In this document: positions 1-64,000 of the stretch, piece after piece | Numbering within the stretch: position 1 is the stretch's first letter | How the letters are laid out: every line of letters starts with the position of its first letter | DNA from: Pseudomonas baetica | Lineage (GTDB): Bacteria > Pseudomonadota > Gammaproteobacteria > Pseudomonadales > Pseudomonadaceae | Assembly (NCBI RefSeq): GCF_002813455.1 | Contig: NZ_PHHE01000001.1 | Span: 3,337,001-3,401,000, forward strand | Reading direction: 5' to 3' | Length of the DNA: 64,000 nucleotides | Notes under the pieces: generated by a model | Told to the model about the DNA's origin: nothing | What the model saw: only the letters and a program-made list of their open reading frames with translations | Database searches by the model: none | Made by a program: the position numbers and the translations under genes

Positions 1-127
1 TGTCTGTAGCGCGTTCATGCTGCGTTGAAAGATCAGCTCAAATGCTCATTTAGGTCCCCTAAACTCCGCTTTTCACCGCCCTTTCGCCTTGCCTGAACAC
101 ACTACAAACAAATTTCCATATCCCGAC
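1..127. other. left-edge intergenic region
   Basis: No coding frame I can support lies here. This is the 3' side of engB. In P. aeruginosa the sRNA ErsA lies between polA and engB, so an sRNA gene could start or end here, but I do not recognise an ErsA-like sequence or a clear terminator. Confidence 0.3.
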
Positions 128-772
128 TTACTCGGCTGCCGCCTCGGCGCCTTTGTCTGCCAGTTCCATCCAGCCGGCCAGTACAGTGTAGGCCTCTTCC
201 AGGCCCATGCGTTTCGGCGCCGAAAACAGCTGGATCGTCACAAGATCGCCCCAACCTTTGCGAATTTCCGACTGCACCTTGAGCAGCGTGTTCTTGGCTG
301 CGCCATAAGTCAGCTTGTCGGCCTTGGTCAGCAGAATGTGCATCGGCATACCGGCGGCAACGGCCCAGTCGAGCATCAGCAGGTCGAAGTCGGTCATTGG
401 ATGACGGATGTCCATCATCAGAATCAAACCCTTCAAACTCTCACGGCCACCGAGGTAAGCCTCAAGGTGACGCTGCCAGTGCATCTTCAGCGGGATCGGT
501 ACTTTTGCATAACCGTAGCCCGGCAGGTCGACCAGACGCCGATCATCGTCTAGCTTGAAGAAGTTCAACAGCTGTGTGCGACCCGGGGTTTTCGAGGTGC
601 GCGCCAGGCTGGCGTGAGTCAGGGTGTTCAGGGCGCTGGATTTGCCGGCGTTGGAACGCCCGGCAAACGCCACTTCGAAGCCTTCGTCGTCAGGGCATTG
701 ATCGACTTTGGCGGCACTGAGCATGAACGTGGACTGTTGGCACAGGCCGAGGATGGGATTCTTGAGTTGCAT
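128..772 (-). CDS. engB: ribosome biogenesis GTP-binding protein EngB (YihA/YsxC)
   Basis: Small Era-type GTPase (214 aa) that helps assemble the 50S ribosomal subunit in the cytoplasm. The P-loop GRSNAGKS is at residues 38-45, the G2 TPGRT near 62-66, the G3 DLPGYG at 82-87 and the G4 TKAD near residue 150. The frame stays open upstream to 898, but family proteins begin about 35 residues before the P-loop. I therefore start at the ATG of MQLKNPILG. The gene is divergent from the cytochrome c gene that follows, with a shared promoter region of about 115 bases. Length is normal for the family. Confidence 0.95.
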
Positions 773-842
773 GGGATTTCCGATGTGGGCGGCGCCGGGA
801 TTGGGCGCGGAACGCGGTGTCGCTTCCGTTTCAGTGACGCCA

Positions 843-855
843 GTATATAATGCCG
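843..855 (+). promoter_or_regulatory. possible -10 region for the cytochrome c5-like gene
   Basis: A TATATAAT-like stretch in the engB/cytochrome divergent gap resembles a sigma-70 extended -10 element. It lies about 35 bases before the cytochrome start. No convincing -35 is visible. Confidence 0.3.
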
Positions 856-887
856 CAGATTTTGTGTGTGCTTTGTCCCAGCGTAGG

Positions 888-1247
888 ATGAAGTACACGA
901 GAGCGACGGACCTTGATTGCGCATTAGAACGCAGAACGCTCTCAACCCTGAAAAGGTCGTTTCAATGGCTGCTGGCTGCCGGACTCTTGATGCCGCTTTA
1001 CAGCGCACAGGCTACACAGGATCCGGAAGCCGTGTACAACCGTGTTTGTAGTGCCTGTCATTCCGGCCAACTGCCCTTGGCGCCCAAAAGAGGCGATCAG
1101 GCAGCCTGGACGCCGAGGTTGGCGAAAGGTATGGAGACGCTGGTGCAACACGTGACCCAGGGTTTCAAGGCGATGCCGCCGCGTGGTTTGTGCATGGACT
1201 GCAGTGCCGAGGATTACCAGGCCATCATCCTTTGGATGAGCGAGTAA
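888..1247 (+). CDS. cytochrome c5-like monohaem protein
   Basis: Probable periplasmic or membrane-anchored electron carrier, 119 aa from the ATG of MKYTRA. A hydrophobic export segment lies near residues 25-42. One haem-binding CSACH motif follows, and a likely axial methionine sits in the MPPRG segment. A CMDC pair near the C-terminus is typical of the cytochrome c5 family. It stands just upstream of cytochrome c4 and DsbA, as in P. aeruginosa (PA5491-PA5489), which suggests shared respiratory or redox functions. The start is uncertain because the frame is open to 708; I chose the ATG that puts the signal segment at the N-terminus. Confidence 0.8.
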
Positions 1248-1292
1248 ACCCGGTCCATAACTCTTAACCCTTAGCCGTAGTTGGATTAGCTG

Positions 1293-1904
1293 ATGAACAA
1301 ATTGATCGTGAGTCTGCTGTTGACCGTGGGAATCTCAGGTTTCGCCCATGCTGCAGGTGATGCCGCAGCAGGCCAGGCAAAAGTCGCCGTTTGCGGAGCC
1401 TGCCATGGCCCGGACGGCAACAGCATGGCGCCAAACTTTCCAAAACTGGCCGGCCAGGGTGAACGCTACCTGACCAAGCAACTGCACGACATCAAGTCGG
1501 GCAAACGTGTCGTTCTGGAAATGACCGGCCTGCTGACCAACCTGAGCGATCAGGATCTGGCCGACATGGCCGCGTACTTCGCCAGCCAGAAAGGCTCCGT
1601 TGGCGCAGCCGATCCCAAGCTCGTCGCGCGCGGCGAAGCGCTGTTCCGAGGCGGCAATCTGGCCAAGGGCCTGCCCGCCTGCACCGGTTGCCATTCGCCG
1701 AACGGTGCCGGTAACGCCGCTGCCGGCTTCCCGCATCTGGGTGGCCAACACGCCTCGTACATCGCCAAGCAGTTGACCGACTTCCGCAAGGAAGAAGGCG
1801 GTCGCACCAACGACGGCGACACCATGACCATGCAGACCATCGCCAAGCGCCTGAGCGACGAAGATATCGCCGCGGTCTCCAGCTACATTCAAGGCCTGCA
1901 CTAA
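1293..1904 (+). CDS. cc4: cytochrome c4 (dihaem)
   Basis: Periplasmic dihaem cytochrome c of 203 aa with a cleavable signal peptide (residues 1-20, ending AHA). It has two homologous domains, each with one CxxCH motif: CGACH near residue 34 and CTGCH near residue 130. Cytochrome c4 passes electrons from the bc1 complex toward terminal oxidases. Length and domain duplication are typical. It follows the c5-like gene by 45 bases and is closed by a strong hairpin terminator. Confidence 0.93.
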   Translation: MNKLIVSLLLTVGISGFAHAAGDAAAGQAKVAVCGACHGPDGNSMAPNFPKLAGQGERYLTKQLHDIKSGKRVVLEMTGLLTNLSDQDLADMAAYFASQKGSVGAADPKLVARGEALFRGGNLAKGLPACTGCHSPNGAGNAAAGFPHLGGQHASYIAKQLTDFRKEEGGRTNDGDTMTMQTIAKRLSDEDIAAVSSYIQGLH

Positions 1905-1979
1905 GACCGACGGATCGAGCGTGGCGCGCGCGGTAAAGCGCCGACAATGTTAACGCTCGATTAATCCGTCGCAGCAAGT

Positions 1980-2011
1980 ATAAAAAGGGTGGCTTTGGCC
2001 GCCCTTTTTTG
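1980..2011 (+). terminator. Rho-independent terminator after cytochrome c4
   Basis: An AAAAAGGGTGG / CCGCCCTTTTTT type hairpin with a T-run follows the cytochrome c4 stop by about 80 bases. Confidence 0.8.
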
Positions 2012-2050
2012 TGGCCGCTGCCGTTACACTACAGAACTCATGCCCGCCAG

Positions 2051-2070
2051 GACCTGTCTGAAAACAGGTC
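2051..2070 (+). promoter_or_regulatory. 7-bp inverted repeat in the dsbA leader
   Basis: GACCTGT and ACAGGTC are separated by 6 bases, 35 bases upstream of the dsbA ATG. It could fold as an mRNA hairpin or bind a dimeric regulator. No known box was recognised. Confidence 0.3.
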
Positions 2071-2104
2071 GCGCGAGGCGACCAAAATTGTCCAGGAGTA
2101 AAGC

Positions 2105-2746
2105 ATGCGTAATCTGATCATCAGCGCCGCCCTCGTCGCTGCCAGCCTGTTCGGCGTGACCGCTCAAGCCGCCGAAGCCCCTGCCGCTCCTTACGTGGAA
2201 TTGACCAACCCGGTACCGGTTGCAGTGCCTGGCAAGATCGAAGTGGTCGAGTTGTTCTGGTATGGCTGCCCGCACTGCTACTCGTTTGAGCCAGTGATCA
2301 ATCCGTGGGTTGAAAAACTGCCGTCCGACGTCAACTTCGTGCGTATTCCAGCCATGTTCGGCGGCCCATGGGACGCTCACGGCCAGATGTTCCTGACGCT
2401 GGAAGCAATGGGTGTCGAACACAAGGTTCACAGCGCCGTGTTTGAAGCGATCCAGAAACAACACAAGAAGCTGACCGACAAGAACGACATGGCTGACTTC
2501 CTCGCCACCCAAGGCGTGGACAAAGACAAGTTCCTCGCCACCTTTGACTCTTTCGCCATCAAAGGCCAGATCGTCAAGGCTCGTGAACTGGCCAAGAAGT
2601 ATGAAATCACTGGCGTTCCAACCATGATCGTCAACGGTAAATACCGCTTCGACATCGGCTCCGCCGGCGGTGCAGAACAGGCTCTGCAACTGGCTGACCA
2701 ACTGGTTGCCAAAGAGCGAGCGACCAACAAGGCCGCTGCCAACTAA
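2105..2746 (+). CDS. dsbA: thiol:disulfide interchange protein DsbA
   Basis: Periplasmic oxidase that introduces disulfide bonds into exported proteins (213 aa). There is a signal peptide ending around QAA (residues 20-23). The thioredoxin-like domain has the active site CPHC at residues 55-58, and the cis-proline loop TGVPT is near residue 175. The fold is interrupted by a helical insertion as in other DsbA proteins. A good Shine-Dalgarno (AGGAG) precedes the ATG. Placement next to c-type cytochromes fits shared periplasmic thiol chemistry. Confidence 0.95.
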   Translation: MRNLIISAALVAASLFGVTAQAAEAPAAPYVELTNPVPVAVPGKIEVVELFWYGCPHCYSFEPVINPWVEKLPSDVNFVRIPAMFGGPWDAHGQMFLTLEAMGVEHKVHSAVFEAIQKQHKKLTDKNDMADFLATQGVDKDKFLATFDSFAIKGQIVKARELAKKYEITGVPTMIVNGKYRFDIGSAGGAEQALQLADQLVAKERATNKAAAN

Positions 2747-2760
2747 GCGCGGCAACCGCC

Positions 2761-3639
2761 ATGCGTCGCTGGAAGACCGAACGCATCGTTGGCCTGCATG
2801 ATCCGCAGGTCAACGAGCATCACCTGGCGTCCACAGGCCTGCCAGCGGATCAGCGTCTGCGCTTGCTCAGTTTCAATATCCAGGTCGGTATCAGCACCGA
2901 GCGCTATCGGCATTACCTGACCCGCAGCTGGCAGCATCTGCTGCCGCACAACGGGCGCTCGGGCAACCTGCAAAAAATTGGTGACCTGCTCGGCGACTTC
3001 GACCTGGTCGCCTTGCAGGAAGCCGACGGCGGTAGCCTGCGCTCAGGCTACGTCAATCAAGTCGAACACTTGGCCCACCTCGGCGCCTTCCCCTACTGGT
3101 ATCAACAACTCAATCGCAACCTCGGCCGACTGGCCCAGCACAGCAATGGCGTGCTCAGTCGTCTCAAGCCGTGGGCGATCGAGGATCACCCGCTGCCCGG
3201 CCCGAAAGGTCGCGGCGCGATCCTGCTGCGCTTCGGCGAAGGTCCGGAAGCACTGGTGGTGGTGATGATGCATCTGGCCCTTGGCGCGAGAACTCGCAGC
3301 CTGCAACTGGCCTATATTCGCGATCTGATCGGTGGCTATAAACATCAGATATTGATGGGCGACATGAACACCCATGCCAGCGATCTGCTACAACATTCAC
3401 CGTTACGCGATCTCGGTCTGCTGGCCCCGCAGGTGGAAGCGACATTCCCCAGCTGGCGTCCTCAGCGTTGCCTTGATCATATTTTGCTCAGCCCGACCCT
3501 GACCCTGGAAAAGGTCGAAGTGCTGGCACAACCCATTTCCGATCACCTGCCGGTCGCGGTAGAGATTCGTCTGCCGGGTTCGCTCACGGCCGATGCATTG
3601 CCCGCGTTGAGTCCTGCCCCTCGCGGAACCCCTGAATGA
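2761..3639 (+). CDS. endonuclease/exonuclease/phosphatase (EEP) family protein
   Basis: Metal-dependent phosphodiesterase fold, 292 aa, with no signal peptide. Family motifs in order are LSFNIQ near residue 37, LQEADGG (metal-binding glutamate) near 85, GDMNTHA near 200, and a C-terminal ISDHLPV (catalytic histidine) near 260. The substrate is unknown; the fold covers DNA nucleases, sphingomyelinases and phosphatases. Its stop overlaps the start of dgcP as ATGA, so the two are translationally coupled. The same pair occurs in P. aeruginosa (PA5488-PA5487). Confidence 0.82.
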   Translation: MRRWKTERIVGLHDPQVNEHHLASTGLPADQRLRLLSFNIQVGISTERYRHYLTRSWQHLLPHNGRSGNLQKIGDLLGDFDLVALQEADGGSLRSGYVNQVEHLAHLGAFPYWYQQLNRNLGRLAQHSNGVLSRLKPWAIEDHPLPGPKGRGAILLRFGEGPEALVVVMMHLALGARTRSLQLAYIRDLIGGYKHQILMGDMNTHASDLLQHSPLRDLGLLAPQVEATFPSWRPQRCLDHILLSPTLTLEKVEVLAQPISDHLPVAVEIRLPGSLTADALPALSPAPRGTPE

Positions 3640-5714
3640 GCGACGACGCCCAGCGCTGGAAAGAGAAGTACCTCAAAAGTATCGAACAACAGGAAAAGCT
3701 GGAGCGTCGATGGGACGCGCGTCTCGACTTGCTGCGTCGAGGCCTGGTGCGTAGCACCTTGGCGGCCGAAGGCACCGACAAAGTCGTTGATCAATGCATG
3801 AAAGAGATGCGCGACGTGGTGCGCACCGACGATATGGACGCCGGGCTCGCCGCCCTGTTGCCACGTCTGGAAAAAGCCGTGCTCGACTCCGAGCAGCGTC
3901 GCGAGACTCGAATCGATCAGGTCAGCAGCGCACTGACTTCCCTAGTGACGCAGTTGCAGGCGTTGCCACTGCCGCGGGAAGTCGCCCAGCCGCTGAAGAA
4001 GTTCGCCAAACAACTGGATGGGCGGGTCGGTCAGGCACGGGAAATGCCGCTGCTGTTGAGTGAACTCAGCAGTTTGCAGGGCAAGGCCCTGAGTCAGTTG
4101 GAGACACCGCCAGAACCGGGGCGTCCGGGGTTATTGCAGCGCCTGTTTGGTAGCCGTGATAACGAGGAGGCACCTACACCTACACCTACACCTACACCTG
4201 CTGTGCGCGAGCACGTTGCCGTTGTCGAACAGCCGCACATCGCTGCTGCGCCTGAATCCGAGCCGGTGCAGGTCGCCCCCGCCGTCGTCGCTGAACCGGC
4301 AATGGCCAATCCTGTTATCAAGGAATCTGCGCCAATCGCAGCAGTAGAGGCGCCTGCGGCCCCCGCTCAGCCGGAACCGGAAGTGGTTGCCTTTGTTCCG
4401 CCAACCGTCGCTTCTGAAGCGACCACGGCGACTGAAGTGGAAGCTTTCACGCCAGAGCCTGAAAACGTTATCGCTCCCGTTCCTGCTCCGACACCAGACA
4501 CACCCGTCACCTTCAATCCCGACGAATTGATTCACCCCGGCGACCCAGCACCGCTGCTCCTCGACAGCCTGCCACTGCCCGAACCCATCGCTCAGGCATT
4601 GGCCGCCATCGACCCGGAGCAATCCGAGCAAGACATCCTCTTCGCCTTGCCGGATTCCCCGGAGCCGTCCTACAGCTCCGTGGCCAAACATATCGAAGAC
4701 ACGCTGATCGGCCTGCTCGACGACCTGACCCTGCCCGAGCGCCACCGTCCACAAGCCGAGGCAATGCGCGACCGGCTCAAACATGGTTTGAACTGGTACG
4801 AACTGATTCCGATCCTCGACGATCTCGCCACATTGATGCTGGCCATCACCGACAGCGGCCAGCACGAATTCGAAGCCTACTTGCAACAGCTCAACGAACG
4901 TCTTGAAGCGTTCCAGAGCAACCTGCAAGCCGCCAGCGAAGGGCACGCCGACAACAGCTCGGCAGCGCGGGCCATGGACACGCAGATCCGTGAGCAAGTC
5001 GACGGTTTGCAGACCAGCGTGCAGGAAGCGGCGGATCTGGACGATCTCAAGCAAGTGCTGGAGAACCATCTGGAAGGCTTGCTCGGCACCATGGATCAAC
5101 ACCAGAAGCAACGCGATGCCCGTGAGCAGGAGGTGGCGGCGCGCCTCAAAGGCCTGTCCGAGCGCGTGGCGCACATGGAGCAAGAAGCCCAGGGCTTCCG
5201 CGAGCACCTTGAAGAACAACGCCAGAAAGCCCTGATCGACCCACTCACCGGCCTGCCCAACCGCGCAGCGTGGAGTGAACGCCTTGAGCATGAAATCAAG
5301 CAATGGCAGCAACACGGCAACACCTTGAGCCTGGCAATGCTCGACCTTGATCACTTCAAACGCATTAATGACAACTACGGCCACCTGGCCGGCGACAAGG
5401 TGCTGAAGATCATCGCCACCGTGCTGCGCAAACGCCTGCGCGGTTCCGATTTCATTGCCCGTTTCGGCGGCGAAGAGTTCGTTCTGCTATTGCCGGCCAC
5501 CCCGCCAGCGGTCGGCGCGAAGCTGCTGGAAACCCTGCGCGCGGCGATCGAGGCGTGCCCGTTCCACTTCAAGGGCGAGCGGGTGACGATCACCATTTCC
5601 ATGGGCCTGGCATCGTTCAAGGCGGGAGAACACAGCGATCTGGTGCTTAAAAGAGCTGATCAGGCGCTGTACAGGGCTAAAAACGCAGGACGCAATCGGG
5701 TTGAACTGGGCTGA
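3636..5714 (+). CDS. dgcP: diguanylate cyclase DgcP (GGDEF)
   Basis: Cytosolic or pole-associated c-di-GMP synthase, 692 aa. The N-terminal part (1-170) is helical. Residues about 175-330 are a proline/alanine/glutamate-rich disordered linker that includes a PT repeat. Residues about 345-530 are predicted helical or coiled coil. The C-terminal GGDEF domain has an intact GGEEF active site near residue 610, preceded by an RGSD inhibitory site five residues upstream. P. aeruginosa DgcP (PA5487) has this architecture and works with FimV at the cell pole; the assignment rests on gene order and architecture. No membrane segments are seen. Confidence 0.88.
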   Translation: MSDDAQRWKEKYLKSIEQQEKLERRWDARLDLLRRGLVRSTLAAEGTDKVVDQCMKEMRDVVRTDDMDAGLAALLPRLEKAVLDSEQRRETRIDQVSSALTSLVTQLQALPLPREVAQPLKKFAKQLDGRVGQAREMPLLLSELSSLQGKALSQLETPPEPGRPGLLQRLFGSRDNEEAPTPTPTPTPAVREHVAVVEQPHIAAAPESEPVQVAPAVVAEPAMANPVIKESAPIAAVEAPAAPAQPEPEVVAFVPPTVASEATTATEVEAFTPEPENVIAPVPAPTPDTPVTFNPDELIHPGDPAPLLLDSLPLPEPIAQALAAIDPEQSEQDILFALPDSPEPSYSSVAKHIEDTLIGLLDDLTLPERHRPQAEAMRDRLKHGLNWYELIPILDDLATLMLAITDSGQHEFEAYLQQLNERLEAFQSNLQAASEGHADNSSAARAMDTQIREQVDGLQTSVQEAADLDDLKQVLENHLEGLLGTMDQHQKQRDAREQEVAARLKGLSERVAHMEQEAQGFREHLEEQRQKALIDPLTGLPNRAAWSERLEHEIKQWQQHGNTLSLAMLDLDHFKRINDNYGHLAGDKVLKIIATVLRKRLRGSDFIARFGGEEFVLLLPATPPAVGAKLLETLRAAIEACPFHFKGERVTITISMGLASFKAGEHSDLVLKRADQALYRAKNAGRNRVELG
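4173..4199 (+). repeat. hexanucleotide repeat (CCTACA)4-CCT in dgcP
   Basis: Four perfect CCTACA units plus CCT encode the PTPTPTPTP linker of DgcP. The unit is a multiple of three, so slippage would change linker length without a frameshift. Confidence 0.9.
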
Positions 5715-5762
5715 GCAAATTGTTCCATTTTGTTTAAATCCACACGCTGACCGTCTCGACGC

Positions 5763-5810
5763 AAGGCAGTACGTTACACTGTTGCATTATTGTCTTTTGC
5801 GTACTGCCTT
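5763..5810. promoter_or_regulatory. 11-bp perfect inverted repeat before ampDh2
   Basis: AAGGCAGTACG (5763-5773) and CGTACTGCCTT (5800-5810) are perfect inverse complements around a 26-base AT-rich loop that holds a CATTAT sequence resembling a -10 box. The right arm ends 5 bases before the ATG and no Shine-Dalgarno is visible. It may be an operator around a promoter or a leader stem that limits translation. Confidence 0.5.
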
Positions 5811-5815
5811 CTGCC

Positions 5816-6598
5816 ATGAAATTCTTTGCCCTCCTCGCGTCTCTTCTCGTTCTGGCCGGTTGCGCCAGCGGTCCGCGTTATGACACCAGCCATCCTTCAG
5901 CCAATTACGACAGCCGTATCCAGTTCGTGGTCGTGCATTACACCTCGACTTCGCTGGAGCGTTCGCTGCAGCTACTGACCCATGGCGAAGTCAGCAGCCA
6001 TTACCTGATCGGCGACGACAAAAGCGCCACCGTTTACAAGCTGATGGATGAAAACCAGCGCGCCTGGCACGCCGGCGAAAGCCAGTGGCAGGGCCGCACC
6101 TGGTTGAACTCCAGCTCGATCGGCATCGAAATCGTCAACCCCGGTTTCAAGGACACCCCGACCGGGCGCCTCTGGTATCCCTACAGCGAAGCGCAGGTTC
6201 AGGCGCTGATCGTCCTGCTCAAGGACATCAGCAAGCGCAACGGCATCAGCCCACGGCACATCATTGGTCACAGCGACATCGCTCCATTGCGCAAGCTTGA
6301 TCCGGGCCCGTTGTTCCCTTGGAAGCGTCTCGCCACTGAAGGCTTGGGTGTCTGGCCCAACGAGCAAGCCGTGGCTCGCCAGCAAGCGCTGTTCGACAGC
6401 GGTGAACTGCCGAGCATCGGCTGGTTCCAGGCGCAGTTGTCGCACCTGGGCTATGACACGCCGCAGACCGGCGAGCTGGACGTCGCCACGCGCCATGTCC
6501 TTGCGGCATTCCAGATGCACTTTCGCCCGACCCGCTTCGACGGCACGCCAGATGCGCAAACGGCGGCGTTGTTGCTGGTGCTCAATCAGACAAAATAA
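5816..6598 (+). CDS. ampDh2: N-acetylmuramoyl-L-alanine amidase lipoprotein, AmpDh2-like
   Basis: Zinc amidase that cleaves the MurNAc-L-Ala bond of peptidoglycan; 260 aa. A lipobox LAGC places the lipidated cysteine at residue 16. The residue after it is alanine, not aspartate, so outer-membrane sorting is expected. The Amidase_2 domain spans residues 35-180, with HYTS near 44 and GHSDIAP near 155 supplying zinc ligands. A C-terminal peptidoglycan-binding helical domain follows (190-255). Size and position match P. aeruginosa AmpDh2 (PA5485), a periplasmic homologue of AmpD, rather than the cytosolic recycling enzyme. Confidence 0.88.
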   Translation: MKFFALLASLLVLAGCASGPRYDTSHPSANYDSRIQFVVVHYTSTSLERSLQLLTHGEVSSHYLIGDDKSATVYKLMDENQRAWHAGESQWQGRTWLNSSSIGIEIVNPGFKDTPTGRLWYPYSEAQVQALIVLLKDISKRNGISPRHIIGHSDIAPLRKLDPGPLFPWKRLATEGLGVWPNEQAVARQQALFDSGELPSIGWFQAQLSHLGYDTPQTGELDVATRHVLAAFQMHFRPTRFDGTPDAQTAALLLVLNQTK

Positions 6599-6671
6599 TG
6601 ACGCCCGCCCGACGGTCAGGGCGATTTTGTAATCAGCAGCTATAACTCATTGGTAATTCTTCGGATATTCC

Positions 6672-8288
6672 ATGATGGTTGCTACCCGAGCGACGCTGCG
6701 TAGCTGGTTTTATCGCCCCTTGTTTTTGGCGATGATCGCGGCTGTCCTCAGTGCAAGCCTGCTGATCGCTGGCGCAATGTTTTTCGCGATGCGTCAGGTC
6801 GAGCAAAGTGAAAGTCAGGTCATGAACGCCCAAGGTGAGCGTTTCCTCGCCCGCCTTGAACAATTGTTCGGCCAGTTGCGCGAAAGTCTCGACGACCTCG
6901 AAGCCCAGCCCCTGCGCAGTTGCGATGACGAAATGATCGCCACGCTGCAGCAAGTCACCTTCAACTATCGCTTTGTCTACGAAGCCGCCTACATGGACGC
7001 TTCACGGATCTGCTCCAACCGTCCGCGTCAGGAAGGCCTGTCGGTTGTTCGCGCGCCGGATATCAAAGGCCCGACCTACAGCTATTGGCTGAACACCACC
7101 ACAGAACCCGACGAAAACCGCGCCGCACTGATGCTCGGTCGCGGCAATTTTCGCGTGGCCACCTCGCGCGGGCATTTGACCGACATGGTCGACCTGTCGC
7201 CCGGCAGCAGCCTGCTGGTGGTGTTGGATCATGGCACCCGAGCGATTCCAGTGCTCGGCATGGCGCAGACATGGCCACCCCGCGAGCACTGGCCCCCCAA
7301 AAGCCACGATGCCCTGCAAGTCACCCAGACCCGACTGATCTACCGGATGCCCACCGACAACCCGGAATATCAACTGGTGCTGATCACACCGCGTACCGGC
7401 ATGCACATCCCGGCTATCTGGTGGTGGATGGTGCCCGTCTGCCTGTTGCTTGGCGCGTTCGTCGGCTTCTTCGTGTTTTTGCTGGTGCGCCAGCGTCAGT
7501 CACTGGACGCCGAACTGCACGGTGCCATCCGCCGTGGCGAGTTGCAGGTGCTCTATCAACCGATCTTCGACCTCGACACTCGCAACTGTGTAGGTGCCGA
7601 GGCCTTGCTGCGCTGGCGCCGCCCGGACGGCACGCTGACCAGCCCTGATCTGTTTATTCCGCTGGCGGAAAACACCGGGCTGATCCGGCAGATGACCGAC
7701 TTCGTTCTTCAGCGCCTGCTGGAGCAGTTGGGACCGGTGCTGCGCGCCAACCCGCAGCTATATATCTCGGTGAACCTGGCTGCCTGCGACGTGATGGTGC
7801 CGCGCATCGGCCAGGTCATGGCACGACTGCTGACCCTGCACCGAGTCGCGGCGCGGCAGATTGCCTTTGAAGTCACTGAACGCGGATTGATTGATGTGGT
7901 GGTGGCGCGGGAAAACCTGCAAGCCTTGCGCGATGTCGGCCATCAGGTACTTATCGACGATTTCGGAACCGGCTATTGCAGCCTCGCCTACCTGCAAACG
8001 CTGCCGGTGGACTGCCTGAAAATCGACAAGGCATTCATCGACGCCCTCGGCCATGACGCCGCCAGCAGTGGCGTCGCGCCGCACATCATTCACATGGCGC
8101 AAGCATTGGACTTGAAGGTGATTGCCGAAGGGATCGAGCTTGAGTCGCAAGCCGTCCTGCTCAGCAGTGAAGGCGTGAAATTCGGCCAGGGCTGGCTGTT
8201 CGCCCATGCCCTGAGCGCGGTGCAGTTCATTGAGCTGATTACTCGCGGGCGCCGCCTCGCAGGGCGACGCATGGATGACGAGGCCTAA
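6672..8288 (+). CDS. membrane EAL-domain c-di-GMP phosphodiesterase with CSS-type sensor
   Basis: Membrane protein of 538 aa. TM1 is near residues 17-40 and a periplasmic domain spans about 42-240. That domain contains paired cysteines (RSCDD, RICSN) like CSS-motif redox sensors. TM2 is near 250-270, followed by a complete EAL domain (about 285-525). Catalytic motifs look intact: EALLRW, FEVTERG, DDFGTGY, KIDKAFI and AEGIE. In CSS-type phosphodiesterases DsbA-formed disulfides repress activity, and dsbA lies in the same block. I do not remember a counterpart between ampDh2 and kinB in P. aeruginosa. The 3' end overlaps kinB tail to tail by 4 bases. An alternative ATG lies one codon downstream. 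Confidence 0.85.
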   Translation: MMVATRATLRSWFYRPLFLAMIAAVLSASLLIAGAMFFAMRQVEQSESQVMNAQGERFLARLEQLFGQLRESLDDLEAQPLRSCDDEMIATLQQVTFNYRFVYEAAYMDASRICSNRPRQEGLSVVRAPDIKGPTYSYWLNTTTEPDENRAALMLGRGNFRVATSRGHLTDMVDLSPGSSLLVVLDHGTRAIPVLGMAQTWPPREHWPPKSHDALQVTQTRLIYRMPTDNPEYQLVLITPRTGMHIPAIWWWMVPVCLLLGAFVGFFVFLLVRQRQSLDAELHGAIRRGELQVLYQPIFDLDTRNCVGAEALLRWRRPDGTLTSPDLFIPLAENTGLIRQMTDFVLQRLLEQLGPVLRANPQLYISVNLAACDVMVPRIGQVMARLLTLHRVAARQIAFEVTERGLIDVVVARENLQALRDVGHQVLIDDFGTGYCSLAYLQTLPVDCLKIDKAFIDALGHDAASSGVAPHIIHMAQALDLKVIAEGIELESQAVLLSSEGVKFGQGWLFAHALSAVQFIELITRGRRLAGRRMDDEA

Positions 8289-10075
8289 ACGGCAAGCGCC
8301 ATATAAAACTGCGTCCCCTGCCCCGGCCGCGAATAAACACCCATCCGCCCACCATGCAGCTGGACGATTTCTTTGCACAGTGCCAAGCCAAGCCCCGCGC
8401 CGCCCTTCTTGCGTCCGACCTGCACAAACGGCTCGAAAATCCGCCCTTGCTGGCCATAAGCAATGCCTTCGCCGTTGTCTTCGACGCTGATGATCACACG
8501 CTCGCCATGGCGACGCGCCTGCAAGCGGATCTGACCGTCGCGGGCGGTATGACGCAGGGCGTTGTCGATCAGGTTGTCGAGCACCCGCTCCAATTGCGCC
8601 TGGTCCGCCTGCAAGCGCGGTAGCGGCCCCTGCACTTCTACCGTCAAGGCGATGCCCTTCTCGGCCGCCGCATCGGCAAAGCGCGATTGTGCCTGCTCCA
8701 GTAAGTCCTCGATGGAACACGGCGCCAGTGTCAGCTTCTGCAAGCCGTTTTGGTAACGTGAAAAGTTGAGCAAGTCGTTGATCAGCTGCATCAGGCGCTG
8801 CATTTCTTCGTTCACGGTGTCGAGCAAGTCAGCCTCGCGGGAGTCCGCTGGAAACTTTGCCCGCTCACGGAACAGGCCGAACGCCATGTGCATGCCGGTG
8901 ACCGGCGTGCGCAGCTCATGGGAGGCCCGTAGCACGAACTCGCTGCGGACCCGCTCGAAGGCTCGCTGTTCGGTGACGTCGTGCAGCACCATCACCGCGC
9001 CAAGGATATGCCCCTGGGTGTGGCTGACCGGGGTCAGGCTGTAAGTCAGCAGGCGTGATTCGCCGTCGACTTCGATGCTCAAATCCTCCGGCGCCCGCTC
9101 CAGAGTGCCGCCGCGCAACACCAGTTGCAGTTGCGCATCCAGTTCCGGCCGCCCGAGCGCGCAGCCAAGGCCTTGGCCGAGACGATCATCTTCCCAACCC
9201 AGCTGGCGCTGCGCGACCGGGTTGAGGTGTTCCAGATGGCCCTGACGATCAATCATCAGCAGGCCGTCGTCGATGCTGTCGAGCACGGCCTGCAAGCGTT
9301 GCTGCCCGGCCAGCAGCTCATCGATGTTGGTCGCCTGATGCTCGCGCAGCGCTTCGGCCATCAGCCCGAAACGCTTGGTCAGCAGGTTCATTTCCATCGC
9401 AGAAGAAATTGGCAGCGTCACTTCAAAATTGCCTTGGCCGATATTGTCCGCCGCCCGCGCAAGCGCCTCGATCGGTGCGCCAAAACGCCGGGCAATGCCT
9501 TGGGCCGTGACAAACCCGATGATCAACACCGCCAACCCCACCAGTCCAAGCAGGCCAGCGATCAGCAGCGCCCGGTTGCGCGTATCACGCTGGACTGCGT
9601 TGATGTTGTCCAGCGCATGCTTGTGCTCGGCGATCAGTCCGTTGCGTAACGTATTGAAGCGATCGCGGAAGTCCGCATTGCTCATCATCGTCTTGGCCGG
9701 GTCATGGGACAGATCGAACGCATTCAGGAAGCTCAGGTAATCCGCCTTGGCCCGACTGAAACCGTACAGTCGACCATCACCCGCCTGCTCCTGCGCGATG
9801 CCTTCGTCGAGTAACTGGAAGTAATGCTGTTTAGACGCTTCGAACGCGACGGGATCAGGCTTTTCCGCCAGCATGATGATCAGTTGATCACCCAGCGTCT
9901 GCCGCAGCTTGAGACCCAGATCAAGGGTGGCGAAGTTGCTGCGTACCCGATCTTCCTGGGTTCCGGCCATCTGCATCACACTGACCAACCCGAGCAACAG
10001 CCCGAGCAAGGCCACCGTGATCAGTGCGGAAATACTCAGGAACAACCGGGTCCGCAACTTCATAGCCAGTTTCAT
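8285..10075 (-). CDS. kinB: sensor histidine kinase KinB
   Basis: Inner-membrane two-component kinase paired with AlgB, 596 aa (P. aeruginosa KinB is 595). It starts at MKLAMKLRTRL; the frame is open further upstream but would overlap algB. TM1 is near residues 10-35, a periplasmic helical sensor domain follows to about 165, TM2 is near 165-190, then HAMP, PAS (about 255-360) and the HisKA domain with SHELRTP (phosphorylated His near 385). The HATPase domain shows DNLIDNALRHT and a GLGLAL box. KinB acts mainly as a phosphatase of AlgB in alginate and virulence control. It lies 10 bases downstream of algB, so one operon. Confidence 0.93.
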   Translation of the reverse strand: MKLAMKLRTRLFLSISALITVALLGLLLGLVSVMQMAGTQEDRVRSNFATLDLGLKLRQTLGDQLIIMLAEKPDPVAFEASKQHYFQLLDEGIAQEQAGDGRLYGFSRAKADYLSFLNAFDLSHDPAKTMMSNADFRDRFNTLRNGLIAEHKHALDNINAVQRDTRNRALLIAGLLGLVGLAVLIIGFVTAQGIARRFGAPIEALARAADNIGQGNFEVTLPISSAMEMNLLTKRFGLMAEALREHQATNIDELLAGQQRLQAVLDSIDDGLLMIDRQGHLEHLNPVAQRQLGWEDDRLGQGLGCALGRPELDAQLQLVLRGGTLERAPEDLSIEVDGESRLLTYSLTPVSHTQGHILGAVMVLHDVTEQRAFERVRSEFVLRASHELRTPVTGMHMAFGLFRERAKFPADSREADLLDTVNEEMQRLMQLINDLLNFSRYQNGLQKLTLAPCSIEDLLEQAQSRFADAAAEKGIALTVEVQGPLPRLQADQAQLERVLDNLIDNALRHTARDGQIRLQARRHGERVIISVEDNGEGIAYGQQGRIFEPFVQVGRKKGGAGLGLALCKEIVQLHGGRMGVYSRPGQGTQFYMALAV

Positions 10076-10085
10076 CGTCGGGCAC

Positions 10086-11432
<1,347 letters not shown>

Positions 11433-11670
11433 TTTTCCTACGCTCCATAGTGATTGGTCTTGGGTTAGTCCCGGAAAAATCGGGCAAGTTGCATGGTTGA
11501 TTCTGAACGATGCCAGCCATAGGAGGGTAGCTCTCTCCTGCCTTAACGGCTAATTCACTGATTTTGTTGATTTTTTAAACAATCGCCGATTTGCAGGGCA
11601 TTCCCTGCGTACATTTCTGACATCCGCGCCCTGCTCTCAATTCCATAAGAATGAAATCTCCTACGAAATA

Positions 11671-11689
11671 ATCGTGCATTGCGCACGAT
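11671..11689. promoter_or_regulatory. palindrome ATCGTGC-N5-GCACGAT, candidate activator site
   Basis: Perfect 7-bp arms around ATTGC lie about 95 bases upstream of the sigma-54-type promoter. ATCGTGCA recurs at 11702-11709. The spacing fits upstream activating sites for an NtrC-type protein. The binding protein is unknown. Confidence 0.5.
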
Positions 11690-11781
11690 CGGAGATGACC
11701 CATCGTGCAGGATGCGTCGCGAATTATTTTTTATAATATTGTAACTATTTGATTTTATTGAATATTTTTCAAATAAAAAAC

Positions 11782-11796
11782 TGGCATGCAGGCTGC
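11782..11796 (+). promoter_or_regulatory. sigma-54 (-24/-12) promoter candidate
   Basis: TGGCATGCAGGCTGC matches TGGCAC-N5-TTGC with the invariant GG and GC exactly 10 bases apart. It lies 65 bases upstream of the first ATG of the rightward genes. Confidence 0.6.
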
Positions 11797-11861
11797 AATA
11801 CCTCATTCATCCCGGGCAGATCAGAACTGCCCCAACCGAATAAGAGAGTGAGGAACCCAGG

Positions 11862-12146
11862 ATGACTCGCCAACGTGCCGCCCAAGTGCGTATCTCGCCA
11901 CTGCATATCCAGCAAGGCCTGTTCGGCGTACTTGCGCTGTTGATCACCCTGATCGCTTGCCAGCAATGCCTGAGCTGGGAAAACAGCCAGAAGCCTGAGC
12001 CGCTGATCTCGATCCAGCACCGCACGCAAAAGCACTTCAGCGCGGTTAGCAACAGCCAGGCCGAGAGCGTCTCCATGCGCATGATGGATGTCGATCAGGC
12101 GCAACCACTGGATCAAATGCCACGTGAAGAACGCTGGGTTTTTTAA
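11862..12146 (+). CDS. small single-pass membrane protein of unknown function
   Basis: 94 aa, family not recognised. A basic N-terminus (residues 1-13) is followed by one hydrophobic segment at about 18-37 (LFGVLALLITLIACQQC), then a polar tail of about 55 residues. This could be an uncleaved anchor; the LIAC sequence is also lipobox-like. A Shine-Dalgarno-like GAGTGAGGAA precedes the ATG. It is the first gene behind the sigma-54-type promoter and 73 bases ahead of the DUF1328 gene, so it probably heads an envelope operon. Its conservation as a gene should be tested before function is guessed. Confidence 0.65.
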   Translation: MTRQRAAQVRISPLHIQQGLFGVLALLITLIACQQCLSWENSQKPEPLISIQHRTQKHFSAVSNSQAESVSMRMMDVDQAQPLDQMPREERWVF

Positions 12147-12150
12147 TTGA

Positions 12151-12384
<234 letters not shown>

Positions 12385-12386
12385 CG

Positions 12387-12851
12387 ATGAGTGCGTTAAA
12401 GACTCTGGCAGCCGCCCTGCTTCTGGGCGGTAGTGCCATGGCGATGGCGGCCAACGATGGCCAGACGCGGGTCAACGAACTGCTGAGTTCCGATCCGCAA
12501 TACAGGGAAACCTGGGAAGGCGTGGTGAAGAAGGAAGAGCGCCTGCCGGAATGGGTGATGAACCTTTCCGGGACGCCTGACCAACAAATGAATGCCGTGA
12601 CTGAAGACGGCGACAAGTATCTGGTCGGCCCACTCTGCGAAAGCGCAGACAAATGCCTGAACCACCGCTTGATCGTCGCCTTCAGCTTCGACAAGAAAGA
12701 TGCTTACGCCATGCTCGTCGATGTCCCCGAAGGATTGCCGGCCGACAAGTCGCCAACGCGGCATGCCACCTACCGCTTCCTCGGCAAACCCGATCAGGGC
12801 ATGCAGGATCTTTTGATGGAAACACTGAAAAAAGATCCGAACTGGTACTGA
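12387..12851 (+). CDS. Ivy-family periplasmic lysozyme inhibitor
   Basis: 154 aa with a signal peptide ending AMAA (residues 1-21). The mature part shows the Ivy pattern: LPEWVM near residue 51, then G-D-K-Y-L-V before a two-cysteine loop CESADKC near 83-89, where Ivy has a short Cys-loop inserted into the lysozyme active site. Ivy proteins bind C-type lysozymes and protect peptidoglycan. Position matches PA5481, reported as a second P. aeruginosa Ivy paralogue. The gene starts 2 bases after the DUF1328 stop. The loop sequence differs from E. coli Ivy, so potency is uncertain. Confidence 0.78.
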   Translation: MSALKTLAAALLLGGSAMAMAANDGQTRVNELLSSDPQYRETWEGVVKKEERLPEWVMNLSGTPDQQMNAVTEDGDKYLVGPLCESADKCLNHRLIVAFSFDKKDAYAMLVDVPEGLPADKSPTRHATYRFLGKPDQGMQDLLMETLKKDPNWY

Positions 12852-12866
12852 TACAAGTTCGAACAT

Positions 12867-12891
12867 GAGGGCAGCGCCCCGCTGCCCTCTA
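12867..12891 (+). terminator. hairpin after the Ivy gene
   Basis: GAGGGCAGCG and CGCTGCCCTC form a strong stem 15 bases after the stop. The T-run is poor, so termination efficiency is doubtful. Confidence 0.55.
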
Positions 12892-13276
12892 TTGCGCCCG
12901 CCCGATAAAGGTCGGCGCATGACCAAGGGGCCGGGACGTTCTGACTGTTACAGGGTCGGAGTGACCTACGGGTACAGGGAGTGCCTGCGCGAGGGCCGGG
13001 TCAGGGTAAAAGCTGCGTCGCAAGTTCGCCGGCCCACTGTGGTTCGACGGACTTGCGCTGAGCTTTGAGCAACACAAAACATTGATCCAGAGCGTCCAGC
13101 TCATCTTTTTTATCGCCCACACTGCGCGCGAAAACATTACGCGGTGTTTCCTGGCGACCGTATATCGAGAAAGAGACCGTTTAAACAGTAGGACTTCTAG
13201 TCTCCAGATGTAGGCTTTTTCTCAAATTTTCCGACGAAAATTCTCGTTCAAAAAATAACCAACCTACGCTGAAATG
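12892..13276. other. intergenic region, no gene recognised
   Basis: No supportable reading frame in either direction. It becomes AT-rich after 13190 and leads into the structured element before gltP. Confidence 0.5.
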
Positions 13277-13429
13277 GCCGGTTCACGGCACTTATGCCGG
13301 CTGAAATGTCACAATCGAACCGGTTGGGACGCCAGTTTCATTTAAAAAAGCTCATGCCGATTCGGCATAGGGTAGGCGTTTACGGCATTAGACGGCGCAA
13401 CCTTGCATCGGAATAGTTGCGCCTTTTTT
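13277..13429 (+). ncRNA. candidate structured RNA or long leader ending in a terminator upstream of gltP
   Basis: Several stems occur in series. CCGGTTC (13278-13284) pairs with GAACCGG (13317-13323) around an inner CGGCA/TGCCG hairpin (13286-13299). A near-palindrome ATGCCGA-T-TCGGCAT lies at 13354-13368. GGCGCAAC/GTTGCGCC with six T closes the element at 13394-13429. Transcription that ends here stops about 130 bases before gltP, so this may be an sRNA or an attenuated gltP leader. No family was recognised. Confidence 0.45.
13394..13429 (+). terminator. Rho-independent terminator upstream of gltP
   Basis: An 8-bp stem GGCGCAAC/GTTGCGCC with a 14-base loop is followed directly by a T-run. 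Confidence 0.75.
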
Positions 13430-13558
13430 CGCCTGCCGAAGAGCCGTAAATACGCGCTTCGGGGCACCTTATACGGAGGCAGATGCACAGACTTTTCCGC
13501 TAAAAAGCGTTCCAGTTCCTGCATGTGCCTGAGTCAAACGCAAGTAAGGGTAAAGATA

Positions 13559-14890
13559 ATGAAGAAGGCAAAAATCAGCCTCGCCTGGCAGATCCTCATC
13601 GGTCTGGTTTTAGGGATTGCAATTGGTGCGTTGCTCAACCACTTCAGTGCCGAAAAGGCCTGGTGGATCAGCAACGTCCTGCAACCGGCAGGCGATATCT
13701 TTATCCGTCTGATCAAGATGATCGTGATCCCGATCGTCATCTCCTCTCTGATCGTCGGCATTGCCGGCGTGGGCGACGCCAAGAAGCTGGGGCGTATCGG
13801 CCTGAAGACGATCATCTATTTCGAAATCGTCACCACCATCGCCATCGTTGTCGGCCTGCTGTTGGCCAACCTGTTCCATCCGGGCACCGGCATCGACATG
13901 AGCACCCTGGGCACGGTGGATATCTCCAAGTACCAGGCGACCGCCGCCGAAGTACAGCATGAACACGCGTTCATCGAGACCATCCTCAACCTGATCCCGT
14001 CGAACATCTTCGCGGCCATGGCTCGCGGCGAAATGCTGCCGATCATCTTCTTCTCCGTACTGTTCGGTCTCGGCCTGTCGAGCCTGCAGTCGGACCTGCG
14101 CGAACCGCTGGTGAAGATGTTCCAGGGCGTTTCGGAAAGCATGTTCAAAGTCACCCACATGATCATGAACTACGCCCCGATCGGCGTATTCGCACTGATC
14201 GCGGTGACCGTCGCCAACTTCGGCTTCGCCTCCCTGCTGCCGCTGGCCAAACTGGTGATCCTGGTTTACGTCGCCATCGCCTTTTTCGCCTTCGTCGTAC
14301 TGGGCCTGATTGCCAAGCTGTTCGGCTTCTCGGTACTCAAGCTGATGCGCATCTTCAAGGATGAGCTGGTGCTGGCCTACTCCACTGCCTCGTCGGAAAC
14401 CGTGCTGCCGCGCGTGATCGAGAAGATGGAAGCCTACGGCGCGCCGAAAGCCATTTGCAGCTTCGTGGTACCGACCGGCTACTCGTTCAACCTCGACGGT
14501 TCGACCCTGTACCAGTCCATCGCGGCGATCTTCATTGCCCAGCTGTACGGCATCGACCTGTCGATCAGCCAGCAACTGCTGCTGGTGCTGACCCTGATGG
14601 TCACCTCCAAAGGCATCGCCGGCGTACCGGGCGTGTCCTTCGTGGTGCTGCTGGCCACCTTGGGCAGCGTCGGTATTCCGCTGGAAGGTCTGGCGTTCAT
14701 CGCCGGTGTCGACCGCATCATGGACATGGCCCGTACGGCACTGAACGTGATCGGCAACGCCCTGGCCGTGCTGGTTATCGCGCGCTGGGAAGGCATGTAC
14801 GACGATGCCAAGGGCGAGCGCTACTGGAACTCCCTGCCGCACTGGCGCAGCAAGGAAAAACTGCCGGCTGGCGAGATTTCCAAGAACTGA
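13559..14890 (+). CDS. gltP: glutamate/aspartate:proton symporter GltP (DAACS family)
   Basis: Inner-membrane carrier that imports acidic amino acids with protons, 443 aa. About eight transmembrane helices and two re-entrant loops are expected. Family signatures include the serine-rich YSTASSETVLPR near residue 280, then GYSFNLDGSTLY near 305 and DRIMDMARTALNVIGNALA near 385, which form the substrate and cation site. The frame runs further upstream, but the ATG of MKKAKIS has an AAGGGTAA ribosome site. P. aeruginosa gltP (PA5479) holds the same position. Confidence 0.93.
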   Translation: MKKAKISLAWQILIGLVLGIAIGALLNHFSAEKAWWISNVLQPAGDIFIRLIKMIVIPIVISSLIVGIAGVGDAKKLGRIGLKTIIYFEIVTTIAIVVGLLLANLFHPGTGIDMSTLGTVDISKYQATAAEVQHEHAFIETILNLIPSNIFAAMARGEMLPIIFFSVLFGLGLSSLQSDLREPLVKMFQGVSESMFKVTHMIMNYAPIGVFALIAVTVANFGFASLLPLAKLVILVYVAIAFFAFVVLGLIAKLFGFSVLKLMRIFKDELVLAYSTASSETVLPRVIEKMEAYGAPKAICSFVVPTGYSFNLDGSTLYQSIAAIFIAQLYGIDLSISQQLLLVLTLMVTSKGIAGVPGVSFVVLLATLGSVGIPLEGLAFIAGVDRIMDMARTALNVIGNALAVLVIARWEGMYDDAKGERYWNSLPHWRSKEKLPAGEISKN

Positions 14891-14918
14891 TTGCTGAACA
14901 TTGTGGGGATTGGCTTCT

Positions 14919-15008
14919 TGTGGGGGTGGGCTTGCTCACGAATGCGGAGTGTCAGTCAGCACAGATGTTTCTGACAGGACGCCTTCGCGAGCGAGCCCGC
15001 TCCCGCAG
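14919..15008. repeat. REP pair (GTGGGAGCGGGCTTGCTCGCGAA class), diverged
   Basis: Two inverted REP units, TGGGGGTGGGCTTGCTCACG and CGCGAGCGAGCCCGCTCCCG, enclose about 35 bases between gltP and the next gene. Confidence 0.85.
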
Positions 15009-15061
15009 GGGATTTGAGTCAGAGCCAAGCATTCATTGTCCCCGCAAGTGATGTACACACG

Positions 15062-15083
15062 AACCCCGGAGAAATCCGGGGTT
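15062..15083 (+). terminator. hairpin AACCCCGGA/TCCGGGGTT
   Basis: A 9-bp stem with a GAAA loop lies between gltP and the SpmAB-like gene. The following tract is only partly T-rich. It may end gltP transcription. Confidence 0.55.
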
Positions 15084-15138
15084 TGTCGTTTCTGGCGACC
15101 CCGCTATCATTCGCCGCATCTTCCGGGGGATTTGACTG

Positions 15139-16368
15139 ATGCTTAATGGCCTGTGGCTTGGCTTCTTCGTCGTGGCAGCAATATCTGCGCTGGTGCAGTG
15201 GCTCGTCGGCGGTAACGCCGGGATCTTCGCGGCGATGGTGGAAAGCATTTTTGCCATGGCCAAACTCTCGGTCGAGGTCATGGTGCTGCTGTTCGGCACC
15301 CTGACCCTGTGGCTGGGCTTTTTACGTATTGCCGAGAAGGCCGGCATCGTCGAATGGCTGGCCAAGGTATTGGGGCCGCTGTTTCTGCGGCTGATGCCGG
15401 AAGTTCCGCCCGGTCACCCGGCCCTTGGTTTGATCACCCTGAACTTTGCCGCCAATGGCCTGGGCCTGGACAACGCCGCGACGCCCATCGGCCTGAAAGC
15501 CATGAAGGCGTTGCAGGAACTCAACCCCAGCGCCACCATCGCCAGCAACGCGCAGATCCTCTTCCTGGTGCTCAACGCGTCGTCCCTGACCCTGCTGCCG
15601 GTGACGATTTTCATGTACCGCGCCCAGCAAGGCGCGCCGGATCCGACCCTGGTATTCCTGCCGATCCTGCTGGCGACCAGTTGCTCGACCATCGTCGGCT
15701 TTCTCTCGGTGGCATTCATGCAGCGCCTGCGGATCTGGGATCCGGTGGTGCTGGCCTACCTGATTCCCGGCGCGCTGGTGCTCGGGGGGTTCATGGCGCT
15801 GCTGGCGACAATGTCGGCCACGGCGCTGGCGGGGCTGTCGTCGATCCTCGGCAACCTCACGCTGTTCGGGCTGATCATGCTGTTTCTACTGATCGGCGCC
15901 TTGCGCAAGGTGAAGGTTTACGAGGCCTTCGTCGAAGGCGCGAAGGAAGGTTTCGACGTCGCCAAAAACCTGCTGCCGTATCTGGTGGCAATGCTCTGTG
16001 CGGTTGGCGTCTTGCGTGCATCAGGCGCATTGGATTTCGGCCTCGAAGGCATTCGCCACCTGGTCGAGTGGGCCGGTTGGGATACGCGATTTGTCGATGC
16101 GCTGCCGACCGCGATGGTCAAACCGTTCTCCGGCAGCGCCGCCCGGGCGATGTTGATTGAAACCATGCAGACGTCCGGCGTCGACAGCTTCCCGGCATTG
16201 GTCGCCGCGACAGTGCAGGGCAGTACCGAGACCACGTTCTATGTGCTGGCCGTTTACTTTGGTGCGGTGGGGATTCAGCGGGCGCGGCATGCGGTGGGTT
16301 GTGCGTTGTTGGCCGAGTTGGCGGGCGTGATTGGCGCGATTGGTGTGTGCTACTGGTTCTTCGGCTAA
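15139..16368 (+). CDS. nucleoside-recognition (Gate) domain membrane protein, SpmA/SpmB fusion type
   Basis: Polytopic inner-membrane protein, 409 aa, about 8-10 hydrophobic helices. Two homologous halves resemble the spore maturation proteins SpmA (about 1-200) and SpmB (about 230-409). Conserved signatures are NFAANGLGLDNAATPIGLKA near 97-116 in the first half and a serine/threonine-rich VQGSTETTFYV near 360 in the second. Gate-domain proteins are presumed transporters or channels; the substrate is unknown. In non-spore-formers the fused form is common. It matches PA5478 in order. It stands alone between two REP pairs. Confidence 0.82.
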   Translation: MLNGLWLGFFVVAAISALVQWLVGGNAGIFAAMVESIFAMAKLSVEVMVLLFGTLTLWLGFLRIAEKAGIVEWLAKVLGPLFLRLMPEVPPGHPALGLITLNFAANGLGLDNAATPIGLKAMKALQELNPSATIASNAQILFLVLNASSLTLLPVTIFMYRAQQGAPDPTLVFLPILLATSCSTIVGFLSVAFMQRLRIWDPVVLAYLIPGALVLGGFMALLATMSATALAGLSSILGNLTLFGLIMLFLLIGALRKVKVYEAFVEGAKEGFDVAKNLLPYLVAMLCAVGVLRASGALDFGLEGIRHLVEWAGWDTRFVDALPTAMVKPFSGSAARAMLIETMQTSGVDSFPALVAATVQGSTETTFYVLAVYFGAVGIQRARHAVGCALLAELAGVIGAIGVCYWFFG

Positions 16369-16380
16369 CCACAGATCCAA

Positions 16381-16470
16381 TGTGGGAGCGGGCTTGCTCG
16401 CGAATGCGGTTTATCAGTCAACATCAGTGCTCAATGACACACCGCATTCGCGAGCAAGCCCGCTCCCACA
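16381..16470. repeat. REP pair with perfect 30-bp arms
   Basis: 16381-16410 and 16441-16470 are exact inverse complements (TGTGGGAGCGGGCTTGCTCG...) around a 30-base loop, between two convergent genes. Confidence 0.95.
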
Positions 16471-16486
16471 GGGTTCTGTGTAGGAC

Positions 16487-17116
16487 TTAAGGCCGGAGTT
16501 GCGGGGAGAGTTTTTGGCCTTGTTCTACCGCCCACGCCACGACTTTCGCGGTCAGGCGATCGCTGGCCTGGCCAAACCCGGCCACCACCGCCGGCACCTG
16601 CACATCGCTCAATGGCTGGCGCTCTTCAAAGCGGCGACTGGCGAGAATCCGCTGGTCATAACCACGTACCAAGAGCGCATCGACGCGCACTACGACGCTG
16701 GCCTGATTGCCCTGATATTCCGTCTGGAACGCCTGCAGATTCCCGCCCAACTCCAGATCCGCAGCAAAGTTGCTGTCGTCGGTACTGAGCAACGTCACCC
16801 GGCCATCACGCGCAAAGCCGTCCAGCAACCGATTACGCACCAGCACCGGCGCCGGATCGCTCCAGCGCGAAGCCTTGTAGCTGCTGATCACATCGCCCTG
16901 TGGAATCACCGCAATGCTCGGCCGGTTCAACACTTCGCTGGCCTGCAACTTGTTCAGGCGCAGCGACCAGGGCAGAGTGGCCGCCGAACTGGCCGAGGCG
17001 GGTGCTTGCGCACTCGGCAAGCGATAAACGTCCGATGGCTCCGACTTGGGCAAGATCGAGCAGGCGCTGAGCACAGTGAAGCCGGCGGCGAGGAGGGCGA
17101 GGCGAGTCAGCTTCAT
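16487..17116 (-). CDS. ABC-type transport auxiliary lipoprotein (PqiC-like)
   Basis: Lipoprotein of 209 aa with lipobox LSAC (Cys 19). It has the ABC_trans_aux (DUF330) pattern: an early YRLPS strand, LNRPSIAV, then SRWSDPAPVLVRNRL, and a C-terminal helix. Such proteins sit on the periplasmic face of the outer membrane and assist MCE lipid transport. It is the last gene of the permease-ATPase-MCE-lipoprotein operon and overlaps the MCE gene by 4 bases (ATGA). Confidence 0.85.
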   Translation of the reverse strand: MKLTRLALLAAGFTVLSACSILPKSEPSDVYRLPSAQAPASASSAATLPWSLRLNKLQASEVLNRPSIAVIPQGDVISSYKASRWSDPAPVLVRNRLLDGFARDGRVTLLSTDDSNFAADLELGGNLQAFQTEYQGNQASVVVRVDALLVRGYDQRILASRRFEERQPLSDVQVPAVVAGFGQASDRLTAKVVAWAVEQGQKLSPQLRP

Positions 17117-18051
17117 GGCGTGAACTCCTTGTTCTTGTCACTGCCCAGCAGGTAACCACTGGGGTTGGCCTCCAGGCGTTGGGAGATGGCACGCAGCGAC
17201 GTCAGGGTTTCGCGCAGTTCGCGGATCGCCGGGGCGAGGCCATTGAGGCCCTGCATGCCGTTGTCGAGGGAGTTCTGGTTCTTGCTCAGCAGGCCGTTGA
17301 TGGTCGCGCTGCTCTGTTCCAGCGACTTCATGGCCTGTTCGGCACTGCCCAACGCCTGCTTGCCCTGATCGTTGATCAAGCCGTTGGCGTTGCGCATCAG
17401 CAACGAGGTCTGTTCGAGCATGCTGCCAGCCTGTTTGCCGACCGTCGCCAGTTGCTGCATGGCCTGTTTGATGTCGCCGCGCTGATCGTTGATGGTGCCG
17501 GTGGTCTGCTCCAGATGGGCGAGGGTTTTGCTCACGCGCTCGACGTTCTCGGCGGAGAACATTTGGTTGGCGTTCTGCAGCAGTGCGGTAATGCCGGTCA
17601 TCAAATCGTTGGAGTCATTGAGCAACCGCGAAATAGGCGAGGGCGAGGCGACGATGGTCGGCAGGTTGCCGTCATGGCCACGCAACTTCGGGCTTTGCGG
17701 CGTGCCGCCGCTGAGCTGGATGATCGACGTCCCGGTGATCCCGGCCAGCGCCAGTTTGGCCTGGGTGTCTTCCTTGACCGGCGTGTCGCCGGCCAGTCGA
17801 ATCCGCGCCAGCACGCGCCGAGGGTCTTTGGGATCAAGGCGCAGGTTGATCACATCACCGACCTTGATCCCGCTGTACTGCACCGGGCTGCCCTTGGACA
17901 GGCCACTGACCGCCTCGCTGAAAACAATCTCGTAATCCTTGAACTCGGTGTCGACGCTGGACTTGGCCAGGAACAGACCGAAGAGCAGGGCGCCGGCCAC
18001 CACAATCACGGTGAACAGGCCGATCAATACATGATGCGCTCGGGTTTCCAT
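17113..18051 (-). CDS. MCE-family (MlaD-like) substrate-binding protein
   Basis: 312 aa. One N-terminal transmembrane anchor (about 8-30) precedes a single MCE/MlaD domain (about 40-120, with QYSGIKVGDV), then a long helical tail (about 150-300) rich in Q, N and L that probably forms a coiled-coil needle or tunnel. MCE proteins hold phospholipids during transfer between the two membranes. The start is the ATG of METRAHH; the frame extends upstream but would run into the ATPase gene. It begins 1 base after the ATPase stop. Confidence 0.9.
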   Translation of the reverse strand: METRAHHVLIGLFTVIVVAGALLFGLFLAKSSVDTEFKDYEIVFSEAVSGLSKGSPVQYSGIKVGDVINLRLDPKDPRRVLARIRLAGDTPVKEDTQAKLALAGITGTSIIQLSGGTPQSPKLRGHDGNLPTIVASPSPISRLLNDSNDLMTGITALLQNANQMFSAENVERVSKTLAHLEQTTGTINDQRGDIKQAMQQLATVGKQAGSMLEQTSLLMRNANGLINDQGKQALGSAEQAMKSLEQSSATINGLLSKNQNSLDNGMQGLNGLAPAIRELRETLTSLRAISQRLEANPSGYLLGSDKNKEFTP

Positions 18052-18052
18052 G

Positions 18053-18856
18053 TCAGACCTCGTTAAGCGATTTGGCGGCGTCCAGCGCCGAGCGGCCGCG
18101 CGGGCCGTGGAAGTATTCGTGAATCCAGGCGTCATCAGTTTCCGAAACGACATCGATGGGACCTGCGACCAACACTTTCTTCTGCGCCAGCACCGCCACA
18201 CGGTCGGTGATGGTGTAGAGCGTGTCGAGGTCGTGGGTCACCAGAAACACGCTCAGGCCCAGCGCGTCGCGCAGGGTCAGGATCAGTTGATCGAACTGCG
18301 CCGCGCCAATCGGATCAAGGCCAGCGGTGGGTTCGTCGAGAAACAGAATGTCCGGATCCAGCGCCAGGGCCCGCGCCAGCGCGGCGCGTTTGATCATGCC
18401 GCCGGACAACGACGACGGGTATTTGTCCGCCGCCGACAGCGGCAACCCGGCCAGCGCCAGTTTGACCGCGGCCAGATGCTCGGCATCGTGGCGGCTCAGG
18501 CCGGCGTGTTCGATCAGCGGCAGGGCGACGTTTTCTGTCACCGTCAGCGACGAGAACAGCGCGCCTTTCTGGAACAACACGCCAAAGCGCCGTTCGACCA
18601 GTGAGCGCTCGTGCTCGGACAGGCTCGGCAGATTCTGGCCGAACACTTTGACGCTGCCTTCGCTGGGCCGGCGCAGGCCGACGATGCTGCGCAACAGCAC
18701 CGATTTGCCGCTGCCGGAACCGCCGACCACGGCGAGGATTTCGCCTTTGTACAAATCCAGATCGAGGTTCTCGTGCACGCTCTGGCTGCCAAAGCGATTG
18801 CACAGGCCACGGACTTCGATCACCGCCTCGGCGGGCGCGCGGGGTAGACGACTCAC
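18053..18856 (-). CDS. MlaF-like ABC transporter ATPase
   Basis: Cytoplasmic ATPase for lipid (MCE) transport, 267 aa from a GTG start. Walker A is GGSGSGKS, the signature LSGGM is followed by IKRAALARAL, Walker B is ILFLDEPTAGLD and the H-loop is VTHDLD. The GTG overlaps the permease stop codon (GTGA), the usual coupling in these operons. The longer upstream frame lies within the permease gene and is not used. Confidence 0.92.
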   Translation of the reverse strand: MSRLPRAPAEAVIEVRGLCNRFGSQSVHENLDLDLYKGEILAVVGGSGSGKSVLLRSIVGLRRPSEGSVKVFGQNLPSLSEHERSLVERRFGVLFQKGALFSSLTVTENVALPLIEHAGLSRHDAEHLAAVKLALAGLPLSAADKYPSSLSGGMIKRAALARALALDPDILFLDEPTAGLDPIGAAQFDQLILTLRDALGLSVFLVTHDLDTLYTITDRVAVLAQKKVLVAGPIDVVSETDDAWIHEYFHGPRGRSALDAAKSLNEV

Positions 18857-20001
18857 CAGCCCATCTCCATGAAAAACAGCGCGGCCACCGCGTCGAGCAC
18901 GATCACCACAAAAATCGACTGCACCACGGCGGAGGTGGTGTGGGCGCCGACCGATTCGGCGCTGCCGCTGACCTTGAAGCCTTCCAGGCAACCAATCGCC
19001 GCGATCAGAAAGGCGAAGATCGGCGCTTTCACCAGCCCGACCAGAAAATGTTGAATGCCGATATCCGACTGCAGCAGCGACAGGAACATTGCCGGCGAGA
19101 TATCCAGCGACACCGCGCAGACCACGCCACCGCCGACGATCCCCGAGAGCATCGCCAGAAACGTCAGCATCGGCAGCGCCACCAACATCGCCAGCACCCT
19201 TGGCACCACCAGCAGCTCCATGGGGTCGAGGCCAAGGGTGCGGATCGCGTCGATTTCTTCGTTGGCCTTCATCGAGCCGATCTGCGCGGTGAACGCACTG
19301 GCGGTGCGGCCGGCCATCAGGATCGCCGTCAGCAACACGCCGAACTCACGCAGGAACGAGAAGCCCACCAGGTCCACGGTAAAAATCGTCGCGCCGAAAC
19401 TGGCCAGCACCGTCGCGCCGAGAAACGCCACCACCGCGCCGACCAGAAAGGTCAGCAAGGCCACGATGGGCGCGGCGTCGAGGCCCGTCTGCTCAATGTG
19501 GGCGATCATCGGCGTGATGCGCCAGCGCTTGGGCCGCAACAGGTTACGGGCGATGGTTTCCAGAATCAGGCCGACGAAGCCGAGGAGCTGCAGGGTGTCT
19601 TGCCAGATCGTGTCGACGGCGCGGCCGATGCGCGTCAGCAGTTGCACGCTGACGCTGACTTCCGGCTCCTTGATTGGCACACAGAAATCGGTCAACGACT
19701 GATACACGGTTTGCAGCAACGCGCGGTCGGCGGAGGACAAGGTGCAATCGGGATGTTCGGCGGATTTGCCGAGGCGTTCGGAGCCGAGCAGTTCCACCAG
19801 CAACGACGCGCCGGCGGTGTCGAGGGCGCCGAGGCCATTCAGATCAATCGGCGTGCTGGCGTCGTATTGGCCGTGGAGCTTTTCGCTCAGGCGTTTGAGC
19901 TCGGCGTAATGGGCGAGCGTCCAGTCCCCGGTGACCCGCAGGCGGGCAGGGGTGATCGACGTGTCCAACTGGGCACTGCCTGTCATTGAACTGCTGATCA
20001 T
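18853..20001 (-). CDS. MlaE-like permease with N-terminal STAS domain
   Basis: Inner-membrane permease of an MCE lipid transporter, 382 aa. Residues about 15-115 form a STAS-like domain, which in other systems is the separate protein MlaB. Residues 135-382 form the MlaE/DUF140 permease with about five helices and the conserved glutamate-rich EIDAIRTLGLDP loop near 260. The fusion explains why no mlaB gene follows. First gene of a four-gene operon. A second ATG five codons in is an alternative start. This set is distinct from the classical ttg2/mla operon, which carries other neighbours. Confidence 0.88.
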   Translation of the reverse strand: MISSSMTGSAQLDTSITPARLRVTGDWTLAHYAELKRLSEKLHGQYDASTPIDLNGLGALDTAGASLLVELLGSERLGKSAEHPDCTLSSADRALLQTVYQSLTDFCVPIKEPEVSVSVQLLTRIGRAVDTIWQDTLQLLGFVGLILETIARNLLRPKRWRITPMIAHIEQTGLDAAPIVALLTFLVGAVVAFLGATVLASFGATIFTVDLVGFSFLREFGVLLTAILMAGRTASAFTAQIGSMKANEEIDAIRTLGLDPMELLVVPRVLAMLVALPMLTFLAMLSGIVGGGVVCAVSLDISPAMFLSLLQSDIGIQHFLVGLVKAPIFAFLIAAIGCLEGFKVSGSAESVGAHTTSAVVQSIFVVIVLDAVAALFFMEMGW

Positions 20002-20055
20002 AAGCTCCGTGCTTTTTGGCTGTTTACGCTGGCATACGTAATAGCACGAACCGGA

Positions 20056-21096
20056 TTACTTTTCTTTGACCGCTGTGCTGTCCGTCACTTCAAAGCGCAG
20101 CACGCCGATCACCTGGCCATCCTCGGTCAGCACCCGCACCTGCCACTTGCCCGCCGGGTTGCCGGGGAAATTCTGCTTGTGCGTCCACGCCCGGTAGCCT
20201 TCCTTACGCCCGCCATGGATGTCGAGGGCGATGCGATCGACCTCTTTGCCGTCGAACTGCCAGACGTGATAAATCCGCTCATCGAGGCCGCGCGGCGCGT
20301 TGATCGCGGTGTAGGCGTACAGCCCGCCGTTACGGATCTGCTCGGCACTGACCTCCTCGAGGCTGGCACCAGGGGTGCGATCCTGCAACTGGGTGCTGAT
20401 TGCCACATCGGTCATCCACAGCGTCGCCGGCGGCACCCACGAACGCAGCACCCAGCCGACGCCGCCGATGCCCACCGTGATGCAGAGAATTGCCAGCGCG
20501 TTACGCACAGTGCGGATCGGGAAGATCGACGCCAGGCTCGGGAACGACAACACCACGGCGGTGCCCAGCGCCCATTTGAAACTCTGCGAGGTGGTCAGGT
20601 GCATGATTACCGGCAGCGCGGTGAGCAGGGCGGCGAACAGGGTCAGGGTGTGCAACGCGAGAAACGCCCAGCGTCGTGGCGCCAGCCATTTGTAATAGAG
20701 CGGGTCGACAATCGAGATCAGTGCGGCGATGCACAGCAGGCCAGTGAAAATCAGTTGGCCACTGTTCCAGGTGGTGGTGATGAAGAAGAACGGCAGGACG
20801 AAAAACAGGCTTTCCTGATGGATCATCTGCGTCGCGTAACGCAGCAGCGGCTGGGGGATTTCCCGTTTGAAGATCCGTGTGAACAGCTTGGTCAGGCTGT
20901 TTTCCAGCATCAACCAGATCCAGCTCAGCAGCATGATCGTGGTGATCCAGCTCGCCAGCCCCTGTTGCCGGTCGACCAGGATGAAACTGCCGACCCCGGA
21001 GATGAAACCGCCAAGCGCAATGACCCCGGGATAGCGCTTCATCAGTTCGAGAATGCGCTGGATGATCTGGGGTATTTTTAGCATTTGGCGATTCAC
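20056..21096 (-). CDS. DUF5924/DUF2914 membrane protein
   Basis: 346 aa of unknown function. Six or seven hydrophobic helices fill residues about 20-225 (DUF5924-like). A soluble C-terminal beta domain (about 240-340, DUF2914-like) contains YHVWQFDGKEVDRIAL and a GxWxVRVLTEDG-type ending, placing it outside the membrane. It is 54 bases past the MCE operon's first gene and runs in the same direction, so it may be cotranscribed ahead of that operon. No catalytic motif is seen. Confidence 0.7.
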   Translation of the reverse strand: MNRQMLKIPQIIQRILELMKRYPGVIALGGFISGVGSFILVDRQQGLASWITTIMLLSWIWLMLENSLTKLFTRIFKREIPQPLLRYATQMIHQESLFFVLPFFFITTTWNSGQLIFTGLLCIAALISIVDPLYYKWLAPRRWAFLALHTLTLFAALLTALPVIMHLTTSQSFKWALGTAVVLSFPSLASIFPIRTVRNALAILCITVGIGGVGWVLRSWVPPATLWMTDVAISTQLQDRTPGASLEEVSAEQIRNGGLYAYTAINAPRGLDERIYHVWQFDGKEVDRIALDIHGGRKEGYRAWTHKQNFPGNPAGKWQVRVLTEDGQVIGVLRFEVTDSTAVKEK

Positions 21097-21180
21097 AACA
21101 GTCGTAGGAAAAAACCTCGACAGAGTACCGCCGGCGGGGCGGTGTGGCGAGGCTGCCGGTCAGTAAATTCACCACTCACC

Positions 21181-21270
21181 TGTGGGAGCGAGCCTGCTCG
21201 CGAAGGCGGTGGGTCAGCCGACATTGTTGCCGACTGGCAATCCGTCTTCGCGAGCAGGCTCGCTCCCACA
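21181..21270. repeat. REP pair (GAGCCTGCTCGCGAA class)
   Basis: TGTGGGAGCGAGCCTGCTCG and its inverse complement lie at the two ends, in the gap between the DUF5924 gene and the M16 peptidase gene. Confidence 0.93.
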
Positions 21271-21273
21271 GGT

Positions 21274-22665
21274 TCAGTGTTCGGCTGGCCGGCGGCGGTG
21301 GTGCACACGCCAGCCGATCAGGATGAACAACACCAGACCCAACCCACCCGCACTCAGCCACAACACCTGATCATCACTGATCAACGGCTTCTCGATCCGC
21401 AGATACCCCGGTTGCAGCAACAACTCACGCATGGCCTTGTTCGCGGCTTCCAGCGTCACGCCGTGCAGCTCGCGGGCGGGGTTGGCGAAGCGGCCGTCCT
21501 CGTAGTCGCCCAGCGCGCTCCAGTAGTAATCGGCCAACGCGCTGTTGCCTTGCACCGCCCACGCCTGATGGGCGATGGCGGCTTGTTTGATGCGGGCAAA
21601 GGTGTCCGGGTCGAGGCCGTTTTTCAGCAGGTCGGCCTTGAGGGTTTCCAGTACCTGCTGCGCTTCGGCGACATCATCGCGGTCCAGATCGGCGTTCAGG
21701 CTCATGAAACCGACGCCACCAAACACTTCGCGCTCGGCCCACGGGCCATAGGACAGACCGTGGTTCAGGCGAATCTGCCGGTACAGCGCCCAGTCGAGGT
21801 AGTCCTTGAGGATGTCGAAGGTCTGGTCGTACTGATCGTCCAGCACCGGCTCCGGCACCAGCCAGTGCAGCTTGGCGCTGTCGCCGATAAAACCACGGGT
21901 GAGGGTGCGTTCGTGGGCGGCGCTGGTGCGGATGTCCGGCAGTGGCCGATGTTCGCTGGGTTCGACCGCTTCGAGCGTGCCCCAGGTGCGTTCCAGATAA
22001 GCCGGCAGCAGTTTGTCGAGTTCGCCGACGACAATCAGGCTCATGTTGTTCGGCGCATACCAGGCCTTTCGCACCTTCTCCAGTTGCTCCTGGGTCAGGT
22101 GATCGACCTCCGCGCGTTGCGGGCATTTCAGGCCCAGCTCCACCGCCAGTTGGTTGCTCGCGGTGTGGCCCAGATCCTGACGGTCGAGAAAGCGCTGCAG
22201 CTTGGTGTAATGGCCGCCGTCCTCGCGCTCGACCACGCGTTTGGCGGCGTTGATCGCGTTGTCGTCGATGCGCGTCTGAGTCAGCAGCGCGAGCAGCAGG
22301 TCGAGCACCTTGCGCTGGTTTTTCGCCGGGGCTTCGATGACGAACGTGGTGTCGGCGTTGCTGGTGAAGGCGTTCCACTCGCCGCCGAGCGCTTGCATGC
22401 GTTCTTCGAGGCCGCCTTCGCCCGTGGCGTCGATGCCACTGAACAGCAGGTGTTCGAGCAGGTGCGGCAGCTCCTTTTCGTCGCAGTCAAAATCGTCGAG
22501 ACCAACGCCCACCACCAGCCGGATCGCCACATGCCCGCGTTCAGTGCCGGGCTTGAGCAGCAACTGCAAACCGTTGGGCAGCGCATAGCCTTCGACCTGA
22601 AAACGATCCAGGGCGAAGGAGGGGAATGAACCGAGCAACAGACAGGCGAACAACAGGCAACGCAT
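21274..22665 (-). CDS. membrane-anchored M16 (insulinase-like) metallopeptidase
   Basis: 463 aa. A signal peptide covers residues 1-18 (cleavage near SFA). The peptidase domain has the inverted zinc motif HLLEH near residue 70 and a third-ligand candidate glutamate in VVEREDGG near 142. An inactive M16_C half follows (about 190-380). A C-terminal transmembrane helix (about 432-452) is followed by a basic HHRRR tail, so the enzyme faces the periplasm anchored by its C-terminus. The substrate is unknown. It stands alone between two REP pairs. Confidence 0.82.
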   Translation of the reverse strand: MRCLLFACLLLGSFPSFALDRFQVEGYALPNGLQLLLKPGTERGHVAIRLVVGVGLDDFDCDEKELPHLLEHLLFSGIDATGEGGLEERMQALGGEWNAFTSNADTTFVIEAPAKNQRKVLDLLLALLTQTRIDDNAINAAKRVVEREDGGHYTKLQRFLDRQDLGHTASNQLAVELGLKCPQRAEVDHLTQEQLEKVRKAWYAPNNMSLIVVGELDKLLPAYLERTWGTLEAVEPSEHRPLPDIRTSAAHERTLTRGFIGDSAKLHWLVPEPVLDDQYDQTFDILKDYLDWALYRQIRLNHGLSYGPWAEREVFGGVGFMSLNADLDRDDVAEAQQVLETLKADLLKNGLDPDTFARIKQAAIAHQAWAVQGNSALADYYWSALGDYEDGRFANPARELHGVTLEAANKAMRELLLQPGYLRIEKPLISDDQVLWLSAGGLGLVLFILIGWRVHHRRRPAEH

Positions 22666-22718
22666 AACAGGCTTCCATACGGCTGATTTGGAGATCCGTG
22701 TCGCTATTCAGGCCGCCC

Positions 22719-22781
22719 TTCGCGAGCAGGCTCGCTCCCACATTTGACGCATTTCCCTGTGGGAGCGAGCCTGCTCGCGAA
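22719..22781. repeat. REP pair, tail-to-tail orientation
   Basis: TTCGCGAGCAGGCTCGCTCC then GGAGCGAGCCTGCTCGCGAA after a 15-base gap, in the opposite arrangement to most pairs in this window. Confidence 0.9.
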
Positions 22782-22827
22782 TCTTGAGGCTGAATCAAAG
22801 TTACTGACTGACCTAAGCCCCAGACGT

Positions 22828-24486
22828 TCAAGGCGAATGCGTAATGTCGCTCATATCATCCGCCGCCAGCGCTCCGGTATCTGCCGTTTCCAGCACCACA
22901 TACGCGCTGCCGCAAAACAGCGAATTGAGCCGTCTCATGTCGGCAATCAACTCCAGGTGCAGCGAACTGGTTTCAATACTCTGCACGATCTTGCGTTGCA
23001 AACGGCTGACATGCGCATGAGCCAAACGCCGTTCCTGCGCGCGAAAGCGCCGTTTCTCGCGCAGCAACTGCCGAGCGCTTTCGCGGTCGCTGCTGAGAAA
23101 TACCGAAAGGCCCAACCGCAGGTTGGCGATAAGTTGCTGATGCAGGACGGCCAAATCCTCCAGCCCCTCCTCGGAAAACGAACGACGCTGGGAAGTCTTC
23201 TGCTGCTGAATCTTGCGCAGCATGCGCTCGATCAGGTCGCTGGCCAGTTTCAGGTTGATCGCCAGTTCGATGATCTCCGCCCAGCGTCGACTGTCGTGCT
23301 CGCCGAGGTCCTCGCGGGGCATCTGCGCCAGGTACAGCTTGATCGCGCTGTACAGCGACTCGATGTCATCGGTCAGCCGACGGATTTCCTGGGTGACGGC
23401 GGTTTGCTTGCCGCGCAGCACGTCTAGAGTGGCGTCGAGCATGTTGTCGAGCAGATCGCCCATGCGCAGGGTTTCCCGAGCGGCATTGGCCAGGGCCAGG
23501 CTCGGCGTAACCAGCGCGGTCGCATCGAGATGACGGGGTTTGGCCGTGCCGTTGACCTCCGGCCGCTCCGGCAGCAGCCAGGCGCACAGCCGTGCCATCG
23601 GCCCGACACTCGGCAGCAGGATCAGGCAGCGCGCGGTGTTGTAGAGCAGATGGAAGCCGATGACCATTTCCTGCGGGCTGAAATCGAGGCTGTCGATCCA
23701 GTGCACCAGCGGATCAAGCACCGGAATGATCAGCAGTAGGCCGATCAGTTTGTACAGCAGGCTGCCCAGTGCCACCTGCCGGCCCGCCGCGTTCTGCATG
23801 CTGGTGCTCATGAACGCGAGAATGCCGCTGCCGATATTGGCACCGATCACCAGACCGATCGCCACCGGCAGACTGATCACCGCAGCACCGGCCAGCGTCG
23901 CGGTGAGCAGCACGGCAGCGAGGCTGGAGTAGGAAATCATTGCGAACAGCGCGCCGACCAGGGCATCGAGGAGGATGTCGCCGGTGAGCGAAGCAAAAAT
24001 CACCTTCACGCCTTGGGCGTGGGTGATCGGCGCAGCGGCCTCGACGATCAGTTGCAGCGCAAGAATGATCAGCCCCAGACCGATGCTGACCCGGCCCATC
24101 TGCCCGAGCCGCGTCTGTTTGCGCGACAGAAAGAAAATCACCCCGAGGAAAATCAGCAGCGGCGACAACCACGAGAGATCAAACGTCAGCACCCGCGCCA
24201 TCAGCGCCGTACCGACGTCAGCGCCCAGCATGGTCGCCAATGCCGGCGTCAGCGCCATCAGGCCTTGGCCGACGAAGGAGGTAACGAGCATGGCGGTGGC
24301 GTTGCTGCTTTGCACCATCGCCGTGACGACGATGCCGGCGACAAACGCGAGCCAGCGTTTGGACATGTTCTGGCCAATCACATGGCGCAGATTGGTGCCG
24401 TACACCCGCAGGATGCCGGTTCGGACGATGTGCGTACCCCAGATCAGCAGGGCGACGGCAGAAAGCAGATTGAGCAGGGTGAGCAT
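22828..24486 (-). CDS. Na/Pi cotransporter family protein with PhoU-like domain
   Basis: 552 aa. The N-terminal half has two Na_Pi_cotrans repeats with signature QSSNATAMLVTSF near residue 60 and a second YSSLAAVLLTATLAG near 185. The C-terminal part (about 340-540) is helical and PhoU-like (LLDNMLDATLDVLRG). The protein is an inner-membrane phosphate:sodium symporter or exporter. Length is normal. It stands alone between two REP pairs. Confidence 0.85.
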   Translation of the reverse strand: MLTLLNLLSAVALLIWGTHIVRTGILRVYGTNLRHVIGQNMSKRWLAFVAGIVVTAMVQSSNATAMLVTSFVGQGLMALTPALATMLGADVGTALMARVLTFDLSWLSPLLIFLGVIFFLSRKQTRLGQMGRVSIGLGLIILALQLIVEAAAPITHAQGVKVIFASLTGDILLDALVGALFAMISYSSLAAVLLTATLAGAAVISLPVAIGLVIGANIGSGILAFMSTSMQNAAGRQVALGSLLYKLIGLLLIIPVLDPLVHWIDSLDFSPQEMVIGFHLLYNTARCLILLPSVGPMARLCAWLLPERPEVNGTAKPRHLDATALVTPSLALANAARETLRMGDLLDNMLDATLDVLRGKQTAVTQEIRRLTDDIESLYSAIKLYLAQMPREDLGEHDSRRWAEIIELAINLKLASDLIERMLRKIQQQKTSQRRSFSEEGLEDLAVLHQQLIANLRLGLSVFLSSDRESARQLLREKRRFRAQERRLAHAHVSRLQRKIVQSIETSSLHLELIADMRRLNSLFCGSAYVVLETADTGALAADDMSDITHSP

Positions 24487-24693
24487 GCAGACCCCCTGTA
24501 TTAGCAGCGCCCCAGAGGAGCAAGTTGACGGTGCCGCGCGGTTTCTACGTTGTGATACTTAAGCTGTAGTTGGCTAACGGTCTGGGCGCCAGCATTGCAC
24601 AGCTAAAGTGCTGATTGAAACAAAAGTGTCATGAAAATGGGTTCATGCGTCCACTTGAATCCAACATGTTTCCCGAATGTTGCCCAAAACAAA

Positions 24694-24783
24694 TGTGGGA
24701 GCGAGCCTGCTCGCGAAAGCGGTGGATCAGCCAACATTGTTGTCGACTGACACTCCGTTTTCGCGAGCAGGCTCGCTCCCACA
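24694..24783. repeat. REP pair (GAGCCTGCTCGCGAA class)
   Basis: Inverted units TGTGGGAGCGAGCCTGCTCG and CGAGCAGGCTCGCTCCCACA lie at the ends, between the Na/Pi and TerC genes. Confidence 0.93.
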
Positions 24784-24813
24784 GGGGGTATTGCGTGCGC
24801 CTGGACTACCGGG

Positions 24814-25578
24814 TTATTGGCCCGGAATATCCTTGCGCAGTTTCACCGGATCCTGCTTTTTCTTCTTGGCCATCGCGCCGCGCAGTTTGATGTTGATCGC
24901 TTCAACCGCCAGCGAGAACGCCATGGCGAAGTAGACGTAGCCTTTTGGCACATGCACGTCGAACGACTCGGCGATCAGTACGGTACCCACCACCAGCAGG
25001 AACGACAGCGCCAGCATTTTCAGCGACGGGTGCTTGTCGATGAATTCGCTGATCGTGCCCGCCGCGAGCATCATCACCAGCACCGCAACGATGATCGCTG
25101 CAACCATGACCGGTACGTGCGAGACCATGCCGACAGCGGTGATCACCGAGTCCAGCGAGAACACGATGTCGATGATCGCGATCTGGATGATGGTGTAGAG
25201 GAAGTTGCCGCCCTTGCCGCCAGGCGTTTCTTCGCTTTCGTCTTCGCCTTCCAGCGCGTGGTACATCTCTTGCGAGCTCTTCCACAGCAGGAACAGACCA
25301 CCGAAGAACAGGATCAGGTCGCGGCCGGAGATGCCTTGGCCGAAGACCACGAACAAGTCCGCGGTGAGGCGCATGACCCAGGTGATCGACAGCAGCAACA
25401 GGATCCGCGTGACCATGGCCAGCGCCAGACCGAAGATCCGGGTGCGCTGCTGCATGTGTTTAGGCATGCGGCTGACCAGGATCGAAATCATGATGATGTT
25501 ATCGATGCCCAGAACGATTTCCAGAGCGGTCAGGGTAAAGAAGGCAACCCAGATCTCAGGGTTGGTCAGCCATTCCAT
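24814..25578 (-). CDS. TerC-family integral membrane protein (YgdQ/YoaE-like)
   Basis: 254 aa with about seven transmembrane helices. TerC signatures are LEIVLGIDNIIMI near residue 19 and a mirrored DIVFSLDSVITAVGM near 137, carrying membrane aspartates thought to bind metal ions. Some TerC proteins export manganese and others accompany tellurite resistance genes; no ter genes are near. A Shine-Dalgarno AAGGAA precedes the ATG. It follows the citrate transporter gene but is separated from it by a terminator. Confidence 0.88.
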   Translation of the reverse strand: MEWLTNPEIWVAFFTLTALEIVLGIDNIIMISILVSRMPKHMQQRTRIFGLALAMVTRILLLLSITWVMRLTADLFVVFGQGISGRDLILFFGGLFLLWKSSQEMYHALEGEDESEETPGGKGGNFLYTIIQIAIIDIVFSLDSVITAVGMVSHVPVMVAAIIVAVLVMMLAAGTISEFIDKHPSLKMLALSFLLVVGTVLIAESFDVHVPKGYVYFAMAFSLAVEAINIKLRGAMAKKKKQDPVKLRKDIPGQ

Positions 25579-25603
25579 GTGTATTCCTTTGAGCGATTGT
25601 TAA

Positions 25604-25643
25604 ACCGAAAAAGGTCCGGGCTTCAAACAGCGAAGCCAGGACC
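25604..25643 (-). terminator. Rho-independent terminator of the citrate transporter gene
   Basis: Read on the minus strand: GGTCCTGGCTTC, a 7-base loop, GAAGCCCGGACC, then TTTTT. One mismatch in the 12-bp stem. Confidence 0.8.
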
Positions 25644-25663
25644 CGCAACGGTGAGTCTTGGGC

Positions 25664-26971
25664 TTATAGAGTACTGAACACCGGGAAAGTCCCCAACAGC
25701 AGCGCAGCAATCAGAATGCAGATACAAACCAGGATCGCCCATTTCAGGGTGAAACGCTGGTGGTCACCAAAATCAATACCGGCCAGAGCCACCAACAGAT
25801 AGGTCGATGGCACCAACGGGCTCAGCAAGTGGACGGGTTGCCCGACGATCGAGGCACGAGCCATTTCCACCGCGGTGATCCCGTAGTGGCTGGCAGCCTC
25901 GGCCAACACCGGCAACACGCCATAGTAGAACGCATCATTGGACATGAAGAAGGTGAACGGCATGCTCACCAGCGCCGTGATCACGGCCAGGTACGGGCCA
26001 AGGAAATCAGGGATCACCGCCAACAGGCTCTTCGACATCGCATCGACCATGCCGGTGCCCGACAGGATACCGGTGAAGATACCCGCCGCAAAGATCAGCC
26101 CGACCACTGCCAGCACACTACCGGCGTGAGCCGCGACGCGATCCTTCTGCATTTGCAGGCAAGGATAGTTGACGATCATTGCAATACTGAACGCCACCAT
26201 GAACAACACCGGCAGCGGCAGCAGGCCGGCGATCAAGGTGCACATGAGACCGAAGGTCAGCGCGCCGTTGAACCAGATCAATTTCGGACGACGGGCATCC
26301 GGGAACTGCGACACGCTGATTTCGCTGTGATCGATATCGTCGCCCACCAGGTGCAACTCACCCAGACGCGCACGTTCACGCTTGCCGTAGAAGTAGGCAA
26401 TGATCAGGATCGCCACCACACCGGCGGCCATGGCCGGAATCATCGGTACAAAGATGTCCGAAGGGTCGACGTGCAGCGCACTGGCGGCACGGGCGGTCGG
26501 GCCGCCCCACGGGGTCATGTTCATCACGCCACCGGCGAGGATGATCAGACCGGCCATGATGCGCGGGCTCATGCCGATACGGCTGTACAGCGGCAGCATG
26601 GCGGCCACGCAGATCATGTAAGTGGTCGCGCCGTCACCATCGAGGGAAACGACGAGCGCCAGTACGGCGGTACCGACCGAAACTTTCAGCGGGTCGCCCT
26701 TGACCAGTTTGAGGATCTTGCGCACGGCCGGGTCGAACAGGCCGGAGTCGATCATCAGTGCGAAATACAAAATGGCGAACATCAGCATCACGCCGGTCGG
26801 CGCAAGCTTGGTGATGCCTTCGAGCATCATCGGGCCGATCTTCGGCGCAAAACCACCGAACAGGGCGAACAGGATCGGGATGATGATCAGAGCGATCAGC
26901 GCGGACAGGCGCTTGGTCATGATCAGGAACATGAACGTGATGACCATGGCGAAGCCAAGGAAAGTCAGCAT
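25664..26971 (-). CDS. CitMHS-family citrate:metal symporter
   Basis: Inner-membrane carrier for divalent metal-citrate complexes, 435 aa, about 11-12 helices in two halves. Seen are LVVSLDGDGATTYMI near 106, GGVMNMTPWGGPTARAASAL near 147 and FFMSNDAFYYGVLPVLAE near 335, all typical of CitMHS. It matches PA5476 (citA) of P. aeruginosa. A GGAG Shine-Dalgarno precedes the ATG by 8 bases. No two-component regulator lies beside it here. Confidence 0.88.
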   Translation of the reverse strand: MLTFLGFAMVITFMFLIMTKRLSALIALIIIPILFALFGGFAPKIGPMMLEGITKLAPTGVMLMFAILYFALMIDSGLFDPAVRKILKLVKGDPLKVSVGTAVLALVVSLDGDGATTYMICVAAMLPLYSRIGMSPRIMAGLIILAGGVMNMTPWGGPTARAASALHVDPSDIFVPMIPAMAAGVVAILIIAYFYGKRERARLGELHLVGDDIDHSEISVSQFPDARRPKLIWFNGALTFGLMCTLIAGLLPLPVLFMVAFSIAMIVNYPCLQMQKDRVAAHAGSVLAVVGLIFAAGIFTGILSGTGMVDAMSKSLLAVIPDFLGPYLAVITALVSMPFTFFMSNDAFYYGVLPVLAEAASHYGITAVEMARASIVGQPVHLLSPLVPSTYLLVALAGIDFGDHQRFTLKWAILVCICILIAALLLGTFPVFSTL

Positions 26972-27021
26972 GGGAATACTCCAGGCGTAGCGCGGCTAGT
27001 GGAATGAGCAGATCGTGGGGA

Positions 27022-27102
27022 TCAGCGCAGAACGGGAAGCACGAGACGTACGGGTGGAGTGACAGCGCGGAGGCGGGCTACAGAGGACATCAGAATCACC
27101 AT
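27022..27102 (-). CDS. possible 26-codon leader peptide upstream of the citrate transporter
   Basis: A short frame, ATG to TGA, in the 5' leader on the same strand as the transporter. Its peptide begins MVILMSSVARLRAV and is rich in R, V, P and L. An AACAACAACAA tract abuts its ATG. No Shine-Dalgarno is visible, and conservation is not testable here. Confidence 0.25.
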   Translation of the reverse strand: MVILMSSVARLRAVTPPVRLVLPVLR

Positions 27103-27113
27103 TGTTGTTGTTA
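27100..27113 (-). promoter_or_regulatory. Crc/Hfq-type A-rich target (AACAACAACAA)
   Basis: On the minus strand the leader reads AACAACAACAATGG, matching the AAnAAnAA catabolite-activity motif bound by Hfq/Crc. It lies about 130 bases before the citrate transporter ATG. Confidence 0.45.
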
Positions 27114-27373
27114 ATTGGGCCGCGCGGGCGAGCTATCACGCGCATTGGCCAACCGGTCTGTTGCCGGAAGTGAGGCGATCCTAATGGGGCAACCTTTCAG
27201 CCAGCTTTCGCTGATGAAAGCTTTGAATGAACGGTCAACCGGCCGTCGGAAGCGGCTGGAGTCAATGAAAACGGGGAGCGGAACGAAAAATCAGGCGAAG
27301 ACGCTGTGATCGCAGACACATACGCTTTCAGTTCGGCGCGGCACCGTCCATGGTCACGAATATCAGCTACTGA
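27114..27373. other. intergenic region, no gene recognised
   Basis: No supportable reading frame. It should hold the promoter of the citrate transporter. A CTTTCAGC/GCTGATGAAAG near-palindrome lies around 27197-27224. Confidence 0.4.
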
Positions 27374-27700
27374 TCAAAAAACAGCCAGATTCAGCGGCCG
27401 CATGGCGCCCATCCAGATCGCATGCTCGGTGTGGTCGAGCAAGTCATCGCCAGTGTCCGGATGCAGAAACACCACCAGGCCCTGGCGATTGAGCGCCAGC
27501 CACGGCAGCACGTCGCCAATCAGCTCCGGGCCGAAGGCCAACTGGCAGCTCCAGTCCGGGTGTGGGCCGACCGGGCGTTCGTGGACGCGGCCCATTTTCA
27601 CTGGGAACAACTGCGCGGCCCGCTCGCACAAGTCCCGCGCCTGATCAATCGTGCTGGCGTCGAAATAGACGTGGGCGTGGTAGCCCTTGATCGCTTGCAT
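27374..27700 (-). CDS. DOPA 4,5-dioxygenase family protein
   Basis: 108 aa matching the short DOPA dioxygenase family. It opens with GYHAHVYFD (conserved metal-binding HxH), continues with GPHPDWSCQLAF and ends with VFLHPDTGDDLLDHTEHAIWMG. Related enzymes cleave the catechol ring of DOPA next to the 4-hydroxyl, but the bacterial substrate is usually unknown. It is divergent from the next gene with about 80 bases between. Confidence 0.82.
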   Translation of the reverse strand: MQAIKGYHAHVYFDASTIDQARDLCERAAQLFPVKMGRVHERPVGPHPDWSCQLAFGPELIGDVLPWLALNRQGLVVFLHPDTGDDLLDHTEHAIWMGAMRPLNLAVF

Positions 27701-27783
27701 CTGAAAGCCTCAAAAATCGGTTCGAACCCTCGGCGTTGCGCGTATGTCACACGCCTTACAAGGGAAAACAAAAGGGATCAGCC

Positions 27784-28449
27784 ATGAAAAATGCCGAAAC
27801 CCCGGTGGTAAAAGTGGTGCTCTATGGTGCCATGAGTAGCCTGGGCGGCGCGTTGATGGCTGAGTTGCTGCGCCGACAGCACGAAGTCATCGCCATTCTC
27901 GACGACCTCACGGCGCTCGCGCCACGTCCGGGTTTGCGCACCAAAAGCGGTGATCTGTTTGATATCGAACGGGTCAATCAAAGCGTAGCGGGGAGTTCGG
28001 CGGTGATCTGCCTGTTGGATGCGCCGGGTTTGCCGTTCAGCAGTGATCACGTGGAAAAGTCCGTTGTACTGGGGCCGGTCGAACAGGTACTGGCCGTAGA
28101 CGCACTGGTCGATGGCCTGCAACTGGCCAATGTTTCGCGGCTGTTTCTGGTGGGTGATTTTGCCGTGCTCGACGAGCCGGAACAGGAAGATCGCCTGCAA
28201 CGCCACGCCGCCGAAGAGATTCGCGAAGCCCTGCAAAGCAGCCCGCTGCACTGGACGCTGATCAATGCACCCCATGGTGTAGCCGGATTGACGATCGAGC
28301 ATTTCAGCCAGGTCGGCGGCAATCTGGAACCGGGTCTGGCCGAACCGCTTGAACGCCTGAATCGTGTGGCGGTGGGGATTGCCGATGAGCTGCGGCTGAA
28401 TCTGCATGTGGGCCAGCATGTGAATTTTGTCGCGGCCACAGGCTCGTAA
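27784..28449 (+). CDS. NAD(P)-binding Rossmann-fold protein (atypical SDR)
   Basis: 221 aa. It starts MKNAETPVVKVVLYGAMSSLGGAL, a degenerate GxxGxxG dinucleotide-binding loop near residues 15-20, followed by an acidic strand ending (ILDD) and a D-L-F-D-I segment. No YxxxK catalytic pair is obvious, so it resembles NAD(P)H-binding/epimerase-like proteins of unknown substrate. The frame extends upstream, but the chosen ATG follows AAGGGATC. Both ends are defined by a divergent neighbour and a REP pair. Confidence 0.6.
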   Translation: MKNAETPVVKVVLYGAMSSLGGALMAELLRRQHEVIAILDDLTALAPRPGLRTKSGDLFDIERVNQSVAGSSAVICLLDAPGLPFSSDHVEKSVVLGPVEQVLAVDALVDGLQLANVSRLFLVGDFAVLDEPEQEDRLQRHAAEEIREALQSSPLHWTLINAPHGVAGLTIEHFSQVGGNLEPGLAEPLERLNRVAVGIADELRLNLHVGQHVNFVAATGS

Positions 28450-28524
28450 AAGATCACAGCCTTCGGCAGTTCCTACAGGGGACCGCATTTCAACTGTAGG
28501 AGCTGCCGCTGGCTGCGATCTTTT
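28448..28524. repeat. second REP class (GTAGGAGCTGCCGxxGGCTGCGATCTTTT)
   Basis: Left unit 28448-28478 and right unit 28494-28524 are imperfect inverse complements. The sequence is unlike the common GTGGGAGC repeats of this window. Confidence 0.88.
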
Positions 28525-28529
28525 GATCT

Positions 28530-29480
28530 TCAAAGCGCAATCGACGGCAGCTCCAACCCGGTCAGCGACTCAGCACTACTGGCCTGCTCCGCCATCAACC
28601 ATTCGACGAACCGTTGAATCAACGCACCGCGCCGTTTGCGCTGCGGCAGTACCACGTAATAACCCAGCCGCGACAGGGTGGTTTCGGCAATCGGCCGGCA
28701 CAACAAACCCTGGGTCAGCAAGTTATCCACAAGGTGACGCCAGCCGATGGCCACACCTTGGCCGCCAATCGCCGCCTGGATCAACAGCGTGTAATTGTCG
28801 AAGCGAAGCTGCCCCGGCGCCGGCGGGGTGCTGATGCCCAGCTCACGGAACAGACCGCTCCAGTCAAACCAGTTACTGCTGTTCTCACCGCGCAGGTGCA
28901 ACAGGGGAAACTCCAGCAAGGCCTGAGCCGGCAAGGGCAGGGGACGGTGCTGCAACAGTTGCGGGCTGCACACCGGGAACACTTCCTCGCTGAACAACCA
29001 GTGACTTTCACCCTGCTTGAAACGCCCATCGCCAAACAGGATCGCCACATCAATGTCGGTGCGCAGCATGTTGTGGTTGCGCTCGCTGGTGACCAGGCTG
29101 ACGTCGACCTGCGGATTGGCTTCGTGGAATCGATGCAGACGCGGCATCAACCAATAGGCGGCGAAGGCAAAATCGGTCGCGACTTGCAGCACCTCGTGCT
29201 GCTGTTGTGCGCTGATCGCGCTCAATCCTGCGTCGATATTTTGCAAACCGAGCTGAACCTGCTCGAAAAGGATCGTACCGACCTCGGTCAGTTCGATCCC
29301 GCGATAGATACGGTCAAACAACCGCGTGCCGAGCTGATCTTCCAGCCGTTTGATCTGCTGGCTGATCGCCGGTTGCGTGGTGCCAAGCTCTACCGCAGCG
29401 CCGGTGAAACTGCGATGCCGGGCCGCCGCCTCAAATGCACGCAGCAGGTCGAGCGACAGATCACCAAGGGCTTCATACAT
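28530..29480 (-). CDS. LysR-family regulator adjacent to betC
   Basis: 316 aa. The N-terminal winged helix-turn-helix covers about 5-70 (SLDLLRAFEAAARHRSF...AVELGTTQPAISQQIKRLE). The C-terminal co-inducer-binding domain (about 95-300) is of type 2 periplasmic-binding fold. It is divergent from the choline-sulfatase gene and most likely controls betC-choX, with choline-O-sulfate or choline as the probable ligand (inference). The same divergent pair exists as PA0032/PA0031. Confidence 0.88.
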   Translation of the reverse strand: MYEALGDLSLDLLRAFEAAARHRSFTGAAVELGTTQPAISQQIKRLEDQLGTRLFDRIYRGIELTEVGTILFEQVQLGLQNIDAGLSAISAQQQHEVLQVATDFAFAAYWLMPRLHRFHEANPQVDVSLVTSERNHNMLRTDIDVAILFGDGRFKQGESHWLFSEEVFPVCSPQLLQHRPLPLPAQALLEFPLLHLRGENSSNWFDWSGLFRELGISTPPAPGQLRFDNYTLLIQAAIGGQGVAIGWRHLVDNLLTQGLLCRPIAETTLSRLGYYVVLPQRKRRGALIQRFVEWLMAEQASSAESLTGLELPSIAL

Positions 29481-29527
29481 AAGCTGTGCTTATCCTAGTC
29501 ATTGCCCGGCGCGGGCTTTACCGGGTA

Positions 29528-29546
29528 GAGCATGGACTCCATGCTC
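29528..29546. promoter_or_regulatory. palindrome GAGCATGG-ACT-CCATGCTC, candidate LysR operator
   Basis: Perfect 8-bp arms in the divergent LysR/betC gap, about 50 bases from each start. Dyad length and position fit a LysR-type binding site. Confidence 0.55.
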
Positions 29547-29594
29547 AACCGCAGCAATGTCGCATAAATATTCACTATGGAATGCCGCGATCAC

Positions 29595-31109
29595 ATGAAG
29601 CGCAAGAATATTCTTTTCATCATGGCCGATCAGATGGCCGCGCCAATGTTGCCGATCTACGGCCCCTCGCCGATCAAACTGCCGAATCTTTCACGCCTCG
29701 CCGCCCAAGGCGTGGTGTTCGATGCCGCTTACTGCAACAGCCCGTTATGCGCACCGTCGCGCTTCACCCTGGTCAGCGGCCAGTTGCCGAGCAAGATCGG
29801 CGCCTACGACAACGCCGCCGATTTCCCTGCCGATGTTCCGACCTACGCCCACTATCTGCGCCGCCTCGGCTATCGCACGGCGCTGTCGGGCAAGATGCAT
29901 TTCTGCGGCCCGGACCAGTTGCACGGCTACGAAGAGCGCCTGACCAGCGACATTTATCCGGCCGACTATGGCTGGGCGGTGAACTGGGATGAGCCGGATG
30001 TGCGGCCGACCTGGTATCACAACATGTCCTCGGTGCTGCAAGCCGGGCCATGCGTGCGCACCAACCAACTCGACTTCGACGAAGAGGTGGTGTTCAAGGC
30101 GCAACAATACTTGTTCGACCACATCCGCGAGGACGGCGACCAGCCGTTCTGCCTGACCGTGTCGATGACTCACCCGCACGACCCGTACACGATTCCCAAG
30201 GCGTTCTGGGATTTGTACGACGATGGCGAAATCCCGTTGCCGACAACGCCGGATCAACACGAACTCGATCCGCACTCGCAGCGCCTGCTGAAGGTTTACG
30301 ATCTATGGGACAAGCCACTGCCTGTGGATAAGATTCGCGATGCGCGTCGCGCCTACTTTGGTGCTTGCAGCTATATCGATGCCAACGTCGGCAAAATTCT
30401 GCAAACCCTCGAAGAAACCGGGCTGATCGACGACACCATCATTGTGTTCTCCGGCGACCATGGCGACATGCTCGGCGAGAAAGGCCTCTGGTACAAAATG
30501 CACTGGTACGAGATGGCGGCTCGCGTGCCCCTGTTGATAAGTGCTCCTGGCCAGTTCAATGCAGGCCGCGTGAGCGCCGCCGTATCGACCGCCGACCTGT
30601 TGCCGACCTTCGTTGAACTGGCCGGCGGCACGCTGGAGCCGGGGCTGCCGCTGGACGGTCGGTCACTGGTGTCGCATCTGCAAAGGCAGGGCGGGCACGA
30701 CGAAGTGTTCGGCGAGTACATGGCCGAAGGCACGATCAGTCCGCTGATGATGATCCGTCGTGGCGCGTACAAATTTATCTACAGTGAAAGCGACCCTTGC
30801 CTACTCTTTGACGTAACCAACGACCCGCGCGAACAGGAAGAACTCAGCCAATCACCGCAACATCGCCAGCTTTTCGACGATTTTCTCGCCGAAGCACGGG
30901 CCAAGTGGGACATTCCAGCGATCCACCGGGAAGTGCTCGCCAGCCAGCGCCGCCGTCGTTTTGTCGCCGATGCGCTGACCATCGGCAAGCTGAAGAGCTG
31001 GGATCACCAGCCGCTGGTGGACGCCAGTCAGCAGTACATGCGCAACCACATCGATCTCGACGATCTGGAGCGCAAGGCCCGTTATCCACAACCCTGCCAA
31101 AACCAATAA
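29595..31109 (+). CDS. betC: choline-sulfatase BetC
   Basis: Type I sulfatase, 504 aa, hydrolysing choline-O-sulfate to choline and sulfate in the cytoplasm. The formylglycine motif CAPSR is at residues 52-56, metal ligands ADQ lie near 11-13 and SGDHGDM near 285. A C-terminal sulfatase extension completes the normal length. I start at MKRKNIL, since the sequence before it (MECRDH) adds nothing conserved. Choline released here can feed glycine-betaine synthesis or catabolism. It is followed 16 bases later by choX. Confidence 0.94.
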   Translation: MKRKNILFIMADQMAAPMLPIYGPSPIKLPNLSRLAAQGVVFDAAYCNSPLCAPSRFTLVSGQLPSKIGAYDNAADFPADVPTYAHYLRRLGYRTALSGKMHFCGPDQLHGYEERLTSDIYPADYGWAVNWDEPDVRPTWYHNMSSVLQAGPCVRTNQLDFDEEVVFKAQQYLFDHIREDGDQPFCLTVSMTHPHDPYTIPKAFWDLYDDGEIPLPTTPDQHELDPHSQRLLKVYDLWDKPLPVDKIRDARRAYFGACSYIDANVGKILQTLEETGLIDDTIIVFSGDHGDMLGEKGLWYKMHWYEMAARVPLLISAPGQFNAGRVSAAVSTADLLPTFVELAGGTLEPGLPLDGRSLVSHLQRQGGHDEVFGEYMAEGTISPLMMIRRGAYKFIYSESDPCLLFDVTNDPREQEELSQSPQHRQLFDDFLAEARAKWDIPAIHREVLASQRRRRFVADALTIGKLKSWDHQPLVDASQQYMRNHIDLDDLERKARYPQPCQNQ

Positions 31110-31125
31110 TGTGAAGGGGAAGTCC

Positions 31126-32046
31126 ATGCGCAAGTTATCCACAGTAGTGACGGTCAGCCTGCTGGCTCTGGGCAGCGCCTCGGCATTTGCCGAACAAAGC
31201 TGCGAAACGGTGAAGATGGCCGACCCCGGCTGGAGCGACATCGCCGCGACCAACGCCATTACCGGGTTTCTGCTGGACGGCATGGGCTACAAGGCCAAAA
31301 TCGACACCCTCGCGGTGCCGATCACCTTTGGCGGGCTGAAGGATGGCCAGGTGGACGTGTTCCTCGGCAACTGGATGCCGGCGCAGCAGGGCTTCTACGA
31401 CAAGTTCGTCGCCACCGGTGACGTCACGCAACTGGCGAAGAACCTCGACGGCACCGAGTTCACCCTGGCTGTGCCCGACTACGTGTGGGATGCGGGTGTG
31501 CATAACTTTGCCGACCTGAACAAATACGCCGATAAATTCGACAAGAAAATCTACGGCATCGGCTCGGGTGCGCCGGCCAACATCTCGCTGCAAGAGATCA
31601 TCAAGAAGAACGACTTCGACCTCGGCCAGTGGAAGCTGATCGAGTCCAGCGAACAGGCGATGCTTGCCGAAGTCTCGCGGGCAGTGAAGAAGCAGAAATT
31701 CGTCACCTTCCTTGGCTGGACCCCGCACCCGATGAACGTGCAGTTGAAAATGCATTACCTCAAGGGTGGCGAGAAGTACTTTGGCGATACCGGCAGCGTG
31801 TTCACTCTGACGCGCAAGGGTTACGCCGAGGCGTGTCCGAACGTGGGTAAATTGCTGACCAATCTTTCGTTCACTCAGGAGATGGAGAACAGCATCATGG
31901 CCGAAGTGGTGAACAAGAAGGTCACGAATGCCGAGGCGGCGAAGGCCTGGATCAAGGCGAATCCGGCGGTGTTGGACAAGTGGCTGGAGGGCGTCAAAAC
32001 CGTGGATGGCAAGGATGCGTTGGCTGCGGTGAAGGCGAAGCTTTAA
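31126..32046 (+). CDS. choX: choline ABC transporter substrate-binding protein ChoX-like
   Basis: Periplasmic binding protein of the OpuAC family, 306 aa with a signal peptide (1-22, ending AFA). The mature sequence begins with the conserved MADPGWSDI and keeps the aromatic residues that cage quaternary amines, including NWMP and GWTPHPMN. It starts at MRKLSTV behind AAGGGGAA. No ATPase or permease gene is beside it. In Pseudomonas such orphan binding proteins commonly share a remote CbcWV transporter. With betC it forms a choline-O-sulfate uptake and use unit. Confidence 0.9.
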   Translation: MRKLSTVVTVSLLALGSASAFAEQSCETVKMADPGWSDIAATNAITGFLLDGMGYKAKIDTLAVPITFGGLKDGQVDVFLGNWMPAQQGFYDKFVATGDVTQLAKNLDGTEFTLAVPDYVWDAGVHNFADLNKYADKFDKKIYGIGSGAPANISLQEIIKKNDFDLGQWKLIESSEQAMLAEVSRAVKKQKFVTFLGWTPHPMNVQLKMHYLKGGEKYFGDTGSVFTLTRKGYAEACPNVGKLLTNLSFTQEMENSIMAEVVNKKVTNAEAAKAWIKANPAVLDKWLEGVKTVDGKDALAAVKAKL

Positions 32047-32059
32047 TTTAGCGCGCACA

Positions 32060-32185
32060 GATCGTTCCCACGACGAGGCGTCGAACCGTCCGCCTGGGAA
32101 TGCCTCAACGGACGCTCCGCGTTCGGCTTTGAATGGGACGCGGAGCGTCCCGAGCTGCATTCCCACGCAGAGCGTGGGAACGATC
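32060..32185. repeat. third repeat class: nested inverted repeat (GATCGTTCCCACG ... CGTGGGAACGATC)
   Basis: Outer arms 32060-32072 and 32173-32185 are perfect inverse complements. An inner GGACGCTCCGCGTTC / GACGCGGAGCGTCC pair lies within. A common intergenic Pseudomonas repeat type, between choX and the SulP gene. Confidence 0.85.
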
Positions 32186-32232
32186 GGCGTAAGGGCTGAT
32201 ACCCTTGTTTAAAATTTCAACTGCGAGGACCC

Positions 32233-33801
32233 ATGGCCTTCCCCAGTCGCCGCTCACTGCTTCCCTTCCTCACCTGGCTCCCTCGGCAAACCCGCGCCAG
32301 CGTCGGACGGGATCTGATCGTCGGCCTCAGCGGGGCGATTCTCGCGTTACCGCAGTCGATTGCCTACGCGCTGATCGCCGGTCTCCCACCTGAATACGGT
32401 CTCTATGCCGCTATCATCCCGGTATTGATCGCCTGCCTGTGGGGCTCGTCGTGGCATCTGATCTGCGGCCCTACCGCCGCCATCTCGATCGTCCTCTACG
32501 CCAGCGTGAGTCCGCTGGCCGTCCCGGCATCACAGGACTACATCACCCTGATCCTGCTGCTGACCTTCCTTGCCGGGATTTTCCAGTGGTTATTGGGTTT
32601 GCTGCGCTTCGGTGCGCTGGTGAATTTCGTCTCGCATTCGGTGGTGCTCGGTTTCACTTTGGGTGCGGCGGTGGTGATTGCCATCGGCCAGTTGCCCAAT
32701 TTGTTGGGCCTGGATTTGCCGGCCAAAGCCACAGCGTTGGACAGTCTTATGGATCTGTTGCAGCACCTTGGGGCTGTGGATAAACCCTCCGTGCTGCTCG
32801 GCATCGCCACGGTGGTGGTTGGTGTGGTGCTGAAACAGTTGCTGCCACGCTGGCCGACCCTGTTGATAACGCTCGTGCTGGCCAGTCTGATCGTGTGGAT
32901 GTGGCCGGCGATGTTCGGCCATGTGCATCTGGTCAGCGCGTTTGTCGGGCGCTTGCCGCCGTTCAGCGGTTTGCCGCTGGATCTGGACTTGATCCTGCGC
33001 CTGCTGCCCAGCGCAGTGGCGGTGGGCATGCTCGGGCTGGTCACCAGCCTGTCGATTGCCCGCTCGATTGCCGCGCGCTCGCAGCAGTTGCTCGATGCCA
33101 ATCAGGAAGTCCGCGCGCAGGGCTTGTCGAATATGCTCGGGGCATTTTTTTCCGGATCCTTGTCGGCCGGTTCGTTTACTCGTTCGGGCCTGAGTTACGA
33201 GGCAGGCGCGTGTTCACCGCTGGCCGGGGTGTTTTCGGCGATCTGGGTCGCGCTCTTCGCGATTTTTGGTGCCGGGCTGATCGCGCACATTCCGATTCCG
33301 GCGATGGCTGGCAGCATTCTGTTGATTGCCTGGGGGTTGGTGGATCATCGCGGCATTCGCGCGTTGCTGCGGGTCAGCCGCGCCGAGTTCGTGGTCATGG
33401 CGCTGACCTGCCTGGCCACGCTATTACTGGAGTTGCAGACCGCGATCTACGCTGGCGTACTGGCGTCGCTGTTCTTCTACCTCAAGCGCACATCGCAACC
33501 GCGTGTGCAGCATTGGCGCGATGGCGAAGACGATGTGCTGCGGGTCGGTGGCTCGATCTTTTTCGGCGCCAGCCATTACCTGCAAGTGCGCCTGCAACGG
33601 ATGCACGGCGCACGGGTAGTGATCGAGGCGCAACAGATCAACTTCATCGACTATTCGGGAGTCGAGATGCTGCATCAGGAAGCGCGGCGCTTGTTGCGCC
33701 AGGATCGCAGCCTGACTTTGCGTGGGGCGCGCCCGCAGGTGGTCGAGGAATTGAGAAAGCTGGAAGGGCCGGAGAAGTGTCCGATCCGGTTTGAGGACTG
33801 A
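32233..33801 (+). CDS. SulP-family anion transporter (sulfate permease)
   Basis: 522 aa. The membrane part (about 25-400, about 12-14 helices) shows the SulP signature ALPQSIAYALIAGLPPEYGLYA near residue 36 and a second SLSIARSIAARS near 272. A short C-terminal STAS domain (about 430-520) ends the protein. Members carry sulfate, bicarbonate or other anions. Its place after betC-choX (also in PA0029-PA0031) suggests it handles the sulfate released by BetC; direction of transport is not known. GAGGA precedes the ATG. Confidence 0.86.
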   Translation: MAFPSRRSLLPFLTWLPRQTRASVGRDLIVGLSGAILALPQSIAYALIAGLPPEYGLYAAIIPVLIACLWGSSWHLICGPTAAISIVLYASVSPLAVPASQDYITLILLLTFLAGIFQWLLGLLRFGALVNFVSHSVVLGFTLGAAVVIAIGQLPNLLGLDLPAKATALDSLMDLLQHLGAVDKPSVLLGIATVVVGVVLKQLLPRWPTLLITLVLASLIVWMWPAMFGHVHLVSAFVGRLPPFSGLPLDLDLILRLLPSAVAVGMLGLVTSLSIARSIAARSQQLLDANQEVRAQGLSNMLGAFFSGSLSAGSFTRSGLSYEAGACSPLAGVFSAIWVALFAIFGAGLIAHIPIPAMAGSILLIAWGLVDHRGIRALLRVSRAEFVVMALTCLATLLLELQTAIYAGVLASLFFYLKRTSQPRVQHWRDGEDDVLRVGGSIFFGASHYLQVRLQRMHGARVVIEAQQINFIDYSGVEMLHQEARRLLRQDRSLTLRGARPQVVEELRKLEGPEKCPIRFED

Positions 33802-33821
33802 TTGGCGATCAAGGTAATCCT

Positions 33822-33910
33822 TGTGGGAGCGAGCCTGCTCGCGAAGACTGCGGCACATCCAGCATTGATGTGTCAGACAGACCGCTTTCGCGAGCAGGCT
33901 CGCTCCCACA
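33822..33910. repeat. REP pair (GAGCCTGCTCGCGAA class)
   Basis: Inverted units at both ends, between the convergent SulP and aroE genes. Confidence 0.93.
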
Positions 33911-33917
33911 TGGCTAT

Positions 33918-34739
33918 TTATTGGGCCAACTGGCGGCGTAGTTCGGCGAGCACAGGCGCGGTGTCCGGGCGTACCCCACGCCACAAAAAGAACGCTTCAG
34001 CCGCCTGCTCTGCCAACATCCCCAAACCGTCCATCGACACCGCCGCGCCATGCTCGCTGGCCCAGCGACAGAACGCCGTCGGCTCCTTGCCGTACATCAT
34101 GTCGTAGCACAGGGTTCTGCCCGGCTCGATCAGGCTCGGCGCAATCGGCGGCACATCGCCGGTGAGGCTGGCGGAGGTGGCATTGATGATTACGTCCACC
34201 GGCTCCTGTAACCAGTCGAAACCACTGGCCAACACCGGCCCCAGATCGCAGAACAACTCGGCCAGCAATTCGGCCTTGTCCACCGTGCGATTGGCGATGA
34301 TCACCGACGCCGGTTTTTCCGCCAGCAACGGCTCCAGTGCCCCGCGCACCGCGCCACCGGCACCAAGCAGCAGAATGCGTTTACCGGTCAGGCTGAATCC
34401 GGCATTCACGGTCAGATCGCGCACCAGACCGGCGCCATCGGTGTTGTCGCCGAGCAGCGAGCCGTCAGCCAGTTTGCTCAAGGTATTCACCGCGCCAGCG
34501 CGTTGTGCCCGGGCTGTCAGGCTGTTGGCCAGACGATAGGCGTCTTCTTTGAACGGTACGGTGACATTGGCGCCGCGACCTTCCTGGAAAAACGCCGTGG
34601 CGCAGCCGAAAAAGTCCTCGAGGGGCGCCAGCAACGTGCTGTAGTCGAGGCTCTGCCCGGTCTGTTCGGCGAACAGCTTGTGAATCATCGGCGACTTGCT
34701 GTGGCCGATCGGGTTACCGAAAACGACGTAACGATCCAT
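33918..34739 (-). CDS. aroE: shikimate dehydrogenase AroE
   Basis: NADPH-dependent reduction of 3-dehydroshikimate in aromatic amino acid synthesis, 273 aa. Substrate motif [10 protein letters not shown] is at residues 8-17 and NVTVPFK near 60-66 with the catalytic lysine. The NADP loop is [11 protein letters not shown] near 126 and DMMYG near 217 is conserved. It lies 9 bases downstream of hemF in one operon, the order seen as PA0024-PA0025. Confidence 0.95.
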
Positions 34740-34748
34740 CAGAAGTCC

Positions 34749-35798
<1,050 letters not shown>

Positions 35799-35826
35799 TC
35801 ACAAAAGACCCAAGGAGAGCAGGCAG

Positions 35827-36804
35827 ATGGCAAAGCGTATCCAGTTCCGCGCCCACGGCGGTCCCGAAGTGCTCGAATATGTTGACTACTCACCGGCGGC
35901 ACCCGGCCCCAATCAGGTACGGGTCGCCAACAAGGCGATCGGCCTGAATTTCATCGACACCTACTACCGCAGCGGCCTCTATGCACCGCCTGCTTTGCCA
36001 TCTGGTCTGGGCGCGGAAGGCGCGGGCATCGTCGACGCGGTGGGCAGCGAAGTCACCCGGTTCAAGGTGGGTGATCGCGTCGCTTACGGCAGCGGCCCGC
36101 TGGGCGCCTACAGTCAATTGCACGTCTTGCCTGAAGCCAATCTGGTGCATCTGCCGGACGCCATCAGCTTCGAGACGGCTGCCGGGGTGATGCTCAAGGG
36201 CCTGACCGTGCAGTATCTGCTGCGCCAGACCTATGAACTCAAGGGCGGCGAAACCATTCTGTTCCACGCCGCTGCCGGGGGCGTCGGTTCGCTGGCCTGC
36301 CAATGGGCCAAGGCATTGGGTGTGAACCTGATCGGCACCGTCAGTTCGAAAGAAAAGGCCGAACTGGCCAAGGCCAACGGCGCTTGGGCGACCATCGATT
36401 ACAGCCACGAAAATGTTGCTGAACGCGTGCTCGAACTGACCGACGGCAAGAAAGTCCCGGTGGTCTACGACGGCGTTGGCAAGGACACCTGGCTGACTTC
36501 GCTGGACAGCGTGTCGCCGCGTGGTCTGATGGTCAGCTTCGGCAATGCGTCCGGTGCAGTGGACGGGGTCAATCTGGGTATTCTCGCCGCCAAGGGCTCG
36601 CTGTACGTGACCCGGCCGACCCTGGCGACCTACGCCAACAACGCCGAAAACCTTCAGCGAATGGCCGATGAGCTGTTCGAGATGATCATCAGCGGCAAGC
36701 TCAAGGTAGACATCAGCCAGCGTTATCCGCTGGCCGATGCGGCGAAGGCACAGACCGAGCTTTCGGCTCGGCGGACTACCGGCTCCACCATCCTGCAGCC
36801 CTGA
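35827..36804 (+). CDS. qor: NADPH:quinone oxidoreductase Qor
   Basis: Zinc-independent medium-chain reductase, 325 aa, cytosolic. The N-terminal GroES-like domain carries YYRSGLY and GAEGAGIVDAVG. The Rossmann domain shows HAAAGGVGSLACQWAKALG near 148, binding NADPH. It reduces quinones by one-electron transfer and may limit oxidative stress. It is divergent from hemF. In P. aeruginosa qor sits directly beside tsaC; here five other genes separate them. Confidence 0.94.
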   Translation: MAKRIQFRAHGGPEVLEYVDYSPAAPGPNQVRVANKAIGLNFIDTYYRSGLYAPPALPSGLGAEGAGIVDAVGSEVTRFKVGDRVAYGSGPLGAYSQLHVLPEANLVHLPDAISFETAAGVMLKGLTVQYLLRQTYELKGGETILFHAAAGGVGSLACQWAKALGVNLIGTVSSKEKAELAKANGAWATIDYSHENVAERVLELTDGKKVPVVYDGVGKDTWLTSLDSVSPRGLMVSFGNASGAVDGVNLGILAAKGSLYVTRPTLATYANNAENLQRMADELFEMIISGKLKVDISQRYPLADAAKAQTELSARRTTGSTILQP

Positions 36805-36835
36805 CAACAAGCGTCCCCGGTGAATCTTCATCGCG

Positions 36836-38145
36836 TCATAGGGGGGCGCCCAACTCGAAAAAAAACGGCGTCTTGCCGGCCAGGGTTGTTTCAAACTCAT
36901 GCCGTTCAAGGCGCTGCACCTGCAAACCCAGGACTCCGGGCAACCTGAGCAATGCGCAGGCCTGCTTATCTCTTTGCAGTTCCCGCTCGATGGCGCTTTC
37001 TGCGCCGGCAGGCAACTTGTCCCGGGCGATGACCACAAGCAGGCGGGCACCGCCAGCCTGTCTCTCAATCTGCATCTGCAGATCGACAGCATGCAGATCG
37101 GGCAACGCTTGCCTGAGTACGCCGAGAACCTGCCGCTGAGTAATGATCGCGCCGCCCAGCTTGATCGAAGTCTCGACTCGTCCTTCCAGTTCGAGCACGG
37201 GGAACGGGCTGCCACAAGCGCAATTCGACCCTTGCCGCAGGATCCGCCCCCCCGATCACCAATCCGATAACGTAACAGCGGCACATGATCGGGTAGCAGG
37301 GGCGTCAACAGAAACTCGCCAGCCTCACCTTCGGCCACGGCTTGCAGGGTCAGCGGATCAACCACTTCAAGCAGCATTGCGTCGGCATGCAGATGATAGA
37401 AACCGTGCTCAAGGTGTTGGCACTGATAGCCAATGGGACCGGTCTCCGTCGAGCTGTAACCCAGCGACCGAATCTTGATGGCCGGCCAGTCCCTGGCCAA
37501 TTGCTCACGCAGCTGTTTACTGCAGGGTTCCCCGATGTAGTAGAGCCATCTCAGACTGGCCAACTGCTCGACGTCGATGTCTTGATGGTTAAACAGCGCC
37601 GCGGCAAATGACGGCGTGCAGATCAGCGCATCGACGGTTTGTGCATGAATCAGCTCGGCAATCCTCACAAGCCCCATCAGTGAACCGGCAGGCAACAAGC
37701 GGGCGCCAATACGCTCGACGAGCGCTGCCGCGTATTGAAAGGCCCCCTGCATTTCGCCGGCGGTCAGGCAATTGATGACAACTGCAGGACGCTCATCTGC
37801 GGTGCCAAACACCCGCGCGCCGAGCGACACGATACGGGCGTTGAACGCCCAGGAGTGGGTAATGTGTTTGCGCTGCCCGGTGCTACCTCCCGACGTCAGG
37901 GTCAGCCCACCGCCAGGCGCACAGTGGGAGGCCTGGGCCATTGCGCAAAACAACACACCGCCCAGATCGTCCTCTACCGCCTGCATCGGCAGTCGATGTA
38001 AATCTTGTGGACTCTGTACGTGGAGGATTTGCGGGCAAAGTGCGCGAAACCAGGGCAAAGAACGCGCATAAGCCAGTTGCCGGGCAAGGGCTTCACTCAC
38101 TGTCAGGGGATCCCAGTCTGCAACCGCGCGGATTTCATCGTTCAT
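36836..38145 (-). pseudogene. PaaK-like acyl-CoA ligase (AMP-forming), frame broken at a C7 tract
   Basis: Adenylate-forming CoA ligase of the short PaaK type. The first about 298 residues (from MNDEIRAV, Shine-Dalgarno AGGGAGG 8 bases away) contain LTSGGSTGQRKH (phosphate loop), YSSTETGPIG and LLRYRIGDRGG. The frame then shifts; the C-terminal domain (LELEGRVETSIKLGGAIITQRQV...) continues in another frame to the stop at 36836. Adding one base to the run of seven C (37247-37253, G on the coding strand) restores a 436-residue protein of normal length. Possible causes are phase variation, recent inactivation or a sequencing error. The start overlaps the oxoamine synthase gene by 11 bases. The substrate (fatty or aromatic acid) is unknown. 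Confidence 0.82.
37247..37253. repeat. homopolymer C7 at the ligase frameshift
   Basis: Seven consecutive C on the plus strand. Eight would join the two halves of the acyl-CoA ligase exactly. Confidence 0.85.
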
Positions 38146-39403
38146 CGCCATGTCCTCCCTGACGAATGCCCAACTCATCGAAGCCGCCACTGATGGCACT
38201 GGCCAGTCGTTGTAGCTGGTCCTGGCCATGATTCGCGCTGATGGCCAGACGCAAAATCGCCTCACCTTTAGCCACCACCGGAAACAGTGCGGTGGTCACC
38301 GCGAAAGCCTCTCGACGCAGGTGCAGCGCCAGACGGATCGCATCTCGTTCGCCCCCGACGCGGACGAAACGAATAGGCGAGGCGACTTCATGATTGCCTA
38401 GCACCGGTCCGAGCAGACCGTCGATCAGCGCCAAATTTCCCCACAGGGCCGCCTGCAATTGCCCAAGCTCCGGCGAAAGGTGGATAGCCCCCGAGGCGAC
38501 CGCCGCGCCAACACCGCCCATCGACAGAGGCCCGCCGAAGGTATAGGTCGACGCATGGCGTCGTATCAGTTCTGCATCAGCGGCCGAAAGCACGGTGATC
38601 GCTCCTCCGGTTGCCCCGAACGCCTTGGACAGCGATGACAGGAGGATCAGGCGATGCCGCAGTCGATCATCGGCCGCCGTCAGGGCGTAACCGCCCCCGG
38701 CCACGCCATGGATCGAGGTGCCATGGGCGTCATCCGCATACAAATATCCTTCGAAGCGTTCTGCCAGTTGCAGCAAGCGGTTGACCGGATACAGACCGCG
38801 CATTGAACCGATGCTGTCGGTGAGGATGATCGGCGTATTGCCAGCCGCTGCGGCTGTCGAACACAACTGCTCGACTTGTTGCACATCGCTGCAATCACAC
38901 CTTTGTACAGTGCCGAATTGCCACAGAATACCTTGCAGCACTTGCATCGAGGCATGGGCAGCCCGATCAACGATCCAGCAGGGACCACGACGCAAGGGGT
39001 AGGACGGCAGCTCACCGGATCCCAACAGCGGCAGACATCCCAGATGCGCGCTGCCCACCGAGTTGAAGGTGACGGTATGCCCCTGAAATATCTGGCTCAA
39101 TTGCTCATCCAATGCACGCATCGGCGGCAGAAGTGCCCGGGTACGCGCTGCGGCGAATTGCACACCGAAGCACTCCACTGCATCCACCGCCCCCTGAATC
39201 AGGCGCGGGTCGCACTCCAGCCCGAGATATGAGCATGAGAGAAACTCGGTCAGTCGCTCGCCGTTGCTCAACTCGATGTCCTTGCCCTCGCGCCGCACCA
39301 GCTCCAGGCCATTGAGCCCGGCATCGAACAACTGCTGCTGATCGTCGCGCGCCTGGCGGACACGATTTTTCAACCAATTGACAGTCGGTTGCTGAGTGTT
39401 CAT
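38135..39403 (-). CDS. alpha-oxoamine synthase (class II PLP aminotransferase; BioF/Kbl/CqsA-like)
   Basis: 422 aa. PLP-dependent enzymes of this family condense an amino acid (or SAM) with an acyl-CoA, releasing CO2 to give an aminoketone. Seen are CSYLGLECDP near residue 50, the PLP aspartate in YADDAHGTS near 225 and the Schiff-base lysine in LLSSLSKAFGATGG near 258. Starting at MNTQQPTV makes the start overlap the previous stop as ATGA; the upstream open frame has no similarity. The neighbouring CoA ligase could supply its acyl-CoA. Biotin synthesis is unlikely because no bio genes are near. Confidence 0.85.
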   Translation of the reverse strand: MNTQQPTVNWLKNRVRQARDDQQQLFDAGLNGLELVRREGKDIELSNGERLTEFLSCSYLGLECDPRLIQGAVDAVECFGVQFAAARTRALLPPMRALDEQLSQIFQGHTVTFNSVGSAHLGCLPLLGSGELPSYPLRRGPCWIVDRAAHASMQVLQGILWQFGTVQRCDCSDVQQVEQLCSTAAAAGNTPIILTDSIGSMRGLYPVNRLLQLAERFEGYLYADDAHGTSIHGVAGGGYALTAADDRLRHRLILLSSLSKAFGATGGAITVLSAADAELIRRHASTYTFGGPLSMGGVGAAVASGAIHLSPELGQLQAALWGNLALIDGLLGPVLGNHEVASPIRFVRVGGERDAIRLALHLRREAFAVTTALFPVVAKGEAILRLAISANHGQDQLQRLASAISGGFDELGIRQGGHGDER

Positions 39404-40494
39404 CGAGATACCTGCGAAGTTGTCGTCCGGCGATAGACCTGTACACGCCAGAGCTGGGTTTTTTCGCGTGCGATAGCGGCCTGGTGATCGCCGCTGACAT
39501 CGCAGAAGCCTGCACAATCGGGCTGGATAACATGCAAATGTCCGCGTATGACCGTCAAAGCGTTCTCCGCCATGGACGGACGCAGTCGCTGCAAGACAGC
39601 GGCACCCGCGACGTCGGGCAAAAAGGAAGGCACGTCCGAGAGCGAGACGAAATCGACGTTTCTGTGCATGGCCACGCAGTCGAGAATGTCTGCCTGCACT
39701 ACCCGCATCTCGCACTGTTGTTGTGCCTCACAGGCACGCTTGAAAATCTTCGGATCGCACTCCAGCGGGAAGCCCTGGGGATAGCGCAACTCACCGAAAA
39801 ACAGCATTTGCAGGAAGAAACTCTTGCGCACGATTTGCGTAGTGAACAAGGCATGGAAAATCTGTAGATACGCATCCCTGGTACTGATACCGAGGTTGTT
39901 GGCTGGAAAAGCACCTTTGTAGAGCAGCGAATTGAGCACAGCTGCATTGCCAAGCAACGCAATCACCGCCCTCCAGCGTTTGCGGGGAAAGCGGGTTCGG
40001 TAATAATCCGTTTGCTCGCCGAGGTGGCTGTACTGAAAAATTGCTCGACCGGCCTGGCCGGTAAACAGTCCATTGATTTTCGCCAACCGCTGCAGCGTCC
40101 GTTCAAAAGCCCCCATGTAAATCGGTGCTTGCCAGCGCCGCGCCTGAAACAGGTCTGCCAACCAGCGGCGATCTTCCCGCGGCAGATCCAGGTGTTGAAA
40201 GATGGCTTGCCGTCGTGTCGTCAACGTCCCCGTCCGATACCCCATAAAGTCCATGAACGACTCGTGATCGGTCTGTTTCAGCAGGGCAAAGCGCAACCGC
40301 GTAAACGCCAGTTGCGGCGCACTGATATCGGCGCAGGTCATTCTTGCCGGTTTACGGGCCAGCAGTGGCAAAAGCCTTCCACCACTCCCTGCGACCCCCA
40401 CAACATGCCCGGCACGCTTGGGCAGGATCGCGTATTCAAGCGCCGCGTCTTCATCTCCCAGCGCGTAATTCAAACGCTCGAAATAGTCAGCCAT
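39400..40494 (-). CDS. DUF3419 / BtaA-like SAM-dependent 3-amino-3-carboxypropyl transferase
   Basis: 364 aa. It has the pattern of BtaA, which moves the aminobutyrate group of SAM onto diacylglycerol: FERLNYALGDEDAALEYAIL at the N-terminus, a SAM loop VAGSGGR near 33-40, CADIS near 54, a long helical middle and VSLSDVPSFLP near 280. There is no partner btaB here for betaine-lipid methylation, so the acceptor is probably a small molecule (inference). It overlaps the oxoamine synthase by 4 bases and lies 42 bases after the di-iron enzyme gene. Confidence 0.75.
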   Translation of the reverse strand: MADYFERLNYALGDEDAALEYAILPKRAGHVVGVAGSGGRLLPLLARKPARMTCADISAPQLAFTRLRFALLKQTDHESFMDFMGYRTGTLTTRRQAIFQHLDLPREDRRWLADLFQARRWQAPIYMGAFERTLQRLAKINGLFTGQAGRAIFQYSHLGEQTDYYRTRFPRKRWRAVIALLGNAAVLNSLLYKGAFPANNLGISTRDAYLQIFHALFTTQIVRKSFFLQMLFFGELRYPQGFPLECDPKIFKRACEAQQQCEMRVVQADILDCVAMHRNVDFVSLSDVPSFLPDVAGAAVLQRLRPSMAENALTVIRGHLHVIQPDCAGFCDVSGDHQAAIAREKTQLWRVQVYRRTTTSQVSR

Positions 40495-40536
40495 GCCTGC
40501 CTCCGTCCACCAAACCTGAAAATCGACGTGATGGCT

Positions 40537-41271
40537 TCATGATTTATCCAGGGCGTGAAGGAAGTCGTAGCGGGGCGCGAGGCCGTTTTGCCAAGACTCA
40601 TACTGTTCGTAAACGGCCTCAAGCATGTCGCCGGTCAGGCGCAAGCTGGTTTCCATCACCGTGTTAATGGCCTCCCAGTCGGCTTGACACTTACATGTGC
40701 GGCGCAGAATGAGCTTGATTTCATTGAAGTGTTCTATATCGATATCCGAGTGAGCGATAAAGAACGTCAGCTGGGCGGTGCTTAGTGCAAGTATTTCGCT
40801 TAGTTTACTGATGAGTGGCGTGATGAACTGGTAGGCGTTTTCTGCCCAGTAACTGTATCCAAGCCGTTGCAGCGGATTACCAGTAAAGGATATCCAGTAC
40901 AAATAAGCGATCAGTACTTCGGTTTCCGGTAACGCTGGAGGAATATCAAACAGCTCATTTTTCAAGCCAAGACTCATGACATCGTGCAAGGCCATTTTTT
41001 CATGCCCTACTTCTTGCGCCGCATGTTCAAAACAGAATTTTGCATAGACCGGATTATCGGCATGGCGCACACCCACCAATCCCTGATTGCGTGCATTGTG
41101 CGCGGTGTAGTGAAAGGTTTCGATCATGTAGATTGCATACAGCGCTTTGGAAACAGTCCCTTCGCGTATGGCTTTTACCAAGCGCGAGTTATCGAGAATA
41201 TCGGACCAGGTCTTTTCGATGCGTTGATCAAGCAGGCTCAATTGTTGTTCAAAACTGACGGGCGCATTCAT
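40537..41271 (-). CDS. haem-oxygenase-like di-iron enzyme (Haem_oxygenas_2/TenA-like fold)
   Basis: 244 aa, all helical, no signal peptide. Spaced metal ligands of the HDO type are visible: a glutamate in YMIETFHYTAHNA near 50, E-x-x-x-H in QEVGHEKMALHD near 92, and D-x-x-x-H in AHSDIDIEHFNEI near 180. Relatives oxidise amines or fatty acids (N-oxygenation, decarboxylation to alkenes, C-C cleavage). The start has GGAG 8 bases upstream and overlaps the acyltransferase gene by 23 bases. The substrate probably comes from neighbouring enzymes; this is inference. Confidence 0.75.
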   Translation of the reverse strand: MNAPVSFEQQLSLLDQRIEKTWSDILDNSRLVKAIREGTVSKALYAIYMIETFHYTAHNARNQGLVGVRHADNPVYAKFCFEHAAQEVGHEKMALHDVMSLGLKNELFDIPPALPETEVLIAYLYWISFTGNPLQRLGYSYWAENAYQFITPLISKLSEILALSTAQLTFFIAHSDIDIEHFNEIKLILRRTCKCQADWEAINTVMETSLRLTGDMLEAVYEQYESWQNGLAPRYDFLHALDKS

Positions 41272-41917
41272 CGTGGTTCTCCAGTGGGTTGGCGGTGGCA
41301 TGAACGGGTTGCTGAACAGCGGCGAGGATTTGCCCCCATTCAGCCGACAGCAACCAGTAGTCGCCGCGTGCACGTTGGTCGAGATGAAGAGCGTCGGCGC
41401 TGATCGGTGTCAGGCCAAAACGCTGAAACAGGCGCCGCTGTGGCGATCTGCAGAGGGCAGTGACGCCTCGATAACCGCGCTGGATCGCCCACTCGGTGGC
41501 AGCTGCCAGGAGTCCGTTGACCCAAACGGGTTGCTGGTTTTGCGAATGCGTGATCAGCCGGCTGAACTCGACATGGCGCGACAGCGCCACGGTAGGCGAC
41601 AAATGCCGTTGCGCCAGCGATGCCCATTCAAAGGGCGATGGGGTCACCCTTAATACCGCCACCAGTTGATCGCATTGATAGAGCAGAAAGTGGGTACTGC
41701 GCGCGGGGATTGCCAGTTTGGTTTCCAGCAACCGGGCTCTGGACGTCAGCATGTAATGTTGCAGTCGAAGGCGAAATTGCCGCCCCATGAATCGATCAGG
41801 TTCTCGTGTGTCGGATCCCGCTTCAAGAATAACAATACGACAATTGTCATGATGACTGTTTACTGTCGCCTGAAGCACCTGCAGATAATCCGTGAGTTGT
41901 AAATCCGTAGTGTCCAT
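41249..41917 (-). CDS. GNAT-fold acyltransferase resembling FeeM / acyl-homoserine-lactone synthases
   Basis: 222 aa and first gene of the cluster. Features: an N-terminal basic segment RFRLRLQHYMLTSRARLLETK, a strand FLLYQCDQLVAVLRVTPS, then VEFSRLIT near 117 (compare the E-x-S-R motif of LuxI-type enzymes), an alpha-helix GLLAAATEWAIQRGYRGVTALC, and LFQRFGLTPIS. LuxI and FeeM enzymes move fatty acyl groups from acyl carrier protein to SAM or an amino acid. No LuxR gene is adjacent. Start ATG has GAGAAGGA 5 bases upstream. It may instead be a plain acetyltransferase. Confidence 0.6.
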   Translation of the reverse strand: MDTTDLQLTDYLQVLQATVNSHHDNCRIVILEAGSDTREPDRFMGRQFRLRLQHYMLTSRARLLETKLAIPARSTHFLLYQCDQLVAVLRVTPSPFEWASLAQRHLSPTVALSRHVEFSRLITHSQNQQPVWVNGLLAAATEWAIQRGYRGVTALCRSPQRRLFQRFGLTPISADALHLDQRARGDYWLLSAEWGQILAAVQQPVHATANPLENHDECARQF

Positions 41918-42134
41918 TCCTTCTCCGCAGACGTTAACTTATCAAAGTTTTCTGAACGCATTGAAAGGATGGATGCTTTTAGAAATACCGCCACTGCGCT
42001 ACTTCTGATAATGACGTGGGAAAAGTTACAGACCTTTATCAATGGGTAACTTATCTGACACACGAAATAGGCAAAACTTAAACAAACCGTTGTAAGTTTA
42101 GAGTTCTATGGAGGATAAATCGCAGACAGAAGTA
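41918..42134. promoter_or_regulatory. AT-rich promoter region of the five-gene cluster
   Basis: TAACTTATC occurs twice in direct orientation (41935-41943, 42047-42055). AAGTTAC (42023-42029) and GTAACTT (42046-42052) form an inverted repeat with a 16-base spacer. The region is clearly more AT-rich than the genes around it. It probably carries the cluster promoter and operator sites; the regulator is unknown. Confidence 0.5.
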
Positions 42135-42164
42135 GTACTCCTCACCAATAAGGCTGAGGAGTAC
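42135..42164. terminator. 10-bp perfect hairpin after tsaC
   Basis: GTACTCCTCA and TGAGGAGTAC flank a 10-base loop just past the tsaC stop. The T-run is weak, so its role as terminator is likely but not certain. Confidence 0.55.
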
Positions 42165-42190
42165 TCGATAGAGTGTTTTCGGGAAATACG

Positions 42191-42748
42191 TCAGTCGGGA
42201 CGAATGACCTTACCGGAAGCCAGATCTCGAATGACGCTGGGGTTCTTGCGCCCGCCCAGTTGCCCGCCCAGTACCAGGTCGATTTGTCCCCGGAAGTACT
42301 GCTCGACGCGCAACCGCGTGCGCGCCGCCGGCCGGCCTTGCGGGTTGGCCGATGTCGAAATCAACGGCCCTACCATCGAGCATAAGTCCCGCACCTGCGG
42401 ATGATCGCTGACGCGTAGCGCCACCGTGTCATGCACCCCGGTGACCCATTCCGGCAGCAGATTCTGGTGTGGCACCAGCCAGGTGTTCGGCCCCGGCCAA
42501 GTGCTGGCCATGCGGTCGATCCAGTCTTGCGGGAAGTCTTCGAACAGGAAGTCGAACTGGCGAATGTTGTCGGCGACCAAAATCAGGCCCTTGTCGACCG
42601 AGCGATTCTTGATCGCCAGCAGCCGATCCACCGCTTCTTCGTTCCACGGGTCGCAACCCAGCCCCCAGACGGCTTCGGTTGGATAGGCAATGACCGCCCC
42701 AGCGCGAATCTCTCGTGCGGCTTGTTGCACACGCCAACTGTTAACCAT
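42191..42748 (-). CDS. tsaC: threonylcarbamoyl-AMP synthase TsaC (YrdC/Sua5 domain)
   Basis: Makes threonylcarbamoyl-AMP from threonine, bicarbonate and ATP, the first step of t6A37 tRNA modification. 185 aa, a single YrdC domain. Conserved segments are [18 protein letters not shown] near 17-34, [15 protein letters not shown] near 47, [10 protein letters not shown] near 89 and [13 protein letters not shown] near 141. It lies downstream of dprA on the same strand, as in P. aeruginosa (PA0022). Confidence 0.95.
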
Positions 42749-42802
42749 GAAAAAATCTCCGCAAACAGGTTTCGCGCAGTTTACCGATCTTCCTTGTAAA
42801 AC

Positions 42803-43903
42803 CTAGCTCGTCCTCGCCAGCCAGCGACCGTTTTCACACACGGCGCGGCCATCCATTTCCAGTTCGGTCAGCGCCGCCAGCACTTTGGGTAACGCCCAGC
42901 CGCAGCTTTGCGCCAACGCTTCGCTGGTATGCGGTGCGGCGTGTAGCAGGCTCAGCAAGGGGTGATCCGTATCGGCCGGGTCTGTGGATAACGGCAAATG
43001 CTGCCAGCCCCGCAAAGCTTCGAGGATGTGTTCGATGGTTTCCACCAACACCGCGCCATCGCGGATCAACTGGTGACAGCCGCGCGCACCGGGGTGATGG
43101 ATCGAGCCCGGGATCGCATAGACTTCGCGCCCCTGTTCCGCCGCCAGCCGCGCGGTGATCAGCGAACCACTGGCGACACTCGCCTCGACCACAAGCACGC
43201 CAAGGGATAAACCACTGATGATCCGGTTGCGTCGCGGGAAGTTGCTCGCGGTGGGGCCAGCATCCAGCGGAAACTCCGAAAGCACCGCGCTGCCCGAGGC
43301 AATCATCGCGTCAGCCAGTCTCCGATTGCGCTGTGGATAAAAATTTTCCAACCCCGTACCTAACACCCCGACCGTTTGCCCACCGACATCCAGCGCTGCC
43401 TGATGCGCAGCGGCATCAATGCCCAGCGCCAAGCCACTGGTGATGACAAAACCGGCCCCGGCCAGGCTGCGGGAAAACGCTGCGGCGGTGTCCATTCCCG
43501 GGCGCGACGCACGGCGGCTACCGACCATCGCCAGTTGCGGCCTCTCCAGAATCAGTGGGTCACCCGCCACGAACAACAGGGGCGGCGGATCGGGGATTTG
43601 CGCCAGCAAGGCCGGATAGTCCGGCTGGTCCCACATCAGCAAATGCTGACCCGGCCGCTCTAGCCAGCGCATTGCATGGCTGGCGCCGTCGCGCACGTCG
43701 GGACAGCGTCGCGCCTCGGCACACGCCGTCGGCAAACCCAGCGAGCGCCAGGCACTGGCCGGCGCGCTGATGGCTTTGGACGCCGAACCAAAGGCTTCGA
43801 GCAATTTGAGAAAGCGCTTCGGGCCGATTTCCGGTAAGCGGTGCAGGCGCAGGCGCGCTTCCAGTTCCGCAGGGGAAACTGGCGTGTAGACAGGCAGGGG
43901 CAT
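42803..43903 (-). CDS. dprA: DNA-processing protein DprA (Smf)
   Basis: Loads RecA on incoming single-stranded DNA during natural transformation, 366 aa. The N-terminal SAM/HhH-like helical region (about 10-70) is followed by the Rossmann domain (about 75-285) with the typical MVGSRRASRPG, ITSGLALGIDAAAHQAAL and FPRRNRIISGLS motifs. A C-terminal winged helix (DprA_WH, about 305-366) is present. The gene is complete. Order LysM-dprA-tsaC is the conserved one. Confidence 0.94.
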   Translation of the reverse strand: MPLPVYTPVSPAELEARLRLHRLPEIGPKRFLKLLEAFGSASKAISAPASAWRSLGLPTACAEARRCPDVRDGASHAMRWLERPGQHLLMWDQPDYPALLAQIPDPPPLLFVAGDPLILERPQLAMVGSRRASRPGMDTAAAFSRSLAGAGFVITSGLALGIDAAAHQAALDVGGQTVGVLGTGLENFYPQRNRRLADAMIASGSAVLSEFPLDAGPTASNFPRRNRIISGLSLGVLVVEASVASGSLITARLAAEQGREVYAIPGSIHHPGARGCHQLIRDGAVLVETIEHILEALRGWQHLPLSTDPADTDHPLLSLLHAAPHTSEALAQSCGWALPKVLAALTELEMDGRAVCENGRWLARTS

Positions 43904-43983
43904 GGATCATCCTTGATCGTTATAAGTCCCGAACCATTCGGGACAAGCTGTGGATAACTCTGTTGGTAACTTGTTAAGCAAGC

Positions 43984-45009
43984 TTATGGATTTCGCACTT
44001 TATCGAGCACCGCCAGCGAGCGCGATGCATTCAGCACCAAGCCGTAGCTGAGCTTGTCGTAAGTGCGGAACACCATCAGTAACCCGGCCCGTTCGTCGGG
44101 GATTTTCAGCGGTTGGCCGGTGACGCGGTCGCGAACGGTTTCGCCGGTTTTCATCACGACCAATACGTTGCCTTCGGCCAGACCATCGCGTTTGCCTTTG
44201 TTCAGTGTGACGACGTCCATCACGCCGATCTGCGTGACGCCGCGCGGCACGTCGATGATCACGCCATTGATGTCGGTGGTCGGAGCACTGGGCATGAAGG
44301 TCGAATTGATCGAACGCTCTTCGCCACTGAACAAGCGATCACCCAGGCGCACTTCCTGGGTGGTGCGTTGCAGGGCGAGGGTGGCGACGTCGCCTTCGGT
44401 GGCCACAATCTCACCGCCACCGATGTCGTCGGCGTTGATCCCGAGGAATTCCTTGGTTTGCGGATCGGTATAGACCTTGCCCTGACGGAAGATCCCGTAG
44501 ACCGGTTGATTCGGATCGAAATGGCCACGGGCAAAGATCCGGTCGCCAGTGCCGCTGAGCACGCGCTCCGCGTCACCGGCGACGATGTACGGCGCCTTGT
44601 CGAAATCCTCGACCTTGTCGACGATGCGGTTGCTGAGCAGGAAGCTGTTGATCGATTTCAGCGGAATGCTCGGAATCGCCTCGGCCACCGGGCTGGTGCG
44701 AATGCGCGGTGACAGTTTGATGGTGCCGCGCGACTCGCCGCGATTGAGGGTCAGACGCGGCTGGCCGTTGACGTAGCTGAGCGTCAGCGTATCGCCGGGA
44801 TAGATCAGATCAGGGTTTTCGATTTGCGGGTTGGCCCGCCACAATTGTGGCCATTGCCAAGGCTCGCGCAGGTATTTGCCGGAAATGTCCCAGAGCGTAT
44901 CCCCCGAAACCACCGTGTATTGCTGTGGAAAACCATCCCTGAGTTGCACTTGCCCTTGCGCCGCGCCAGCCGAAGCCAACAGCAGCAGGGCGAGTAGTGT
45001 TTTCCTCAT
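43984..45009 (-). CDS. LysM-domain peptidoglycan-binding protein
   Basis: 341 aa, exported (signal peptide 1-20, ending AAQG). One LysM domain (about 30-80) with [17 protein letters not shown] and [13 protein letters not shown] binds peptidoglycan. The rest is an uncharacterised beta-rich domain conserved in the PA0020 family. The start at MRKTLLAL gives the signal peptide first; the longer frame overlaps the divergent def leader. It is divergent from def, with which it shares about 160 bases of promoter region. Confidence 0.88.
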
Positions 45010-45168
45010 GCAGTGAATCCCTTTATCATGTGCGCTCGCGTGAACCGTCAGAGCCCCCGTGGCTCGCTTCTGCCAAATGCAGAAGCTACGCTTCACAACG
45101 GTAGCCTGCATCTTCGGACCTGCCAGGCCATCGACCCGACTTTACTCAATACGTGCAGCAATCAGCCT

Positions 45169-45675
45169 ATGGCCATTTTAAACATCCTCGAATTCCCGGA
45201 CCCGCGTCTGCGTACTATCGCCAAGCCTGTGGCCGTAGTGGACGACGAAGTGCGTCAGTTGGTCGATGACATGTTTGAAACAATGTATGAAGCGCCGGGC
45301 ATCGGCCTTGCCGCGACCCAGGTCAACGTGCACAAACGTATCGTCGTGATGGACCTTTCCGAAGACCGTACCGAACCTCGGGTGTTCATCAATCCCGAGT
45401 TCGAATCGCTGACTGACGAAATGGATCAGTACCAGGAAGGCTGCCTCTCGGTGCCGGGCTTCTACGAAAACGTCGACCGCCCGCAGAAGGTCAGGATCAA
45501 AGCGCTGGACCGCGACGGCAAGCCCTATGAGCTGATCGCCGAAGGCCTGCTCGCGGTGTGCATCCAGCACGAATGCGACCACCTCAACGGCAAATTGTTC
45601 GTCGACTACCTGTCCACGCTCAAACGCGACCGGATCAAGAAGAAACTGGAAAAGCTGCATCGCCAGAACGCTTGA
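45169..45675 (+). CDS. def: peptide deformylase Def
   Basis: Removes the N-formyl group from new proteins, metal-dependent, 168 aa. All three motifs are intact: GIGLAATQ near 45-52, EGCLS near 90-94 with the metal cysteine, and the QHECDHLNG box near 132-140 with two histidines and the catalytic glutamate. It starts at [15 protein letters not shown], the usual N-terminus. It leads the def-fmt-rsmB group but a terminator separates it from fmt. Confidence 0.97.
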
Positions 45676-45686
45676 TGCCCTCCTTC

Positions 45687-45718
45687 AAAGGCTTGCTGCG
45701 GCAAGCCTTTTTCTTTTT
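45687..45718 (+). terminator. Rho-independent terminator between def and fmt
   Basis: AAAGGCTTGC, loop TGCG, GCAAGCCTTT then TTCTTTTT. The stem is strong, so part of the transcription is expected to stop before fmt. Confidence 0.8.
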
Positions 45719-45731
45719 ATGAGACCCCTTC

Positions 45732-46691
45732 ATGACTGAGCCACTGCGCATCGTTTTTGCCGGCACCCCGGAATTCGCCGCCGAACACCTCAAGGCCCTG
45801 CTGAGCAGCCCTTACGAGATCGTTGCGGTCTACACCCAACCGGATCGTCCGGCCGGTCGCGGACAAAAACTGATGCCGAGCCCGGTTAAACAGCTGGCGC
45901 TGGAAAATAATATCCAGGTGTTGCAGCCACCGACGTTGCGCAACGCTGACGCTCAGGCTGAACTCGCCGCACTGAAGCCGGATTTGATGGTGGTGGTCGC
46001 CTACGGCTTGATCCTGCCGCAAGTGGTGCTGGATATTCCGCGTCTGGGCTGCATTAACAGCCACGCGTCGTTGCTGCCTCGCTGGCGCGGTGCGGCGCCG
46101 ATCCAGCGTGCCGTGGAAGCGGGCGACGCCGAAAGCGGCGTGACCGTGATGCGCATGGAAGCGGGCCTCGATACCGGGCCGATGCTGCTCAAAGTCGTTA
46201 CGCCGATCACTGCCGAAGACACCGGAGGCACTCTCCACGATCGCCTCGCCGAAATGGGCCCGCCAGCCGTGGTGCAAGCGATTGCCGGTCTGGCGACCGG
46301 AACGCTGGAAGGCGAAGTGCAGAACGACGAGCTCGCCACCTACGCGCACAAATTGAACAAGGACGAAGCACGCATCGACTGGAGCCGCCCAGCCGTTGAG
46401 TTGGAGCGACTGGTACGCGCCTTCAATCCATGGCCGATCACCCACAGCACCCTCAACGGTGAAGCACTGAAAGTGCTGGCGGCGACACTCGCTGAAGGCA
46501 GCGGCACACCCGGCAGCATTCTCAGCGCCAGCAAGGACGGCCTGATCGTCGCGTGTGGCGAACAGTCGCTGTGCCTGACCCGCCTGCAATTGCCCGGCGG
46601 CAAGGCGCTGAACTTCAGCGACCTGTTCAACAGCCGCCGCGAGAAGTTTGCCGTCGGCACCGTGCTCGGCGCAGTGGTGGACGCGCAATGA
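45732..46691 (+). CDS. fmt: methionyl-tRNA formyltransferase Fmt
   Basis: Formylates initiator Met-tRNA using 10-formyl-tetrahydrofolate, 319 aa. The formyltransferase domain (about 1-205) shows [29 protein letters not shown] near 109 with the catalytic asparagine and histidine, and [18 protein letters not shown] near 134. The C-terminal domain (about 210-315) contacts tRNA. The stop overlaps the rsmB start as ATGA. Confidence 0.97.
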
Positions 46692-47998
46692 ACCCGCGTC
46701 TGGCCGCCGCCAAGGCACTCGCCGCCGTACTCAGCGGCAAAGCCTCGCTCAACAGCTCTCTGCCAACGCAACTGGACAAGGTCGAGGATCGCGATCGCGG
46801 CTTCACTCAAGATCTGGCGTTCGGCACTGCGCGCTGGCAGCCACGCTTGTCGGCACTGGCGGAGAAACTGCTGCAAAAGCCGTTCAAAGCCGCCGATGCT
46901 GACGTCGAAGCGCTGCTGCTGGTTGGCCTCTATCAACTGCTCTACACCCGCGTGCCGGCCCACGCCGCCATCGGCGAAACCGTCGGTTGCGCCGATAAGT
47001 TGAAAAAACCTTGGGCCAAGGGCTTACTCAACGCAGTGCTGCGCAACGCTCAGCGCGAAAGCGAAACGATTTTCGCCGAGCTGGAACGTGATCCGGTTGT
47101 ACGCACCGCCCACCCGCGCTGGCTGCAAAAATCCCTGAAGGCGTTCTGGCCTGAGCAATGGGAAGCGATCTGCGAGGCAAACAACGCGCATCCGCCGATG
47201 ATCCTGCGGGTCAACCGCCGCCATCACAGCCGCGATGCCTACCTCGGTCTGCTGACTGAGGCCGGGATCGCCGCAACACCCTGTGTCTACAGCCGCGACG
47301 GCATCATTCTTGAAGCCGCCGCTGACGTGCGCAGCCTGCCGGGTTTCGCCGAAGGCTGGATCAGCGTGCAGGACGAAGCCGCGCAACTGGCTGCCGATCT
47401 GCTCGATCTGGCGCCAGGCCAACGGGTGCTCGACGCTTGCTGCGCACCGGGTGGCAAGACCTGCCACATCCTCGAAGCCGAACCGGCGCTGACCGGCGTG
47501 GTAGCGGTGGATCTGGAAGCCAAGCGTCTGGTACGCGTGAAGGAAAACCTCGAACGCCTCGGCTTGAACGCCGAACTGATCGCCGCCGACGGTCGCGACA
47601 TCGACAAATGGTGGGACGGCAAGCCGTTCCAGCGCATCCTGCTCGACGCGCCGTGCTCGGCCACGGGCGTAATCCGTCGCCATCCGGACATCAAGCTGAC
47701 CCGTCAGCCCGACGACATCGCCGCCCTCGCTTTGCTCCAAGGCGAGCTGCTCGATGCGATGTGGAAAACCCTCGAAGTCGGCGGCATCCTGCTTTACGCC
47801 ACCTGCTCGACTTTGCCGACCGAGAACACCGAAGTCATCGCCGCGTTCCTTGAACGCACAACCGGCGCCCGCGAGCTGGACCTGGCCACGACTGCCGGGA
47901 TCAAACAGCCCCATGGTCGCCAATTGCTGGCCCAGCAGGGCGGGCACGACGGGTTCTACTACGCCAAGCTGATCAAGATCGCTGCTGCGCGCAGCTAA
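46688..47998 (+). CDS. rsmB: 16S rRNA (cytosine-967-C5)-methyltransferase RsmB
   Basis: 436 aa. An N-terminal NusB-like RNA-binding domain (about 1-130) precedes a Rossmann methyltransferase domain (about 235-436). Motif I is [15 protein letters not shown], motif [17 protein letters not shown] and motif VI YATCST with the catalytic cysteine. It starts at MNPRLAA, overlapping the fmt stop, which is the conserved coupling. The trkA gene follows 22 bases later. Confidence 0.96.
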
Positions 47999-48020
47999 AC
48001 GGATTCAACGGAGTGACTGG

Positions 48021-49397
48021 ATGAAAATCATCATCCTCGGTGCAGGGCAGGTCGGCGGTTCGCTGGCCGAACACCTGGCGAGCGAAGCCAACGACATCAC
48101 GGTGGTCGACACCGACGGCGAGCGCCTGCGCGACCTCGGCGACCGCCTCGACATCCGTACCATTCAGGGCCGCGGTTCGCTGCCGTCGGTGCTGCGTCAG
48201 GCCGGCGCGGACGATGCCGACATGCTGGTGGCAGTGACCAACAGCGACGAGACCAACATGGTCGCCTGCCAGGTCGCCCACACGCTGTTCCACACCCCGA
48301 CCAAGATCGCCCGGGTGCGCGAAGCGTCCTACCTCAACCGTGAAGAGCAGTTGTTCCAGAACGAAGCGATCCCGGTCGACGTGCTGATCAGCCCCGAGCA
48401 GGTGGTGACCAACTACATCAAGCGCCTGATCCAGCATCCCGGCGCCTTGCAGGTGATCGACTTCGCTGACGGTGCGGCGCAACTGGTCGCGGTACGCGCT
48501 TACTACGGCGGGCCATTGGTGGGTCAGCAACTTCGTCAGTTGCGTGAACACATGCCGAATGTCGAGACTCGCGTAGCAGCGATTTTCCGCCGTGACCGGC
48601 CGATCCTGCCCCAGGGCGACACCGTGATCGAGGCCGATGACGAAGTCTTCTTCATCGCCGCCCGTGAGGACATTCGCGCGGTGATGAGCGAAATGCGCCG
48701 TCTCGACGAAACCTACAAACGCATCGTCATCGCTGGCGGCGGGCAGATCGGCGAACGTCTGGCCGAGGCTATCGAAAGCCGTTATCAGGTGAAGATCATC
48801 GAGATGAACCCGGCGCGCTGCCGCTATCTCTCCGACACCCTCGACAGCACCGTGGTGTTGCAGGGCAGTGCCTCGGATCGCGATTTGCTCCTGGAAGAGA
48901 ACATCGCCGACGCCGACATCTTCCTCGCGCTGACCAACGATGACGAAGCCAATATCATGTCGTCGCTGCTGGCCAAACGGCTGGGGGCGAAGAAGGTGAT
49001 GACCATCATCAACAATCCGGCTTACGTCGACCTGATTCAGGGCGGCGACATCGACATCGCCATCAGCCCGCAACTGGCAACCATCGGCACCTTGCTGGCC
49101 CACGTGCGCCGAGGCGATATCGTCAGCGTGCACTCACTGCGCCGCGGGGCGGCGGAAGCCATTGAGGCGATTGCCCACGGTGATGCGAAGTCGAGCAAAG
49201 TCATCGGCAAGCCGATCGAGAAAATCGGCCTGCCGCCGGGCACCACCATCGGTGCGGTGATTCGCAATGAACAAGTGATCATCGCCCACGACGACACGGT
49301 GATCGAAGCGGGCGACCATGTGATCCTGTTCCTTGTGGATAAAAAGCATATTCGCGATGTGGAGAAGCTGTTTCATGTGGGGTTGAGCTTCTTCTGA
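48021..49397 (+). CDS. trkA: Trk potassium uptake regulatory protein TrkA
   Basis: Peripheral NAD(H)-binding subunit that gates TrkH/TrkG potassium channels, 458 aa. It has two RCK repeats: the first with [13 protein letters not shown] at the N-terminus and a TrkA_C domain near 140-220, the second with [13 protein letters not shown] near 240 and TrkA_C to the end. This duplicated form is standard for gamma-proteobacteria. It forms the end of the fmt-rsmB-trkA operon; trkH is not adjacent. Confidence 0.96.
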
Positions 49398-49427
49398 TCC
49401 TAAATCTGCGTTGTTTGAGATGGCCTC

Positions 49428-49494
49428 TTCGCGAGCAAGCCCGCTCCCACATTTGGAATGCATTCCTCCTGTGGGAACGGGCTTGCTCGCGAAG
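49428..49494. repeat. REP pair, tail-to-tail orientation
   Basis: TTCGCGAGCAAGCCCGCTCC and GGAACGGGCTTGCTCGCGAA separated by about 20 bases, between trkA and the TPR gene. Confidence 0.9.
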
Positions 49495-49548
49495 ACGGCC
49501 TCACTAAACCCCGTCAACACCTGACACTCCCACGAAAGGAATCCACCC

Positions 49549-49863
49549 ATGCTCGAATCCCTGGAAAAAATGCTCGCCAAGGGTGTGGATAACTCATTGC
49601 TGCGCTTCGGCCTGGGCAAGGGTTACCTGGACTTGGGTGAAAACGCCAAGGCTGCCGAGCATTTCCAGCGCTGTGTCGGCTTCGATCCGAAGTACTCGGC
49701 GGCCTGGAAACTGTTAGGCAAGGCGCAACTGGCGCTGGGCGATCACGCCGCCGCGCGGCAGGCATGGGAACAAGGTCTGGAAGCCGCCCGCGCCCACGGC
49801 GACAAGCAGGCCGAGAAGGAAATGACCGTGTTTCTGAAGAAGCTCGATCGTCAGACGCAATAA
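49549..49863 (+). CDS. small tetratricopeptide-repeat protein
   Basis: 104 aa, no signal peptide. About two TPR units are readable: FGLGKGYLDLGENAKAAEHFQRCVGFDP and SAAWKLLGKAQLALGDHAAARQAWEQGLEAA, then a capping helix. Such proteins act as scaffolds; the partner is unknown. It converges with the PilZ gene, their ends 1 base apart. It corresponds to PA0013 by order. Confidence 0.85.
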   Translation: MLESLEKMLAKGVDNSLLRFGLGKGYLDLGENAKAAEHFQRCVGFDPKYSAAWKLLGKAQLALGDHAAARQAWEQGLEAARAHGDKQAEKEMTVFLKKLDRQTQ

Positions 49864-49864
49864 T

Positions 49865-50104
49865 CTACAGGTAGCGCAGGCCGATACCTTCGGCATCCAC
49901 GGTCACCACTTCCATCCGCACGCGCGGCGCGCCTGTGGGTAAACCCTGCACCTGCCCATAAACCACAGCGCCCTTGGGCAATGACGCCAGACCCGGATGC
50001 TGCACAAACACCCCGGTGGGCGTCAGATTGCGCGTCTGCCCGAGGCATTCGCCGAAGCTGTCGTGGGTAATCTTGATACGAAACGACTTGCGGTGTTCGG
50101 ACAT
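49865..50104 (-). CDS. short PilZ-domain protein (probable c-di-GMP receptor)
   Basis: 79 aa, almost only a PilZ domain. The c-di-GMP signature is readable as RKSFR (residues 5-9) and a NLTPTG motif (near 26-31) in place of the common D/N-x-S-x-x-G. The protein is shorter than most PilZ domains and ends soon after the GLRYL strand. Cytosolic. In position it equals PA0012 of P. aeruginosa. The partner through which it acts is unknown. Confidence 0.82.
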   Translation of the reverse strand: MSEHRKSFRIKITHDSFGECLGQTRNLTPTGVFVQHPGLASLPKGAVVYGQVQGLPTGAPRVRMEVVTVDAEGIGLRYL

Positions 50105-50128
50105 CTGCTGCGCCCTTGTATGAACGGT

Positions 50129-50160
50129 TGTGGATAACCTCGACGATGAGGTTATCCACA
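50129..50160. repeat. inverted pair of DnaA-box sequences
   Basis: TGTGGATAA (50129-50137) and TTATCCACA (50152-50160) face each other, within a longer TGTGGATAACCTC/GAGGTTATCCACA dyad, in the gap between the PilZ and acyltransferase genes. Confidence 0.8.
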
Positions 50161-50187
50161 GATCATGCCAATCACTTCTCTAACGTC

Positions 50188-51075
50188 TCAGTACCAGCGT
50201 ACTTCGCCCGGCGGACGTTTCTTGAAGCGCTTCATGCTCCACATGTACTGGCTTGGATAAGCGGCGACGTAGCGCTCGACGACTTTGCTCATCGCGGCGC
50301 AGGACTCTGCCGTATCGGTGCTGTACATAGCCTCAGGCGCGGCTTCGAGGATCACTTTGTAGCCGGAACCATCGGGCAGGCGCAGGGCATGCAGGAATAC
50401 GCCGACGGCTTTGCCACCGGCCAACATGTTCGGCACGAATTTGCTGGTCAGTGCCTGAGTGGCAAAGAACGGCACGAAGATCCCGGCGGATTCGGCCGGT
50501 TCCGGGTCAGCGGGAATGCCCACTGCACCACCTTTGCGCACTTCCTTGATGACGCTGAGGATGCCTTCCTTGGTCGACGCGGCGACTTTGTTGCCCAGTT
50601 GCACGCGTTGCTTGCGTAGCAATTCATCCACAGCCTTCAACTTTGGCGGACGGTAGAAAATGATCGGTTTGCACTGGCTGCAATAGAAGTGGTTGAGCAC
50701 TTCCCAGTTGCCCAGATGGCTGGTGATGCCGACTACGCCTTTGCCCGAAGCCAATGCATCCTTGAGGACGTCGAGGCCTTCGACTTCGCGCACCAGGTCG
50801 ATGGAACGTTGCGCCGGCCAGATCCACGCGCAGGCGCTTTCGGTCAGGGACTTGCCGATGTCTTTCAGGCTCTGGCCGACCAGACGCTCACGTTCGGCCG
50901 GATCCATCTGTGGAAAACATTTGGCCAGGTTGATCCGCACCACGTCGCGGGAACGGTTGGGGGTTTTCCACATGATCCAGCCAATCGCCGAACCCACGGC
51001 CTGTACGGCTCGCCATGGCAGCAGGGCAAACAGCCGCAGAGCGCCTACCAGCAAGGCGCCTTTAAACTTTTCCAC
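50188..51075 (-). CDS. LpxL/HtrB-type lysophospholipid (lauroyl) acyltransferase
   Basis: 295 aa inner-membrane acyltransferase of lipid A synthesis or a lysophospholipid-acylating relative. An N-terminal hydrophobic segment is at about 5-30. The HX4D/E-type motif is SHLGNWE near residue 117-123. Further conserved parts are FYRPPKLKAVDELLRKQR and GGAVGIPADPEPAESAGIFVPFFA. It matches PA0011 by order (an LpxL/HtrB-like acyltransferase), but sequence alone does not fix the acyl chain. Confidence 0.87.
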   Translation of the reverse strand: MEKFKGALLVGALRLFALLPWRAVQAVGSAIGWIMWKTPNRSRDVVRINLAKCFPQMDPAERERLVGQSLKDIGKSLTESACAWIWPAQRSIDLVREVEGLDVLKDALASGKGVVGITSHLGNWEVLNHFYCSQCKPIIFYRPPKLKAVDELLRKQRVQLGNKVAASTKEGILSVIKEVRKGGAVGIPADPEPAESAGIFVPFFATQALTSKFVPNMLAGGKAVGVFLHALRLPDGSGYKVILEAAPEAMYSTDTAESCAAMSKVVERYVAAYPSQYMWSMKRFKKRPPGEVRWY

Positions 51076-51116
51076 AGGTCACTCCTGATCTTTGTGCTGT
51101 GCGCGAGGCGGGCATT

Positions 51117-51674
51117 CTAACCGCCGTTGACGAGCTGCGCGTAGCGGTCGCAATCCTGCGTGTGATCCATGACCATGCCCGAGGCCTGCATCAACGCGTA
51201 GCAAATGGTCGGGCCGACGAACGTGAATCCGGCCTTTTTCAAGGCTTTGCTCATCGCCAGCGCTTCGGGGGTGATCGCCGGGACTTCGCTGCGATCCTTG
51301 AAATGATTGATGATCGGTCGGTCGCCGACGAACGACCAGAGCAACGCCACCGGGTCCTCCAGCGCCAGCCAGGCCTGGGCATTGCGCCGGGCGGCGTTGA
51401 GTTTGAGGCGGTTGCGGATGATGCCGGGATCAAGCATCAATTCGTCGATTTCAGCGTCGCTCATCTGCGCCACGCGCTGCACGTCGAAGCCGAACAACAC
51501 CTCGCGATAGCGCTCGCGTTTGCGCAGCACGGTGATCCACGACAACCCGGCCTGGAACCCTTCGAGCAAAAGCAACTCGAACAAACCCTGCGCATCGCGT
51601 AGCGGCGTGCCCCACTCCTGATCGTGATAAGCCATGTACAGCGGATCTTCGGTACACCAAAAGCAGCGTGGCAT
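51117..51674 (-). CDS. tag: DNA-3-methyladenine glycosylase I (Tag)
   Basis: Base-excision repair enzyme that removes 3-methyladenine, 185 aa. It begins [22 protein letters not shown], carrying the conserved zinc-binding cysteine; the other ligands (H and C) lie in MDHTQDCDR near the C-terminus. The catalytic region [16 protein letters not shown] is near 35-50. The open frame continues far upstream on the minus strand over glyQ, but this is an artefact of codon bias. It is divergent from glyQ. Confidence 0.95.
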
Positions 51675-51755
51675 AAGGCTCCAGGGGGCGTGCGCAGCAA
51701 CGAATCGGGTATACTCCCGCTCTTTAAATCGCAGCCCAAGAAACAGGTGAATTTC

Positions 51756-52709
51756 GTGAGCCAGCCTACGCCAGCCGTGCGTACCTTCCAAGACTTGATC
51801 CTCGCGCTCCAGCAATACTGGGCCGAGCAAGGTTGTGTGGTACTTCAGCCCTACGATATGGAAGTAGGCGCCGGCACTTTCCACACCGCGACCTTCCTGC
51901 GCGCCATCGGCCCGGAAACCTGGAACGCCGCTTACGTGCAGCCAAGCCGCCGTCCGACTGACGGCCGTTACGGCGAAAACCCGAACCGTCTGCAGCACTA
52001 CTATCAATTCCAGGTAGTTCTGAAGCCGAACCCGGACAACTTCCAGGAACTGTACCTGGGCTCCCTCAAGCATGTCGGTCTGGACCCGCTGGTCCACGAC
52101 ATTCGCTTCGTCGAAGACAACTGGGAATCGCCGACCCTCGGCGCCTGGGGTCTGGGCTGGGAAGTCTGGCTCAACGGTATGGAAGTCACTCAGTTCACTT
52201 ACTTCCAGCAGGCGGGCGGCATCGAGTGCTACCCGGTGACCGGCGAGATCACCTACGGTCTCGAGCGTCTGGCCATGTACCTGCAAGGCGTGGATTCGGT
52301 CTACGACCTGGTCTGGGCCGACGGCCCGATGGGCAAAGTGACCTACGGCGACGTGTTCCACCAGAACGAAGTGGAGCAGTCCACCTACAACTTCGAACAC
52401 GCCAACGTCGACAAGCTGTTCGAACTGTTCGACTTCTATGAAGGCGAAGCCAAGCGCCTGATCGAACTCGACCAGCCGCTGCCGTTGCCGAGCTACGAAA
52501 TGGTGTTGAAGGCCTCGCACACTTTCAACCTGCTGGATGCGCGACGGGCGATCTCGGTGACCGCGCGTCAACAATACATTCTGCGCGTTCGCACCCTGGC
52601 GCGTTCCGTCGCCCAAGCCTACCTGCTGGCCCGCGCCAAGCTGGGCTTCCCGATGGCGACCCCGGACCTGCGTGACGAAGTACTGGCCAAGCTGGAGGCT
52701 GCACAATGA
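51756..52709 (+). CDS. glyQ: glycyl-tRNA synthetase alpha subunit GlyQ
   Basis: Catalytic subunit of the tetrameric (alpha2beta2) glycyl-tRNA synthetase, 317 aa. Class II motifs are present: [21 protein letters not shown] near 20-40, [22 protein letters not shown] near 66 and [20 protein letters not shown] near 167. The start is a GTG (MSQPTPAV), preceded by AGGTGA; there is no suitable ATG. Its stop overlaps the glyS ATG (ATGA). Confidence 0.97.
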
Positions 52710-54760
52710 GTGCGCAAGATTTTCTGGTTGAACTGGGCACCGAAGAACTGCCACCCAAAGCCCTGAACACTTTGGCTGACGCGTTCCTCGCCGGTATCGA
52801 CAAAGGCCTGCAAGCCGCCGGCCTGAGCTACGAGAGCAAAACCGTCTACGCCGCGCCGCGCCGTCTGGCTGTGCTGATCACTGCGCTGGCCACCCAGCAG
52901 CCGGATCGCAGCATCAACCTTGACGGCCCGCCACGTCAGGCGGCGTTCGACGCTGAAGGCAATCCGACTCAGGCTGCCTTGGGTTTTGCCAAGAAGTGCG
53001 GCGTCGAGCTGAGCGAAATCGACCAGAGCGGCCCGAAACTGCGCTACAGCCAAAGCATCGCCGGCAAGCCGACCGCGAGCCTGCTGCCGACCATCGTTGA
53101 AGACTCGCTGAATGACCTGCCGATCCCGAAACGCATGCGTTGGGGTGCGCGCAAAGAAGAGTTCGTGCGTCCGACCCAATGGCTGGTGATGCTGCTCGGT
53201 GACCAGGTCATCGACTGCACGATCCTCGCGCAGAAGGCTGGTCGTGATTCCCGTGGTCACCGCTTCCATCACCCGCAAAGCGTACGCATCGGTTCGCCGT
53301 CGAGCTACCTGGCCGACCTGCGTGCTGCCTACGTTCTGGCTGACGCCAACGAGCGTCGCGAGATCATCAGCAAGCGCACCGAAGAACTGGCCACCCGTCA
53401 GGAAGGCACGGCAATCGTTCCACCGGCGCTGCTCGACGAAGTGACCGCGCTGGTTGAATGGCCAGTGCCGCTGGTGTGCTCGTTCGAGGAACGCTTCCTC
53501 GACGTGCCGCAAGAAGCGCTGATCACCACCATGCAGGACAACCAGAAGTACTTCTGCCTGCTGGATGCCGACGGCAAGCTGCTGCCACGTTTCATCACTG
53601 TGGCCAACATCGAAAGCAAAGACCCGCAGCAGATCATCGCCGGTAACGAGAAAGTGGTTCGCCCACGTCTGACCGACGCCGAGTTCTTCTTCAAGCAAGA
53701 CAAGAAGCAGAAACTCGAAGTGTTCAACGATCGCCTGAAGAACGTGGTGTTCCAGGAAAAACTCGGCAGCGTCTACGACAAGGCCGAGCGCGTATCGAAA
53801 CTGGCGGCGTATATCGCCGCACGCATCGGCGGCAACGCATCGTGGGCTGCCCGCGCAGGCGTGCTGTCAAAGTGCGACCTGGCCACCGAAATGGTCGGCG
53901 AGTTCCCGGAGATGCAAGGTGTCGCCGGTTACTACTACGCGCTCAATGACGGCGAGCCGGAAGATGTCGCGCTGGCACTGAACGAGCAGTACATGCCTCG
54001 CGGTGCCGGTGCTGAGCTGCCGGCGACCCTGACCGGTGCAGCCGTCGCTATCGCCGACAAGCTCGACACCCTGGTCGGCATCTTCGGTATCGGCATGCTG
54101 CCAACCGGCAGCAAAGACCCGTATGCCCTGCGCCGTGCGGCACTGGGCGTGCTGCGCATCCTGATCGAGAAACAACTGGATCTGGACCTGAACGACGCCG
54201 TGGCCTTCGCCGTGAACGGGTTCGGTGCCAAGGTCAAGGCTGCCGGCCTGAACGAGTCGGTGCTGGAATTCATCTTCGACCGTCTGCGTGCGCGTTACGA
54301 AGACGAAGGCGTCGATGTCGCCACTTACCTGTCGGTACGTGCCCTGAAGCCGGGTTCGGCGCTGGACTTCGACCAGCGTGTGCAAGCGGTGCAGGCCTTC
54401 CGCAAACTGCCGGAAGCGGCAGCACTGGCGGCGGTGAACAAGCGTGTTTCCAACCTGTTGAGTAAGGTTGAAGGCTCGGTGCCGACCGTGGTCGAAGCCA
54501 AGTACTTCGACAACGCCAACGAGTTCTCGCTGTACTCGGCGATCCAACAGGCTGACCAAGCTGTGCAGCCAATGGCAGCGGCGCGTCAGTACAACGAATC
54601 GCTGGCACGCCTGGCGGCACTGCGTGAACCGGTCGACGCGTTCTTCGACGCGGTGATGGTCAATGCCGAAGACGCCAAGGTTCGAGCCAACCGTTACGCG
54701 CTGCTGGCGCGTCTGCGCGGCTTGTTCCTGGGTGTTGCTGACATCTCGCTGCTGGGTTGA
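52706..54760 (+). CDS. glyS: glycyl-tRNA synthetase beta subunit GlyS
   Basis: 684 aa partner of GlyQ that contributes tRNA recognition. It begins with the usual [16 protein letters not shown] and carries the HD-like region near 380-450 and a C-terminal anticodon-binding DALR-like helix bundle near 570-680. Length is typical. Translationally coupled to glyQ, with gmhB 10 bases downstream. Confidence 0.97.
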
Positions 54761-54770
54761 GGGATTGCTG

Positions 54771-55304
54771 TTGAAACTGCTGATTCTCGATCGGGACGGG
54801 GTGATCAATTACGACTCCGACGCTTACATCAAGTCGGTGGCGGAGTGGATTCCTTTGCCCGGCTCGATCGAGGCGATTGCGCAGTTGAGCAAGGCCGGCT
54901 GGACGGTGGCGGTCGCCACCAACCAGTCGGGCATTGCTCGCGGCTATTACGACCTCGCCACCCTAGACGCCATGCACGCGCGCCTGCGCGAGTTGGTGGC
55001 CGAGCAGGGCGGTGACGTCGGGCTGATCGTGTATTGCCCGCATGGGCCGGATGAAGGCTGCGATTGCCGCAAGCCGAAACCGGGGATGTTGAAGACCATC
55101 GCGCAGCATTACAACGTAGCGCTGACCAATGTCTGGTTCGTTGGCGACAGCCTTGGTGACCTGGAGGCCGCCAAAGCCGTCGATTCACAGCCAGTTTTGG
55201 TAAAGACCGGGAAAGGCGAAAAGACTCAGGGCAAAACCCTGCCGGTTGGCACTCTGATTTTTGACGATCTGGCGGCGATTGCCGCAGAACTTATCCACAA
55301 CTAG
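54771..55304 (+). CDS. gmhB: D-glycero-beta-D-manno-heptose 1,7-bisphosphate 7-phosphatase GmhB
   Basis: HAD-family phosphatase in the synthesis of ADP-heptose for LPS core, 177 aa. The nucleophile motif is LDRDGVIN near residues 6-13, the threonine/serine motif VATNQSG near 48, the zinc-loop cysteine cluster YCPHGPDEGCDCRKPKPGML near 90-110 and VGDSLGDLEAA near 127. The start is a TTG at 54771, with GAGGG 7 bases upstream; no ATG is available before the nucleophile motif. Confidence 0.93.
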   Translation: MKLLILDRDGVINYDSDAYIKSVAEWIPLPGSIEAIAQLSKAGWTVAVATNQSGIARGYYDLATLDAMHARLRELVAEQGGDVGLIVYCPHGPDEGCDCRKPKPGMLKTIAQHYNVALTNVWFVGDSLGDLEAAKAVDSQPVLVKTGKGEKTQGKTLPVGTLIFDDLAAIAAELIHN

Positions 55305-55386
55305 AGTACTTCTGAAATTCCTGACCAGGGATTGATCGGGAGTGCGCTTGAACAGTCGGGCATTGCCCGTAACGGTAAACGTCGCC

Positions 55387-56166
55387 ATGTCGATACTGCG
55401 GGCCTTCAGAATCTTCCTCTTTTACCTGCTGCTGGGCACCACGTCCTTGCTGTGGTGCAGCCTGAGCTTTTTCATCGCGCCCTTTTTGCCATTCAAGGCG
55501 CGCTATCGTTTTATCAACGTGTACTGGTGCCGTTGCGCCTTGTGGTTGACCAAGGTGTTCCTCGGTATCCGCTATGAAATCAAAGGCGCGGAAAACGTGC
55601 CTGACCGGCCCTGCGTGATTCAGTCGAACCACCAGAGCACCTGGGAGACGTTTTTTCTCTCCGCTTATTTCTCGCCGTTGAGCCAGGTGCTCAAGCGCGA
55701 ATTGCTCTACGTGCCGTTCTTCGGCTGGGCCATGGCCATGCTGCGGCCGATCGCCATTGACCGCGACAACCCGAAAGCTGCGCTCAAACAAGTGGCGGCT
55801 AAAGGTCATGAACTGCTCAAGGACAACGTCTGGGTGCTGATCTTCCCGGAAGGCACACGTGTTCCTTTTGGCACTGTCGGCAAGTTCTCCCGCAGTGGCA
55901 GCGCATTGGCGGTAAATGCGGCGCTTCCGGTCCTGCCGATTGCACACAATGCCGGCAAGTTCTGGCCGAAAATCGGCTGGGGCAAGAAGTCCGGTGTGAT
56001 CACGGTGGTCATCGGTGAACCGATGTACGCCGAAGGCACGGGTCCTCGCGCCATCGCCGAGCTCAACGACCGGGTACAAGCCTGGAACGAGAAGACTCAG
56101 CGGGAAATGGGTTCGCTGCCACCGGGCCCGCAAACCTCGGCTGCAAACGATCAGATTGCTGTCTGA
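55387..56166 (+). CDS. hdtS: 1-acyl-sn-glycerol-3-phosphate acyltransferase (PlsC/HdtS/LptA)
   Basis: Membrane-bound acyltransferase, 259 aa. An N-terminal hydrophobic helix (about 5-30) is followed by the PlsC domain with NHQSTWE near 80 (a glutamate in place of the common aspartate of the NHX4D box), GWAMAMLRPIAIDR near 117, FPEGTR near 156 and a V-L-P-I motif near 180. In P. fluorescens F113 the gene beside glyS, hdtS, was reported to give acyl-homoserine lactones when expressed in E. coli; lysophosphatidic acid acylation is the better-supported role. Starts at MSILRAF. Confidence 0.9.
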   Translation: MSILRAFRIFLFYLLLGTTSLLWCSLSFFIAPFLPFKARYRFINVYWCRCALWLTKVFLGIRYEIKGAENVPDRPCVIQSNHQSTWETFFLSAYFSPLSQVLKRELLYVPFFGWAMAMLRPIAIDRDNPKAALKQVAAKGHELLKDNVWVLIFPEGTRVPFGTVGKFSRSGSALAVNAALPVLPIAHNAGKFWPKIGWGKKSGVITVVIGEPMYAEGTGPRAIAELNDRVQAWNEKTQREMGSLPPGPQTSAANDQIAV

Positions 56167-56295
56167 GATTTTGTGGATAACCTGTGTACGGTTTTGTTGA
56201 AAAGGCTTGAATATTGAAATTAAGTAATTGATTTACTTACATATTTCTCAAGCTCATAAAAATCCGTAAAAGGTGCATAAGTTTTTTTCGGAAGT

Positions 56296-56329
56296 AAAAA
56301 AACCGGCTGATATAGCCGGTTTTTTTGTG
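56296..56329. terminator. bidirectional terminator after plsC and the histidine kinase gene
   Basis: AAAAAAACCGGCT, GATAT loop, AGCCGGTTTTTTT: symmetric, with T-runs on both strands, between the convergent genes. Confidence 0.88.
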
Positions 56330-56334
56330 CCTGA

Positions 56335-57867
56335 TCACTCAGGGATCAGCGGCAATTCGAGCAAAAACGTGGTGCCCCGATCAACCACGCTGCGGCACTC
56401 GATTCGGCCACCATGGTGATCAACCACGGCTTTGACCATCGACAGACCCAGGCCTACGCCATCGATCCCTTGGGCTGAGGAAAAGCGCCGGTATTGAATG
56501 AACAGATCGGGCAACTCTTCGGCGGCGATACCTTTGCCTTGATCCGTCAGCTCGCAGCGCAACCATTCATTATTGCAACTGACACGCAACTGAATCGTGG
56601 TGTCGGCCGGGCTGTACTTGATGGCGTTTTCCAGCAGATTGAACAGCGCGCGTGTCAGCAGCCCCTGGTCGGCCGACACCAGCCGTTCCTGGGATTGCTC
56701 ATCCATCTCGTGCAGCAGTTCGATGTGTTTTTGCTGGGCGATCGGCAACGCCTGATCGAGCACATCGAGTACCAGCATGGCGAACAGGCTCGGCTGGAAC
56801 TGATAGGTCTCGGATTCGGCCCGAGCCAGCAACACGAAGCCGTCAGTCAGATCTAAAGCGCGGCGGACCTGACGCTCGATCTGCTCAAACAACGGTGCAT
56901 CAACCCCAGCCTGATGACGGTGGACATCGAGCAGAGCAAGGATCGCCGAATGAGGCGCCCGCAGATCGTGGGAGAGGAATCGCAGCAAGACGCCGCGTTG
57001 CTCCTCGGCTTCACGCTCGGCACTCAGATCCGTCAAGCTCAGCAGCCATCCGATTGGCGTGTCGCCGTCCACCGGCAGCAACGCGGCACGCTCCAGGCGC
57101 AAGCTGCGTTCCTTGTGATCGCGAAACTCCAGTAGCGGCAGGGCGGACAACAGTGGACGCGACGCTGTGGACAACTCCGGGTAACCAAGCTGCGCCAATT
57201 GATCGAGAACGTCATCTCCCACCAAAGAATGATCGAACAGATGGCGAGCCTTGCGATTGCCCAACAGAATCTGCCCCTTGGGGTCGCTGATCAATGTGGC
57301 AACGGGCAAGTACTCCAGCCCGTCAGCGATGAACCGCCGCGTATCGCGAGTACGGCTCATGGCTTGCTCGAGCGCCATGATCTGGCCCTGCAAGCGATCA
57401 GCGCTGGTGAACTGTGCACGGCGGCGCTCGGGAAAGACTTTCGGTTCGCTGTCGAGGCGCGCCAGTTCCCAACCGAAATACGTGAGCACCACACTCAGGC
57501 GCCGCCAGTTCCAGATCAGATAACCGAACAGCATGCCCAGCGCGGAGGGCGTGGGCGACCAAAAGCGTTTGAGTTCCGCCAGACCGGCGCTGGTCGCCAA
57601 TACGCACGCGATGCCGACCAGCGTGACCCATAACGCCAGTCGCGGCCGCCACAGCAACAGCCCCAGCACGCATGCCACAAACACCACTGACACCAACGCG
57701 CTCAACCCCGGCGTTACGTCGTGCAGATTGACCTGCGCTCGATACGAAAGCAGCGCAGTCAGCGGTAACAGCACTAGACTTATCCACAACCATTCGCGCA
57801 CCAACTGGCGAAACAGTCGCTGGACCTGGCTCGGCTCGCGGCTTTCATGCCGTCGGCGGTCATTCAT
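56335..57867 (-). CDS. membrane sensor histidine kinase lacking an obvious extracytoplasmic domain
   Basis: 510 aa. Residues about 25-130 hold four closely spaced hydrophobic helices ending in LIWNWRRLSVVL, followed by a PAS-like domain (about 180-280) and HisKA with LRFLSHDLRAPHSAIL (His near 300). The HATPase domain has LLENAIKYSPAD and a GVGLGLSMVKAVVDHHGG box near 475. In related CHASE2 kinases a large periplasmic CHASE2 domain follows the first helix; here it is missing. The signal is unknown. It is divergent from the response regulator below, its likely partner, with about 165 bases between. Confidence 0.83.
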   Translation of the reverse strand: MNDRRRHESREPSQVQRLFRQLVREWLWISLVLLPLTALLSYRAQVNLHDVTPGLSALVSVVFVACVLGLLLWRPRLALWVTLVGIACVLATSAGLAELKRFWSPTPSALGMLFGYLIWNWRRLSVVLTYFGWELARLDSEPKVFPERRRAQFTSADRLQGQIMALEQAMSRTRDTRRFIADGLEYLPVATLISDPKGQILLGNRKARHLFDHSLVGDDVLDQLAQLGYPELSTASRPLLSALPLLEFRDHKERSLRLERAALLPVDGDTPIGWLLSLTDLSAEREAEEQRGVLLRFLSHDLRAPHSAILALLDVHRHQAGVDAPLFEQIERQVRRALDLTDGFVLLARAESETYQFQPSLFAMLVLDVLDQALPIAQQKHIELLHEMDEQSQERLVSADQGLLTRALFNLLENAIKYSPADTTIQLRVSCNNEWLRCELTDQGKGIAAEELPDLFIQYRRFSSAQGIDGVGLGLSMVKAVVDHHGGRIECRSVVDRGTTFLLELPLIPE

Positions 57868-58031
57868 GAGGAAAAAGGGCAGGGCGGGTGAATGGTTTCA
57901 TAGGCCACAGGTCTGAGACATGACTCGAAGAATCATAGCGGACGTCGACCACCGGCGGCCGCTTACTTTCATAGCGTTGGCTGAGCGACCAAAGTTGACG
58001 GCCAATGCCCAGCAACAAGGAACCATCGCGT

Positions 58032-58751
58032 ATGCGAGTTGCGATACTGGACGATGAACCCGCCGAACTGCGCCGGGTTGAGCAGACCCTGCAGCAAATG
58101 GCCGATGCTGGCGAACAGCCTTGGTCGCTACACAGCTTCGAACGCGGCGAGGATCTGCTGCGACAGCTGCGCCGTGAAACCTTCGACCTGTTGATCCTTG
58201 ACTGGCAACTGCCCGACCTCACGGGGCTGATGCTGCTGCGCTGGACTCGCGAACATATGGAGGCACCACCCGCAGCAATCATGCTCACCAGCCGCGACGG
58301 CGAAAGCGATATCGTCCAGGCCCTCAACGCCGGCGCCGACGACTACGTCAGCAAGCCGTTCCGGCCCAATGAGTTAAAGGCGCGGGTAGCGGCGGTATTA
58401 CGTCGGCATCACCAGCAACGTAGCGCCGCCGCCGAAGTGCTGAGCTTCAATGACCTGACCTTCGATGACGCCGAACTGACGGTGACCCGCGAGGGCAAAT
58501 CCATTGTCATGACCGAACGCGAGTACCGCCTGGCGCGCTGCCTGTTCAGCAACCTCGGGCGACCGTTGTCGCGGGATTATCTGTACGAACGCTTCTGGCC
58601 CCACGAAGAAATCGCCTCGTCACGGCCGCTCGATACGCACATCTACCGGCTGCGTAACAAGCTGGGGCTGACGGCAGATCGTGGGTGGCAGTTGCTGACG
58701 ATTTACGGGTATGGGTATCGGTTGGAGAGTGTGACGACGGCGGGCGAGTGA
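58032..58751 (+). CDS. OmpR-type response regulator
   Basis: 239 aa. The receiver domain (1-125) has acidic DD at 7-8, the phospho-acceptor D57 in LLILDWQLPD and lysine in YVSKPF near 110. The C-terminal winged helix (about 135-235) ends with THIYRLRNKL and IYGYGYRLE, typical of OmpR/PhoB. I start at MRVAILDDEP with AAGGAA upstream rather than at the ATG nine codons before. The histidine kinase gene opposite is the likely partner. The target genes are unknown. Confidence 0.88.
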   Translation: MRVAILDDEPAELRRVEQTLQQMADAGEQPWSLHSFERGEDLLRQLRRETFDLLILDWQLPDLTGLMLLRWTREHMEAPPAAIMLTSRDGESDIVQALNAGADDYVSKPFRPNELKARVAAVLRRHHQQRSAAAEVLSFNDLTFDDAELTVTREGKSIVMTEREYRLARCLFSNLGRPLSRDYLYERFWPHEEIASSRPLDTHIYRLRNKLGLTADRGWQLLTIYGYGYRLESVTTAGE

Positions 58752-58762
58752 ATCGCGGGTAA

Positions 58763-58797
58763 TAAAAAAGGCCAACGCAATGCGTTGGCCTTTTTCG
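58763..58797 (+). terminator. Rho-independent terminator of the response regulator gene
   Basis: AAAAAGGCCAACGCA, ATGCGTTGGCC then TTTTTC, an 11-bp stem 12 bases after the stop. Confidence 0.88.
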
Positions 58798-59098
58798 TTG
58801 GAGCCGACCGGGATGTAGGTTCACTGTTGGCGCTGGTGCGACTTTAACCCAGACTGTCGGAATTCATTGACCCACCCGAATACTCAGTAAACGATGGCCT
58901 TGCGCGGGATTTCAGCTGCTGAATATGGGTCAGTCAAAATCAGCAGCTTGGGTCAAAGTCGCACCAGCGCCAACACAGTGGTCATTCACAGCATCTCACC
59001 CGCCAACAAGGCCCGGGTCTGGAGGAAACAAGGTCAAGGCTTCAACGAGAGGGCGACAAAAAGCCACCTCTCAGAGGCACGCATCAAAAAAAACCGGA
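58798..59098. other. intergenic region carrying a long inverted repeat
   Basis: About 300 bases without a supportable gene. Nearly half is taken by the 151-base inverted-repeat element described separately; the rest is nondescript. Confidence 0.6.
58825..58975. repeat. 151-bp element with 27-bp terminal inverted repeats (MITE-like)
   Basis: 58825-58851 (TGTTGGCGCTGGTGCGACTT...) and 58949-58975 are inverse complements with one mismatch, around 97 bases that contain TTCAGCTGCTGAA and TGACCCA/TGGGTCA palindromic pairs. No transposase and no clear target-site duplication is seen. Confidence 0.6.
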
Positions 59099-59362
59099 TT
59101 AGCTGACGACAGCCCCTTTCGGGCCACTGGCAATCAACGCGGCCCCGCAGGCGGTTTTCATACCGTCGAGCGCGATGGGGGTGCCATCGACGGTGTAGGT
59201 GCTGCTGCCTTCGGCAATCGGGAATATCCCTTTGCACAACGGGCAACTGACCTTGTGACCGACCCCGGCGATCGGCTTGCCGTTGAGGTCGGTCTGGTGG
59301 AAGGCTTCGAGGACTTTTCCACCGTGGGTGGTGGAGTCGCCCAAGCGAATTGCGTCTTTCAT
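59099..59362 (-). CDS. PAAR-domain protein (type VI secretion spike tip)
   Basis: 87 aa, nearly a bare PAAR domain. It begins MKDAIRLGDSTTHGGKVLEA and has histidine and cysteine positions (GHKVSCPLC, CGAALIA) typical of the metal-binding tip that caps VgrG. A strong GGAGG Shine-Dalgarno lies 7 bases before the ATG. It is next to Rhs-type toxin genes, so it may sharpen the spike that delivers the Rhs effector. No vgrG lies in the window. Confidence 0.9.
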   Translation of the reverse strand: MKDAIRLGDSTTHGGKVLEAFHQTDLNGKPIAGVGHKVSCPLCKGIFPIAEGSSTYTVDGTPIALDGMKTACGAALIASGPKGAVVS

Positions 59363-59503
59363 TTCGTCCCTCCTTTGACTATTGGTCGCTAACTCACACT
59401 CATTCGGGCTCAGTCCGCGTTTATCGAGCACGGCAACTCCATTCAACCCTCTCGTCGTGATCAACTGCAAAGACGACGGAACACAGGTGCTGCAGACAAC
59501 TAG

Positions 59504-59629
59504 TTAGTCCGAGAGAAGAGCGGCAAATTTTCGATGTACTTCTGCAAGTTCCAAAGCTTCTGATTCAAATAACTCGACCGGGTCGTCGTGTTCAGTAATT
59601 GCCTTGATCTGGATAGATATTTTCACCAA
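59504..59629 (-). CDS. 41-codon frame, possible remnant of a small (immunity-like) gene
   Basis: Opens at TTG or GTG and reads VKISIQIKAITEHDDPVELF then an acidic helix ending AALLSD. An in-frame TAG lies just before the TTG, and no Shine-Dalgarno is present. The composition looks protein-like. It may be the 3' end of a decayed gene between the NTF2-like immunity gene and the PAAR gene. Confidence 0.25.
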   Translation of the reverse strand: MVKISIQIKAITEHDDPVELFESEALELAEVHRKFAALLSD

Positions 59630-59685
59630 GCACTAACTTACATCAACTCGTGCACAGGTGATTTTCTTCAGAGACCGGTTTAGGG

Positions 59686-60114
59686 CTAAATCGCATGACG
59701 ACGCTCCCATTTCTCACTGCTAGCGCGCCAAACGCTAACCCCATCAATTTTTGGTTCATCACGCTCTACGATCATGGTGTATCGATAACGTTGTTTCAGC
59801 CATTTTTTTCTGACTGCCTGAATATTCGTTTCCTTATCTAGCTGTTCTTCGGTATCAGCTAAAATGGTCTGTTCATACTCCGGAGGCTGTCCAGTACCTA
59901 ATGTATCGAGCCTTGCTGATCCAAGAGCAATTGAAGCTTTCACACTCAGATTTTCAGAGAATATCGCTTCCAACCTTGATTTTGCTGCTTCATTCGCCTT
60001 AGTCCGATACCCCGAATCAGTCTTGTATGCGTCGCATCGCTTCTCGGCATGAAATCCCACCTCCCACTCATGCATCTGCGAAAGAAAATTTTGTAATCGC
60101 TCACTAGGTGACAT
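59686..60114 (-). CDS. NTF2-fold immunity protein
   Basis: 142 aa, cytosolic, AT-richer than the chromosome. The sequence opens SERLQNFLSQMHEWEVGF, has a helical middle, a PPEYEQTI segment, then beta strands RYRYTMIVER and a W-rich end (VWRASSEKWERRHAI), the pattern of NTF2-type immunity proteins found behind polymorphic toxins. TAGGAG precedes the ATG by 8 bases. It starts 12 bases after the endonuclease toxin stop, so it is presumably the antidote to that toxin. Confidence 0.68.
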   Translation of the reverse strand: MSPSERLQNFLSQMHEWEVGFHAEKRCDAYKTDSGYRTKANEAAKSRLEAIFSENLSVKASIALGSARLDTLGTGQPPEYEQTILADTEEQLDKETNIQAVRKKWLKQRYRYTMIVERDEPKIDGVSVWRASSEKWERRHAI

Positions 60115-60126
60115 AAAACGCTCCTA

Positions 60127-60691
60127 TCAACAATCACACGAACAAGGGTTGTGGAATAGCCGACTTTCAGTATTCCCGTCAACTCTCGCCTGGTACAAAA
60201 CAGAATGAGGTCGAGTGGCACCTTCATCGTACTGAGGGGTGACACGTACTATTACGTTACTACCGCCTTTAACAGCTTCGGCAATATCTCCCTCAAAGTC
60301 ACGGAACTCACCACGGTTAACACTAGGGGCTTGAGGAAAAATGTTCCCCTTACCACCGCTTCCACCCAGTCGATTTCCGATGGCATGGCCAGCGTCGTCC
60401 GTATTACAGCCTAAGTTACGCGCAAACCCCCGTGAACTGGTGTTGGTATCTGTCCCAGTTCCCAAATCTTCAGGTCGAATTTTCGCGGTTACCTGTTTGC
60501 GCCATATCCTTGCCCTTCTCCAACATGTCCCAACTCTTGCTCGGCAATACTTTGGCGACCATCGCCTGCACCTGACTCGGCACCTCTTCAGGCCCCGGCG
60601 GGTTCAACGGCCATTCCGGTTTACCGATGTAGCTGCCATCGCTCCAGGTGTCCGCCGGGTCTTTGCCGAACAGCACACGCGCCGGGCCCAT
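60127..60691 (-). pseudogene. orphan polymorphic-toxin gene, DNA/RNA non-specific endonuclease domain, frameshifted
   Basis: The first 73 codons start at an ATG with AGGAG (MGPARVLFGKDPADTW...DMAQTG) and stop at 60470. The second part in another frame (from about VTAKIRPEDLGTGTD) runs to 60127. It carries the endonuclease signature DDAGHAIGNRLGGSGGKGN, then PQAPSVNRGEFRDFE. Removing one G near 60483 would join both into a protein of about 187 aa. The toxin would degrade nucleic acid in a target cell. The preceding region looks like the linker before the toxin domain of a larger effector, so this may be a displaced C-terminal cassette. Confidence 0.7.
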
Positions 60692-60883
60692 CAAGAAAAC
60701 TCCTAAGACTCTTATCGTTCCTGGATCCGCGAGAACTGATATTTCGTCAAGCTTGATATTCTGATCACAATCGACTGCAGTGCCATGAAGGGTGAAGCAT
60801 CTTAGACTCTTCATAATTTGAACCCCAGGGTTCACGTTTTATAAACATCAAAAAACGGTGCACCCTGAAGGATTCTAGAAGTG

Positions 60884-61234
60884 TTATTGCGCCTTGACCC
60901 ACGCGGAAATCATTTTCTTTATTTCATCCATCAAGGATAGTTTTCCGAATATAACAAGCTCACATCCCGCTTCCTTGTCGTTGTACGAGGAAACCTCATC
61001 GACCTCCTCGTCTAATACTATTCTAAGAATTTGACCATTTACCTCATTTCTTGCAGAAAAAATTGGATTTCCGTCCATGAACGGCGTGCCGTTTGAAAAG
61101 AATGTATTGTAAAAAGGCGCCTTGAATACTTCACTAGCGACTTCGTTTTTCTGAACCTCTAGATAAAAGAATTTATAAAGATCCTGCTCTAGCTGGAAAT
61201 AGCTGTCTTTGTTGCTCAGGTAGTCATCAAACAT
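60884..61234 (-). CDS. putative immunity protein for the Rhs toxin
   Basis: 116 aa, family not recognised, cytosolic and AT-rich. It begins MFDDYLSNKDSYFQLEQDLY, is acidic overall and ends in a helix with ISAWVKAQ. The ATG is 5 bases after the Rhs stop, and its GGAG Shine-Dalgarno sits within the last Rhs codons, the typical toxin-immunity arrangement. Function is inferred only from position. Confidence 0.7.
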   Translation of the reverse strand: MFDDYLSNKDSYFQLEQDLYKFFYLEVQKNEVASEVFKAPFYNTFFSNGTPFMDGNPIFSARNEVNGQILRIVLDEEVDEVSSYNDKEAGCELVIFGKLSLMDEIKKMISAWVKAQ

Positions 61235-61239
61235 TTTTT

Positions 61240-64000
61240 CTACTCCACAAATGCTTTGCCAGTAATTACTTCGATATCAACGCGCTCACCTTTGGTATCG
61301 TTTACCTTGAACGTCTTACTGATATACGCATCCGCTCCGCCGCACTTAGCCGAATTATCGATATATTTGTCCGCCTTCTTGAAAGCATCCTGTCGGGCTG
61401 CTAGGTCTTTCTTATTGAGTTTTCCTTTCAACTCCTCAAGCTTTTTCTTAGCATCGCTAGCGGTCAGAGGCGTATCTTGGTTCCATGCGACAGACTCTTC
61501 AAGCTTGGCACCTTGAGCTTGAATACGTCCTCTATGGGCTGCCAATCCTAAAGGATCGACCCACCCCATAGGATTCGGGGCATACTGATAAATATTTATG
61601 CCACCCTCATAACTTATTGGGTCCTTACTAATAAACCGCCCTACCCCCGGATCATAGTACCGATACCGGTTGTAATGCAGCCCCGTCTCATGATCGTGAT
61701 ACTGCCCCTGGAACCGTATCGGGTTCATAACGCCATGCTGCCGCGCCCACTCCGAACGCTGCTCCGTCACCTGCCCCCACGCCTTGTACTGCGCGGTCCA
61801 CGCCATGTTGCCTTGCGAGTCCGTCAGTTCCTGCGGCGTACCGAGGTGATCGCATTGATACCAGGCCAACGCGTCAAACACTAATGCCGTGGCCTTGTGA
61901 TTCCACAACGGGTCCTCATCCAGACTGTATTCACCACTGTAATCCGGCAGTCCGATCAGATCGATTGGCGCATGCCGTACAGCCTGAGCGATCGGGACGA
62001 AGGTGCCCGGTTCGAAGACGTAGTGCACCGTGCGACCCGGTTCGCCATCGCTTTGCGCTGGGCTGCTTTCCCAAGCGAGGTTGTCGCCATCCCAGCCGTA
62101 CAAGGTGAAGCCGCAGCCGAGTTCGCGTTGTTTGCGGGCGTGTTCGTTTCTGTTCCAGAGGGAACCTGCTTCCGGGCGCTGTTTGTAGTGGGCACGGGAA
62201 TTTTTGTGCAGGCGGCGTCCCAACGCGTCGTAGGCGAAATCCACGCTCAGGCGCGAGTCTTCGAAATGCACCAGTCGATCAAACAAATCCCACTGCAGAT
62301 CACTGCGTTGACCGTTGTGCCAGCGCTGGATCTGATTACCGCGCTCGTCGTAATCGTAGTGGGTGCCGGCGTATTCGCGCAGCAAGTTGTCGACCAGTTT
62401 GCTGCGCGGTGGGGTCAGGTCCAGTGGGCGGCGAATTTCCGTTGCCTTGTCGTCCAGCAAGTTGCCGGCCGGGTCGAAGGCGAAGGTTTCCACGCCTTGA
62501 CGTGTGGTAGCGCTGAGCAGTCGGCCGACGGGATCGTAACGATAGGCGAGCGGGCCACGACGACTGTCGTTGATGTCGGTCAGTTGGCCGGCAGCGTCGT
62601 AGGTGTATTCGCGTTTGAGCAGTGTGGATTTGTCGTCGCTGCAGCCCAGCAGTTGCTCTTGGAGGCGACCGGCAGGGTCCCAGCTTTGAGTTTGCAGCAG
62701 GTGGTTGCCTTGATGGCGGGCGACTTCGCGGTGCAGGTCGTCGCGCTCGTAACCGATCAGTTCGTGGTCGTCCAGGCGCAGACCGAGCAGGTGGCCGCTG
62801 CCGTAGGTCAACCAACTGACGCGGTGGCCGTCCGGGCGCACGGTAGCAACACGCTGATTCAGCACGTCGTACTCGTGCTGCCAGATTGCGACGGTGGGCT
62901 TTTCCAGTCCTAGGTAATGTTGGTGCTCGCGCAGCAGATTGCCGGCCGGGTCGTGGAACCATTGCAGGCGGCTGTCGGCGTTGTCGGCCAGCACCAGGTT
63001 GCCGTTGCCATCGTAGGCGAAAGTTTCGCTTTGCGACTGGTCGCCCAAGGTGGCGCGACGCTCGGTCAAGCGGCCCATCGGGTCGAAGCTCAACGAGATG
63101 ACGCGTTGGCCATTTATCGATTGCGCGAGGCGCCCGGTGAGTGGGTCGTACTGATAGCGCGTGCTGCGTCCATCGAAACCGCGTTCTTCGAGCAAACGAC
63201 CGACCGGGTCGTAGTGGAACTGCGCACGCTGTTCGTTTTCGTTTTCCAGCGCCGTTAACCGCCCGAGACGGTCCCAGCGATAGCGCAGGGTTTGCTCGGC
63301 AGCGTCGATGCGTTCGGCGATCAAGCCAGCAGCGGTATAACTCCAGGTGGTGCAGCGATCCAGACCATCTACATGCGCCAACAATCGACCTTCGGCGTCG
63401 CGCTCAAAGCGTTCCTCGGTCTTGTCCGGGTGCTTGATCAGCACCAGTTGGCCAGCCTTGTATTCGTATTCGATGGCGTTGCCGGCGGCGTCGGCGTCGG
63501 TGAAGCAGATCATTTGCCCCAGTTCGTTGTACTCCCACGCGCTGGTTTTGCCCGAGCAATCGACGTATTCGACCAGTTGCCCGGCGTCGTTGTAGTCCAA
63601 CGTCTTTTCGTTGCCGTTGGCGTCCTTGATCGCGGTGGGCTGGCCGGATTTGTTGTAGGCGTATTCGGTTTTGTTACCCAGCGGATCGAGCGCTTCGACC
63701 AGATTGCCTTGGTCGTCATAGGCGCGCTGCCACTGACCGCCCTCAGCATCGCTGATCTTGATCAGCAGATCCTGATCATCGTAGGCGTAATGCATCACCG
63801 TGTGATCGGCGCGGATGTGTTCGAGCAGGTTGCTGCGTTCATCGTAGCTGTAGCGATCGGTGCTGCCGTCGGCATTCACACGGCGCACGATGTTCTTCGC
63901 CTCGTCGCGGAAGAACCATTCCGAACGCTCATCGGCGTAGCGAATGCGATAGGTGTAGCCAAGGATGTCGTAGTAGTGCCAGGTCTCGTTGCCGAGAGCA
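61240..64000 (-). CDS. Rhs-family protein with C-terminal toxin domain, partial (N-terminus outside the window)
   Basis: The frame is open to the right edge, so at least 919 residues are visible and the N-terminus is missing. Dozens of YD repeats (Y-D-x-x-G-x-L/R) form the Rhs shell that encloses the toxin. The conserved core end GLHYNRYRYYDPGVGRFISKDPISYEGGINIYQYAPNPMGWVDPLGL is near 61543-61680. DPLGL marks the self-cleavage junction; the last 100 residues (61243-61542) are a variable, AT-richer domain I do not recognise. It is probably delivered by a type VI system through the neighbouring PAAR protein. Its immunity gene follows directly. Confidence 0.92.
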   Translation of the reverse strand, partial: ALGNETWHYYDILGYTYRIRYADERSEWFFRDEAKNIVRRVNADGSTDRYSYDERSNLLEHIRADHTVMHYAYDDQDLLIKISDAEGGQWQRAYDDQGNLVEALDPLGNKTEYAYNKSGQPTAIKDANGNEKTLDYNDAGQLVEYVDCSGKTSAWEYNELGQMICFTDADAAGNAIEYEYKAGQLVLIKHPDKTEERFERDAEGRLLAHVDGLDRCTTWSYTAAGLIAERIDAAEQTLRYRWDRLGRLTALENENEQRAQFHYDPVGRLLEERGFDGRSTRYQYDPLTGRLAQSINGQRVISLSFDPMGRLTERRATLGDQSQSETFAYDGNGNLVLADNADSRLQWFHDPAGNLLREHQHYLGLEKPTVAIWQHEYDVLNQRVATVRPDGHRVSWLTYGSGHLLGLRLDDHELIGYERDDLHREVARHQGNHLLQTQSWDPAGRLQEQLLGCSDDKSTLLKREYTYDAAGQLTDINDSRRGPLAYRYDPVGRLLSATTRQGVETFAFDPAGNLLDDKATEIRRPLDLTPPRSKLVDNLLREYAGTHYDYDERGNQIQRWHNGQRSDLQWDLFDRLVHFEDSRLSVDFAYDALGRRLHKNSRAHYKQRPEAGSLWNRNEHARKQRELGCGFTLYGWDGDNLAWESSPAQSDGEPGRTVHYVFEPGTFVPIAQAVRHAPIDLIGLPDYSGEYSLDEDPLWNHKATALVFDALAWYQCDHLGTPQELTDSQGNMAWTAQYKAWGQVTEQRSEWARQHGVMNPIRFQGQYHDHETGLHYNRYRYYDPGVGRFISKDPISYEGGINIYQYAPNPMGWVDPLGLAAHRGRIQAQGAKLEESVAWNQDTPLTASDAKKKLEELKGKLNKKDLAARQDAFKKADKYIDNSAKCGGADAYISKTFKVNDTKGERVDIEVITGKAFVE

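What the first reader, a model, noticed from the sequence alone, without database searches (positions are those of the whole stretch)
36836..41917. Five-gene accessory cluster centred on SAM aminobutyryl and acyl chemistry
Between qor and tsaC, which I remember as adjacent in P. aeruginosa (PA0023/PA0022), lie five genes on one strand that overlap or nearly touch: FeeM/LuxI-like acyltransferase, haem-oxygenase-like di-iron enzyme, BtaA-like DUF3419 protein, CqsA/BioF-like alpha-oxoamine synthase and PaaK-like CoA ligase. LuxI-type, BtaA-type and CqsA-type enzymes classically use the 3-amino-3-carboxypropyl part of SAM. A plausible but untested reading is a biosynthetic operon for a small acylated amino-acid or aminoketone (signal, metallophore or lipid). 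I know of no described pathway with exactly this set.
Basis: partly seen in the sequence, partly recalled or inferred. Interest (0 to 1): 0.88.

Follow-up and report, generated by a model that had tools for sequence, protein, structure and literature searches.

The report
Accessory Pseudomonas operon for acylated metabolite
A five-gene operon found in some Pseudomonas strains looks like an undescribed pathway for a small acylated amino-acid-type molecule; relatives of its first two genes also sit together in very distant bacteria, sometimes beside regulator genes.

Summary
Five same-strand genes (window 41917→36836) lie between tsaC and qor. DUF3419 (13 of 298 genus genomes) and AOS orthologs (13 of 296) occur in the same 13 genomes, with all five genes in this order at this site; 22 of 30 tsaC loci examined lack them. 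All five genes show purifying selection, but the window's own CoA ligase is frameshifted. The labels need correcting: the acyltransferase is FeeM-like rather than LuxI, the DUF3419 protein is a clade apart from canonical BtaA (about 19% identity), and the PLP enzyme is AOS subfamily PRK07505, not CqsA. The widely conserved unit is FeeM-like + di-iron oxidase (67 of 80 loci, several phyla; 0 of 56 control loci), with DUF3419 in 32 of 80. AOS was seen only in Pseudomonas. A divergent branch lies beside sensor kinases (9 loci) or a LuxR regulator (6). SpeD-like genes and hydrolases with hydrophobic N-termini occur beside some DUF3419 versions. Best reading: an undescribed pathway for an N-acylated, oxidised amino-acid-type metabolite, probably carrying a SAM-derived group; function unproven. 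In six genomes only the acyltransferase survives at the site, still constrained, so it seems useful alone.

The parts
41249..41917 (-). FeeM-like N-acyltransferase, 222 aa (first gene)
   Evidence: ORF; Pfam FeeM weak, E 0.013; family profile A3 hits AHL synthase 3p2f E 1.3e-7; 15 of 28 family members hit Pfam FeeM at E<=0.01, the window protein not among them
40537..41271 (-). Haem-oxygenase-like di-iron oxidase (HDO), 244 aa
   Evidence: PF14518/PF03070 above cut-off; 3dde E 3.9e-71; E51, H58, E144, H174, D178, H181 invariant in 20 sequences; that these are the metal ligands is recalled
39400..40494 (-). DUF3419 protein, BtaA-superfamily SAM-dependent transferase, 364 aa
38135..39403 (-). 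Alpha-oxoamine synthase, NCBIfam PRK07505 subfamily, 422 aa
   Evidence: 399.8 bits against cut-off 342; aligns with KBL 1fc4 across the PLP-Lys region, the DDAHG motif and the C-terminal Arg (residue roles recalled)
36836..38151 (-). PaaK-like AMP-forming CoA ligase, frameshifted near 37250 in this strain
   Evidence: one open frame in 26 of 26 Pseudomonas cluster loci checked, same shift in P0241; intact in P0242
41915..42060 (-). Conserved leader upstream of feeM (87% mean column identity in 14 loci); possibly promoter/operator
   Evidence: no Rfam match at E<=1, 0 of 24 predicted pairs with double changes, no sigma-70 match
42191..42748 (-). tsaC, flank of the insertion site (gene name recalled)
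35827..36804 (+). qor, other flank of the insertion site (gene name recalled)

Best explanation
The operon is an accessory biosynthetic cluster built on a widespread module: a FeeM-like acyltransferase that joins an acyl group to an amino group, and an O2-dependent di-iron HDO that oxidises the amino-acid-type product. Here a BtaA-superfamily enzyme (DUF3419) probably adds a SAM-derived 3-amino-3-carboxypropyl group to an acceptor other than diacylglycerol, and Pseudomonas adds a PaaK-like ligase that activates a carboxylic acid as a CoA thioester and an alpha-oxoamine synthase that condenses an acyl-CoA with an amino acid, losing CO2. The product would be a small N-acylated, oxidised amino-acid or aminoketone metabolite. 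Shown: the genes, their linkage, constraint, invariant HDO positions, conserved PLP-site residues, SAM-transferase fold. Inferred: each substrate, the order of steps, the product and its role. In the window's own strain the ligase step may be lost.
For: The same five genes in 13 of 13 carriers at one site; constraint; a FeeM-like match within 3 kb of the HDO in 67 of 80 loci, in 45 of the 57 loci not used to build the profile (35 of 47 without ten further Pseudomonas cluster loci), in 0 of 56 control loci; DUF3419 within 3 kb in 32 of 80; six expected HDO ligand positions invariant in 20 sequences and kept in 3dde; SAM-transferase fold of DUF3419 and 15 positions shared with canonical BtaA; SpeD-like genes in three DUF3419 loci; PaaK within 3 kb in 21 of 80 loci; a further AMP-binding family within about 7 kb in 13 loci (one member, L096, scanned) and another AMP-binding protein beside the HDO in L086.
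Against: No enzyme was assayed and no product is known. A methyltransferase-type fold does not separate aminocarboxypropyl from methyl transfer. The window's ligase is frameshifted, and a second assembly shows the same shift, so the pathway may be incomplete here. FeeM-like alone persists under constraint in six genomes, so it need not serve the other four. In one search, 12 of 80 loci have no FeeM-like match within 3 kb; three of these (L045, L046 and L092, whose contig begins at the HDO) have DUF3419.
Confidence: 0.43

Rival explanations
1. The operon makes a modified membrane lipid: an N-acyl amino acid with a betaine-lipid-like homoserine head group.
For: DUF3419 is related to BtaA; the Flavobacterium DUF3419 locus L054 has a phospholipid-type acyltransferase and a fatty-acid desaturase; HDO loci of Bdellovibrionota and similar MAGs have desaturase-, hexapeptide- and ferritin-like proteins, some below Pfam cut-offs; a Corallococcus locus has a PF05118 hydroxylase (L047), a family that includes the lipid hydroxylase OlsC (recalled).
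Against: DUF3419 here is a clade separate from canonical BtaA with 16 fixed differences; of the window proteins searched only DUF3419 matched the 29 canonical BtaA loci, which extend about 1.5 kb each side; AOS and PaaK do not fit a lipid head-group pathway; hydrolase genes occur in several loci.
Confidence: 0.2
2. The operon makes a diffusible signal sensed by a receptor encoded elsewhere.
For: In the divergent F4 branch, 9 of 16 loci have a sensor kinase beside the FeeM-like/HDO pair and 6 of 16 a LuxR regulator; the six kinases scanned are hybrid kinases whose best NCBIfam match is LuxN, and the nine have 2-5 hydrophobic N-terminal segments. One P. syringae pv. actinidiae plasmid that I read has LuxR, anthranilate synthase, PaaK, FeeM-like, HDO, flavodoxin, EamA and hydrolase genes; this probably is LuxR solo subgroup G, whose anthranilate synthase operon the authors suggest may make signals (PMC8546723, passages; the equation is mine). 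pvf is a precedent for a di-iron-oxygenase autoinducer cluster (PMC10194917, passages).
Against: The LuxN matches cover only the kinase and receiver part (profile positions from about 452 of 839), lie far below the cut-off (256-272 bits against 1550), and do not touch the LuxN sensor half, so ligand type cannot be inferred. L079's kinase ORF is only 436 aa. Near the window's operon no LuxR match was found, only a partial kinase match about 28 kb away. The receptor-linked loci lack DUF3419. L096 has neither regulator in the stretch held.
Confidence: 0.18
3. An acyl-masked antimetabolite: the acyl chain protects a reactive amino acid until an extracytoplasmic hydrolase removes it.
For: PF00144 serine hydrolases in Deefgea, Trinickia and Zooshikella loci with hydrophobic N-terminal segments, a BLAST relative in Dyadobacter, and a penicillin amidase about 7 kb from the HDO with an RND pump in Aestuariibacter; HDOs often act on amino acids (PMC13185094, part 1 of 6 and passages).
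Against: No hydrolase or exporter in the window's cluster; present in only some loci.
Confidence: 0.1
4. Metallophore pathway of the nicotianamine/opine kind.
For: Aminocarboxypropyl transfer occurs in such metallophores (PMC10491745, passages).
Against: Those use NAS or CntL, which the same review calls not homologous to BtaA; none of the five genes is a dehydrogenase, TonB receptor or exporter.
Confidence: 0.05

Closest known systems
FeeM N-acyl amino acid synthases (PF21926) / LuxI acyl-homoserine-lactone synthases
   Same: Family profile aligns with AHL synthase 3p2f over the E-x-S-R stretch; 15 of 28 relatives match PF21926 at E<=0.01
   Different: Window protein below the FeeM cut-off and without an Autoind_synth match; the LuxI Trp and one Asp (recalled) are not kept in the alignments
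HDO family (UndA, SznF, CADD recalled; MboA); nearest solved relative 3dde, function unknown
   Same: Fold family, and the six expected ligand positions are kept here and in 3dde
   Different: Own subfamily; MboA only weakly similar (profile E 4.7e-5); reaction unknown
BtaA, SAM:diacylglycerol 3-amino-3-carboxypropyltransferase (PF11899)
   Same: PF11899; 15 positions shared, among them E15, D16, G38, D56, D287, R317; SAM-transferase fold
   Different: Separate clade (25 of 25, support 1.0), 18.6% median identity, 16 fixed differences
Alpha-oxoamine synthases BioF/KBL and CqsA
   Same: AOS family; PLP-site residues align with KBL
   Different: PRK07505 subfamily, named only 'hypothetical protein'; far below the CqsA and BioF cut-offs
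LuxR solo subgroup G loci of Pseudomonas (PMC8546723)
   Same: The one plasmid locus read has LuxR and anthranilate synthase beside PaaK, FeeM-like and HDO genes
   Different: It has flavodoxin and EamA genes and no annotated DUF3419 or AOS in the stretch read; the identity with subgroup G is inferred

Membership tests
LuxI AHL synthase | Match to Autoind_synth PF00765 | tested here: not met
   Window protein: none at E<=0.1; 1 of 28 family members, E 0.0015
LuxI AHL synthase | E-x-x-R acyl-synthase motif (recalled) | tested here: met
   HVEFSRL in the window; R120 invariant in 28 sequences, the Glu not in all; aligned to 3p2f
FeeM N-acyl amino acid synthase | PF21926 above gathering score | tested here: inconclusive
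   Window 15.7 bits against 27; 15 of 28 relatives match at E<=0.01
FeeM N-acyl amino acid synthase | Acylation of an amino acid | not testable with these tools
   Needs an assay
HDO di-iron oxidase | Fold family and three-His/three-carboxylate set (recalled) | tested here: met
   PF14518 58.8 bits against 28.9; six positions invariant in 20 sequences; metal binding itself not tested
BtaA | PF11899 above gathering score | tested here: met
   68.6 bits against 28.2
BtaA | Groups with canonical BtaA | tested here: not met
   Cluster type 25 of 25 in one clade apart from 29 canonical, 16 fixed differences
BtaA | Diacylglycerol as acceptor | not testable with these tools
   Needs an assay
CqsA | NCBIfam PRK07179 equivalog score | tested here: not met
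   37.5 bits against 428
AOS subfamily PRK07505 | NCBIfam cut-off | tested here: met
   399.8 bits against 342
PaaK phenylacetate-CoA ligase | NCBIfam PaaK equivalog score | tested here: inconclusive
   45.4 bits against 646, but only the N-terminal 301 aa piece was scanned
Quorum-sensing synthase/receptor system | Receptor gene beside the synthase in the window | tested here: not met
   BLAST with one LuxR and one kinase: no LuxR match, one partial kinase match at 8306-8605

The most novel reading that the evidence does not exclude
The FeeM-like acyltransferase plus HDO is a so far unrecognised class of signal synthase, spread across phyla, that makes oxidised N-acyl amino-acid autoinducers sensed by the adjacent hybrid kinases in Burkholderiales and by anthranilate-synthase-linked LuxR solos in pseudomonads; the window's operon is an elaborated version that adds a SAM-derived group and an aminoketone.
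Probability: 0.18. Interest if true: 0.88.

Novelty: new variant of a known kind. Interest (0 to 1): 0.6.

Why it matters
It joins a LuxI/FeeM-fold acyltransferase, an HDO and a BtaA-superfamily transferase, a set I did not find described in ten full-text searches. A 2023 review mentions BtaA for betaine lipid (PMC10491745, passages), so a non-lipid relative would extend SAM chemistry. The regulator-linked branch gives a testable candidate for what some orphan LuxR solos and sensor kinases detect.

Tried and rejected
CqsA and classical LuxI readings: profile scores reject them. Structured leader: no Rfam match, no compensatory pairs; sigma-70 scan empty. AOS-PaaK as ancestral core: AOS orthologs of 83% identity or more were in the same 13 genus genomes only; a paralogue of about 40% was in nine of 296; in 274 class genomes only the own genome and one other matched at E<=1e-50. 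An identity comparison with canonical BtaA took wrong frames for some loci and was redone. I first took P0241 for an intact ligase from a near-identical strain; one search shows that it follows the window's shifted frame, so that claim was withdrawn, and with it the confidence lowered from 0.45 to 0.43; the signal reading was lowered (0.20 to 0.18) because the LuxN matches leave out the sensor half. Paper searches: listings were cut (20 of 105, 20 of 102, 12 of 62, 3 of 6) and only open-licence PMC is held. Foldseek against PDB did not run; the second look by VIA-align 2 did and lists no BtaA or NAS entry in the 50 rows shown, which proves nothing. The search for related loci kept the best 80 of 126 loci.
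Full report
Observation. The window lies in a single 6.9-Mb contig. One correction: the CoA-ligase frame is broken at a G-run near 37250. The ligase is one open frame in 26 of 26 Pseudomonas cluster loci checked (12 genus loci and 14 named loci, sets that overlap) and in P0242, 98% identical over the N-terminal part. P0241, from a 700-kb contig, follows the window's shifted frame for 429 of 436 residues. So a second assembly shows the shift, and the ligase may really be damaged in this strain.

Linkage and history. The DUF3419 ortholog is in 13 of 298 genus genomes, an AOS of 83% identity or more in 13 of 296, the same genomes; all 13 carry the five genes in the same order between tsaC and qor. 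Of 30 tsaC loci read (loci were given for 30 of 58 genomes with a match, of 59 searched), 6 show feeM and the start of hdo, 2 show only feeM before qor, and 22 have none of the five; in 21 of these 22 qor lies within about 50-300 nt of tsaC, in one about 1.1 kb. feeM orthologs are in 19 of 296 genomes: the 13 plus six in which feeM stands alone at the site. The six show two junction types; none is among the DUF3419 or AOS positives; three have no HDO match and three only a 23-24% relative elsewhere. Within each junction group pairwise feeM dN/dS is 0.03-0.15 (own Nei-Gojobori script), so feeM seems useful alone, provided each group shares one deletion. In 16 full clusters median dN/dS is feeM 0.18, HDO 0.06, DUF3419 0.15, AOS 0.08, ligase N-terminal part 0.12, against 0.04 for tsaC and qor.

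The wider family. An HDO alignment (A1) used on species genomes gave 126 relatives, of which the best 80 loci were kept: 14 Pseudomonas loci with this cluster at the same site and 66 others, by record titles including Lysobacterales, Zooshikella, Aestuariibacter, Trinickia, Paraburkholderia, Ramlibacter, myxobacteria, Bdellovibrionales, Flavobacterium, Dyadobacter, Frankia, Streptomyces and Planctomycetota. A FeeM-like profile finds a match within 3 kb of the HDO in 67 of 80; leaving out the 23 training loci, in 45 of 57; leaving out also ten further Pseudomonas cluster loci, in 35 of 47. It finds nothing in 56 control loci (257 kb; canonical BtaA loci, AOS-paralogue loci and tsaC loci without the cluster). 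With two more neighbour-derived profiles the figure is 68 of 80. DUF3419 is within 3 kb in 32 of 80, AOS in 14 (all the Pseudomonas cluster), PaaK in 21. Some contigs end near the HDO or hold masked bases (L092, L042). In the two homolog lists (best 120 of 238 and of 187 shown), at least 22 contig lengths occur for both HDO and DUF3419 (counted by eye).

Accessory genes, as far as scanned: Asp_Arg_Hydrox in a Corallococcus and the Zooshikella locus, Acetyltransf_6 and FMN_bind_2 in the same Corallococcus locus; acyltransferase and desaturase in Flavobacterium L054; hexapeptide-, ferritin- and desaturase-like proteins in Bdellovibrionales and similar MAG loci, some below cut-off; AdoMet decarboxylase domains in Deefgea, Trinickia and Corallococcus exercitus, each with an ESHCSYHTYPE stretch that resembles the SpeD cleavage site as I recall it; PF00144 hydrolases in Deefgea, Trinickia and Zooshikella with a hydrophobic N-terminal segment; penicillin amidase and RND pump in Aestuariibacter.

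Regulator-linked branch. Sixteen loci carry a divergent FeeM-like type (family F4). Nine, all Burkholderiales by title, have a sensor kinase beside the pair. The six kinases scanned match LuxN best but far below its cut-off (256-272 bits against 1550) and only in the kinase and receiver part, not the sensor half; the nine have 2-5 hydrophobic N-terminal segments by a simple scan. L104, without a FeeM-like match, also has a kinase relative on the other strand. Six Pseudomonas loci have a LuxR regulator, anthranilate synthase, PaaK, a flavodoxin-type reductase and an EamA transporter; one Lysobacter MAG locus (L096) has the PaaK, reductase and synthase without LuxR. A plasmid search with the HDO gave 25 records, 23 of them Pseudomonas, at 34% identity in the rows shown; one of those was read and has this set. 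It probably is LuxR solo subgroup G of PMC8546723 (passages), which I infer from the anthranilate synthase genes.

Interpretation. I commit to a biosynthetic operon for an N-acylated, HDO-oxidised amino-acid-type metabolite with a probable SAM-derived group (0.43); lipid, signal, masked-antimetabolite and metallophore readings are rivals. The SAM theme rests on DUF3419 and on SpeD-like neighbours elsewhere, not on AOS or the acyltransferase. Ten full-text searches of an open-licence library, with cut listings, showed no paper on this gene set; subscription papers were not searched.

Noticed in passing
L138 (G000:C1:6743500-6756500): A second PRK07505-like AOS (about 40% identical) lies among genes that look by eye, not by profile, like an FAD oxidoreductase, a chorismate-mutase-like protein, a fused anthranilate/ADC synthase and an MFS exporter; AOS of this kind in nine of 296 genus genomes, four contexts read.
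   Followed up: partly
L132 4488-13132: A P. syringae pv. actinidiae conjugative plasmid carries LuxR, anthranilate synthase, PaaK, FeeM-like, HDO, flavodoxin, EamA and hydrolase genes; 23 Pseudomonas plasmid records match the HDO.
   Followed up: partly
window 41915-42060: About 145 nt upstream of feeM are strongly conserved in 14 loci, including two feeM-only loci, without covariation.
   Followed up: partly
L181, L187, L188, L189, L190, L191: feeM survives alone at the tsaC-qor site with strong constraint; two junction types.
   Followed up: yes
G000:C1:1532497-1533051 (L136): A distant second HDO (24% identity) in the same genome.
   Followed up: no
L091 13115-13720: A TraI/LuxI-like gene (65.7 bits against a cut-off of 292) lies downstream of the PaaK-FeeM-HDO cluster in two Pseudomonas loci, L091 and L093.
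   Followed up: no
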